Source: Patescibacteria group bacterium
GTDB taxonomy: Bacteria > Patescibacteriota > Saccharimonadia > Saccharimonadales > UBA4665
Direction: 5' to 3'
NCBI GenBank assembly: GCA_030272735.1
Contig: JARXKL010000004.1
Span: 1 to 42,470 of the forward strand
DNA: 42,470 nt
Shown: piece by piece, positions 1 to 42,470 of the stretch
Numbering within the stretch: the first letter of the stretch is position 1
Layout: each line of letters opens with the position of its first letter
Notes under the pieces: model-generated
Database searches by the model: none
What the model was told of the DNA's origin: nothing
What the model saw: the letters and a program-made list of their open reading frames with translations, nothing else
Translations under genes and position numbers: made by a program

Positions 1-1147
1 TGTTTTTCAACAAATTGGTACCGGCGCGGATGCCCTCCAAGTTTCCATTGTAGGTATCATCGACAATCCATGCGCCATTCAAGAGATACGGCTGCATGCG
101 GTGTTCAAATGGTTGAGTTTTTGTAATGCCAGCCTCCACTTGCTTCAGTGACAAACCTAACTCTATAGCCAAAGCTGCCACAAAAGCCAAAAAACCTACC
201 TGGTGCTCGCCCACTAGGCCACTTTGTAGCGTTAGTGCTTGTTTAGCTTTTTTCATAATGAAGCTCGTGCCATGTAGACCAATTTCAACCTTGCTCACTT
301 TCCAGCCAAGCGCTCCACTATTACTAAATTTTTGGTAATTTGGCTTTACAAACGACTGAAGCTCAGGGGAATCAGTATTCACATACACGTGCTCGGAAAT
401 AATAGATTTTGTAACCGAGAATATGTCTTCACCAGCCGCCTGGAGTGTTTTATATTTGTCTAAATGGGCCGGTGCCAACCCAGTTATAATTGCATGAGTC
501 GGTGTGGTATGAGCAGTAAAACGCGCGATATCTCCCGGTTCGCCCTCACCGTATTCCAAGATCAGAACATCTTCAGTACCCGCTAGAGTTTTTGCAAAAG
601 CGGCATGACTGGAACTGACATTTTTATTGGCTGGCGTCGCAGCAACTACCAGCTTTTCAGATAAAACTGTTGTAAGCAGTTCTTTCATGGTGGTTTTACC
701 GTAACTGCCTGCCACCGCAATTTTCACACCTGGATGATCGGCGTAGATTGGGGTTGTGGAACGAATCGCTCGCTTTACAGAGGGGTTTATAATCAGGTAC
801 CGCGCTGTAAGCAATGGAAAAACAACTAGGTGCGCCCACAGCACCGGGTATATAAGTATTAGTGTTAAGCCATAGGGCACACCGCCAATTAAGTCACCTT
901 GCGTTCCCAAATAAATCAGTGCAACGCCCAACAATATCTCGCACAGCATTCCTGCGTAGAGCAGTGCTGCCAACAACTTAGCCGCCCGAGTGTTGTCCAA
1001 CTGGCGACGCTGACGTACACTCCCAAAGTCTTCAGTTCGCCATATCCAACGCAAATACGGAAGCGCCTGGTATTCAGTGCACTGCAGCATATACGCTAAC
1101 ACAAGAGGATACTTCGGTGAGTAAATACTCAGTGATGAGGCAATCAT
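1..1147 (-). CDS. MurF-like Mur ligase with N-terminal membrane region (3' end outside window)
   Basis: ATP-dependent amide ligase of peptidoglycan precursor synthesis, closest in motif style to MurF (UDP-MurNAc-tripeptide:D-Ala-D-Ala ligase). The frame opens with ATG at 1147 and stays open to base 1, giving about 382 residues. Residues about 57-80 and 90-118 are hydrophobic and probably membrane-spanning. The P-loop GSYGKTT follows at about 147-153, then a Mur central domain with LEYGEG, and the motif VDDTYNGN near the cut end resembles the MurF DDTYN signature. Soluble MurF enzymes lack such a hydrophobic N-terminus, so this is a membrane-attached variant. Its ATG overlaps the TGA of the hydrolase gene upstream, indicating translational coupling. 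The exact substrate (MurF or another Mur-type ligase) cannot be fixed without the C-terminal domain. Confidence 0.85.
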   Translation of the reverse strand, partial: MIASSLSIYSPKYPLVLAYMLQCTEYQALPYLRWIWRTEDFGSVRQRRQLDNTRAAKLLAALLYAGMLCEILLGVALIYLGTQGDLIGGVPYGLTLILIYPVLWAHLVVFPLLTARYLIINPSVKRAIRSTTPIYADHPGVKIAVAGSYGKTTMKELLTTVLSEKLVVAATPANKNVSSSHAAFAKTLAGTEDVLILEYGEGEPGDIARFTAHTTPTHAIITGLAPAHLDKYKTLQAAGEDIFSVTKSIISEHVYVNTDSPELQSFVKPNYQKFSNSGALGWKVSKVEIGLHGTSFIMKKAKQALTLQSGLVGEHQVGFLAFVAALAIELGLSLKQVEAGITKTQPFEHRMQPYLLNGAWIVDDTYNGNLEGIRAGTNLLKN

Positions 1148-1896
1148 GCTAAGAATTCCTTAATGGCTTTGTTGACGATTTCTGACTGAGTTTTCTGCAT
1201 ATAGTGGCCACCGGTATCGAGCGGGTGCAGAACGGAACCTTTTATTAACTGGTGGAACCGCTCGCCGTCACTAAAAGGCACCGCATTATCGTCGCGAGCA
1301 AATAACAATAGTGCAGGAACCTTTATGGCTGCGGCATCTTCCTGTGCATCTTGGCGCACGGTTTTTTTGAATGTTTCTGCCAGCTCAGGCATTACTAAAA
1401 AGTCAGAACCGATAGCACTGTAGCTTTTTTGGCGCAATGCTTCACGTTGCTTGCGTGGAATAATTATTGCGACAATTTTTGCCATTTTGGCAAGGCCTAA
1501 AAAAGCAGCCCGTCTCAACGTTAGTCTATTCCTTATGCCAGAAGAACCAATCAGCACTATCTTTGCCGGGTTAATACGTCCCGTCCCCGTAGCGTTAACT
1601 GTTACTGCACCGCCATTGCTGTGGCCAATCATGGCATATGGGTCGCCGAGATTCAGTTTGTTAAGCATATGGCCAATAAATGTTGCATATTCGTCCAGCC
1701 CCCATGCCGCAATGGGCGCTTGAGATTTACCAAATCCGGGCATATCGAGAGCAAGCGTCTGATAAGAATCTTGAAGGCTCGCTTGCACTGTATCTAAACC
1801 TTTCAGATTGTCTCCCCAACCGTGCAGTAGCACCACGAGCTGGCCAGAACCTTTGAGTTCATAATTTGTCAGGAGGCCGTCAACAATTATTTGCAT
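1144..1896 (-). CDS. alpha/beta hydrolase
   Basis: Single-domain alpha/beta-hydrolase of 250 residues, the usual length. The oxyanion motif HGWG lies at 25-28, the nucleophile elbow GHSNGG puts the catalytic Ser at 93, an acidic RDD at 201-203 supplies the Asp, and GGH at 229-231 supplies the His. No signal peptide is visible, so it is probably cytoplasmic. It is the first gene after two tRNAs and overlaps the start of the Mur ligase by 4 bases. Substrate is unknown; the family includes esterases, lipases and C-C hydrolases, and the sequence does not discriminate. Confidence 0.85.
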   Translation of the reverse strand: MQIIVDGLLTNYELKGSGQLVVLLHGWGDNLKGLDTVQASLQDSYQTLALDMPGFGKSQAPIAAWGLDEYATFIGHMLNKLNLGDPYAMIGHSNGGAVTVNATGTGRINPAKIVLIGSSGIRNRLTLRRAAFLGLAKMAKIVAIIIPRKQREALRQKSYSAIGSDFLVMPELAETFKKTVRQDAQEDAAAIKVPALLLFARDDNAVPFSDGERFHQLIKGSVLHPLDTGGHYMQKTQSEIVNKAIKEFLA

Positions 1897-1921
1897 GCCT
1901 TTAGTATAACTGCTATCTCAC

Positions 1922-1950
1922 TAAAAAAGACTAGCTTGCACTAGTCTTTA
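1922..1950 (-). terminator. Rho-independent terminator after tRNA-Leu
   Basis: On the minus strand AAAGACTAG pairs with CTAGTCTTT around the loop TGCAAG, and the stem runs straight into a run of T. It lies just 3' of tRNA-Leu and before the hydrolase start, so it should end the tRNA transcript. Confidence 0.75.
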
Positions 1951-1952
1951 TT

Positions 1953-2039
1953 TGGTGGGCGAGGAGGGACTCGAACCCTCAAGGCCGTAAAGCCAGCGGA
2001 TTTTAAGTCCACCGCGTATACCAATTCCGCCACTCGCCC
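1953..2039 (-). tRNA. tRNA-Leu (TAA)
   Basis: Class II tRNA of 87 bases with the acceptor stem GGGCGAG/CTCGCCC, D-loop containing GG, anticodon loop CTTAAAA (anticodon TAA), a long variable arm, T-loop TTCGAGT, discriminator A and an encoded CCA. The long variable arm and A73 fit leucine. Confidence 0.95.
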
Positions 2040-2049
2040 AAGTTATGAA

Positions 2050-2123
2050 TGGAGGCACCTACGGGATTCGAACCCGTGTACGAGGTTTTGCAGACCCCTG
2101 CCTAACCACTCGGCCAAGGCGCC
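2050..2123 (-). tRNA. tRNA-Cys (GCA)
   Basis: 74-base tRNA with acceptor GGCGCCT/AGGTGCC (one G-U), D-arm GCCGAGTGGTTAGGC, anticodon loop CTGCAAA (anticodon GCA), T-loop TTCGAAT and encoded CCA. The discriminator is T, the base expected for cysteine tRNAs. It lies 10 bases upstream of tRNA-Leu and is probably cotranscribed with it. Confidence 0.95.
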
Positions 2124-2168
2124 GTCTATAACAGCGTTATTATAGCGTATTCACCTGAGTGCACGAAG

Positions 2169-2486
2169 TTATTTTGGAGACTTAGGTGGCAAGTCTGGCA
2201 TTAGTATGCTGGAGCGCAACTTCACGACTGCGCATTCTTCTTGCTTACCATTTCTCTCAAATGCTTGAGCATTGGTTGTGCAACGACGAACAGCCGTTCC
2301 GCCTACAGCCGATAATTTAGCGTTATCTGCCTGCTCAGTTTCCTCAAAGTTTTCAGGCCGCACGAATCGATATGCCTTAACCGCGGATTTTGCTGCCTCA
2401 TCAGTCACTAATAAAACTCCGCATAGTGCGAGCGTAGGGATAGTTAATACGCTGTTAGCAAATGACTCGAACGAGTTTGGTGACAA
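2169..2486 (-). CDS. small hypothetical protein with one N-terminal hydrophobic segment
   Basis: 105 residues, not recognised. Residues about 12-28 form a single moderately hydrophobic segment (signal anchor or signal peptide), followed by a charged, soluble part with two cysteines in the second half. The start is a TTG; an almost perfect Shine-Dalgarno TAAGGAGG lies about 12 bases upstream on the minus strand, and no ATG in frame fits it better. It lies between the tRNA pair and the envelope genes and is read in the same direction. Existence is moderately supported by the Shine-Dalgarno sequence; function is unknown. Confidence 0.5.
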   Translation of the reverse strand: MSPNSFESFANSVLTIPTLALCGVLLVTDEAAKSAVKAYRFVRPENFEETEQADNAKLSAVGGTAVRRCTTNAQAFERNGKQEECAVVKLRSSILMPDLPPKSPK

Positions 2487-2596
2487 TTTTATAATGAACC
2501 TCCTTAGGCAGATAATTATATTACCAGTCTGTAAGCTTATACGATTTTATGTATAGAGACAGTGGCTTTTTCCGTTGCTAATGTTTGCAGACGTGC

Positions 2597-3184
2597 TTAC
2601 TTGACATCAAGTTTAGAATAGGTCGACTTTGGATGCTTGTTTTTCTCGGCGTGCAGCTTCTTTAGCATTTTTTGAGATTGCTTTGCAAATTGCTTTCCTT
2701 GATACGAAGCATATTCTTTTTGTAAATTGTTTAATTTCAAATTGTTCGCTTCTATTACATTGACTCGTTTTTGCAGTTCACCCCGTTTAGCCGTAGTACA
2801 GTCTAAAGCAGTAGTTGGTAGTTTCTGAGAGGAATGAATTTCGGAATCAACCTCCGTCACAATAGAAGTGTTAAGTTTATCTAATTCGTAAAGCTTTTCT
2901 CGGGTTTTTGAGGCCTCTGTAGGCACCCACTGACCTGCATAGGCAATTCGTGTTTGCCATTTTTTATGTAAAACAGCATGTTTTTTTACTTCATTCAATT
3001 TGTATATTCCGAGTAATTCAGTACGGTATCTTACGCTCGTTAACTGTTCGGCGCAGGGTCTATTTTTCAAACCTAGTTTCAAATTACCATTTGTAGCCGA
3101 GGCGTAAGTGCTCAATACCGAAATTTGCAACAGGGCCCCTAATGCTAACGCAGCAGCGATTTTATGAATGACTTTACTCATCAT
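2597..3184 (-). CDS. secreted lysine-rich hypothetical protein
   Basis: 195 residues with a clear signal peptide: a short basic start (MMSKVIHK), a hydrophobic core to about residue 24 and a small-residue cleavage region near STYASA. The mature part is rich in Lys, Gln and Leu and looks helical, possibly coiled coil, with two cysteines. The gene overlaps the end of the 916-residue surface protein by 11 bases, and GGAG lies 4 bases before the first of two adjacent ATG codons, so the two are translationally coupled and probably work together at the cell surface. Family not recognised. Confidence 0.75.
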   Translation of the reverse strand: MMSKVIHKIAAALALGALLQISVLSTYASATNGNLKLGLKNRPCAEQLTSVRYRTELLGIYKLNEVKKHAVLHKKWQTRIAYAGQWVPTEASKTREKLYELDKLNTSIVTEVDSEIHSSQKLPTTALDCTTAKRGELQKRVNVIEANNLKLNNLQKEYASYQGKQFAKQSQKMLKKLHAEKNKHPKSTYSKLDVK

Positions 3185-5924
3185 GTCGCTCCGTCTCTAA
3201 TGGTGTAACCATGGTTGTGCCGACTGTCGGCGCGGGTATAAAGTTCGGATTTGTTGGGTCGGTGTCTCTATATTGAGCCTCGTATGCTTGGTAAGCCCGG
3301 CGCCGAACGATTGTTACTGCAACAATGCCTGCCACCGTCATAACCGCTAAGGTAGCACTTAGTACTTTTGGCGGTGTCGTATTACTGTGACGCTTTACAA
3401 GTGCGAATGCCACGAGATGTTTCGTTTTGATGGTGAAAACTGTCTTACTCTTCCCTTTGATCTTTTTGACACCGGTATAGTGTAGCGTACTGCCATCGGG
3501 CGCCTTGTGATAACCATCATTTGTTGGATCATCATCTGCTGCAGCTGTATCTACTTCGTCTGTGGAAATCAGCTCCCAATCTGTGCCATCATACCCATAC
3601 AAATCGGCATTTCCATCAGAACTATCTTCGCTAATGCTAATTTCTACATCGTTTACGAAGTCTTCATCATTGTTACCATTTGGCCCTGAACACGCAGGCT
3701 TATACACATTGTCGACCGGAGTTCCTAGCGAAGGTAAAGTGTCATTTGAACCAGCAGCATAATCAGTTACAGTACACGATAAATCAGTGTCGCTATCGCC
3801 AGGAGATACCTTCATTACAGTTCGGTCATCGGCGCTTGAAATTTCAACAGCTGGCTTTACTGACGGCGTTGAGCTGTCAGTCGCATCAGCAGTATCACCG
3901 TTACCATTTTGATCACCTTCTATATTTGGATCAAGGGGTCGCGTATGGAGTATGACTGTTGCAGGCGTAGAAGCGTTATGTATAGTATCGTTTTCATCAA
4001 GATCATAGGCTGTCACGGAATAAATATAGTTCTTGCCGTATTCAGTGTCGTCTCCTTTTTCATTATCGCTCACACTGAGTCCAGTTGGTGCTGGTAAATT
4101 TTCAGGGTCACTCACAGTATCAGGCTCAACATCCACTGCCCCTTCTTCAACACGCGTAACGCCGTATACAACGGTTTCATTAACAGGATTACCGACTGAA
4201 CCATCCCAATTTATTGATATTTTTCCAGCGTTGTCTTGAAATGCAGATAGATTAGTCGGCGTTGTTGGTGCTGACTGATCTTTAAGAGGTTCGGTATTTT
4301 CAATGTCTTTTTTTAGATCTACGGGGGCATTTTGTTTTGCAGCGATGTTTAATTCGTCCTTTTTAGTTATAACAGTCGGGTCAGAGCTTGTAGTAACGAA
4401 CCGAGTGCCACTCTGCGTAACAACAGCCTGAATCGGCACATCTTTAGTTGCGGCACTTTCTGTGAGGTTGAGCTCAAGGCGCGTCTCATTATTCTTAAGC
4501 ACGTCAAATTGCTCACTGATTCCATCAGTGGTAGTCGTTTTGCCAGATTTGAATTTTCCATTCGTAATGCTGAAACTTTTATAGGAAAGACCTGTAGGAA
4601 GTTCAGAGTAACTCAACTGATACGCTTTTGAACCGTCGCTAGAAGTCCAGCAATCGGTAAAATGCACTTGGCCGTAATCAGTACCCCATGTTCCAACTGT
4701 CGTCTTATTGTAATCGATGCAGCTGTCTGCAGAGTCTTTGGTTTCATGCTCGACGGACTGAATATGAATATTTACACCGTTAACTCGGGTACGCTTACCG
4801 TCAGCAGTATCTTTGTACGCCGTTACTTGTACGCTACCTGTTTTCTCGCTCGGAGGGTGACCTATTGGGCCTACACCATGTGCAATACTCTGAGCCGTAA
4901 CAGGAGTATTTTTTTGTTCTGGAGTGGCAGGCGTAGCTGGCCTTGGAGTTGCGGGATTGGTCGGGACAGCTGGGGTCGCACCCGAATTGGGTACTTGAGC
5001 AGGCACAGTAATTATAGGCTGCATGAGAACAGGAAGTTGCGTTGTTTTATTGGCGGATACAGTAAAGAGGGAATCTTTACGGGTAGGGCTTGAAGGGTCT
5101 ATTGTATAGCCATCACGTTCCGCGTTCTTCATTACATACGTCCGAGGACCACCAGCAGTAGCTGACGGGCATAAAATGTGCAAATGCCCGTGGTTACCAC
5201 CACCGTTTGGATCAGTGGGTTTTGCAGGAGTCTCACACTCAACATAGCTTCCTCCCTGACCGGTAGTGATCTTGACGCTGCCAATTTCATTGCCTGGCTT
5301 AATTGAACCACTGTACGTTATGACATCTACGGTGCCCGTCGGCAGGGTATTATTTTCGCTTTGGTTTGCTGCAGCAGTTTCCGCAACTGGAGCTTGTGCG
5401 GGTGGTGGTGGTGGCGCAGGGGATGGCGTATCATCTCTCAGCCCTAAGCTGAGCGTTGTCGTCTCACCTGCACTAATGGTGAACCTCGAACCAACATTGT
5501 GAGGGCTGTCGCCACGCACGCTATAACCAGGCCGCTCAATACCAGTAATTACGTATGTTTTTTTGCCGCCACTGCTTGCTGAAGGACAGGTCAGGTTTAG
5601 GTGACCGTGGTTCGGTCCGCTTAAAGCCAGCGTCGTGCCACTATCCGGCGTACATTCCGTTGTACTGCCGACAGAGTCGACCGTAACTTTTACATTACCG
5701 AGTTCTGCGCCTCCGCTCGGCAAGCCGTTGTAGGTGACAATATCAAGCGTGCCGGTCGGTGTTGAAGCTGCAAAACTCACTATAGTGCTCGATCCAAGTA
5801 GACTAACGACTAATGCCGATATAATCAGTCCGGGACCGTAGCCACGGAATTTGCCTCGAGGGTGTGTTGATTTTTTGAACATGTTCAGTAATTTTAATGT
5901 CTGTAACTTCACGTATATAACCAC
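3174..5924 (-). CDS. large membrane-anchored surface protein with three related N-terminal domains and a fibronectin III-like domain
   Basis: 916 residues, predicted to sit outside the cell. A long basic N-region and hydrophobic segment (about 28-53) act as signal. Three related modules follow at about 57-165, 195-300 and 360-490. Each starts TGT/SV-D/Q-V-T-Y-like and carries a paired-cysteine core; the first two share NHGHL..xCPSA..GG..TYV almost word for word, resembling SpaA/CnaB-type beta modules. A proline/threonine linker lies between modules 2 and 3, a fibronectin III-like domain at about 555-660, and a C-terminal membrane helix at about 854-873 before an RRR stop-transfer and a 40-residue tail. 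The GTG start at 5924 is preceded by GAGGT at 9 bases; the alternative ATG at 5882 has no Shine-Dalgarno. Likely adhesin or stalk protein; the ligand is unknown. Confidence 0.8.
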   Translation of the reverse strand: MVIYVKLQTLKLLNMFKKSTHPRGKFRGYGPGLIISALVVSLLGSSTIVSFAASTPTGTLDIVTYNGLPSGGAELGNVKVTVDSVGSTTECTPDSGTTLALSGPNHGHLNLTCPSASSGGKKTYVITGIERPGYSVRGDSPHNVGSRFTISAGETTTLSLGLRDDTPSPAPPPPPAQAPVAETAAANQSENNTLPTGTVDVITYSGSIKPGNEIGSVKITTGQGGSYVECETPAKPTDPNGGGNHGHLHILCPSATAGGPRTYVMKNAERDGYTIDPSSPTRKDSLFTVSANKTTQLPVLMQPIITVPAQVPNSGATPAVPTNPATPRPATPATPEQKNTPVTAQSIAHGVGPIGHPPSEKTGSVQVTAYKDTADGKRTRVNGVNIHIQSVEHETKDSADSCIDYNKTTVGTWGTDYGQVHFTDCWTSSDGSKAYQLSYSELPTGLSYKSFSITNGKFKSGKTTTTDGISEQFDVLKNNETRLELNLTESAATKDVPIQAVVTQSGTRFVTTSSDPTVITKKDELNIAAKQNAPVDLKKDIENTEPLKDQSAPTTPTNLSAFQDNAGKISINWDGSVGNPVNETVVYGVTRVEEGAVDVEPDTVSDPENLPAPTGLSVSDNEKGDDTEYGKNYIYSVTAYDLDENDTIHNASTPATVILHTRPLDPNIEGDQNGNGDTADATDSSTPSVKPAVEISSADDRTVMKVSPGDSDTDLSCTVTDYAAGSNDTLPSLGTPVDNVYKPACSGPNGNNDEDFVNDVEISISEDSSDGNADLYGYDGTDWELISTDEVDTAAADDDPTNDGYHKAPDGSTLHYTGVKKIKGKSKTVFTIKTKHLVAFALVKRHSNTTPPKVLSATLAVMTVAGIVAVTIVRRRAYQAYEAQYRDTDPTNPNFIPAPTVGTTMVTPLETERHDE

Positions 5925-6008
5925 TACTGTAATACCTCAGGGTTCTCTGGTCAAGCTTATGCTTTTATATACAGCAAAGCAGAGCTTGTTAGCCCCGCGT
6001 CAAGAGTA

Positions 6009-6893
6009 CTACTGCTTTTTAGCTTTTGGAACTATTACTGTAAGGCCCCCTGCATGCAGTTCATATAACAGAGGCGGGCTAAGTGACACGACTTCACCAT
6101 CCAAAGCAACATCCAGAATGGACTTACGCGATTCTACCCGTACTGACTGCTGAACATCCTGCATGCAGTCCTTGCCTTGGATGCGTCGTCCGAGAAACGC
6201 CAAGAGCGCCAGCCTAATGAGTGCTGTCGGGCGGTTTGCGCGCACCACATATAAAAATAATTTACCGCTATCGAGGCTTGTGCGGTTTGTAAAACCTTTT
6301 TGTTCTATTTCGTAGGAGTTATTGCCAATGAACATCATCGGTGTTTTATACGTGCGCTTCTTAGAGCCTATGACAAAGCTTAAATGCGTCGTACTAATAC
6401 TGAATAAAGCCTCAAGCGCCGCAAAAGTTGCGGCTGGCCATTTCCCAATTTTTGACGCAATTTGGTCGCGCCGCAACACCGTGTCTGGGTATACGCCAAT
6501 ACTTGAGTTATTCACAAAGACTTTTTCGTTGACTGTAGCGTAATCTAGAGCATTCGTTCTGCCTGCAGCGATGACAGCAGCAGCCTCAGCGAGTTTAAGC
6601 GGCATACCTATGTCTTTGGCAAAGTGGTTGAGGGTGCCAACGGGAAGCACCCCAAGTGGCATATTATGAGCTACAGCCGCGTGGGCAACTGCATTCACCG
6701 TGCCGTCACCCCCGGCAGCAATATATGCTTCGCAACCTGCCTGTTGCGCTTTTCTTAGGTTTTCAGCAATATCATCGTCTATTTCTATGAAGTTGAGCTG
6801 GACAGTTTGCCCTGCAAAAGCTTCTTTAATATCTGATTTTGAGCCTTTTTTACCGCCTGCAGCTGGGTTATATACAATAGCTAGTTTTTTCAT
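6009..6893 (-). CDS. diacylglycerol kinase / lipid kinase family protein (DagK/YegS type)
   Basis: 294 residues, the normal length for the DAGK_cat family, which transfers phosphate from ATP to diacylglycerol or a related lipid at the membrane. The nucleotide-binding signature GGDGTVNAV lies at 61-69, with YNPAAGG at 8-14 and VGTLNHFAKD further on, all diagnostic. The start ATG overlaps the TAA of the PAP2 gene (TAATG), so kinase and phosphatase are made together. The pairing suggests recycling of phosphatidate, diacylglycerol or an isoprenoid carrier. The actual lipid substrate is inference. Confidence 0.9.
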   Translation of the reverse strand: MKKLAIVYNPAAGGKKGSKSDIKEAFAGQTVQLNFIEIDDDIAENLRKAQQAGCEAYIAAGGDGTVNAVAHAAVAHNMPLGVLPVGTLNHFAKDIGMPLKLAEAAAVIAAGRTNALDYATVNEKVFVNNSSIGVYPDTVLRRDQIASKIGKWPAATFAALEALFSISTTHLSFVIGSKKRTYKTPMMFIGNNSYEIEQKGFTNRTSLDSGKLFLYVVRANRPTALIRLALLAFLGRRIQGKDCMQDVQQSVRVESRKSILDVALDGEVVSLSPPLLYELHAGGLTVIVPKAKKQ

Positions 6894-7423
6894 TAGGGAT
6901 TTATGAATTTAATGATCATTAACAGACAGAGGCCTCCAAGTAACCAGCCCCCAACTACATCTGAGGGGAAATGTGCGCCCAGATAGATACGCGACACGCC
7001 AATCAGGACTATTAGAATTATAAGCACGACCGTGACTAGGATATTAACTGGTTCTGGTAGATACTTATACGCCAAATATGCTACTAAGCCGTAGAATGCC
7101 ACTGCACCAAACGCATGCCCACTCGGAAAGCTATAACTATGAATCTTCATATTTTCGACATACAGTGTTTTAGGACGCGGCCGGTGCACTGCATATTTGA
7201 GTATACTGTCAGCTCCCAGGGCTACTACGCTGGCGACTTGTGCGTAGGCAATGCGCGGAGTGCCTTTCATCCAACTGATTACAGCGATAATGCTAGCTAA
7301 AAGAATAATAATCACCGGTAATCCGATAAATGTTGCGAGCTTCATGATAGGTTCAACCCAAGATGGCAATAACTGGACTAGGGTGGCAGCTTTTTTATCG
7401 AATGTATGAAGTGTGTCTTGCAT
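6893..7423 (-). CDS. PAP2 superfamily phosphatase (membrane)
   Basis: 176 residues with several membrane helices and all three PAP2 motifs: K77-x6-RP within KYAVHRPRP, SGH at 101-103, and SR..LGAHFPSD at 144-155. These enzymes dephosphorylate phosphatidate, undecaprenyl diphosphate or similar lipids on the outer face of the membrane. The size and lone catalytic domain match the PgpB/BcrC-like group. It overlaps the lipid kinase gene and follows the ATPase gene by 7 bases, forming an apparent three-gene unit. A role in undecaprenyl-phosphate recycling is plausible but not shown by the sequence. Confidence 0.9.
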   Translation of the reverse strand: MQDTLHTFDKKAATLVQLLPSWVEPIMKLATFIGLPVIIILLASIIAVISWMKGTPRIAYAQVASVVALGADSILKYAVHRPRPKTLYVENMKIHSYSFPSGHAFGAVAFYGLVAYLAYKYLPEPVNILVTVVLIILIVLIGVSRIYLGAHFPSDVVGGWLLGGLCLLMIIKFINP

Positions 7424-7430
7424 GACTTAC

Positions 7431-10019
7431 CTACTCCGGTTGAGGCGATGTTTTTTTCTGTTTTCGCCGACGTTTTCGTTTGGGTTTAGCAAGCTGAATA
7501 TCTGAACCTTTAACGGCAGCCTTGCCGAGTTTAGCAGATGAAGTTAGGGGTTTTTGAAGCGTTTGCTCATTTTTATTAAGAGAATCGGTTTTTGACTGAA
7601 CAGTTTGATTTTGGGGCGCTGGACTTGGCTTTTCAGCTACCTTTCGTTCCTGCTTTTCATAAACCGCAGATGGTGATTGCTTAGCGTCTAATAAGTAGCG
7701 CCGACTGACGTAACCTTCCACCTCTGTTTTATGCAGCGAATACAGCTTCCTCGAATTATCGATTATGGCGGCTGTTTCATCGAGGTTTTGCTGTGGTAAA
7801 TTGAGTGTCACGGCTGAAAACGCCGGCGTTTTTTCTCCGTTAATGGTCATATTTATGACTATATTTCGGTTATTCATGTGAACGAGGTCGTACTGCTCGA
7901 AATTAGGCTCAAAATACCGCAGCATACTGGTGGCATCGTCGGCGCCCATCCTGAAGGCGATCATCGAGCCCACGTTACCGAATACCGCGTCTTTAACTTC
8001 TACCGACATCTGAGCAATGTACTGGTTAGCAACGGTCAAGTTGAGGGCGTATTTACGGGCTTCGCTCAAAATTGTCGCAAAACTGTCTGTTGCAAAGTTT
8101 TGAAATTCATCGACATATAGATAGAACGGAATGCGTTCTTCCGCTGGAATATCGGCGCGGCTCATGCTGGCTAGCTGTATCTTAGTGACGAGTAATGCGC
8201 CGAGCAGCGAGGCGTTGTCTTCACCGACCAGTCCCCTGCTCAGGTTAACGATCAGGATCTTGCGCTCATCCATTATTTTACGGATATTAAAGCTGCTCTT
8301 GGGCTGGCCGATGATGTTACGCACGATAGGGTTTGCCGTAAAGGCGCCGACCTTGTTGAGTACCGGGGCTACCGCTTCAGCAGCAAATTTGTCGTTCCAG
8401 CTCGCAAATTCGACTTCCCAAAAGTTCCTTACTACTGGATCAGTAACGTACGATAACACTTCTTTGCGGAATTTTTTATCTGTTAAGATGCGCGTTATAT
8501 CCAGCATGGTGGCATCGGGGTATTCAAGCAAGGCTAGCAGGCTGTAGCGCAAAATGTACTCTAAGCGCGGTCCCCATGACTCAAACATACGTTTAAGCAC
8601 CCCTATCAGCTCAGATACGGTATGCGTCCGCAGCTTGGGATCTGAGACTTCCATAGGATTGAAGGCTATGGGGTATTCGGTGTCAGCCGGATTGAAGTAA
8701 ATAACATCTTTGGCACGGGAGGCCGGAATACGGCGCAGGATACTTAGTGCGTAGTCGCCGTGGGGGTCAATAACCGCAAAACCATAGGGACTATAGATAT
8801 CAGATATAGTAAGTAGCTCGAGAAGTCCAGATTTACCGACCCCTGTTTGCCCCAAAATATACAGATGACGACCTCTGTCAGAGCGCGGTAAACCGAATGC
8901 TAGGTTTTTGCCCCTAAAATTTGCGGCAGCTATGGGGCTAATAACATCTTGGTTCTCGTTGGTGGATACCGGTAAATTGGCTGGCGGTTCAGCCGTTTGG
9001 CTGAGGGCCCACAATATGTACGGTGTTTCCACATTAGTATGGGGTAAATGGTAGAGCGTTGCCACTTCTTCAATGTTGAGCACCAGCGGCTTGGCGCCTA
9101 TGCTACGATTGCGATAATGAGTGACGTGTACCTGTTCGCTGCTGAATTTAGCCTGTTCGAAGCCATTCAAGTAAGTAGTATTGAACTGTTTGTAGCTGGC
9201 AACGATTGATTGCAGCCGTAACTGAGCCTGGTTCTGCGGGACATTCCCCTTAAATACAATGCGTAGAGAGGTTTCGTAGGCCAGTTTGTGGCTTTTATCT
9301 TCGGCAGCGCTGGCCCTGGCTTGTTCATATTCGGTGAGTTTTACCGTTTCGCCAGCCTTATACTCCGGTGGCGCCCACAAAGCGCTGACCATACCGGTGC
9401 CTGACGTTCCAGATGAGCTACTGCGCAGGCCACCGATGTATTTTTCGCTCTTTTTATGCCAGTTATCAGATGCCGGCTGCATAACGAGCTGAATCCAGGC
9501 TTCTTCGTCTTCATCGAACTTCGCGAGAGTTGCGGTGATAGCTGCTAAGGGGTCAACTTCGAAACTCTGAAAGGTTTTGATGGGCAGCGCATCATTATTT
9601 ATAAGACGCATTTCGGCTACTAAGGCATTGCCGGACGTGGAATGAACGGCCTGCGAATAGTCTTCCACCTCTGATATCTGGACTGTTGGATATTGTGCGT
9701 AGATTTGTTCTTCGACAAAATCTTTTAGGTAGCGTGGCACGCAGACATAAAAACCAATCCTCTTCTTAAGTACCGCGATTTCGAAGCTGATGCGCACCCG
9801 GCGGGCACCTTGGAAACGCTTCTGCGAAGGAAACATCAGCAGCCCGTGAAGCGACGCGAACATCTGTTCCGCGGCTAATTCTTTCTTTTCATTAGTGCGT
9901 GGCACCTGCAATAACAAGACAACTTTGTCGTCCTGGAGGCTTTGCTGTTCGAGCTTATCGGCGCTTGGTTTTGTAAGACTGTTTAATTTCATAGCTGCGT
10001 ATGTATAACTATAGAGCAA
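7431..10019 (-). CDS. VirD4/TraG-like (DUF87/TraM-recognition) P-loop ATPase
   Basis: 862 residues. Walker A is GQTGVGKS at about 389, followed by the FIDPHGDY-like motif (here VIDPHGDY), and Walker B is YVDEFQNF at about 634, the layout of conjugative coupling ATPases and HerA/FtsK-like proteins. No membrane helix is evident at the N-terminus, so it is a soluble form. The last 40 residues are extremely basic, ending in a Lys/Arg run, and are preceded by a Gln/Ser/Pro linker. A TTG start at 10019 directly follows GGTGAT, which matches the 3' half of a full Shine-Dalgarno; an ATG at 9992 is the alternative. In CPR genomes such proteins accompany type IV pilus or secretion genes, none of which are in this window. 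Role in DNA or protein export is inference. Confidence 0.85.
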   Translation of the reverse strand: MLYSYTYAAMKLNSLTKPSADKLEQQSLQDDKVVLLLQVPRTNEKKELAAEQMFASLHGLLMFPSQKRFQGARRVRISFEIAVLKKRIGFYVCVPRYLKDFVEEQIYAQYPTVQISEVEDYSQAVHSTSGNALVAEMRLINNDALPIKTFQSFEVDPLAAITATLAKFDEDEEAWIQLVMQPASDNWHKKSEKYIGGLRSSSSGTSGTGMVSALWAPPEYKAGETVKLTEYEQARASAAEDKSHKLAYETSLRIVFKGNVPQNQAQLRLQSIVASYKQFNTTYLNGFEQAKFSSEQVHVTHYRNRSIGAKPLVLNIEEVATLYHLPHTNVETPYILWALSQTAEPPANLPVSTNENQDVISPIAAANFRGKNLAFGLPRSDRGRHLYILGQTGVGKSGLLELLTISDIYSPYGFAVIDPHGDYALSILRRIPASRAKDVIYFNPADTEYPIAFNPMEVSDPKLRTHTVSELIGVLKRMFESWGPRLEYILRYSLLALLEYPDATMLDITRILTDKKFRKEVLSYVTDPVVRNFWEVEFASWNDKFAAEAVAPVLNKVGAFTANPIVRNIIGQPKSSFNIRKIMDERKILIVNLSRGLVGEDNASLLGALLVTKIQLASMSRADIPAEERIPFYLYVDEFQNFATDSFATILSEARKYALNLTVANQYIAQMSVEVKDAVFGNVGSMIAFRMGADDATSMLRYFEPNFEQYDLVHMNNRNIVINMTINGEKTPAFSAVTLNLPQQNLDETAAIIDNSRKLYSLHKTEVEGYVSRRYLLDAKQSPSAVYEKQERKVAEKPSPAPQNQTVQSKTDSLNKNEQTLQKPLTSSAKLGKAAVKGSDIQLAKPKRKRRRKQKKTSPQPE

Positions 10020-10056
10020 ATCACCATAATAGTTAGCATGAGCGATTTATTCGTAA

Positions 10057-10085
10057 ATTATATTGGCTTTAAGGTGTTTTGTCAA
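10057..10085 (-). promoter_or_regulatory. perfect sigma70-type promoter for the ATPase operon
   Basis: On the minus strand TTGACA (10080-10085) and TATAAT (10057-10062) are separated by exactly 17 bases. Transcription would begin near 10050, giving a short leader before the ATPase start. Confidence 0.85.
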
Positions 10086-10158
10086 CGAATTCAAGCTGGT
10101 TGAATTTAACCACCCCTGATGATAATGCTTGCTATTCGGTTGTAAAGTGATAATATAG

Positions 10159-10187
10159 TTGACATAAGCAGTTTCATATGCTACTAT
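10159..10187 (+). promoter_or_regulatory. sigma70-type promoter for the structured leader and GC-rich gene
   Basis: TTGACA at 10159-10164, 17 bases, then TACTAT at 10182-10187 (an overlapping TATAAT lies 3 bases further on). It is divergent from the ATPase promoter and about 400 bases before the next large gene, so the transcript has an unusually long leader. Confidence 0.8.
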
Positions 10188-10209
10188 AATAGTCATCTCC
10201 AAAGGATAA

Positions 10210-10296
10210 ATGAGGCAGGAGGCAGAAGATGCAAATCTACTTCACCTGAGGGGCGCCATCATTAACAATTTGACTCACATGCTAAGGTGCAAATAA
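10210..10296 (+). CDS. possible 28-residue upstream ORF in the leader
   Basis: ATG at 10210 with AAAGG five bases upstream opens 28 codons ending at TAA inside the first leader hairpin. It overlaps the six-codon ORF in another frame. The product has no recognised similarity. It may be a translated leader peptide or a chance frame; the Shine-Dalgarno position is the only support. Confidence 0.25.
   Translation: MRQEAEDANLLHLRGAIINNLTHMLRCK
10229..10249 (+). CDS. possible six-codon leader peptide (MQIYFT)
   Basis: A strong Shine-Dalgarno AGGAGG (10217-10222) sits exactly six bases before ATG 10229, yet the frame closes at TGA after MQIYFT. Such a good ribosome site on a tiny ORF at the head of a structured leader is typical of attenuation or stalling peptides. 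Function is inferred from position only. Confidence 0.4.
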   Translation: MQIYFT

Positions 10297-10582
10297 ACAT
10301 CGCACCGAAGCAAACTAGATAGTTATGGGTCCTCAAGTCCCGCTTGATTGCTTTCGCAGTCGCGGTAGATTACAGACCCAAAGCCATCAACTATATACAT
10401 TCACTATTCTTTCTCTAAGAATAAACGGTTTACTAGATACAGTTTAGAGAATCTATTGGATGGAACAGCGTTACGAAATACCCTATGTCGTCATACTGTT
10501 CTATCCATATGGAACACTCTTGTAGTATCTAGGCTGATCACCTGGTACTGCGCCATTCAATCACTTCTTAGGAGGTGGTAGC

Positions 10583-11980
10583 ATGATCGCTAGTAATTTG
10601 ATGATCCCGATCGCCTTCTTGGTGATTGGATTGGTCTTCAAGCAGGTCAACAAGTTCACGAAGGACAACAAGGAGATGATGAAGATGCGTAAGCACTTTC
10701 GCAGCATCCTGATCGCGTTCTTCGCGGTCTTGGGCCTCACCGCCAGCACAGCGCCTAACGCGCTCGCAACCAACTCGCATCAGGACCACCGCGGTGCCTG
10801 CGCTCGCTCGACTACGTCGATCAGTAAGGGCCTGTCGGACCTGAAGTACAACGGGGTGCTCGGCAAGTTTGCCAAGCAGTTCGGCATCAAGTCGTTCGAC
10901 GGCAATGTCAGCAAACAGCTGCAGAACCAGCTGGTGGTAGCCAAGGTCGCTCAGGCGGTCTCGACGAACAACAGCGGTTGCGACGGACACGGAAACACCT
11001 TCGGGGCCGGCAAGCGCCAGCTCTACAAGGGCGAGACGGTGGTCGTAAAGGTTCCTGCCAAGTATGGCAAGGACATCTGTCGGTCGAGCCACAAGGGCTG
11101 TCGTGCCGTGAAGATCGTCGTTCACTTCGTCCTTCCGACGTCGTGCTACAACGGTAACACTGGTACGGTGGTCGTCGTCATCTACGTCAAGGTTACCCGG
11201 CCCCCAGCCGCGAATCCGAAGACGAAGACGCCGGCGCAGACGCAGGTCGCGGCTAACAACTGCAAGGCTGGCGAAGTGAAGGACTCCAATGGGGTCTGCA
11301 GCATCCAGCAGCAGCAGGTCGCTGGCGCAGGTAACTGCAACTCGACCAACTCGGGGAATCTCTCCGGGACGGGCGACACGCAGGGAAGCTGCAACCAGAC
11401 GACGGTCGTGTGCAATGGTGCGGGCTCATGCTCCCCTAGCACGACGAATGTCTGCACCAGCAATACCAGTGGTGGTACAGGTACGACGGGTGGAACCGGT
11501 GGCAATGCCTCTTCGGAGACGTGCAACACGACCACCCCGCCGCCGCCGGCCGCGACCGCCAAGTGCGACTCGCTGTCAGTGACGACGAACCCGGCAGTGA
11601 ACCTCGGCGTCCGCGCTGTGGCAAACTACACCACATCTGGTGGCGCGACGTTTACGTCGATGTCAATCAGTTGGGGTGACGGGACCACCAAGGTGTACAA
11701 CGCGTCCAACGCGGACTACATCTACGCGAAGGCGGGCAATTTTGTGGTCAACGCCACGCTCACCTTCTCGTCGCCGTCCGGTGACCTCTCGAGCAACTGC
11801 TCAGCCGTAACGGTAACTCCCAAGGATGGGACCGTAGGGCCTGGCTCCACCACTGGTGGCACGTCAGGTGGCACTGGTTCAGGCGGTACCGCAGGTAGCA
11901 CAACGACGGGGTCAACCTGTCAAGACGCAAACGGGAACATTGTTTCCGGACCGCACGACCAGTACGGTTACTGCGTTTAA
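10583..11980 (+). CDS. GC-rich secreted/anchored protein with PKD-like domain
   Basis: 465 residues. The ATG is preceded by TTAGGAGGTGGTAGC, a near-ideal ribosome site, so the long form with a first hydrophobic helix (about 5-20) is favoured. A second hydrophobic stretch (about 42-58) ends in a signal-peptidase-like site near NALA. The mature part has a cysteine-containing domain, a low-complexity Ser/Thr/Gly/Asn-rich middle with many cysteines, then a PKD-like beta domain (about 335-410) with ISWGDGTT and the Y-x-Y-A/K-AGNFVVNATLTF pattern, and a Gly/Thr-rich tail ending in a Cys-containing motif. By eye the gene is much richer in GC and in TCG, GGC and CTG codons than its neighbours, pointing to transfer or to codon bias from high expression. 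Probably a surface protein; partner unknown. Confidence 0.8.
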   Translation: MIASNLMIPIAFLVIGLVFKQVNKFTKDNKEMMKMRKHFRSILIAFFAVLGLTASTAPNALATNSHQDHRGACARSTTSISKGLSDLKYNGVLGKFAKQFGIKSFDGNVSKQLQNQLVVAKVAQAVSTNNSGCDGHGNTFGAGKRQLYKGETVVVKVPAKYGKDICRSSHKGCRAVKIVVHFVLPTSCYNGNTGTVVVVIYVKVTRPPAANPKTKTPAQTQVAANNCKAGEVKDSNGVCSIQQQQVAGAGNCNSTNSGNLSGTGDTQGSCNQTTVVCNGAGSCSPSTTNVCTSNTSGGTGTTGGTGGNASSETCNTTTPPPPAATAKCDSLSVTTNPAVNLGVRAVANYTTSGGATFTSMSISWGDGTTKVYNASNADYIYAKAGNFVVNATLTFSSPSGDLSSNCSAVTVTPKDGTVGPGSTTGGTSGGTGSGGTAGSTTTGSTCQDANGNIVSGPHDQYGYCV

Positions 11981-12042
11981 CGCAACCTGCTGATCGGCAA
12001 ACCCACTATCTTTCCGAAAGGAAGGTGATGACTATACGTTGA

Positions 12043-12134
12043 TGGTGCGCGTGAGTGTGGAGGTGGTTTGAAAACTGATTGAGCTTACGCTCCTTTTTTC
12101 AAACCCCTTCACCTCACGCTTCACCATTTTTCTT
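12043..12134 (+). terminator. very long imperfect hairpin terminator
   Basis: Left arm 12043-12074 and right arm 12096-12126 pair over about 26 positions with a few bulges; the inner ten pairs (GGTTTGAAAA/TTTTCAAACC) are perfect. A small GAGC-TTAC-GCTC hairpin followed by six T sits in the loop, and the outer stem is followed by TTTTTCTT. It lies about 60 bases after the GC-rich gene. Confidence 0.7.
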
Positions 12135-12175
12135 GAGGAACAATATCTATCTAGTTTGCACATTGAACAATATAC

Positions 12176-12204
12176 TTGCATTAATAATAATTATATGATA
12201 TACT
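12176..12204 (+). promoter_or_regulatory. promoter of the LPNTG protein gene
   Basis: TTGCAT (12176-12181), a 17-base AT-rich spacer and TATACT (12199-12204). The start ATG at 12237 follows after a short leader that carries AAGGAG. Confidence 0.8.
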
Positions 12205-12236
12205 TAACACAAGTTAAGGTAAGGAGACCTCACAGT

Positions 12237-13100
12237 ATGAAAATTAAATCATTAGCAATTGGCCTAACCACCGTTGCCCTGACTGCAGTAGCACCTGCAG
12301 CTACGGTATTCGCGGGTTACGCTCCATCAACTCGTGCTACATTCACCTGTAACACCCCGACAGATTGCCCGGGCGCAAACTATGTAACGTTTAACTCGTT
12401 CACAAATGCACCTAATTACGGCGACGAACGCGCTTTCTTTGACGTCAAAGATGCTGCAAACACTGCTTCAGGCGGTTACGCAGACTCAATGACCGTAAAA
12501 GATGGTCAAAAAATTACAATGCGTGTCTATGTACACAACAACGCGAACCCAAATGCAATCGGCGAAGCTAACGCTACAGCCAAGAACACTAAGGTTCAAG
12601 TTCAGTTGCCTACAAGCAAAAAGACCAGTAACACTACTGCAGCAGATATCTCTGCTGATAACGCAATTCCAGGTGAGATCAGCGATACAGCTGACCTAAA
12701 TGGCGCACAGCCATTTACCGTTGTTTTCGATAAAACAGCACCAGTTACAGTAACCTACCGTCCTAATGGTACCGGTGAGTTTGTAACTCGTACGCTTCCA
12801 GGTGCAGCTTTCGCTAGCGATAGCACCTTAAATGCAAGCCTCGGTGATATGAAGGGATGCTTCAACTATGCATCTATCATCACGGTCACTGCGATCGTAC
12901 ACATGGATGCAACTCCAGTGCCACCAGTTACACCTCCAGTGGTTACTCCACCAGCTGTAACTAAGGCTAAGCCAACAGTAGCTGCTCCTACCACCTTGCC
13001 TAACACTGGCGCTGGTGATGTAGCTGCAATCGCTGCTGGTGCAGGACTTGCTGGTAGCTTCGGTTACCGTCGCTTCCTCAGCCGTCGCCTCGCTAAGTAA
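12237..13100 (+). CDS. LPNTG-anchored cell-surface protein
   Basis: 287 residues from the ATG at 12237, chosen because AAGGAG lies ten bases upstream; a longer frame to 12156 would read through the promoter. Residues 1-25 are a signal peptide ending near VFAG. A beta-rich body with a Thr/Asn-rich surface follows, then a proline linker (PVPPVTPPVVTPP), and a classical sortase sorting signal: LPNTG at 254-258, a hydrophobic alanine/glycine helix, and a basic tail (RRFLSRRLAK). A sortase would cut between T and G and link it to the wall or another protein. Promoter, ribosome site and codon use all suggest high expression. No sortase gene is in this window. Confidence 0.85.
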   Translation: MKIKSLAIGLTTVALTAVAPAATVFAGYAPSTRATFTCNTPTDCPGANYVTFNSFTNAPNYGDERAFFDVKDAANTASGGYADSMTVKDGQKITMRVYVHNNANPNAIGEANATAKNTKVQVQLPTSKKTSNTTAADISADNAIPGEISDTADLNGAQPFTVVFDKTAPVTVTYRPNGTGEFVTRTLPGAAFASDSTLNASLGDMKGCFNYASIITVTAIVHMDATPVPPVTPPVVTPPAVTKAKPTVAAPTTLPNTGAGDVAAIAAGAGLAGSFGYRRFLSRRLAK

Positions 13101-13155
13101 TTCGCCCCAACAGGTGGAGCTTACGCGGACACGACTGACCGCTCAACGGCCCAAC

Positions 13156-13191
13156 AAAATACCCCCTCGCTCGAAGAGCAGGGGGTATTTT
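13156..13191. terminator. bidirectional terminator
   Basis: AAAATACCCCCT pairs perfectly with AGGGGGTATTTT, with an inner GCTC-GAA-GAGC. A-rich and T-rich flanks make it work on both strands, between the converging LPNTG protein and VanY-like genes. Confidence 0.9.
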
Positions 13192-13206
13192 GCGTATACG
13201 CTTACG

Positions 13207-13935
13207 CTATTTTTGCTTATAAAATTCTTCGAGTGTCAGAGCAGGATTTTTACCAAAAGCTTTGGCATCTTTAGCACCGATATAACGCAAATGCCAAGGC
13301 TCGTAATTATATCCCGTAATTCCCTGCTTATCTTTAGGATAACGCACGATAAACCCGTACTTGTAACTATTTTGCTGAAGCCACTTGCCTTCCGAAGTTT
13401 CTGCATAGCACGCCTGTATATTGCACTCCGGTTTAGAGAGGCCACCTGCATCAAAGGCTAATCCTGTTTGGTGCTCACTATGGCCCGGCTTAGCACTATA
13501 CATATCGGCTTCTGCTTGTCCTTGGTCCGCAACATATTGATTATAGAGTGCGACTTGTGAACTATAAGAACGGTAGCCACTCTGTAAATTGAGCGTTACT
13601 CCGTCCTTTAAGGCTGCCGCAAAAAGTTGTTGCAACGGCACCTGAATGACCTTAGAAACTTGCTTTTCATCATCAGTAATATTATCGCGAAGTGGCACAT
13701 TTGGCACGACTAATTGACTCGGCACAAATGTTGCCGGTATAAGCGGGTGAGTTTTATTAACTAAAACTTGGGCTATTCCCTCAGCACTGGTACTGCCGTG
13801 TTTTTTCGTAAACTGCGCTGGGGTGAGATCGGCATTGTCGCTAATTCGGCCGGCCGCTCCAAGAACTACTAGCACAAGAATTATCACAAAAAGTACTAAT
13901 GTTGATCGACTCTTTTTAGGTGCAGCGCGGTCCAT
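13207..13935 (-). CDS. VanY-like D-alanyl-D-alanine carboxypeptidase
   Basis: 242 residues: an N-terminal membrane anchor (about 12-28), then a VanY/LAS metallopeptidase domain. SGYRSYSSQ (119-127) is followed by SEHQTGLAFD, giving zinc ligands H155 and D162, and EPWH supplies E212 and H215. This is the complete zinc and catalytic set. The enzyme trims the terminal D-Ala from peptidoglycan stem peptides outside the membrane. The ATG follows TTAGGAG by eight bases. It leads no obvious operon but is read together with the DUF3105 gene, which lies 30 bases upstream. It could act on the cell's own wall or on that of a host bacterium; the sequence does not tell. Confidence 0.9.
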   Translation of the reverse strand: MDRAAPKKSRSTLVLFVIILVLVVLGAAGRISDNADLTPAQFTKKHGSTSAEGIAQVLVNKTHPLIPATFVPSQLVVPNVPLRDNITDDEKQVSKVIQVPLQQLFAAALKDGVTLNLQSGYRSYSSQVALYNQYVADQGQAEADMYSAKPGHSEHQTGLAFDAGGLSKPECNIQACYAETSEGKWLQQNSYKYGFIVRYPKDKQGITGYNYEPWHLRYIGAKDAKAFGKNPALTLEEFYKQK

Positions 13936-13965
13936 ATTCGTTACTCCTAACGAGAGTTCTTTATT

Positions 13966-14529
13966 TTAATTAATTGTTGGCGTATTGCTTGGACCTGCGC
14001 GAGCCTCCGGCGCATTGCCGACATGCTGCAGATAGAACTGCTTCAATTTTGTAGCATCGTAGTTATCGAGGTTATAGGTATACAACCAGCTCGCTATTTG
14101 AATGGCATGCGTGTTCTTATCGCGAGGTGTCACGAGAGCCTTGCTCGGTGAAAACTTCGGCATGCTGTACGGGCTGGTGAAGAGCTTTTGCAATTTGTCG
14201 ACGTTTTCAGCAGACAAGAGTTTTGGGCTATAGGTTATGATCACTCCGCCGTGCTCTTCATTATGCACAAATACTTCCTCAGGCACTTCTTGGCCATACG
14301 CGCCCCAAGGTGCTGGTGCGCCTTGATCATTGTAGTGTGGCCCAGAACTAGCCGGTTGAGAATTGTAAGCTATATGTTTCTGACCGCGTGTAATGTGATC
14401 TTGCCCTTGCATAGTATGTTTAGTGCCCAGCATTACTTCTTTGGGCTGCGCTCGCTTGCTAATCGTTAAGAAACCAGCCGCTCCAATACAAAGCACTATT
14501 ATTAGTATGACAAACGATTTATTGGACAT
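13966..14529 (-). CDS. DUF3105 family membrane-anchored protein
   Basis: 187 residues with an N-terminal signal anchor (about 5-22). The family pattern is clear: PASSGPHY in the first half, then the PEEVFVHNEEHGGVIITY block with its conserved His/Glu residues, which resemble a metal-binding site. The C-terminal end is short and disordered. GGAG lies 5-6 bases before the ATG. No biochemical function is established for DUF3105. It lies immediately upstream of the VanY-like gene on the same strand and is predicted to face outside. Confidence 0.8.
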   Translation of the reverse strand: MSNKSFVILIIVLCIGAAGFLTISKRAQPKEVMLGTKHTMQGQDHITRGQKHIAYNSQPASSGPHYNDQGAPAPWGAYGQEVPEEVFVHNEEHGGVIITYSPKLLSAENVDKLQKLFTSPYSMPKFSPSKALVTPRDKNTHAIQIASWLYTYNLDNYDATKLKQFYLQHVGNAPEARAGPSNTPTIN

Positions 14530-14634
14530 TGTTACTCCGAAGTTTTAGTTGATCCCCTCGAGCTGTGTAGCTGATGGTCCCATCATAACAAATTCCGAGT
14601 TCTATTTACACCGATACGGCATTTGCCGACGGTA

Positions 14635-15267
14635 CTATTTCTCGCAGGCTATGCCATCACTGTCTCGATCGAGACTGGTGCTATAGGCTGCGTCTGAACG
14701 CTTTATGTTGAAGACACCGGCCTTGAAGGCTTCTGTACAGTTCGCAAATTGTCGACCATTAGTCGGATTGCTCGTATTTTGAGACTTAATTTTATTCTTC
14801 TCTTCCTGAGTCGTAGCACTCGAGTTTAAATCACCTGCTTTATCGTTTTGGACGCTGCTCTGAGTGGCGGAATTTTGCGAGGATGGAATATTTGGCTTGC
14901 TTGATGCCACGAAACCGAAAGCTGAGAGCTGCGCCAATGCAATTGCACCAAGAATTGGCAGTGCTTTACTTTTTTTGAAGCCTTCTGGGTCGTGTAGGTA
15001 CATAAAGATACCGATAGCAAGCGGGAGTACAGGCAAGAAAACAAGGTATAACAAAATAGCGACAATAACTTGCCGAGAGCGAGTCCAGTTATAATAATTA
15101 TTTTTTATGCCTGGAGTGCGTGACAATATAAAGATTACTGGGCCGCCAGTTTTCTGTGGCGCCGAGCTCGCTGTTGTTTGCTTAGTCGTCGACGACGGTG
15201 AAGACGATATGGCTGAATCAGCTTCGGTTGATGAAGTAGTACGCTGTGCACGAGTTTGCTTTGCCAT
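14635..15267 (-). CDS. membrane protein with C-terminal Excalibur domain
   Basis: 210 residues. A Ser/Thr/Gln-rich cytoplasmic N-terminus precedes two membrane helices (about 68-92 and 103-122), then a polar linker and a C-terminal Excalibur calcium-binding module: FANCTEAF, and the DRDSDGIACE loop that matches DxDxDGxxCE, with the two conserved cysteines. Excalibur modules are extracellular and often follow nuclease or wall-binding domains; here it stands alone on a membrane anchor. A weak AGAAGA lies upstream of the ATG. Function unknown. Confidence 0.8.
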   Translation of the reverse strand: MAKQTRAQRTTSSTEADSAISSSPSSTTKQTTASSAPQKTGGPVIFILSRTPGIKNNYYNWTRSRQVIVAILLYLVFLPVLPLAIGIFMYLHDPEGFKKSKALPILGAIALAQLSAFGFVASSKPNIPSSQNSATQSSVQNDKAGDLNSSATTQEEKNKIKSQNTSNPTNGRQFANCTEAFKAGVFNIKRSDAAYSTSLDRDSDGIACEK

Positions 15268-15408
15268 AATCTTCTTTCATATATTTAATAGTTATTGGTC
15301 AGACTTAACACATTAATATATTACATATTACCCACTAGTAACAATTTTAACAGTAATTTGCAACAAATTTCTACATATTTACGCGTAGCATTAAACAAGG
15401 AGAAACGA

Positions 15409-15594
15409 ATGGCAGATCCAAAATTTTTAGTAAAGCAAGATAAAACTGGCGGCTGGCGCTGGACGCTTAAAGCCACGAATGGAGAGCCTCTCGGCCGAAG
15501 CGAAGAACCCTTCTCTTCCAAAGCATCATGTTTAAAGAGTATCGAAGCAGTTGCAAAGGCAGCTGAAAATGCTGTAGTAGTCGTTGAAGAATAG
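15409..15594 (+). CDS. DUF1508 (YegP-like) small protein
   Basis: 61 residues from the ATG at 15409, with AAGGAG eight bases upstream; the longer frame to 15295 has no ribosome site. The sequence pattern (KFLVKQD..GGWRWTLKATNGEPLGRSEE, then a helix with KASCLKSIEAV) is one copy of the DUF1508 fold. YegP carries two copies, so this is the single-repeat form. It is probably cytoplasmic; no biochemical role is established. It stands alone, bounded by a terminator. Confidence 0.85.
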   Translation: MADPKFLVKQDKTGGWRWTLKATNGEPLGRSEEPFSSKASCLKSIEAVAKAAENAVVVVEE

Positions 15595-15640
15595 TGCTGT
15601 TGGCATATAGTTAGCACTCGATACTAACTAGACTTACTAA

Positions 15641-15672
15641 GCGGCTTACACTCTGTAAGCCGCTGTTTATTT
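15641..15672. terminator. terminator between DUF1508 and FAD oxidoreductase genes
   Basis: GCGGCTTAC pairs perfectly with GTAAGCCGC around ACTCT, followed by TGTTTATTT on the plus strand. It can also stop minus-strand transcription leaving the oxidoreductase gene. Confidence 0.85.
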
Positions 15673-16899
15673 CTTACTAATATAGCTTTTTGCGACGTGT
15701 GGAATTGATTTAATAGGGTCAAGACGTATTGGGTCATAGGTAGACGCCCAGGGGTTTTCTATACCGATTATTAAATCATGAATAATCATCGCTGCTGCCG
15801 TTCCGTTGGAAAGTCCCCATTTACGATACGCAGAGCCGACATACAAATTTTTCGACCATGGATACAGCTTACCGGCTAGAGGGATGCCGTCGTAGGCGAT
15901 ATAATCGCGGTCAGACCATCTATGCGTAACTTGGTTCATGCCAAAGTGTTTTGCTGCATATTCAGACAAAGTGGTATATCTAGTATCTTTACTTATTCGT
16001 AACCCAGAGATGTGACCTTTTCCTCCGATGAGTAACGTTGGTGATCCATTAACAGCAATCGGCAATATAGAATAATTATCTTTGTCAGGCGAAATATACA
16101 TGCCTTTTATGACTTTTTCTGGTGTTCCGGCGACAATATACGACTCTTTTGGATATTCCAAGATGCAGTATGCGCCACGAGCTACTAATGGCATGGTTGG
16201 TACACTTGTTGCCACGACGATACTTTTAGCGGTAACGCTCGCCTTTCGTGTTCTAACTTTTCCTGGGTCTCCGTCGTGAATACCTATGACTCCACTTTCT
16301 TCGAAAACAAAGCTGCCGTCTCCATTTACTGCTGCAGCCAGCCCAAGCAAATATTTCTGAGAGTGCATTTTACCTTGTCCGGTAAACTTTATTGCAGCCT
16401 CAATAGCAAAGGGTAATGGGGATGTTGTTTCGTACGTTGACGGCAGTCCGAGGCTTGCAGCGACATCTGCCTCAGTTTTGAATTCTTCAACTTTCGTACT
16501 GTCTGTTGTATACACATAATTATCGTCAATTTCCCACTCACAGCTTATTTTCTCGCGCTTGATTATTGATGCAACGGTTTCGACTGCAGTTTGGTTGGCA
16601 TCGGCATATACTTGCGCGATCTTATTACCTAAGCGATCTTGCAAATCTTTATACACAAGATTATGCTGCGACGTCACTTTGCCTGTCGTTCGAGCTGTAG
16701 TTCCTCCACCGACAGTACTCTTATCAAGGACAGCGACCTTCTGACCAGATCGCTTGAGCATATACGCTACAGTAAGGCCGGTAATGCCCGCCCCCACAAC
16801 GACGGTGTCGACTTCCAAATCTTCGACAATTTGAGGATAAGTAGCCTGTAAATGGGATTCTTTCCAAAGTGATACGCCCTCATTGTTTACTGAATTCAT
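15667..16899 (-). CDS. FAD-dependent oxidoreductase (DAO/DadA family, no Rieske domain)
   Basis: 410 residues. The N-terminal dinucleotide fold is unmistakable: VVVGAGITGLTVAYML near 35-50 with an acidic end (VLDKSTVGGGTTARTTGK) that binds FAD. The C-terminal block YIAYDGIPLAGKLYP and GLSNGTAAAMIIHDLI matches the DAO fold. Closely similar bacterial proteins carry a C-terminal Rieske iron-sulfur domain and are about 510 residues; this one stops after the FAD domain with ISKK. Amine or amino-acid oxidation is the family theme; the substrate is unknown. It lies beside the MarR gene on the same strand and may be controlled by it. Confidence 0.85.
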   Translation of the reverse strand: MNSVNNEGVSLWKESHLQATYPQIVEDLEVDTVVVGAGITGLTVAYMLKRSGQKVAVLDKSTVGGGTTARTTGKVTSQHNLVYKDLQDRLGNKIAQVYADANQTAVETVASIIKREKISCEWEIDDNYVYTTDSTKVEEFKTEADVAASLGLPSTYETTSPLPFAIEAAIKFTGQGKMHSQKYLLGLAAAVNGDGSFVFEESGVIGIHDGDPGKVRTRKASVTAKSIVVATSVPTMPLVARGAYCILEYPKESYIVAGTPEKVIKGMYISPDKDNYSILPIAVNGSPTLLIGGKGHISGLRISKDTRYTTLSEYAAKHFGMNQVTHRWSDRDYIAYDGIPLAGKLYPWSKNLYVGSAYRKWGLSNGTAAAMIIHDLIIGIENPWASTYDPIRLDPIKSIPHVAKSYISKK

Positions 16900-16946
16900 A
16901 TCATTCTCCTTTATACGACACTAGTGGTACCGTTTCTTTCATGGCA

Positions 16947-17399
16947 CTAAGCTGCTACGTTACTGATTTTGGTAAATATTGCCATCAGTACACGGTTATA
17001 TACCTTAAGGTCAGCCGGTTTAATGCCATGCAAAAAAGCCTTGAGGTCTTGCTGCATCACAGCCTCTGCCTCAGCTACAATTTGCTTACCTTTAAGCGTC
17101 AACGAAACGCGAGCATACCGGCCATCTCGCGTACTCCGCTCTTTATGGATTATTTTTTTGTCCTGTAAGCTTTTGAGCGATGAAGTAACAACCGGAGGCT
17201 TCACACCTAGGTTCTGCGATAATTCTGTTGGCAAGATTTGGCCGTTTTCGTAGATACTGCCTATGAGCATCCACTCGGGCGGCGTAATGTTGTACGGGAC
17301 TAGTGCTTTGGTTAAATACCCATTCATAGAGCGATATATTTGCGATTTCATCAAGCCAATTTGATACGTAGGAGCTGGTTTATAGGTAGTTCTAAGCAT
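16947..17399 (-). CDS. MarR-family transcriptional regulator
   Basis: 150 residues, typical for MarR. The winged helix-turn-helix covers about 40-105: PPEWMLIGSIYENGQILPTELSQNLGV, recognition helix KPPVVTSSLKSLQDKKII, then the wing RSTRDGRYARVSLT. Helices at both ends form the dimer interface. The gene is divergent from DUF4383, with a perfect inverted repeat between them, so it probably controls that operon and perhaps itself and the FAD oxidoreductase downstream. The ligand is unknown; there is no cysteine at the usual OhrR position that I can place. Confidence 0.9.
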   Translation of the reverse strand: MLRTTYKPAPTYQIGLMKSQIYRSMNGYLTKALVPYNITPPEWMLIGSIYENGQILPTELSQNLGVKPPVVTSSLKSLQDKKIIHKERSTRDGRYARVSLTLKGKQIVAEAEAVMQQDLKAFLHGIKPADLKVYNRVLMAIFTKISNVAA

Positions 17400-17458
17400 A
17401 CTTAACAGGTTAGCACCAAGTAACTCTCGAAAAATGTAACAATTTTTACTGAGTCTAG

Positions 17459-17479
17459 ATAATTATGCTGCATAATTAT
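17459..17479. promoter_or_regulatory. MarR operator (perfect inverted repeat)
   Basis: ATAATTATGC-T-GCATAATTAT is a perfect 10-1-10 palindrome in the 109-base gap between the divergent MarR and DUF4383 genes, about 30 bases before the DUF4383 ATG. Size and position match MarR operators. Confidence 0.75.
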
Positions 17480-17508
17480 CAAAGATAACTAATTTAAGGA
17501 GAAATATA

Positions 17509-17892
17509 ATGTTACAAATGTTTGCAAAAGCATTCGGAGTGGTTTTCGTAACCCTCGGTATTTTGGGATTCGTCCCTGCGCTCACACCCGACGGTAAATT
17601 GTTAGGCATATTTGAAGTAGGAACTGTGCATAATATTATTCACCTCGCCAGCGGACTTGTCGCTTTAGCTACCGGTTTCAGTAGTGAATACGCTTCACGC
17701 AAGTACTTCCAAGTATTTGGTGTAGTCTACGGACTCGTAACCGTACTCGGTATCTTCTACGGTAACAACGATATCCTCGGCATCGTAGAGCACAACGTTG
17801 CTGACATCTTCTTGCACGCTGCAATTACAGCTGCAACATTGTACCTCGGTTTCGGCTACCGTGACCGCGGCGTTCATACGACTGCTGTCTAG
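17509..17892 (+). CDS. DUF4383 four-helix membrane protein
   Basis: 127 residues, four predicted membrane helices with the family features: AKAFGVVFVTLGILGF, the central HNIIHLASGLVAL, and the C-terminal HNVADIFLHAAIT. The repeated His-rich helices are typical. Function is not established for the family. AAGGAG lies nine bases before the ATG and the MarR operator just upstream, so it is the first gene of a MarR-controlled pair. Confidence 0.85.
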   Translation: MLQMFAKAFGVVFVTLGILGFVPALTPDGKLLGIFEVGTVHNIIHLASGLVALATGFSSEYASRKYFQVFGVVYGLVTVLGIFYGNNDILGIVEHNVADIFLHAAITAATLYLGFGYRDRGVHTTAV

Positions 17893-17897
17893 TAACA

Positions 17898-18314
17898 ATG
17901 GTCGAACACGATGCCAGAGTAAGATTCGTCCTGCGTTCAGCAGCAGCGGTCACTCTCCTTCTAGGCGTCACTATGATTGCCTTTCCAGCCGAGATTCTCG
18001 GCTGGTTTGGTAATGGTGGGCGAAACCAACACTTCGCCATCTATTTAGGCACAGCCCTCGTTGGTTTCTCAGTTATCAATTGGCTGTACAGCAATCTGGA
18101 CGATCTGCGCTTAATTCGGCCAGCGATCTATGGCAATCTGGCAAGTTTACTGCCAGCAACAATTATTGACGGTGTTTCGCTAGCCCGGGGTAGCATTAGC
18201 TCATCAATTTGGCTCATATTTATCATTCACCTCATTTTTGTCGTCGCGTTTTTCTATTGCCTGCGCCGCATTAAACATGACCTTGCTCCACGCCCTGTTA
18301 AGGTAATCCCTTAA
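17898..18314 (+). CDS. hypothetical four-helix membrane protein
   Basis: 138 residues with hydrophobic segments at about 12-34, 46-64, 78-96 and 104-122, and a short basic C-terminus. It starts five bases after DUF4383 and is almost certainly cotranscribed and regulated with it. No family recognised. Its stop overlaps the stop of the converging pyrB gene. Confidence 0.75.
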   Translation: MVEHDARVRFVLRSAAAVTLLLGVTMIAFPAEILGWFGNGGRNQHFAIYLGTALVGFSVINWLYSNLDDLRLIRPAIYGNLASLLPATIIDGVSLARGSISSSIWLIFIIHLIFVVAFFYCLRRIKHDLAPRPVKVIP

Positions 18315-19249
18315 TCACGCTGCTTCATAATGCTATCAAGCATAGCCATTCTTATATAGAGCCCGTTACCTGCTTGACGGAAATACTGAGCACGAGGATC
18401 AGCATCAACAGCAGCGGTAATTTCGCCGACACGCGGTAAGGGATGCATAATAATGGCTTGCTTAGGGAGTACTTCGAGCGCGGTTTTGTCGATTATAAAG
18501 TGGTCTTGCCCAACAGCAACATCCGAACCAGTCAGCGCACGCTCTGTTTGCAGACGCGTCCAATAGACAACATCAGCTTCACGGAGTGCACTCAACATCT
18601 CAGTGGTTTCTTCGTATTCCGTAGTATGTTCGTCTAGCTGAGCTTTTATGTCATTGCCAATTTGAAGTTCCGGCGTCGATACATAGGTGATTTTGTTTCC
18701 AGGGTATCTCGTTATAAGTTTTGATAAAGATCTGACCGTTCTTCCTCTCGCTAGATCGCCGCCCATGACAATATTCAAATTTTCCAGTCGCCCGGTTTGC
18801 TCTTTAATGGTGTACAAATCGAGCGCCGCCTGGGTTGGGTGTTCACCCTTGCCATCACCACCATTTATAATTGCCACCGTGCTAACACTTGCTGCCCGGT
18901 CGGCATGACCCTCTTCCTTTGTACGCATATTTATAGCGTCTACACCATATTCGTTAAATACTTTGACGGTGTCTTCAATGGTTTCACCCTTTGCAGCAGA
19001 CGAAAACTCTGCAGCATTTTCGGTACCTACAACACCAATGCCTAATTTAGTTGCAGCAATTTCGAAGCTGAAACGCGTCCTCGTAGATGGTTCATAAAAC
19101 ATAGACAACATTATTCTACCCGTGTGTCGTGTCATTACCTCGCGTCGAGACTCTATTGATTGATCTAACTGCCTGAACATGTCTGCATCAACAAATAATT
19201 GCTGTAGCTGCTCATCATCAAATTGCTCCGCGCTCAATATATGTTGCAT
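18311..19249 (-). CDS. pyrB: aspartate carbamoyltransferase catalytic subunit
   Basis: 312 residues, the standard length. It condenses carbamoyl phosphate with aspartate in pyrimidine synthesis. The carbamoyl-phosphate loop FYEPSTRTRFSFE (51-63), the HPTQAALD motif, the GGDLARGRTVRSL block and HPLPR near 269 are all present, so it should be active. GGAGAGG precedes the ATG. No other pyrimidine gene and no regulatory subunit pyrI is nearby. Ornithine transcarbamylase is excluded by the HPTQAALD and GGD pattern. Confidence 0.95.
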   Translation of the reverse strand: MQHILSAEQFDDEQLQQLFVDADMFRQLDQSIESRREVMTRHTGRIMLSMFYEPSTRTRFSFEIAATKLGIGVVGTENAAEFSSAAKGETIEDTVKVFNEYGVDAINMRTKEEGHADRAASVSTVAIINGGDGKGEHPTQAALDLYTIKEQTGRLENLNIVMGGDLARGRTVRSLSKLITRYPGNKITYVSTPELQIGNDIKAQLDEHTTEYEETTEMLSALREADVVYWTRLQTERALTGSDVAVGQDHFIIDKTALEVLPKQAIIMHPLPRVGEITAAVDADPRAQYFRQAGNGLYIRMAMLDSIMKQRD

Positions 19250-19333
19250 AACCTCTCCAATTTTTTACATAGTACAATCAATCAACATGTTTGTACACAT
19301 ATCCGCCTGAGCGTTACTTACTCAGCTGGTACT

Positions 19334-20182
19334 TTATGGGCAGGCGTGGTTTTTGTCGAGGTTTTGCTGAACATATTGAGTGAGCGCAATATAGCCGCCG
19401 CTAGTAAGGGGTGGTACGGTACAGTTGCTCATAGCGTTCGATAGACTCGCGCCGCTTGGTCGCCAGTTGGCTAGACCATTTAAGTTGCTGAGAGAATTCA
19501 AATTATTTCCCGTTATTTGACCCCATTGCTGCGCGGTAGAGTACAGCCCTACTGGCGCACCTTTACTTTGGTAATAGCTGGCAAATCCTTCAAGTGCAGC
19601 GGTATTGCGGATCAACGCATCTGTCGAGCCAGACTCCCAAGTATTCATAGTTTCAACATCGAGCCACCAGGTATAACTAGCAGTATTTTGACTTATTCCA
19701 GCCTTTTGGGCTGCTGGGGTGAAGCGATCTAAATCCGCTTCAACAGATCGGTTCCAACCGTACTGCCATGAACATTGTCTATCATTTGAGCCCGTGCAAG
19801 TACCATAGGGGTTTGACGGCGTAAAACCTGTTTTATCGGTATTATTCTTGGGCCACGTTGTAATTTGCGAAATAACTTCGCCAGGATTTGCAGTGTTTAC
19901 ATACATTTGAACTTTGGGCTGTGCCGAACCAGTTTTTGATCTGTTAGCCCAGGCAAGTTGGTCTGCGAGACAAGGGTTAGTTTTAGCTGCAGTACCACCG
20001 TTCACGCCGACGATTCCAAAATACTGATCAGTTGGCAGACGGGTGCCGCATTGTGGATACGATATGTCATAGCCGAGCAACTCAGGGGTATTCGAAGACG
20101 GCGTTCGTGCGGCTAAAGCCATGGACGGTACTAAGGCTATTGTGATGATCGATAGCAAGAATAATGTAATTTGTCTTCCCAT
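19334..20182 (-). CDS. secreted GH25-like (DUF1906-like) TIM-barrel protein
   Basis: 282 residues. Signal peptide to about residue 25 (SMALA). The body has the pattern of lysozyme-like TIM barrels: GYDISYPQCG at 37-46, GIVGVNGG at 56-63, NPCL at 69-72, YVNTANPG in the middle, and WWLDVETMN with acidic D175 and E177 in the position of the GH25 DxE pair. The end reads GYIALTQYVQ. Six or more cysteines suggest disulfides, fitting an exported enzyme. A paralogue lies at 34765-35478. The -10 box TATAAT is eight bases before the ATG. Muramidase activity is inferred and untested. Confidence 0.65.
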   Translation of the reverse strand: MGRQITLFLLSIITIALVPSMALAARTPSSNTPELLGYDISYPQCGTRLPTDQYFGIVGVNGGTAAKTNPCLADQLAWANRSKTGSAQPKVQMYVNTANPGEVISQITTWPKNNTDKTGFTPSNPYGTCTGSNDRQCSWQYGWNRSVEADLDRFTPAAQKAGISQNTASYTWWLDVETMNTWESGSTDALIRNTAALEGFASYYQSKGAPVGLYSTAQQWGQITGNNLNSLSNLNGLANWRPSGASLSNAMSNCTVPPLTSGGYIALTQYVQQNLDKNHACP

Positions 20183-20190
20183 AGAACCTT

Positions 20191-20196
20191 ATTATA
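20191..20196 (-). promoter_or_regulatory. -10 box close to the GH25-like gene start
   Basis: A perfect TATAAT on the minus strand ends eight bases before the ATG at 20182. The implied transcription start is at or next to the start codon. The -35 region is poor. Confidence 0.5.
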
Positions 20197-20271
20197 CCAA
20201 ACATAAGCGACCACCCTAATTTACGCAGTCACAGTTCATAAAGATTTAACTATTATCAAGAAAAGTCGGCG

Positions 20272-20847
20272 CTAGTTCTTGAAATCCATTCGTAACGCTT
20301 TTTGTACGCTTTCAAGGAGCTGTTCGAAGCTATCGGTATTTTTAAAAATACGGTGCGCACGCTGCCGCCCATCAGCAATTTCATGAACATACGATTGCAT
20401 ACGTTTTTCAAAATCTAAACTGTTACCACCGCGTAATTGTAACCTTATTTCTGTAATGGAGCGGTGTGACTCAATTTGATAGATTATTGGAGATTTATAA
20501 TGATGTCCTAAAGAGCCAAGGACCATAGACCGGAGCATAATTGCAGGTACTGCTGCTTTATTATTGTGAGTGATTCGGGGCAACCCATAAGTATATGGTA
20601 GTCCAAATAAGCGGGCGGTTTCCAAAAAGAAACCTTCTTTTTGAAGCTTGGCAAATTCCTGTTGAGATACAAATTTATGCTCATGTGCATTCATTTCATC
20701 CGTTCGCGGAGGACGCGTGGTCCATGAAGGCGTTATTTCGAGTAATTTTTGATCAGACAAGCACTGTACTAATGTAGTTTTGCCACTTCCGGACGGTCCG
20801 ATAACGACGAGCACTTTCTCATCAACGTCAAGGTAACTATTATTCAT
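20272..20847 (-). CDS. guanylate kinase-like P-loop NTPase
   Basis: 191 residues. P-loop GPSGSGKTT at 17-25, then TPSWTTRPPRTDE matching the guanylate kinase TTRPPRxGE block, and FVSQQEFAKLQKEGFFLETARLFGLPYTYGLP matching the GMP-binding region of Gmk. The central part diverges, and the C-terminal lid is shortened and basic. It may phosphorylate a nucleotide or another small molecule. Its start overlaps the stop of the polyprenol-kinase-like gene by 4 bases, so the two are coupled. The canonical gmk is probably elsewhere; this may be a specialised paralogue. Confidence 0.7.
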   Translation of the reverse strand: MNNSYLDVDEKVLVVIGPSGSGKTTLVQCLSDQKLLEITPSWTTRPPRTDEMNAHEHKFVSQQEFAKLQKEGFFLETARLFGLPYTYGLPRITHNNKAAVPAIMLRSMVLGSLGHHYKSPIIYQIESHRSITEIRLQLRGGNSLDFEKRMQSYVHEIADGRQRAHRIFKNTDSFEQLLESVQKALRMDFKN

Positions 20848-21452
20848 AACAACCGCAATACTACCGCTGCAGCCACCGCAACAGTTACATTATCGGATCC
20901 GTATGGCGATATAAACTCCACTAAAGTTAAGCCGGCCCCGATCAGTATCGAGGTAGCCACAGGTATATCTGTAACCCCTAGTAACAAAACTGTAGCCACT
21001 AGCAAAAAAGCTATACTGCCATGCAGGCTCTTTTTGTTCCAAAACCTTATAGAATTATTGACGTTCACAGTACCTAGTAAACTTGCAGCTGTATCTGCAA
21101 AACCCATTATAAGCACTGCGCATGCAAAGGAGCGAGCATCTGTGGCAACCAGAGCTGCTAGACCAACACCCGTAGGGAAAAAGATCTCGCCGTACGATTT
21201 GCGGCTCACAGTATAGAGTGATTTCAGTAGTTTGTACCGCCGGACGCACAGCATAACTACGCAAAAAATAAGACTGAGCAAGACTATCTGTTGCTGAGTC
21301 ATAAACAGAACAAGTGTGGCGCTTGCCACTGCACCAAGAACATGAATAGTCTTGCGGCTTATTTCGTCATGGAGCCCAAGAATTCGGGTCAATAATTCAC
21401 CGAGCAACAGAGGGCTACCCGCAACAACTATACCCAATAATATTGCAGTCAT
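20844..21452 (-). CDS. polyprenol/phytol kinase-like membrane protein (SEC59/VTE5 family)
   Basis: 202 residues, almost entirely membrane helices. Family signatures are visible: RKTIHVLG (33-40), SYGEIFFPTGVGLAAL, GFADTAASLLG, KKSLHGSIAFLLVA and VEFISPYGSDNVTVAV. These match CTP-dependent dolichol or phytol kinases and their bacterial relatives, which phosphorylate a lipid alcohol. GAGG precedes the ATG. It is coupled to the guanylate-kinase-like gene and divergent from the UbiA operon, which suggests lipid-carrier or isoprenoid-alcohol phosphorylation. Phosphatidate cytidylyltransferase is a related alternative. Confidence 0.75.
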   Translation of the reverse strand: MTAILLGIVVAGSPLLLGELLTRILGLHDEISRKTIHVLGAVASATLVLFMTQQQIVLLSLIFCVVMLCVRRYKLLKSLYTVSRKSYGEIFFPTGVGLAALVATDARSFACAVLIMGFADTAASLLGTVNVNNSIRFWNKKSLHGSIAFLLVATVLLLGVTDIPVATSILIGAGLTLVEFISPYGSDNVTVAVAAAVVLRLL

Positions 21453-21488
21453 AATTGCCTCGATTGTATCACGCCGGACACTCTTGCC

Positions 21489-21517
21489 TTTACTTCCGAC
21501 TCAGTTATTATTATGCT
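21489..21517 (+). promoter_or_regulatory. promoter for the 21524 gene, leaderless arrangement
   Basis: TTTACT (21489-21494), 17 bases, TATGCT (21512-21517), then six bases to ATG 21524. The predicted transcription start coincides with the start codon, and there is no Shine-Dalgarno. Confidence 0.55.
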
Positions 21518-21523
21518 TACGAT

Positions 21524-22183
21524 ATGGATGAAAATCAGCAGAAACCGTTAGAAAACCCGCAACAACCTTCCCAAATGGTCAGCCCGACCTATTCGGCCCC
21601 TGCCGAGTCATCCGTTACCCCAGTCAGCAACCCCGTTTCGCCGATAGGTCAAACGACATTAGCCAACGCTCCCTATTCTGAATCTGAGCCTCAAATTGAA
21701 CCACATTCTCTCCGCAAAAATCGCGCGATCGTAATTGCAGGAGCACTGTACTTATTTAACGTATGTGCGCTTGCAGCCGCGTATATATCGAGCGAGTATG
21801 AAGTGGCTCATACTCTCACTACTGTTACTCTTTGCACAGGAATATTGGCCGCGTTATTGCTTGGAATCGGCATGATGCAAACCACTTTGTATTCGATGCA
21901 ACATGGCGCAGTTATGAATAATAGAATAAAATTTGGCATAATCCTGCTGATTGCATCTATCATAGGGGGTATTTTCACACTCATTCCAGGTCTTATTTTA
22001 ATCACTATTGGTCTCAAAGAAGCCCCTTTACCGAACGCAGCACCTATAACAGGCACCAAAAAAATTATGTTTGCTGTTTTAACTTTTATAGGTGGAGGTT
22101 TGTCAGGACTTCTTGTGTCTGGAATCATATATTTCATGATTAGCGACCGTGCCTGTCAGCTTTCTAGCTCTAAATGTTATTAA
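21524..22183 (+). CDS. hypothetical four-helix membrane protein with disordered N-terminus
   Basis: 219 residues from ATG 21524, chosen because the promoter spans the upstream frame to 21455. Residues 1-65 are proline/glutamine/serine rich and disordered, ending in a basic patch (SLRKNR). Four hydrophobic segments follow: about 68-88, 98-118, 131-157 and 178-205. The end is polar with two cysteines. It stands 11 bases before UbiA and should be cotranscribed. Not recognised. Confidence 0.7.
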   Translation: MDENQQKPLENPQQPSQMVSPTYSAPAESSVTPVSNPVSPIGQTTLANAPYSESEPQIEPHSLRKNRAIVIAGALYLFNVCALAAAYISSEYEVAHTLTTVTLCTGILAALLLGIGMMQTTLYSMQHGAVMNNRIKFGIILLIASIIGGIFTLIPGLILITIGLKEAPLPNAAPITGTKKIMFAVLTFIGGGLSGLLVSGIIYFMISDRACQLSSSKCY

Positions 22184-22193
22184 CGCACTGACT

Positions 22194-23195
22194 ATGAGTA
22201 ATTGTTTAGGGGTCATTTGGTCACTCTTGCGCCCTCAGACATATCTTCTTATGTCAGTGTATGTAAGCCTGGGAATTGCTTATGGTCTGTCGGAGCAAAA
22301 TTACATGTTATCATCATTTTTGGCTGATCAGTGGCTCGCAATTGTTGGCGTCTATGCAGCTTTGGCGCTCTGGTACATCGCCGGAACTGCCTTTAACGAT
22401 TACGCAGATTACGAAATTGATCGCGTGAATTTGAAGGGAGATCGCCAGCGACCACTCGTAACTGGCACCGTGAGTAGAAGGGATTTACTGCACTATGGTA
22501 TTTTTGCTACATTTGCTTCATTAGTTGTTATTGCGCTTACCACTTCGCTGGTGATAACGCTACTGTATAGCGCAATGCTGGTACTCAATGTGGCGTATTC
22601 ACTGAAACCATTTCAAATATCCCGCAGGGGTGGGTTGGCGCCGCTACTACTCCCCTTAGGCTATATTGTATTGACTATAAGTTCAGGTATGCTGCTGACA
22701 GGTCTGAATTTTTCCGTACCTGATGTACTGATTCTTGCCGGAATGTATTTACATTTTATGGCCCGCATTGTACTAAAAGATCATCGCGACGTGCGCGGCG
22801 ACGCCATGGTTGGCAAAAAGACCTTAATCTTAAAATATGGCAACCACAAGGTATCCTTGCTTGCTATGGTGCTGTTCATAGCTAGCACCGCTCTTCTCGC
22901 ATTAGTATTGTCGAGACAATTACTCTTTATACTTCCTTTCATTGCGCTTCTCAGCAGCGGTGCAACCTATGTATTGCTGCAACTCTCCAGAGAAAATCGC
23001 TGGCTGTATCAAAAACCACTTATCACGGTATTTGGACGATTATGCAGCGGTATTATTACGCTTATTATAATTGGACTCCTCCCTCAGATCATTCATATGG
23101 AGAGCTACCAACCTCGATTTATTGCAATAGTCATCACTGCTCTTTTTTTTGTAAGTATCTCTGAAATTATTAAACTCCAACACCCCACGCAGTAA
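22194..23195 (+). CDS. UbiA-family prenyltransferase
   Basis: 333 residues from ATG 22194, 10 bases after the preceding stop; the frame runs upstream to 22149 but LRPQTYL close to this ATG matches family starts. Two aspartate-rich motifs bind Mg-prenyl diphosphate: NDYADYEID in the first loop (near 68) and KDHRDVRGD in the second (near 192), with RQRPLVTG between. Eight to nine helices follow. The acceptor may be a quinone ring, a lipid headgroup or ribose-phosphate (decaprenyl-phosphoribose type); motifs do not decide. Proximity to a polyprenol-kinase-like gene suggests a shared isoprenoid substrate. Confidence 0.85.
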   Translation: MSNCLGVIWSLLRPQTYLLMSVYVSLGIAYGLSEQNYMLSSFLADQWLAIVGVYAALALWYIAGTAFNDYADYEIDRVNLKGDRQRPLVTGTVSRRDLLHYGIFATFASLVVIALTTSLVITLLYSAMLVLNVAYSLKPFQISRRGGLAPLLLPLGYIVLTISSGMLLTGLNFSVPDVLILAGMYLHFMARIVLKDHRDVRGDAMVGKKTLILKYGNHKVSLLAMVLFIASTALLALVLSRQLLFILPFIALLSSGATYVLLQLSRENRWLYQKPLITVFGRLCSGIITLIIIGLLPQIIHMESYQPRFIAIVITALFFVSISEIIKLQHPTQ

Positions 23196-23223
23196 ACTTA
23201 TTAAGTCCTGCTACTATACCTGT

Positions 23224-23535
23224 ATGAATAAACAACTGAGCGGCGTACTCGTGCATGAGATGCCAACCGATTTACAACTAGCGCTCAGTTCTAACACGAA
23301 GGCTGTCGCAGCGTGGGAAAATATCTCAGTTATCGCTCGTAATGAGTGGATTTGCTGGACAGTATCTGTGAAACAAGATAAAACACGGCTTGAGCACATC
23401 AAACGTGCCTGCGCCGATTTAGCTGCAGGCAAACGCCGTCCTTGTTGCTGGGTAGGCTGCCTGCACCGTACCGACAAAAAGCCAAGCGCATGGGCTCAAA
23501 AAGTTTTGATAGATAAACAACCGCGAAAGTTGTAG
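23224..23535 (+). CDS. YdeI/OmpD-associated family protein
   Basis: 103 residues. AWENISVIARNEWICWTVSVKQDKTR, followed by a helix with RIKRA-like residues and RRPCCWVGCLHR, is the pattern of the OmdA family. A cysteine cluster near the C-terminus (CCWxGC) may bind metal. Function is not well defined. TACTAT lies six bases before the ATG, giving a leaderless arrangement. The gene appears separate from the UbiA unit. Confidence 0.8.
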   Translation: MNKQLSGVLVHEMPTDLQLALSSNTKAVAAWENISVIARNEWICWTVSVKQDKTRLEHIKRACADLAAGKRRPCCWVGCLHRTDKKPSAWAQKVLIDKQPRKL

Positions 23536-23562
23536 TTATACAGTCCCACCGCAACCTGCAAA

Positions 23563-24537
23563 CTATTGCAGTGGTTGTTGCTTATCCTGAGCAGGAATGT
23601 TTTCTGGCGAGACCGTAGCTATAGGTGTTGCTACTGGCGGACTCGGTGCAACCGGAGAATTTGGCGCTGCTGAAGCGCTCGGAGTGATCGTTTGCGGCGA
23701 TGCGGGCGCTAGAGGCGTTGCGGATGTAGTTGGGATGTTCACTGGGGTGTTAATTGGAGCTTGCACGGGACTACTAACAATTGGCGTCGTAGCTTGCGGG
23801 ACAGGGTCAGTGAACTGTGTGAGCGGGTTCATGCTGTTTCCTTGATGGAAAATATTTGTTTGGAATTCATGTCGGACCTGGGCGATGAGTGCGCTCAAAT
23901 CAGTACCTTGCGGTAATGTTTTAGCTCGTTTTCTCCCGTCCATTAGTAGCTTGTACCCGAAGATAATGCTCGCTAAGCGAATGACAAACGTTATGAGGCT
24001 GCCAATAATTGCTAAAGCTCCAGCAAATGGAAAGATTTTTACGATATTTGTAATGCCACTGACGTTGTAACCCCACGATCCTGGTTTATCGGGATTATAG
24101 TTAATGGGCACATCAGTACCTACCGCAAGTCCGCACAAAGCACTAGAACTATATGACGACGGCTGCTGATACTGTTTACCGTCAACACTATACTTCGTAA
24201 CCGCTGAACAGGCGGAGCCACTACTACCATCGGTCGATGGCTCCTGCTTTATGGATACAACTGTCGCAGTTGTTGTAGCTGTCATTTTATTGATTCCAGA
24301 AATAGAGTTAAAAATAACAGGCACAAACAAGAATACTATACCCAGACCTATCCCCAGCAATGAGCCCAGTAAGCCAGGCCTGGATTTTTGGCCAAACGGA
24401 TTATCGATGCCAATAAATCCATCTAAAAGTAATAAGCCGCCTATTGCCTGTTCGGCCGCCGCATAAGTAGCCGGGTCCTTAGTTTCGTATTGTGTTAAGA
24501 ACTGTTGTGCTGAAGCTTTTAGTTTTTTGATTCTCAT
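23563..24537 (-). CDS. DUF3592-like membrane protein with proline-rich tail
   Basis: 324 residues from ATG 24537; the longer frame to 24573 reads into the promoter. Residues 1-40 are helical, then a glycine-rich membrane segment (about 57-77), an extracellular beta domain with two cysteines (VDGKQYQQPSSYSSSALCGL and IPINYNPDKPGSWG-like, typical of DUF3592), a second membrane helix (about 165-200) and a Pro/Ala/Thr-rich tail of about 100 residues. The function of DUF3592 is not established. Its start is divergent from the GT2-GH26 gene, 142 bases away. Confidence 0.75.
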   Translation of the reverse strand: MRIKKLKASAQQFLTQYETKDPATYAAAEQAIGGLLLLDGFIGIDNPFGQKSRPGLLGSLLGIGLGIVFLFVPVIFNSISGINKMTATTTATVVSIKQEPSTDGSSGSACSAVTKYSVDGKQYQQPSSYSSSALCGLAVGTDVPINYNPDKPGSWGYNVSGITNIVKIFPFAGALAIIGSLITFVIRLASIIFGYKLLMDGRKRAKTLPQGTDLSALIAQVRHEFQTNIFHQGNSMNPLTQFTDPVPQATTPIVSSPVQAPINTPVNIPTTSATPLAPASPQTITPSASAAPNSPVAPSPPVATPIATVSPENIPAQDKQQPLQ

Positions 24538-24544
24538 AGGCGTT

Positions 24545-24573
24545 AGTATATAGCTATCGTCGCCGACTGACAA
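24545..24573 (-). promoter_or_regulatory. promoter of the DUF3592 gene, leaderless arrangement
   Basis: On the minus strand TTGTCA (24568-24573), 17 bases, TATACT (24545-24550), then seven bases to the ATG at 24537. No Shine-Dalgarno is possible in so short a leader. Confidence 0.7.
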
Positions 24574-24644
24574 TAATGCTTACGTTTTTAATTTGTTATA
24601 TTGTAGAATATTGTAACTTTCGTAATAAATATAACGAACTATAC

Positions 24645-24673
24645 TTGCTATTTGCAGTATATTCTGATATAGT
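24645..24673 (+). promoter_or_regulatory. promoter of the GT2-GH26 gene, leaderless arrangement
   Basis: TTGCTA (24645-24650), 17 bases, TATAGT (24668-24673), then six bases to ATG 24680. It faces the DUF3592 promoter. Confidence 0.7.
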
Positions 24674-24679
24674 TAGTGC

Positions 24680-27355
24680 ATGATAACGCGGAGAGGGCGC
24701 TTAGCGTCTTCGAGGCGTCGAGCGTTTATATTTATACCCATTTGGCTTGCCGGTAGTGCATGGCTGTGGAGCTGGTGGCTCAGCCCTGATCACATAGGTG
24801 GTCTAGCATTATATATACCACTTACACTGGCTCTAATTTATGAAAATATAGTCATGCCAGGATTTCTGCTTTTTCTTATTCTGAAGGCTAAGATTCCGAT
24901 AAATAAACGGCCAAAAAAAGGGCTTAAAGTTGCGCTTATAACACCATGCGTACCGGATAAAGAATCCATAGAGATTATTGAGAAACAACTCGCCGCTCTA
25001 GTAGCTGTTGAATACCCACACGATAGCTGGATACTGGATGAAGGCAATGATAAACAGATCAAAAAGTTAGCTAAGTCCTACGGAGTTAAGTATTTTTCGC
25101 GTAAAGGAAAAAACAAATATAACCAAGAAGATTACCCATTTATGGCTAAGACTAAGTCAGGCAATGTCAATGCTTGGCTTCATCATACTAAGCGCTACAA
25201 ATATGAATTTTTTGTGCAACTCGATATCGATCATCTACCCAAACGTAATTACCTAGACAAAACACTTGGTCAGTTCAAAGATGAATCAGTTGGCTGGGTA
25301 CAGGCGCCATCAGTCTATAACAACCTCCAGTATTGGGCAGCACGAGGATCTGCCGAGCAAGAGCTTGGCTTCAACGGCCCAGTTCAAATGGGTTTTTATG
25401 GTAATGCGGGTGCGCCAGTTATTATTGGCTCACATACCACTTTCCGCATGAAAGCTGTACAGTCTATAGGAGGGTTCCAGCCAACACGTGCCGAAGACCA
25501 TCTCAATACTCTCGCATTAATGGCCGAAGGTTGGAACGGTGTATTTATTCCTGAAATCATAGCCGAAGGTGATGGACCAGAGACCTTTAATACTTACATC
25601 GCTCAACAGTACGCATGGGCAAGAAGTATGACTATTATCCTATACCGATACAGTTATCGTCATATTAGAAAATTATCACGACGCCGCATTATCCAGTACT
25701 TATTTATACAAACATGGTACCCGGCAACTACTTTCACATACTTAACTTTTTTCCTTGTACCTGTCATAGCATTACTTACAAATGTTTCCCCGACAAAGAT
25801 GAACGTATTTGAGTTTTTATTACGTTTTCCTGTTATTTTACTTAGCGGAGTGGCTTGCTATTGGGTTGGCAGACCACTTTTACAACCAAATAATGTGAAA
25901 ATTAGTTGGCGCGGCACCCTTCTTCACGTAATACGCTGGCCTATAATATTACAAGCTATGCTTGGCGTTTTGTTCCGTCGTAAAAAGTCATATCAAATTA
26001 CACCTAAAGGAAGTACCAAGCGACCATACGTTATCCCACCTGTTAGACTCTACGCACCCTTCTTATTTTTGAGCTCAATATGTGCTCTAGCCATTATTTA
26101 CTCGACAATCTTTTACGGCTACAGGCTAGCTACTGGACAGTTTATATTCGCATCTATGAACTTAGTAGCTATGTTGTCTTTGTGCTTATTGGATCTTAAT
26201 CTCAGGTTGCGTGAAGGTATGTTGCGTTTTATTGACTGGTTGCGACCTGTTTCCGCAGTAGCATTCGTAACTTTACTAGCGGGAATGGCGATGGCACTTC
26301 CTTTTAGCCCGAACCAAACTACGCTCGCACTAAGCACTACACCAGAACCCGCACCTGCTCACAAGGCGGATATCACTCAAGTACCGCCTCAGCTGCTTTC
26401 AGACAGTGAACTTAAGAATGAGATAGCAAATGCTTCGTACCGTCTAGCGTCACAAACTCCACCAGCAATAGGAATCCATAATGGTGATGTAGTATTACCT
26501 ACTGATGGAGCATACATTAGACATACTTTTATTGATTGGCGCGAAAATAGGCAGCTTGCCGAGCAAATGCTCTTGTCTGAACGGGCTGGAGCAACAAGTC
26601 TGTTAACAATCGAGCCTAAGGGTGAGAACGATGGCGCTAAATTGCTATCAGATATTACATCGGGAGTTTATGACGACCGCTTGAATAGTATATTCGATAT
26701 TATCAGTGCTAACCCGAATACAGTTTACGTACGATTTGCTCACGAGATGGACCTGCCAGAAATTTATCCATGGGGCAATCAAGATCCTGAAGCTTATATC
26801 AGTGCGTACCAGCATGTAGTCCAGTTAAGCCGTTCACGCAATGTTACAAACATCGATTGGGTATGGTCGCCTGCTGGAACGCAAAATGCAGAGTTGTATT
26901 ACCCTGGCGATGATAACGTCGATATTGTAGGTACAACTATGCTTTATGATAGTTATTTTTCGGGTGATTATGTGCCTAATTTTGGGGAAATCCAAGCTGC
27001 AAGAACTCATTTATTTGATCTCGGTAAACCAGTATGGATAGCTGAACTCGCAATTGGCAAAGAAAATACGCAAGTCCAAACCGATTTGCTTGCAAGTGCA
27101 TTACAGCAGTATAGAGGCTTTGGATATTCTGCATTGATTTACTTAGATGTTGCAGACGTTAATATTATTGGACCAGACTATACAATTGCTGATCTGAATA
27201 GCCTCGGGTTACCCCTAAAACACGATGATGCCAAAACTCAAGTAGAGTCGCCAGTAAAACAAGCTATGCCTGACGAGCATCTTGCATCTAAATCAGTCCT
27301 GCACACAAAGCAAATATTTAATACTGATAACATCCTGAAGATGTTTCAGCCATAA
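24680..27355 (+). CDS. membrane GT2 glycosyltransferase fused to a GH26-like glycoside hydrolase domain
   Basis: 891 residues. Two N-terminal helices (about 16-34, 40-66) precede a cellulose-synthase-type GT2 domain (about 80-330): an initial ALITPCVPDKE-like motif, DIDH near 182-185, TRAEDH near 270-275, and QQYAWARS near 308-315 in the QxxRW position. Six or so membrane helices follow (about 340-560). After a proline linker, a domain at about 600-860 resembles GH26 beta-mannanases: VRFAHEMDLP (acid/base Glu near 689), YPWG, DNVDIVG and WIAELAIG (nucleophile Glu near 789); the 100-residue gap fits. This suggests that one protein polymerises a sugar inside and modifies or trims it outside. 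Product unknown. Confidence 0.85.
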   Translation: MITRRGRLASSRRRAFIFIPIWLAGSAWLWSWWLSPDHIGGLALYIPLTLALIYENIVMPGFLLFLILKAKIPINKRPKKGLKVALITPCVPDKESIEIIEKQLAALVAVEYPHDSWILDEGNDKQIKKLAKSYGVKYFSRKGKNKYNQEDYPFMAKTKSGNVNAWLHHTKRYKYEFFVQLDIDHLPKRNYLDKTLGQFKDESVGWVQAPSVYNNLQYWAARGSAEQELGFNGPVQMGFYGNAGAPVIIGSHTTFRMKAVQSIGGFQPTRAEDHLNTLALMAEGWNGVFIPEIIAEGDGPETFNTYIAQQYAWARSMTIILYRYSYRHIRKLSRRRIIQYLFIQTWYPATTFTYLTFFLVPVIALLTNVSPTKMNVFEFLLRFPVILLSGVACYWVGRPLLQPNNVKISWRGTLLHVIRWPIILQAMLGVLFRRKKSYQITPKGSTKRPYVIPPVRLYAPFLFLSSICALAIIYSTIFYGYRLATGQFIFASMNLVAMLSLCLLDLNLRLREGMLRFIDWLRPVSAVAFVTLLAGMAMALPFSPNQTTLALSTTPEPAPAHKADITQVPPQLLSDSELKNEIANASYRLASQTPPAIGIHNGDVVLPTDGAYIRHTFIDWRENRQLAEQMLLSERAGATSLLTIEPKGENDGAKLLSDITSGVYDDRLNSIFDIISANPNTVYVRFAHEMDLPEIYPWGNQDPEAYISAYQHVVQLSRSRNVTNIDWVWSPAGTQNAELYYPGDDNVDIVGTTMLYDSYFSGDYVPNFGEIQAARTHLFDLGKPVWIAELAIGKENTQVQTDLLASALQQYRGFGYSALIYLDVADVNIIGPDYTIADLNSLGLPLKHDDAKTQVESPVKQAMPDEHLASKSVLHTKQIFNTDNILKMFQP

Positions 27356-27386
27356 ATAATAGTAACTTAGCTTTTATGTTTAATTA

Positions 27387-30251
27387 CTATTTTCGGTGTC
27401 GCAGCTTACGTCTGCCAAAGTAAATTAGCAAAGCGGCTATTACTGGAGCGATTACTGCAGCGGGCCCTGCACCGACTTTTATGAGCATTATGGTGGCGGC
27501 AATGCTCAAGACAAGCCACGATATTCCGGTACGGCGGTTTATTCGCGTACGCAAGTATTCTGTTCCGAGGTAATAGTACGGGAATACCGTAATTACTAAG
27601 AACGTACTTGAGAGCAGGCCGCATATTAGGACCACGCACAACCCTTCCCAGAATGGGCTGGTGATGGCGAGTGGTATGAGAGAAACGATCGCGGTGAAGC
27701 TAGTAGCAACCAATGGGCGGAAACGCTCTGCCAGGGCCTCATGCGCGGCGTCAACGGCGTGCATGCCGGATTGTCGAGCCTGATTCGCCGAGTCTGTTAG
27801 CAAAATAGTGTTCTTTATACTCAGCCCAATGAGCGCAAAGAAACCGAGCATCGAGAAGAAGCTAAAGGCATTATCGGTCAGGTACAGCCCCAGTGTTATA
27901 CCGAACAAGCTGAACGGCAGTGCCATAAATATCAGCAGCGGCTGCAGTAAGCTCCTGAACTGCGAGGCTAGTAGCAAATACATCAGCAGCAACAAAACTG
28001 GGAAGGCTAATGCTAACGTTTTGAAACTATCTTGGTTTTCACTTTCCTGGCCTAAGTCAAAACTGAGGGCGTTTTTGTCGAGGCCATAGCTGGCGACTCG
28101 GCTCGGCGGGAATGCTTTTTTAACCTTATCTTGAGTGAGTGTAAATAACGCTGAAGTATCGGTATCCTTGAACTTTATTCCAACGCCAATATACGCTTTA
28201 CTGTTTTTGCGCGTACGAATACTTGTGTTATCGACTGCCACGCTTGAAACTTTCACAGTCGTTCCGTCAATTCGCTTCAGTTTGGTCGTTTCCAAATACT
28301 GCTGGATATCGTTCGCTAGTTTAAGTGCATTATCTCTCTCGCGGGCATCAACATGAATACTAAACACACCCGGTGGGCCTCCAGCGCCTGAAGTATTTAC
28401 TGCTACTTTGGCACCCTTGAAATTAGCAAATTTTGCACTAAGTTTATCGACAAGTTGCGGCGCGGTTACTTTACGCTGCTTATAGTCCTTCAGGTACACC
28501 GTTAATGTTGAGCTCTGCGTGTTAGCAAAATTATAGTTCGCAGCCTTTTCAAAATTATCACCAAGTTCTTTGGCCATAATTTGATTAGCACTAGTAGCAG
28601 TTGCTTCAGCTGTTGAAACCGATGTATTCGCCGGGTACGTAAGAACTAAATTAAGTACATTTGAATCTTTGTCGGGTGGGAAAATATTGAAGGTGACTTT
28701 TTGGAATAGTGCGCCACCGGCGCCTATAAAGCCAAAGCCTACAATAATCGCAATGATACCTACGAACGTTAACTTTTTCTTAGAGTTTTTGGCCCACAGC
28801 ATCGGAGCTGAAATAAACCGGGCAATTTTTGCTTCGAAACCGCTGGCTAAATTGTGCGATTCTTTCTTGCCCATCTGCTTTTTACCGAGGAGCAAGAAGC
28901 GAGCGAAAAGCGGAATAAACACCAGCGCAACGAATAAACTGATGAGCAGCGCCGAGATGATAGTTACCGGAATAGCCCGAATAAACTTACCCAGTATTCC
29001 ACCAACAAATAAGAATGGCGCAAAGCTCAAGGCTGCAGTGAGTGTTGCCGCAACCATTGCTCGACCAATTTTGCGCGTGGCAACCGAAATGGCTTCGGTG
29101 GCGTCGGTATGTCTGCGACGCTGGGCATCGATAGCCTCAGTCATAATGATAGTGTCATCTACTATCAGTGAAAGCCCTAACACTAATGAAAACAGCGTAA
29201 TTGTATTGAGCGAATAGCCAATAACATAGAGGAGCGCATTTACAATTGCAATAACGCTAACCATTGCAATAATGATTATCAGTGACGCACGAACTGCTAT
29301 GAGAATTGATGCAACTACCAGTACCGCCAGCAGACCCTCAAGCAACGTTTGTTGCAGTTCACTCACTTGGAATTTAATATCTGGCGCATAACTGCCACTT
29401 ATTGTTGCCTTGTAACCGCTAAATTCGCTACTGGCATTGAGCTTATCAACTGCGCCCTGCACTTGTTTATCAAGCTCTAAATTGTCTGCTTTATCATAGG
29501 CGCCGATTCCAATGACAGCGGCTGTATAAAATTTACTTGAACCATCCTGTCGTTCACCAAAACTTTCAAAGCTTTTTTGGGTCGATTGCTTTTCGCCGGT
29601 CATTGGATTCACTGCTACTTCAAAAGGGTTTATGGCCGAAGCGCTCCGAACGAGGGGTAAATGTTGACTCTCAATAAACTTCGCGGCTTTTTGCGCCTGC
29701 TTGTTTAATTCTTCCTGCGTAACAGTGTTGTTTTTGGCATAAAAAGACACAACCATATTGTCGCCGCGCTGAGTCCAGCCAAATTTGAAAGCTTCGATTT
29801 TTCCTGTAGCGTTGGCCGGCAGGATAGTATCTTTATCGAGCGCTTTTTGAATTTCTTGACTCCGCGGTTCGGCCTGAACATTGTCTTTATACGATACCGT
29901 TGCCGTGTAGAAATTATCAAAACTCTGCGTTTGAACAGTCTTTACGCCCTCTTGTTTGAGCAAGAAGTCACTCAGCGGCTTAGCTACGTCGCTATCTACT
30001 TTTGCAGAATCATTTACTAAATATGATCCTTGAGCGATAGCAAACGGTGATTCAATTGTTGGAAAACCTTCTCGCTTCAGTAGCGTGGCATAGCTAGCTA
30101 TACCGAACGCCAAAACGACCAGCCAAATAAGTGCCGTTGTCCGCTTTCGCTTAAAGAAAAACAGACTAAGTTTTTGTAAATAATTGAGTTTTTCTTGAGG
30201 TGAACGGTTAATTTTGCTATTTTTCTTACGTACGAAGGGTAATTTAGTCAT
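27387..30251 (-). CDS. RND-family efflux permease (HAE1/AcrB-like)
   Basis: 954 residues. The two-fold RND layout is clear: helix 1 near 32-52, a long extracellular domain, a helix bundle with LIVDDTIIMTEAI near residue 365 carrying the proton-relay Asp pair, FAPFLFVGGILGKFIRAIP, a second extracellular domain, then the C-terminal bundle (LALAFPVLLLLMYLLLASQFRSLLQPL, IGLSIKNTILL). Proton-driven export of drugs or lipids is the family role. No adaptor or outer-membrane channel gene is nearby, as expected for a monoderm. It is a separate unit ahead of GT2-GH26. The AcrB-like length and Asp pair exclude MMPL and SecDF. Confidence 0.9.
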   Translation of the reverse strand: MTKLPFVRKKNSKINRSPQEKLNYLQKLSLFFFKRKRTTALIWLVVLAFGIASYATLLKREGFPTIESPFAIAQGSYLVNDSAKVDSDVAKPLSDFLLKQEGVKTVQTQSFDNFYTATVSYKDNVQAEPRSQEIQKALDKDTILPANATGKIEAFKFGWTQRGDNMVVSFYAKNNTVTQEELNKQAQKAAKFIESQHLPLVRSASAINPFEVAVNPMTGEKQSTQKSFESFGERQDGSSKFYTAAVIGIGAYDKADNLELDKQVQGAVDKLNASSEFSGYKATISGSYAPDIKFQVSELQQTLLEGLLAVLVVASILIAVRASLIIIIAMVSVIAIVNALLYVIGYSLNTITLFSLVLGLSLIVDDTIIMTEAIDAQRRRHTDATEAISVATRKIGRAMVAATLTAALSFAPFLFVGGILGKFIRAIPVTIISALLISLFVALVFIPLFARFLLLGKKQMGKKESHNLASGFEAKIARFISAPMLWAKNSKKKLTFVGIIAIIVGFGFIGAGGALFQKVTFNIFPPDKDSNVLNLVLTYPANTSVSTAEATATSANQIMAKELGDNFEKAANYNFANTQSSTLTVYLKDYKQRKVTAPQLVDKLSAKFANFKGAKVAVNTSGAGGPPGVFSIHVDARERDNALKLANDIQQYLETTKLKRIDGTTVKVSSVAVDNTSIRTRKNSKAYIGVGIKFKDTDTSALFTLTQDKVKKAFPPSRVASYGLDKNALSFDLGQESENQDSFKTLALAFPVLLLLMYLLLASQFRSLLQPLLIFMALPFSLFGITLGLYLTDNAFSFFSMLGFFALIGLSIKNTILLTDSANQARQSGMHAVDAAHEALAERFRPLVATSFTAIVSLIPLAITSPFWEGLCVVLICGLLSSTFLVITVFPYYYLGTEYLRTRINRRTGISWLVLSIAATIMLIKVGAGPAAVIAPVIAALLIYFGRRKLRHRK

Positions 30252-30537
30252 CTGTAATCCTAATGCTAACGTGGTATGTACCTTAACAGTACTATTAACA
30301 GTTATATAAGTAAATATTGCTACGCCAAATGCCAGCTATTTGTGACGATTATTACTATCGCGCGCATTATTATGAACATGAACCAATCGCAAACTATGCT
30401 TTAGTTTTAACAAAGTACATCTCGGGGTATGTTCTCCAGGTAATACCCATGTCGACAGAAACTTCGAGTACAGAATAGAGGCCTTCGGCTGTAGTCGTCT
30501 ACATCATTCCATATTACTACCAAAGATCTGCCGTTAT

Positions 30538-31122
30538 TTATGATGATGCCTTTTTGCGATAATGTAAGTGCACAAAACCATTTTCAAACTTTCGCACTCC
30601 TGCCAGTTCAAATTTAGCAGTAACATCTGCAGGCAACCAATGATTGCCACTCCCAATCATTACGGGAACAACGATCTGATGAAGCTCGTCTACAATACCG
30701 GCTTTAATTGCCTGGCCAGCTAAATGGGGGCCGCCTATGTCTAAATCTTTGTCCGACTCTTGTACTAATTTTTGTATAGCTGCTGGGTCAAAAACCTGTT
30801 GAAGAGTTGTATTTACAGTAGTGACTTCCTCCAATGAAGTTGAATATACTATCTTATTTGCAGCTTGCCAAATACTCGCGTAATCATTCATGGCATCGCT
30901 TGCATCAGGCATAAATTCGTTAGTTCCTTGAGTAGGGATATCATCCCAAACCTTCATAGTCTCGTATAAGTTACGGCCCATGAGTACTGTCCCAACGTTA
31001 CGTAAGGTGTCATTGACGAACATATGTACTTCTTCGGTTGGCATTCCCCAGCCAAAATTACCATCTTTATCCGCAACATATCCGTCAAGCGTTGTTGTTA
31101 TGAGATAAATTAATTTGCCCAT
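30538..31122 (-). CDS. dihydrofolate reductase family protein (RibD C-terminal domain)
   Basis: 194 residues from ATG 31122, with GGAGA eight bases upstream; the longer frame to 31215 crosses a terminator hairpin. MGKLIYLITTTLDGYVADKDGNFGW is the typical start; GTVLMGRNLYETM and the end-piece DLDIGGPHLAGQAIKAGIVDELHQIVVPVMIGSG match the RibD_C/YwjB group of NADPH-dependent reductases. Such proteins are often of unknown substrate and do not replace FolA. It lies between the RND permease and a zinc-ribbon gene on the same strand, with its own ribosome site. Confidence 0.85.
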   Translation of the reverse strand: MGKLIYLITTTLDGYVADKDGNFGWGMPTEEVHMFVNDTLRNVGTVLMGRNLYETMKVWDDIPTQGTNEFMPDASDAMNDYASIWQAANKIVYSTSLEEVTTVNTTLQQVFDPAAIQKLVQESDKDLDIGGPHLAGQAIKAGIVDELHQIVVPVMIGSGNHWLPADVTAKFELAGVRKFENGFVHLHYRKKASS

Positions 31123-31173
31123 ACTTCTATTCTCCCGTGCCGGATTACGTTTTAGGTTCATTCTCATTTTAGC

Positions 31174-31207
31174 AATTAAAAGAGACGCATCTGCGTCTCT
31201 TTTAATT
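31174..31207 (-). terminator. terminator after the DUF5679 gene
   Basis: AATTAAAAGAGACGCA pairs perfectly with TGCGTCTCTTTTAATT (16 bp, two-base loop). It lies 36 bases beyond the stop of the zinc-ribbon gene and before the DHFR-like start. Confidence 0.85.
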
Positions 31208-31242
31208 GGTCTCAAGCTGTTTGTAAGCGTAAAGCTAAGCGC

Positions 31243-31434
31243 TTAGTAAGCTTTTTTTGCGCCGTCTTCTACTGCTTTTTCGGCATTGTCTTTAGACATC
31301 ATCGCACAGACAGTAGTTCCGCACTTTTCGTGCTTCCCTTTAGCCATAAATCCGCCTTTTGCAGTTTGGTGGATCTCTGGAGATGACAAATTAACGCCTT
31401 TTTCCTTACACTTAACGCAATATCCTGTAGCCAT
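31243..31434 (-). CDS. DUF5679 zinc-ribbon small protein
   Basis: 63 residues. Two CxxC-type pairs (YCVKCK at 5-10, and CGTTVC further on) suggest one zinc site; the body is Lys/Gly rich. The family is a small, mainly CPR-associated zinc ribbon without known function; a nucleic-acid-binding role is possible. AGGAGGAGACAGAC directly precedes the ATG, an excellent ribosome site, and TATAAT lies further up on the minus strand. Ends in a strong terminator, so it is probably monocistronic. Confidence 0.8.
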   Translation of the reverse strand: MATGYCVKCKEKGVNLSSPEIHQTAKGGFMAKGKHEKCGTTVCAMMSKDNAEKAVEDGAKKAY

Positions 31435-31539
31435 GTCTGTCTCCTCCTGAATTGATTGTTATTACTTAACGTGTTTATTATAACTCTTGTACGACATATT
31501 TCCTCACTAAAAGAAAAAAAGACCCTGAAGTGTCCAGTA

Positions 31540-31677
31540 ATGTTCACATGGTGCAGCATAATTGAAGCATTTCAAACGGTAGACATAGATGACACAGATG
31601 ATTATGGGCTTAGGTATTTGTTAGAACAATTCAACTTATCAGGTAACTTATTAGAGGCATACCTTAAAAACTTTTAG
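31540..31677 (+). CDS. doubtful 45-residue ORF
   Basis: A plus-strand frame (ATG at 31540, TAG at 31675) encodes an acidic, helical-looking peptide rich in Asp, Leu and Tyr. It fills the 250-base gap between two minus-strand genes. There is no Shine-Dalgarno and no recognised relative. Listed because the composition is protein-like; it may be noise. Confidence 0.2.
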   Translation: MFTWCSIIEAFQTVDIDDTDDYGLRYLLEQFNLSGNLLEAYLKNF

Positions 31678-31685
31678 ACTTATAG

Positions 31686-33041
31686 TCAAGCAATATATTT
31701 GAACAGACCTATATCTACAACTTTGCTATAATCGTCATTGACTAGCACTGGTGTTCGCCCCATTTTGCTCAGTAAGCTAGCAGCAATACTAGCTCTGTAA
31801 CCCGATGCACAATGTACCCATATTTCTTCATCGTCAGGTATTTCATCTATACGATCAAGCACGTCCTGGAGTGGTATGTGGTGTGACCCAGGTATATGAC
31901 TATCATTGCGCTCCGTCTGTTGGCGCACATCTAATACAAAAGGTTTATTTGGCAAATTAGCTTTTAGTTCAGCAAAAGTTGCTACTCGGTAGCTAGCCTT
32001 ATCGCCCGCGCTCAAGTAGTTATGCATATCATTTGTGGCCCCCTCTACAAATGCATCCATGCCAATGCGGGACAGTTCTTTGTATGCATCTAGTAACACT
32101 TGCTCGGTGTCTCCCACGAGCAGTAGTCTGTCTGACCAGGGCACTATCCAGCCAGCATATGTTGAGAACGACTTACCGAGCTCTATACCTACTGCACCTT
32201 GAGGATGGTGCGCTGCGAACAGTTTTCTTGATCTAGTGTCTATTACCCAGGAATTATCTTGGCGTAATCGTGCACCAACCTCATCTGCTGCATAAGAGTG
32301 AATATGTAGTTGCTTTACCTCATCAGGTCCTGCTTGATTGGCTTCACCCATATGAGCATAGTAGCGAGGGTATGGACCTAGCCCAGAAATGATCTGCCGG
32401 ATAAACTCATTACGTTCTGCAGTAAAGACTATATTTGATTTTTTCTCATTTCCTATAGTGCTAGAGGATGCACCAGATCCCTCTGCCGATGAGCAAAAAC
32501 TACCAAATCCATGTGTAGGATACACTTCTGCATCATCGGACAAATCATTACCGAGTCGTTGGGCTGAGTCGTACTGGGCTTGGGTCAAAGCTTTAGTCAT
32601 ATCGCCTGAGACTAAATCAGTTCGTCCGACCGTTCCGTAAAGGATACCCCCGCCAGTGAACACAGCACTTTTTGACCCGTCCGACAGCTGAAAGCTCATA
32701 TGATGCTCAGTATGTCCTGGGGTATGTATTGCTTGCGCCTTGAGCTTACCAATCTCGAGTACTTCATTGTCGGCGATCTCATACGCTGCAAAATCAGCAC
32801 CGCTGTGCTGTGGGATAACATATGCAACATTGAGCTTAACGGCTAATTGGTATCCGCCCGTTACGTAGTCGTTATGCATATGCGTTTCAAGCACGTGCGT
32901 AATTGTGACGCCTGCTGATGTAGCTGCATCTATCCAGCGCTCATAATCCCGCTGCACATCAATGGCAATTGCTACAGTTCCATCGTCTATAAGGTAGCCT
33001 CGGTTGCCTAAAGATTCAGTTTCAATTGTCTGTATACGCAT
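31686..33041 (-). CDS. metallo-beta-lactamase-fold persulfide dioxygenase-like protein with two rhodanese domains
   Basis: 451 residues. The MBL domain (1-240) has THMHNDYVTGG with H54, H56 and D58 and HTPGH with H110, close to the ETHE1/CstB sulfur dioxygenase group; the DY replaces the DH seen in ETHE1. A first rhodanese domain (about 255-345) lacks the active cysteine and is probably structural. The second (about 360-450) has HCASGYRA with C411 as persulfide carrier. Together they suggest oxidation or transfer of sulfane sulfur in the cytoplasm. It follows the single-domain rhodanese gene by six bases and shares a Fur-family regulator. Confidence 0.85.
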   Translation of the reverse strand: MRIQTIETESLGNRGYLIDDGTVAIAIDVQRDYERWIDAATSAGVTITHVLETHMHNDYVTGGYQLAVKLNVAYVIPQHSGADFAAYEIADNEVLEIGKLKAQAIHTPGHTEHHMSFQLSDGSKSAVFTGGGILYGTVGRTDLVSGDMTKALTQAQYDSAQRLGNDLSDDAEVYPTHGFGSFCSSAEGSGASSSTIGNEKKSNIVFTAERNEFIRQIISGLGPYPRYYAHMGEANQAGPDEVKQLHIHSYAADEVGARLRQDNSWVIDTRSRKLFAAHHPQGAVGIELGKSFSTYAGWIVPWSDRLLLVGDTEQVLLDAYKELSRIGMDAFVEGATNDMHNYLSAGDKASYRVATFAELKANLPNKPFVLDVRQQTERNDSHIPGSHHIPLQDVLDRIDEIPDDEEIWVHCASGYRASIAASLLSKMGRTPVLVNDDYSKVVDIGLFKYIA

Positions 33042-33047
33042 AGGTTA

Positions 33048-33362
33048 TTATTCTACCTCTCCGCCAGCGATTCTCCAGCTGCTGAGACCACCTATATTTT
33101 TCGTCTCAAAGCCCTTGCCATTAAGCTTATTCGCAGCAGTACCGGCACGGCCCCCTGATGCACAGTATAAATACAATTTTGTGCTGGTATCTTTTGTAGG
33201 TAATTCGCCTTGCATAATTCGGTCAACTGAGAGGTGCATGCCATCTTTAGCGTGACCTGCTTTCCATTCATCGTCACCCCGCACGTCAATCAGTAACGCT
33301 TTGCCGTTCTGCATTTCTTTAGTAATTCCTACTGCATCAACTTTCTTACCCATTCTAAACAT
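33048..33362 (-). CDS. single-domain rhodanese
   Basis: 104 residues. LLIDVRGDDEWKAGHAKDGMHL is the CH2A-like entry, and LYCASGGRAG carries the catalytic C67 in a CxxGxR loop. It would move sulfane sulfur between thiols. It lies six bases before the MBL-rhodanese gene and 14 bases after the Fur-family gene in one operon, so it probably donates or receives persulfide with the MBL-rhodanese protein. Confidence 0.9.
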   Translation of the reverse strand: MFRMGKKVDAVGITKEMQNGKALLIDVRGDDEWKAGHAKDGMHLSVDRIMQGELPTKDTSTKLYLYCASGGRAGTAANKLNGKGFETKNIGGLSSWRIAGGEVE

Positions 33363-33376
33363 ATATTTCTCCCTTC

Positions 33377-33781
33377 TTACTTATTCGCGCAAAGCTTACA
33401 TACACCCTGCATTGTCATTGTGCCTGCGATAGCGCAATCCTTACTTAATGCTTTTAGTTGCCTTAGGACTGCTCTTGCTTCTGGCGCGTCGGGAACGTCA
33501 CATACCCTGTTGCAACTAACGCACATAAAATGATGATGCGGCGTAGGGTTTGCATCATATCGTTCAGAGCCATTTGTGGTCTTCGGAGCAAAACCAATCA
33601 CCCCACGTTCTTTGAGCCGTGCGCTGATTCTATGGATAGTTGTGGCGCTTACATCTGGATAGACCTCTTGAACCTTTTGAAGTATTTCAAGGTTTGTAGC
33701 ATGCCTTACCGCCTGCAATAATTGGCATACAGCCGTTACGTACTTGGTTTGACGTGCAGTATCGCTGATTGTTGTTCGCAT
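33377..33781 (-). CDS. Fur-family metal-dependent regulator
   Basis: 134 residues. A winged helix (about 12-75) with the SATTIHRISARLKERG recognition region is followed by the metal domain: PHHHFMCVSC (H82-H84, C87, C90) and a C-terminal CKLC (C128, C131) forming the structural zinc pair. Fur, PerR or Zur cannot be separated by eye. It leads the rhodanese/MBL operon and a Fur-type box lies ten bases before its ATG, so it probably represses its own operon. Sensing of peroxide or sulfur stress is inferred from the neighbours. Confidence 0.85.
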   Translation of the reverse strand: MRTTISDTARQTKYVTAVCQLLQAVRHATNLEILQKVQEVYPDVSATTIHRISARLKERGVIGFAPKTTNGSERYDANPTPHHHFMCVSCNRVCDVPDAPEARAVLRQLKALSKDCAIAGTMTMQGVCKLCANK

Positions 33782-33790
33782 GTTTCTTAT

Positions 33791-33805
33791 TGTAAATTAT
33801 TTACA
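33791..33805. promoter_or_regulatory. Fur-type 7-1-7 operator
   Basis: TGTAAAT-T-ATTTACA is a perfect 7-1-7 inverted repeat, the geometry of Fur/PerR boxes, nine bases before the regulator's ATG. A repressor bound here would block the promoter or translation start of the sulfur operon. Confidence 0.75.
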
Positions 33806-33956
33806 TTAGGAAAATCAAGCTCGTAATAATGCTAACTATAGCGAACTATTACACGCGTATTTTCCAGCGTTGAAATGAACTGAATGCGAATAGTCACCTG
33901 TTAGATATTTTATAACTCTTGACGAAACGAGATTATGTTCCAAATCCTCATGCCAC

Positions 33957-33985
33957 GAAAAAAGACCTACGCATGGCAGGTCTTG
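33957..33985 (-). terminator. terminator after tRNA-Gly
   Basis: On the minus strand AAGACCT pairs with AGGTCTT around GCCATGCGT, followed by a T run. It lies 5 bases 3' of the tRNA-Gly CCA. Confidence 0.75.
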
Positions 33986-33990
33986 TTTCG

Positions 33991-34067
33991 TGGTGCGGGT
34001 AAAGGGACTCTAACCCTTGGCCTCGTCCTTGGCAAGGACGCGCTCTAAACAACTGAGCTACACCCGC
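33991..34067 (-). tRNA. tRNA-Gly (GCC) with altered D-loop/T-loop pair
   Basis: 77 bases, acceptor GCGGGTG/TACCCGC, anticodon loop TTGCCAA (GCC), discriminator A and encoded CCA. Two conserved bases differ: the D-loop has GT where G18-G19 is expected, and the T-loop reads TTAGAGT, with A where C56 is expected. The pair 19-56 thus becomes U-A instead of G-C, so base pairing is kept. The stems look intact, so this is a genuine tRNA with an unusual elbow. Whether it is the only tRNA-Gly(GCC) cannot be seen. Confidence 0.9.
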
Positions 34068-34128
34068 TTGTCAGGTCACGCATGTGACCGATTGATTGTA
34101 CCGTAACAGAGACGATCATTCAAGGTAG

Positions 34129-34204
34129 TGGTGGCTCCTCCCAGACTCGAACTGGGGACACGCGGCGCTTCAAGCCGCTGCTCTACCAACTGAGCTAAAG
34201 AGCC
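34129..34204 (-). tRNA. tRNA-Phe (GAA)
   Basis: 76 bases with acceptor GGCTCTT/AGGAGCC (one G-U), D-loop with GG, anticodon stem GCGGC/GCCGC around TTGAAGC (anticodon GAA), T-loop TTCGAGT, discriminator A and encoded CCA. It is 61 bases upstream of tRNA-Gly on the same strand. Confidence 0.95.
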
Positions 34205-34253
34205 ACAACTCAGACTATTCTACGTGACTCACCCCAGATATACAAGGCATATG

Positions 34254-34282
34254 TTGACAATATTGCAGTTATGGTGTATAGT
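34254..34282 (+). promoter_or_regulatory. consensus promoter with leaderless start
   Basis: TTGACA (34254-34259), 17 bases, TATAGT (34277-34282), then six bases to ATG 34289. It fixes the true start of the next gene, since an upstream in-frame ATG at 34271 lies inside the promoter. Confidence 0.8.
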
Positions 34283-34288
34283 TATGGA

Positions 34289-34768
34289 ATGAAGAACAAG
34301 CTTAACCTCCTTACAGCCGGTGTTATTACAGCTGTTGCAGCTGGGGCCTTTGGTGCGCATTCATCAGCAAATAAAAATACGGGCCGCAAGGCTACAAGTG
34401 AAGCATGCCTAATCTCTGAAAAGCACTCTCGAGCGGCCAGAGAAATCCTCAAAAATTTGACTCAAGAGAAAACGGTTACCTACAACCCAAATGTAGAGGC
34501 TATTTGTGGAGAAAGCCGTGTGCCAGCTCCACTCTATCATAATGGCAAATACTTCAGCTTGTCGCTTGTAAACGAAAAGCCAGTTGTGAGTACACTTCCT
34601 AATCCTACTTTTATTCCAATCCATCGTGATGGCGCCGACTTCATTAGCCATAGAGGAGTAGTAGATCTCGACAACCGAACTGGAATTCCTGGTGTTAAAG
34701 CAAAGTTGAGTGACGGCTCAACGTTCGAAATCGCAGTGGCACACGTAGAACCAGCTCACCGCGGCTAA
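34289..34768 (+). CDS. secreted hypothetical protein
   Basis: 159 residues from ATG 34289, chosen by the promoter position. A signal peptide covers about 1-25 (LNLLTAGVITAVAAGAFGAHS). The mature part is polar, with two cysteines (AC and IC) and a C-terminal beta-like region. No family recognised. The transcript is predicted leaderless. It converges on the GH25-like gene, overlapping its stop by four bases, so no shared operon. Confidence 0.75.
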   Translation: MKNKLNLLTAGVITAVAAGAFGAHSSANKNTGRKATSEACLISEKHSRAAREILKNLTQEKTVTYNPNVEAICGESRVPAPLYHNGKYFSLSLVNEKPVVSTLPNPTFIPIHRDGADFISHRGVVDLDNRTGIPGVKAKLSDGSTFEIAVAHVEPAHRG

Positions 34769-35478
34769 CAGTGTACGCTTTTATCTAGCTCTGCTAAGCC
34801 GTACTGCGATATAACGTATTGCACCATAAATGTATGATTGTGCCCTATGCTTTTATTGCAGTATCTACGAGCGGCGTCTGCAGAATGCTGACCAGTTGCA
34901 TACCACATTTCTCTTTGGAAACCTGCATCGCCTACGATCGAACGCCAGTGTTCAGGCGTAGTGTAGAAGCCTACAGGATGCGTTGAATTATCCATTGCAT
35001 CAATCATGCCCTGTAAAAACTCTACGTTATCTTGTTGATTAGGGCTCCAAGTTATACCGTCGCCCTTTTCAACATCTATCCACCATTTTCCAAAACTTAA
35101 GGACCTGGCAAGCTTTACGTTGTATTTGCCTGCTTTCTTGCCACATTGTCGCGGCGTCATACTGCTCGGGCAGTGCGCTGAAGGGTAATTAGTTCCAACA
35201 TACAGCGAATAGCTATCAAATTTACGTGTTTCTCTGCGTAGGCACGGATTTTTAGCAAAGGCTAGCTCTGTACCATTTATTCCGACGACACCTCTGTCTT
35301 GATGAGGAATCTGCTTCAAATCATTACACTGCGGACTGGATATATCTATAAATGGGTCATTGGAGTCAGCATGGGAAGCCACCATAAAATAGACTCCGCC
35401 TAAAGCAGCCGTGATTACGACCACCATTGGCAGCAAGAAATGGGCGATGCCGAATTGGTTGCGCACGAGGGAGTTCAT
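34765..35478 (-). CDS. GH25-like (DUF1906-like) exported TIM-barrel protein, paralogue of the 19334 gene
   Basis: 237 residues. An N-terminal hydrophobic anchor (about 12-34) is followed by a shortened version of the same fold seen at 19334-20182: FIDISSPQCN (43-52), GVVGINGTE (63-71), NPCL (77-80), YVGTNYPS, WWIDVEKGD with D135 and E137, VGFYTTPEHW and MVQYVI. Seven cysteines suggest disulfides outside the cell. The shared DISxPQC and WW(L/I)DVE motifs and order show paralogy. An enzyme acting on glycans is likely but not proved. Confidence 0.65.
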   Translation of the reverse strand: MNSLVRNQFGIAHFLLPMVVVITAALGGVYFMVASHADSNDPFIDISSPQCNDLKQIPHQDRGVVGINGTELAFAKNPCLRRETRKFDSYSLYVGTNYPSAHCPSSMTPRQCGKKAGKYNVKLARSLSFGKWWIDVEKGDGITWSPNQQDNVEFLQGMIDAMDNSTHPVGFYTTPEHWRSIVGDAGFQREMWYATGQHSADAARRYCNKSIGHNHTFMVQYVISQYGLAELDKSVHC

Positions 35479-35525
35479 GAAATTTGTGTTTTTTGCTTAG
35501 TAGTACTAAAATTTATTATACGCTA

Positions 35526-35954
35526 CTAGGAGCCGAGGTCATAGATACTGTCAAGTATCTCCTGCGTGACGCCCTCACCTGGCGAAAATGGCAGCACATC
35601 GGCCTCTTCGCGGGTGATGAACTTTGCCTCTTTCATGTCGTCCGGAACGAAGCTGAAGTCTGTGCTTGATAGCTCGGTACGGGCAGCTAACCGTAGTGAC
35701 ATGTAGTTACTTTGGTCGCGAGCTTTATAGCTCAGCGCAATTGGATTAACTTTAGTTACTTCCACGCCAAGCTCCTCGTGGACTTCGCGCTTTAAGCACT
35801 CATCGAATGTTTCCTCGTGATCCCAGCCACCGCCAGGTATCTCCCATTGGTCATCTTGATTCAGGACTACAAGCAGATTACCATTGCCGTCGAATACAAT
35901 GGCTCTAGTAGCAACTCGGTAAAACGGCTCAGCCAAAAATTCTGCGAACTGCAC
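35526..35954 (-). CDS. NUDIX hydrolase
   Basis: 142 residues. The Nudix box is complete: G42-x5-E48-x7-R56-E57-x2-E60-E61-x-G63, with the core reading REVHEELG. These enzymes hydrolyse nucleoside diphosphates linked to another group; the specificity is not visible. The start is GTG at 35954, which overlaps the TAG stop of the slipin gene upstream (TAGTG), so it is translated by coupling. An ATG alternative is not apparent nearby. Confidence 0.9.
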   Translation of the reverse strand: MQFAEFLAEPFYRVATRAIVFDGNGNLLVVLNQDDQWEIPGGGWDHEETFDECLKREVHEELGVEVTKVNPIALSYKARDQSNYMSLRLAARTELSSTDFSFVPDDMKEAKFITREEADVLPFSPGEGVTQEILDSIYDLGS

Positions 35955-36718
35955 TATTTAAACTCTTTACCCATGAAGGTCTTGAGGTCGCTAACTGTGT
36001 CCATAAACTGCGCTGGGAAAATGATGGTACTGTTCTTCTCGGCGGCAACTTCGCTCAGTGTCTGGAGGTTACGCAGTTGTAGTGCAATCGGGTGTGCAGC
36101 AATGATATCAGCGGCTTCACCGAGCTTGGCAGCTGACTGAGCTTCACCTTCGGCAGCAATAATCTTGGCGCGCTTTTCTCGCTCTGCTTCAGCTTGCTTC
36201 GCCATGGCGCGCTGCATGCTTTCAGGCAGCTGAATGTCTTTGAGCTCAACGGTGCTTACAAAAATGCCCCACTTTTCCGTGGAAACTTCGAGTATTTCTT
36301 TGATTTTTTCATTGATTGCGGCAGTAGAGCTAAGTACGTCATCAAGTGGGCTCTGACCGACAATGTTACGAACTGTCGTTTGGGCGATCTGATATGTTGC
36401 AGCAACTACATTTTCGATTTCAACAATTGAACGGGTAGGATCCTGCACTTGGTAATACGCCACAGCTGAAACGCCAATGGAAACATTGTCTCGTGTAATG
36501 ATCTGTTGTGATTCTATCGGTAACGTAACGATTCGCAAGCTTACTTTGCGCATAACATCGACAATAGGGATAATTACGCGCAAGCCAGGCTCTTTAATTG
36601 TCGATTGCACTTTGCCTAATCGGAACACCACTCCACGTTCGTACTGATTTACAATACGTACTCCGTAACCAACAATGACAAGAATAACGAAAATAAGGAC
36701 TATTAGCGCGAATGACAT
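35954..36718 (-). CDS. SPFH/Band 7 slipin (stomatin-like) membrane protein
   Basis: 254 residues, usual slipin length. One N-terminal membrane helix (about 3-20), then [14 protein letters not shown], the classic Band 7 entry, a mixed domain to about 175, and a helical region with [21 protein letters not shown] that forms coiled-coil oligomers. Such proteins organise membrane microdomains. The usual partner NfeD is absent; the neighbour is a NUDIX hydrolase coupled by a stop/start overlap. Confidence 0.9.
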
Positions 36719-36776
36719 GGACGTAACCTCCGTAAATATTTGCTCTCAGTGTACGCCGAAACCGTTCCTCTTAGCA

Positions 36777-36801
36777 ATAAAATCGGCTCCGTGGAGCCGA
36801 T
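36777..36801 (-). terminator. terminator after tRNA-Ala
   Basis: ATCGGCTCC pairs perfectly with GGAGCCGAT around two bases; on the minus strand it is followed by TTTTATT, 10 bases after the tRNA CCA. Confidence 0.85.
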
Positions 36802-36811
36802 AAATACACTA

Positions 36812-36888
36812 TGGTGGAGCTACAGGGACTCGAACCCTGGACCTCTTCCATGCCATGGAAGCACTCTAGCCAACTGAGCTACAGCCCC
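36812..36888 (-). tRNA. tRNA-Ala (GGC)
   Basis: 77 bases with acceptor GGGGCTG/TAGCTCC (with G-U pairs), D-loop with GG, anticodon stem CTTCC/GGAAG around ATGGCAT (anticodon GGC), T-loop TTCGAGT, discriminator A and encoded CCA. The acceptor G-U at the third pair is a known alanine identity element. Confidence 0.95.
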
Positions 36889-36942
36889 TTATTTTTCTTT
36901 GAACTCAGCCAATTTTACCAAAACAGGGGTAATAAACAAAGC

Positions 36943-37872
36943 CTAGACGATACGTTTTTTGCGGACATACACAACAATTATGCCGATGACGAGTATGTTG
37001 ACAAGCATTATCATTGGATAGGCAAAATCCGATTGCTGGAAAGGTAACGGCACGTTCATGCCGTACATTCCGAAGAAGACATTCGGAAGGGCCACGAGTA
37101 TAGTCGCAAGTGTTAAAACGGTAATGGTACGGTTCAAGTTATTACTACTAATTGCGGTGTATGCATCGCGAATGTTGCTAATGGAGCGAAGGTTAGAGCG
37201 AATGGCCTCGATGGACTGTTCGTTGTTTAGCAGTAAGTCTTCGACAATGTCTTGGTCTTCGTCAAATAATGGGATGTAGCGGCCAACTAACAAGCGCCTC
37301 AAGGTGGCGTTGGTTGGCAGCAATGAGGCTAAGAACTCATTGAGTTCGTCTTCGAGCTGCACAAAGTCGATTAAATCCTGGTTAGTTATGCCTTGGTTGC
37401 GCAGGCGCGTACGTATCCCTTTAATTTTGCGGCTGGTTAGGCCAATAGAGTTCTCGTACTGCTCACTAATGTGAGAAAGGATAAGCAGCATCAGTTTTGC
37501 ACGCTGAGTCGTTGCGAAGGCTGTACGGCTACGCAGCATAGAATCGACAGCTGGCAGGTGGAATGGCGAAACCGTCATAACGACTTCAGCATCGAACATA
37601 ATCAGTAATGGCGCAGTGTCCATTTCCCCTTCGGCTGTGCGGTAAGGATAGCGGACAAATATATAACTCTGGTCGTTTTCGCGTTCCAAACGCGGCATTT
37701 CGTCTTCATCGAGGGCGTCTTCGAGGTACCCGGGCTCGAGTTTGAAACGTTTCGTTAAATCGGCAATTTCATCGAGAGAAGGTGCCTCGGCATGGACCCA
37801 GGTGCCACGTTGGGGCTTTTCAAGCTCTTGCAGGGTGTCGGTCCGAAGACTCTTGTAATAATATTTGATCAT
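36943..37872 (-). CDS. corA: CorA-family magnesium transporter
   Basis: 309 residues from ATG 37872, with AAGGA eight bases upstream; the longer frame to 37944 extends into a hairpin. A soluble N-terminal domain and a long coiled helix (EDELNEFLASLLP region) are followed by two C-terminal helices. The pore motif YGMN (270-273) is present in FFGMYGMNVPLPF, then a periplasm-like loop (QQSDFAYPM) and the last helix with the basic tail RKKRIV. Divalent cation uptake, mainly Mg or Co. A long GC-rich leader precedes it. Confidence 0.95.
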   Translation of the reverse strand: MIKYYYKSLRTDTLQELEKPQRGTWVHAEAPSLDEIADLTKRFKLEPGYLEDALDEDEMPRLERENDQSYIFVRYPYRTAEGEMDTAPLLIMFDAEVVMTVSPFHLPAVDSMLRSRTAFATTQRAKLMLLILSHISEQYENSIGLTSRKIKGIRTRLRNQGITNQDLIDFVQLEDELNEFLASLLPTNATLRRLLVGRYIPLFDEDQDIVEDLLLNNEQSIEAIRSNLRSISNIRDAYTAISSNNLNRTITVLTLATILVALPNVFFGMYGMNVPLPFQQSDFAYPMIMLVNILVIGIIVVYVRKKRIV

Positions 37873-38014
37873 TGTCGGATCCTTTAGTAACTGATCAGAG
37901 GACCGAGCCGTAGCCCGGCCCTCCCTTTGTTCGTGCGCGCCCACCCGGCGGCGGGTGGTAGATATTTTTGTTTTTTATCTTTTTATTTCACGCGCCGCTA
38001 GCAGCGCACGATCT
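37873..38014 (-). promoter_or_regulatory. structured 5' leader of corA
   Basis: On the minus strand the leader holds three GC-rich hairpins. Nearest the gene, GGGCCGGGC pairs with GCTCGGTCC (37900-37921) around a UACG tetraloop closed by C-G, one of the most stable loop types. CCACCCG pairs with CGGGTGG (37941-37958). A weaker GCGCTGCT/AGCGGCGC lies near 37992-38009. A T/A-rich stretch lies between the second and third. It may respond to magnesium; no M-box consensus was recognised. Confidence 0.6.
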
Positions 38015-38020
38015 GTTCTA

Positions 38021-38048
38021 ATCATAGTACTTTACGCCGCGATGTCAA
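38021..38048 (-). promoter_or_regulatory. promoter of corA
   Basis: On the minus strand TTGACA (38043-38048), 16 bases, TATGAT (38021-38026). The -35 box overlaps the stop codon of the preceding gene. Transcription would start near 38014, leaving a leader of about 140 bases. Confidence 0.65.
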
Positions 38049-39718
38049 GGGTCCTGAACGGTATACGGCTGCTTAGTACTGAGCACTGTTGTCAGCTTGT
38101 AGTGCACACATGGTATTTCAGCCGTATTGTTGCACGTCACCTTGGGGTTATCCGAAACAACCTGGTAAGCAAAACTGCTGGGCTTTGGAGTTGCCAACAC
38201 GACCTGATTAGTTGCTGTCGGATCACGGAACGTATCAGGATCGAAACCTGGTAAGTTAGCTGCCGTCCACGCCGGATCATTTATATTACTCAGGGCAGGA
38301 TAGGAACCCGTTTGCGTAAAATAATTCTTGAACTGCGCATGAAGCGTATCGAACTGCTTTTTACGAATAGTATCAACTGCGTCTGCCGGTAATTTAGCAG
38401 CGACTTGTGCGCTCATAGCGAATTGTTGCGGTGCAAAAGTCTGCCATGTAAGTTTAGTCTGTGGCTCTGCGGATGCCGTAAATTTAGGAGAGTAATCTGT
38501 TGTCTCAGTCTTACCGTTTTTCTCTACTTCAAGTCTCGCAATACTATGATTTTTTGGTGACACAAATATGCGTACGTCAGCCCCTTTTAAACGATCTAGC
38601 GCTGCAATTGCATCCTGGACATCCGAAGATGTTAAGTTCATTGCCGTTGCCAGGCTTTGATTAACAATTTTCAGTTCGCTTACACTGACTCGAACTGGAT
38701 ACATTACAACCTTTTTGTCGTTAATCTTTACTGTGCTCGGCTTGGTACCCGTGTAGTCATACACCAGGTGAGTATTTATATAGTCCACAATTTGCTTTCG
38801 GCCCTCTTTTGGTACATCCGCAAACAACAGGGGCCCAAAAACTAAATAGCGCGGATCACCGGCATGCGCTAATGCACTCGGCGCTCCACTAGCTGCAAGA
38901 CCCTTGCTTCGAAACTGCACCCAGTTACCCGTAACACTTTTAGCAGTAGCAGGCGCAACACTCGACGGCAGACGGGTATAGCTGACGTAAGTACTTTGTT
39001 TGGTGCCATAACCCGAGACTTCTGCTTGGCTGCCTGCAATATCAACGATTGTTTTACTACTAACAACCGGCTCTATTGGCGTCGAAAAGTCGAAATCCAC
39101 CGTTGCTGAATGAGTCCCCGTTGTGACGGCGTGCAACTGTTTAGTATTCAACGCTGTTAACAATGCTTTAGTAAGTAATGCCTGACTATTGCTTGCATGG
39201 TGCGTCTTCCAATATACCGCTCCGGTTACCAATATTAGCAACAAACTACCGCCAACAATTGCCACAGAAAGCTTCGATAAACGGAATGTATTCTTGGTAA
39301 GTTTCGGTTTTTTGATACGTAGTTTGAACCGCTTAGCCTTCGGGGGCGGCGTAAAATCTAAAGCTGGGGATGGCGCAGCTGGCTGCGGCACGGACTTAGG
39401 AGTAGGCGGTGATGATAGCTCATTTGTCGCTGTTAGGACTGGCTCTTGAGGAGGGGTCGATGCCGGCTCGCTGTATATGGGTTGCGCGGGTGGCTGGTAC
39501 GGGGATTGGCTAACAAGGTTAGGTTGAGGCTCGAAAGGTTGTACCGGTAGAGGCGTATTTTCAGTGTCTATCTGCGGTTGTTCGACAGGAACGGCTCGTG
39601 AAGAAGGTCGAAAACCGTAGTCTGGACGGCTCGGCGTGAAGCCGTCTACCGCAATTCTTGTACGTGGACGTGGCTGACGACCAGGATCTGGTGGATTGAT
39701 TGGCTCCTCTGGGGGCAT
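38045..39718 (-). CDS. proline-rich membrane-anchored protein with pilin-like C-terminal segment
   Basis: 557 residues. A Pro/Gln/Ser-rich cytoplasmic region (1-130) and a basic patch (RFKLRIKKPKL) precede one membrane helix (about 153-172). The outer domain of about 270 residues is beta-rich, with few cysteines, of unknown family. Its last 100 residues (RKKQFDTLHAQFKNYFTQTGSYPAL, then a cysteine pair) resemble the globular end of type II secretion or type IV pseudopilins, without a prepilin signal. It probably exposes a large extracellular domain. The stop is overlapped by the corA promoter. Confidence 0.7.
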   Translation of the reverse strand: MPPEEPINPPDPGRQPRPRTRIAVDGFTPSRPDYGFRPSSRAVPVEQPQIDTENTPLPVQPFEPQPNLVSQSPYQPPAQPIYSEPASTPPQEPVLTATNELSSPPTPKSVPQPAAPSPALDFTPPPKAKRFKLRIKKPKLTKNTFRLSKLSVAIVGGSLLLILVTGAVYWKTHHASNSQALLTKALLTALNTKQLHAVTTGTHSATVDFDFSTPIEPVVSSKTIVDIAGSQAEVSGYGTKQSTYVSYTRLPSSVAPATAKSVTGNWVQFRSKGLAASGAPSALAHAGDPRYLVFGPLLFADVPKEGRKQIVDYINTHLVYDYTGTKPSTVKINDKKVVMYPVRVSVSELKIVNQSLATAMNLTSSDVQDAIAALDRLKGADVRIFVSPKNHSIARLEVEKNGKTETTDYSPKFTASAEPQTKLTWQTFAPQQFAMSAQVAAKLPADAVDTIRKKQFDTLHAQFKNYFTQTGSYPALSNINDPAWTAANLPGFDPDTFRDPTATNQVVLATPKPSSFAYQVVSDNPKVTCNNTAEIPCVHYKLTTVLSTKQPYTVQDP

Positions 39719-39826
39719 AGATACGATACCGTTAACGCTTATTTATAAGTAGTATACATGGCTAACCGACCATTTGAGTTACTTTTTACCAAAGTTTTTT
39801 GCTATTTTTTAGAACCAGAAGTAATT

Positions 39827-41851
39827 CTACGAGCTAGACAATAATTTTAAGAATTCTTGTTCGTTTAGTTGCTTTGTACCCAGCTTATTCGCTTTAGCTA
39901 ATTTAGAGGCACCGACTTTTGCGCCCACAACTAAGTAATCTGTCTCTTTGCCAAGTGAACTCTGGAATACTCCGCCATGCAGGCGTATCTTTTCGGCGGC
40001 TTCTTCCCTACCAAGTGTCTCTAAACTTCCCGTAACAACAAAATGAAACCCGGCCAGCTTGCCACCAACTTTTTTAACCTCACAAGGCCATACTTCCTGC
40101 TCATTGAATGACTGCAGTAACTTGAGATTAACCGGTTCACTAAACCATTCGGCAACGGATTCTGCAACTACCGATCCAATACCATCTATTCGCTCGAGTT
40201 CACCTATAGTTGCTGTAGAAAGTGTTTCTAGCGAGCGGAAATTGTTAGCCAGGTCTGTTGCTGTTTGCACCCCCACATGGCGAATACCAAGTCCGTAGAT
40301 GAAGCGGTAGAGCGGTGGCTGTTTTTTGGATTGGATAGCAGAAACTAACTTGTTGGCAGATATTTCGGCAAAACGATCAAGTTTCAGTACTGCTTCTGGG
40401 GTCAATTTGTAAATATCAGCAGCATCCTTAACAAGTTTAGAATTTATGAGTGCGATGACATTCTTCTCTCCAAGCCCTTCAATATCGAGTGCGGACTTGC
40501 TCGCAAAATGTTCTATTCGTTTCCATGCGCGAGATGGACAAGCTTCATTTGGACAGCGCCACGCTGCATCGGCCGCCTTATACTTAACCAGCTTAGTAGT
40601 ACAGTCAGGGCAATGTGCGGGCATGACGAACGGCTTTTCACTACCGTCACGAAGCGTCATAAGCGGCTCGACAACTTCTGGAATAATATCTCCGGCTTTG
40701 TGAATAATAACGGTGTCACCGACACGTATATCCTTACGTAGAACTTCGCTCTCGTTATGTAAGGTGGCCATTTGAACCGTGCTACCGGCTACAACAACAG
40801 GTTCGAGCATAGCTACCGGGGTAGCTGCCCCTGTTCGACCGATAGAAATAAAAATGTCCTTCACTTTAGTCGTCGCTTGTTCTGCAGCGTATTTGAGTGC
40901 TACAGCACCACGCGGAGCTTTGCCCACGACGCCCAGCCGACGGTACAACTCCCTGTTATTCACTTTTATTACCAGACCATCAGTATTAAACACTAACGAT
41001 TGGCGCTTTGAGTCCCAAAGTTCTGCAAACTGCATTAATAGCTCAACCGACTTGAATACCGATGCAGCTTTGTTAGCAAGGAAGCCGAGCATCCTTAAAC
41101 TTTCATATACGTACTCGTTCGTAGGAGTATCGACTGGATCTTCACGGTAGATGTCATACGCACGGAAGTGCAGTGGCCGATTAGCAACTAACTGCGGGTT
41201 AAGTTGCCGAATAGTACCGGCGGCGGTATTTCGCGGGTTCGCAAACAGCGGCTTGCCCTCCGCTGCGCGCTGTGTATTTAATGCTTCAAAATCTGATTTG
41301 TACATTACGATCTCACCGCGGACTTCAGTGCGCCCTATTGCGAATTTTTCGTAGCCAGGTGACGATCGCAACCGCAGAGGTAACGATTCTATAGTCCGAA
41401 TATTCATTGTGACGTCCTCGCCTACGAAACCATCGCCGCGAGTTATTCCGCGAACCAGCAACCCATCTTCATACACTAGCGCGCATGCCAGCCCGTCCAT
41501 CTTAATATCGGCAAAATATTCAAGGATTGAATTGGCTGGAAGTATTTTTTTAATTCTTTCTTCCCAAGCGCGGACTTCTGATTCATCGAACACGTCATTG
41601 AGGCTAAGCATCCGGGTCCTATGTTCAACTTGCGTAAAACCAGGCAGTGGTGCACCAGCAACACGCTGCGTCGGCGAATCCGACGTAATAAGTTCTGGAA
41701 ATTCTGCTTCCAGCTGTGTGAGCTCGTGTTTAAGGCTATCAGCTGCGGCTTCACTCATAGTAGATTCGTCGAGCACATGGTAATGGTAGCGGTAGTCATT
41801 AATCAACTCGCGGAGCTTGGCAATTCTGTCTGAGGCCTGCGACTTATTCAT
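39827..41851 (-). CDS. ligA: NAD-dependent DNA ligase
   Basis: 674 residues, full length. Adenylation domain with the catalytic Lys117 in KMDGLA; the OB fold; a zinc finger with CPDC and CPNEAC; helix-hairpin-helix repeats (FIYGLGIRHVGVQTA, ERIDGIGSVVAESV); and a C-terminal BRCT domain (about 595-674). It seals nicks during replication and repair using NAD. The start overlaps the end of the upstream membrane-protein gene by eight bases, so expression may be coupled. Confidence 0.97.
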   Translation of the reverse strand: MNKSQASDRIAKLRELINDYRYHYHVLDESTMSEAAADSLKHELTQLEAEFPELITSDSPTQRVAGAPLPGFTQVEHRTRMLSLNDVFDESEVRAWEERIKKILPANSILEYFADIKMDGLACALVYEDGLLVRGITRGDGFVGEDVTMNIRTIESLPLRLRSSPGYEKFAIGRTEVRGEIVMYKSDFEALNTQRAAEGKPLFANPRNTAAGTIRQLNPQLVANRPLHFRAYDIYREDPVDTPTNEYVYESLRMLGFLANKAASVFKSVELLMQFAELWDSKRQSLVFNTDGLVIKVNNRELYRRLGVVGKAPRGAVALKYAAEQATTKVKDIFISIGRTGAATPVAMLEPVVVAGSTVQMATLHNESEVLRKDIRVGDTVIIHKAGDIIPEVVEPLMTLRDGSEKPFVMPAHCPDCTTKLVKYKAADAAWRCPNEACPSRAWKRIEHFASKSALDIEGLGEKNVIALINSKLVKDAADIYKLTPEAVLKLDRFAEISANKLVSAIQSKKQPPLYRFIYGLGIRHVGVQTATDLANNFRSLETLSTATIGELERIDGIGSVVAESVAEWFSEPVNLKLLQSFNEQEVWPCEVKKVGGKLAGFHFVVTGSLETLGREEAAEKIRLHGGVFQSSLGKETDYLVVGAKVGASKLAKANKLGTKQLNEQEFLKLLSSS

Positions 41852-42470
41852 TCAGCAAGTCCCTATAGAGTAAATACAGATAGGCATGGATAACTATGAG
41901 GCTAAGCATCGACAGTATAAAAAACACTACTTGCGCAATGGGAGCGGCGACAATAATTATCGGCACCATGATCAGCGCAGAAGTTACTAGAAAAAGAAGT
42001 GGCAAAAAAGTCATTTTTCGTAGAACGGCTAACCGCCGGTTACGTACAAGATCACGTGCCGACCGAAGGGCTAATAGTGGGGTCATTTCAGGCAGCGTCG
42101 CAATATAGAGCGCCATGAGTGAACTCGCCAACCAGTACAGCGTTAGGCTGGCGCACGCTATAAAGAAAACTGCCCACAACACCTTTTCTATAAGGTGCAC
42201 CGCAATTCCGTTGGTTATTACTGCACTATACACCGTCGAACCAATTACTAGCGGAATAAGCTGGAGCCCGACAACAATCAGAACGAGTAAATAAGGTATC
42301 AAAGGATACATGCCTTTATAAAATGCGTCGCGAACGCGAATTTCGTTTCCCGCGAGCAGCTGCCTTAGCGACCAAATAATTGCCAAGCTCATAATAAGCG
42401 CCAGGAATAATTGATAGGCTCCAGCAGCGTCGCTGTTGCCACTCCCTGAAGAACCAATCAGCTGGGCGTA
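41844..42470 (-). CDS. membrane protein (N-terminus outside window)
   Basis: The frame is open from the window edge at 42470 to the TAA at 41844, so the true start lies beyond it; the ATG at 42392 is internal to that open frame. The visible 208 residues have four to five membrane helices (about 27-40, 57-77, 88-110, 140-165 and 168-190 of the visible part) with a basic stretch RSARDLVRNRRLAVLRK between. Not recognised. It overlaps the start of ligA by eight bases. Confidence 0.65.
   Translation of the reverse strand, partial: YAQLIGSSGSGNSDAAGAYQLFLALIMSLAIIWSLRQLLAGNEIRVRDAFYKGMYPLIPYLLVLIVVGLQLIPLVIGSTVYSAVITNGIAVHLIEKVLWAVFFIACASLTLYWLASSLMALYIATLPEMTPLLALRSARDLVRNRRLAVLRKMTFLPLLFLVTSALIMVPIIIVAAPIAQVVFFILSMLSLIVIHAYLYLLYRDLLNE

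Follow-up and report, generated by a model that had tools for sequence, protein, structure and literature searches.

What kind of RNA is the leader at positions 10194-10582, and what does it do for the gene that follows? The window, meaning the whole 42,470-nucleotide stretch of DNA analysed here, comes from a member of the Patescibacteria (Saccharimonadales; UBA4665; assembly GCA_030272735.1, contig JARXKL010000004.1, positions 1 to 42,470, forward strand). We find that 10194-10582 is the front half of an unusual Saccharibacteria mRNA. The reading we favor, at a probability of about 0.6, is that this mRNA is built on the plan of a pre-rRNA, with boxA antitermination, a leader-trailer helix and a compact folded body, around a gene for a secreted protein (gene1). 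The architecture (the likeness to boxA, the paired arms, pairing in the sense RNA and a folded coding region) is observed with high confidence, and from it we infer function. Because no rRNA is enclosed, the transcript falls outside the rRNA family; it would work like one.

The elements that an earlier note had picked out of the leader are all present: a consensus promoter, an AGGAGG (10217-10222) six nucleotides ahead of a tiny ORF encoding MQIYFT (10229-10249), an overlapping 28-codon ORF (10210-10296), four or more hairpins, and a closing ribosome site, AGGAGGTGG, before the gene1 ATG at 10583. The leader folds beyond chance, with a z score of -6.3 and none of 100 shuffles folding as strongly. 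The proposed pseudoknot survives as complementarity between 10433-10440 and 10525-10532; in the minimum-energy fold, however, this stem encloses a nested hairpin and no pseudoknot forms. Of the supposed competition of two GGAACA copies for one TGTTC, the sequences themselves are found, at 10462, 10511 and 10497, respectively; relatives' leaders carry other hairpins in the stretch matching 10433-10532.

A DNA search of relatives returned matches limited to a short core, about 10312-10363, which in two genomes lay directly ahead of a secreted-protein gene. Used as a search pattern, this core occurs as convergent pairs 1.4-2.3 kb apart; in the window, 10310-10337 has an inverted partner at 12132-12159, 1.8 kb downstream and beyond gene1. 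The features of the window locus are these:

10159-10187, + strand: promoter of the gene1-gene2 transcript, TTGACA-17-TACTAT with TG before the -10
10194-10309, + strand: outer leader, a structured segment, then boxA, then a spacer hairpin; probable start near 10194
10261-10270, + strand: boxA-like motif ATTAACAATT
10310-10337, + strand: 5' strand of helix 1, GCAAACTAGATAGTTATGGGTCCTCAAG, pairing with 12132-12159, with covariation and sense-only G.U changes
10326-10380, + strand: competing local hairpin, TGGGTC (10326-10331) with GACCCA (10375-10380), from sequence
10383-10395, + strand: 5' strand of helix 2 (box 2, GCCATCAACTATA), pairing with 12033-12046 in the whole-transcript fold
10433-10532, + strand: hairpin closed by CTAGATAC (10433-10440) and GTATCTAG (10525-10532) in the minimum-energy fold
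10583-11980, + strand: gene1, encoding a variable secreted protein of 465 aa, with GC3 77% and a structure z of -3.0 for the coding RNA relative to synonymous shuffles
12033-12046, + strand: 3' strand of helix 2, from the whole-transcript fold of the window
12132-12159, + strand: 3' strand of helix 1, CTTGAGGAACAATATCTATCTAGTTTGC, inverted partner of 10310-10337
12237-13100, + strand: gene2, a secreted protein of a family common to all loci, with a C-terminal LPNTG sorting motif

The earlier note had suggested looking for homologous leaders in Saccharibacteria, and the same layout is seen in 29 loci with an arm pair, 28 on a single contig and one joined from two contigs. The order is promoter, structured leader, boxA-like motif, 5' arm with its local hairpin, box 2, gene1, 3' arm, gene2. 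The arms always flank one secreted-protein gene, and a second gene, usually ending in an LPXTG sorting motif, starts about 40-80 nt after the 3' arm. Most relatives with upstream sequence, including locus L058, have a TTGACA-type promoter about 150-240 nt 5' of the 5' arm. Across 84,980 species scanned, the exact core turned up in 25 stretches, and no stretch was assigned to any other named group; relatives from the genome-wide scan are Candidatus Saccharibacteria or Saccharimonadales/Saccharimonadia, apart from two named just "bacterium". In outline, then, the idea of a new regulatory RNA class ahead of a surface-protein gene stands: 29 loci, covariation, absence from Rfam, and a position before a secreted-protein gene. 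Since the loci were gathered by the arm pattern, high conservation of arm sequence is partly built in; the 29 loci are related and hence statistically not independent, and their ORF starts were called mechanically.

Across loci the 5' arm follows the motif GCAAACTAGATAGTYATGGG and the 3' arm is its inverted copy. In the 29 arm pairs, 487 of 493 cells are paired; shuffled partners gave at most 482, and none of 5,000 shuffles reached 487. An independent count found 97.9% of cells paired, 11 two-sided changes and a covariation score of 0.189, each matched by 0 of 500 shuffles and far above every slid-frame control. When the whole transcript, about 2 kb, is folded at minimum energy, helix 1 forms in all 28 loci, and 27 of these show 14 or more of its 17 pairs. 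Helix 2 forms as well in the whole-transcript fold of the window; relatives share its box 2 as CCRACTACY, but its partners were picked for complementarity, which biases their statistics. For the competing local hairpin, a permissive pattern picks out a CCCA- or CCCAT-like complement ahead of box 2 in 25 of 28 loci.

Long-range pairing of 5' and 3' regions, with a local hairpin competing for one strand, might instead control translation in the manner of icaR or hok, the closing helix and leader fold silencing gene1 until RNase III cleavage or refolding, and boxA playing a secondary part. An RNase III gene is present, and icaR offers a precedent, its mRNA showing 5'UTR-3'UTR pairing with RNase III cleavage (PMC3868564). 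However, the arms lie about 120-310 nt from the gene1 start codon in most loci, so that the helix does not overlap the ribosome site, and this explanation leaves both boxA and the structure selection across the whole coding region without a cause. We regard it as unlikely.

Tested against shuffles that keep both the protein and the codon set, the gene1 coding sequence folds with a mean z of -5.6 and is negative in 28 of 28 loci, compared with a mean of -0.74 for 36 flanking genes (p 3e-11) and -0.5 for armless gene1 paralogues. The excess is greater in sense than in antisense in 25 of 28 loci and is spread along the gene. GC3 of gene1 between arms ranges from 43 to 93% (mean 77), against 27 to 53% (mean 40) for the armless paralogues, a small control set of six paralogous gene1-gene2 operons, one in the window's own genome. 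The gene1 coding sequence is selected to fold, through high GC3 and synonymous choices. In one close pair of loci, L089 and L118, the only such pair compared, substitutions in the coding region do not clearly preserve pairs, and compensatory changes there are not clearly seen. The window genome's own armless operon, L078 (G000:C2, about 44757-47187), has a GC3 of 42% and no structure excess, and serves as a natural control. Gene2 in arm-bearing loci shows a weaker effect than gene1 (mean z -2.5, negative in 27 of 27).

Such a fold, strong on the sense strand and in marked excess over flanking genes (-5.6 versus -0.7), within a closed domain and next to an rRNA-like boxA, could also mean that the gene1 transcript serves as a scaffold, a particle or a sponge for Nus or ribosome factors besides encoding its protein. 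The protein is, however, clearly under selection, with a dN/dS of 0.21 in the closest gene1 pair, and no conserved RNA core emerged inside the ORF; a dual function of this kind strikes us as distinctly improbable.

With their near-palindromic core, AACTA-GA-TAGTT, the arms form inverted repeats around a variable and GC-distinct gene1, as would be expected of recombinase or transposase sites if a variable surface gene sat on a DNA cassette able to invert or move. Against this, gene1 and gene2 point the same way, gene1 first, in every locus checked, and no inverted copies were seen; arm pairs are nearly always one per genome; and the GC excess falls on third codon positions of gene1 to a greater degree than on the UTRs that the arms enclose. 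Among 17 distinct arm pairs, 16 one-sided changes leave a G.U in the sense RNA, compared with one that does so in the antisense (p 0.0003). Double-stranded DNA sites should show no strand bias, so this asymmetry speaks against pairing at the DNA level and indicates that it acts in the transcript. The 5' end of the 5' arm is also complementary to an upstream TAGTTTG, which could add to the asymmetry there, but five U.G at one pair arise from changes on the 3'-arm side and cannot be accounted for in this way. We consider a DNA-level origin of the arms very improbable and have rejected it.

A riboswitch or attenuator confined to 10194-10582 has in its favor the strong fold and the length of the leader, but it is hardly credible, for the clearest conserved pairing partner lies past gene1 and what the earlier note called typical of such elements is not supported: neither a leader peptide shared among relatives nor anything resembling an aptamer core was found. 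An ATG preceded by a ribosome site opens an upstream ORF in just one of 27 relatives' leaders; the tiny ORF is therefore not conserved, and we rejected it as a leader peptide. As to a terminator/antiterminator pair, no terminator-like site was listed in the window leader. The earlier note's failure to recognize an Rfam family was borne out: at gathering and loose thresholds the window leader gave no family, only chance matches of microRNA- or lncRNA-like type, and a search of the window with ten relatives matched no family to the leader and found only tRNAs. Consensus folding of the relatives' aligned leaders yielded no structure because leader lengths differ too much. That gene1's GC3 and folding reflect codon adaptation or foreign DNA only, with the arms as ordinary processing hairpins, is equally hard to credit, since expression or transfer can raise GC3 but the structure excess was measured against same-codon shuffles, the neighboring pgk has a genome-like GC3, and armless gene1 paralogues show neither feature.

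Two things are conserved in the leader, the boxA-like motif and a single arm of the gene-spanning helix, and they point instead to rRNA-style antitermination and a leader-trailer architecture. A site with at most one mismatch to TTTAACAATT occurs in 15 of 28 leaders, against 0.3 expected, and with at most two mismatches in 24 of 28, against 3.3 expected; in a few leaders boxA is more than two mismatches off. Genome G153 has the same 14-mer, GTTTAACAATTTAG, in both its mRNA leader and its 23S rRNA leader, and a similar motif, CTTTAACAATTGAG, is found in the 16S leader of another genome. Genes for NusB and for RNase III (rnc) were both found in all seven genomes tested. In each of the seven the two genes are close neighbors, no more than about 2 kb apart, as at G000:C17:6556-8300 in the window's own genome.

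On the pre-rRNA plan, the strong promoter would give a two-gene transcript whose leader carries the boxA-like site. NusB and ribosomal protein S10 (NusE) would bind boxA and modify RNA polymerase as on rRNA, enabling it to complete the long structured transcript and reach gene2. The 5' arm would first fold into its local hairpin; once the 3' arm emerged, some 1.4-2.3 kb later, the two would pair in a leader-trailer helix of 25-28 nt, joined by the second short helix, and these closing helices would hold gene1 in a compact domain. The closing helix is probably a substrate for RNase III, whose cut would split a stable gene1 mRNA from gene2. Co-transcription of gene1 and gene2 is assumed, since a loose match to a promoter of gene2's own, directly after the 3' arm, was seen in only two of the first 18 loci, the window and L060; the weak promoter-like match between the 3' arm and gene2 in the window counts against it. 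The most likely role would be full-length transcription and protection of an abundant surface-protein message, with RNase III parting gene1 from gene2. A bolder and tentative proposal, which we would not expect to hold though it merits attention, is that this class of mRNA has taken over the rRNA assembly line, with the rRNA antitermination complex, leader-trailer closure and a compact rRNA-like coding fold, for an RNA function of its own or for a long-lived surface-protein message.

Pre-16S rRNA offers a close parallel: its leader and trailer form a helix of 25-40 bp, and the boxC strand of this helix hardly varies but still covaries through exchanges between Watson-Crick and wobble pairs (PMC10250234). 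As in the boxB/boxA/boxC arrangement of E. coli (PMC10250234), boxA in the leader is followed by the 5' helix strand, near-invariant and covarying by wobble exchange, with the 3' strand beyond a strongly folded body of about 1.5 kb; here, in contrast, the helix encloses a protein-coding ORF, with a second gene after it. The arm word AACTAGATAGT occurs exactly in the 16S stem of one genome, and words in the range of AAYTNRRTAGT in many, while apart from this the arms and the 16S stems within these genomes differ in sequence; the word is short, and its kinship with the 16S stem is only suggestive. Protein-coding genes with a boxA in their 5' UTR are known from suhB, where the Nus complex represses, and from other boxA-regulated mRNAs, although these have no described leader-trailer helix or structured coding region (PMC5725501). 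With icaR (PMC3868564) and hok mRNAs the transcript shares intramolecular pairing of its two ends, a possible refolding and, probably, RNase III as its nuclease; there, however, the pairing is between a short motif and the ribosome site, whereas here a helix of about 25 nt lies outside it, encloses the whole gene and is accompanied by boxA. A globally folded coding sequence recalls RNA viruses with genome-scale ordered RNA structure (PMC3765861); here, by contrast, it belongs to a single gene on a bacterial chromosome, and the armless paralogues of that gene lack it. BoxA on mRNAs (PMC5725501) and mRNA end pairing (PMC3868564) are known separately; a limited literature search, of partial coverage, found no precedent joining both with a folded coding region in one mRNA.

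If the favored reading is true, this is a bacterial message on a pre-rRNA plan that is selected to fold over its whole length, and it occurs in epibionts with tiny genomes whose surface proteins matter in host contact. It makes testable the notion that cells use antitermination and leader-trailer helices generally to make and protect folded RNAs, including mRNAs, with the armless paralogues, one within the window's own genome, as natural controls.

Three further observations were made along the way. A perfect TTGACA-17-TATAAT promoter at 10057-10085 of the window, on the minus strand, serves a divergent gene (7431-10019) for a HerA/TraG-like ATPase. Locus L053 encodes, at 7640-9214 on the minus strand, a 524-aa protein that by eye resembles a large serine recombinase and was not seen beside the other loci. 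The 23S rRNA matches of L098, L099 and L106 (genomes G090, G065 and G153) span 3160, 3527 and 3715 bases, respectively, against a model of 2925, which suggests insertions or introns.
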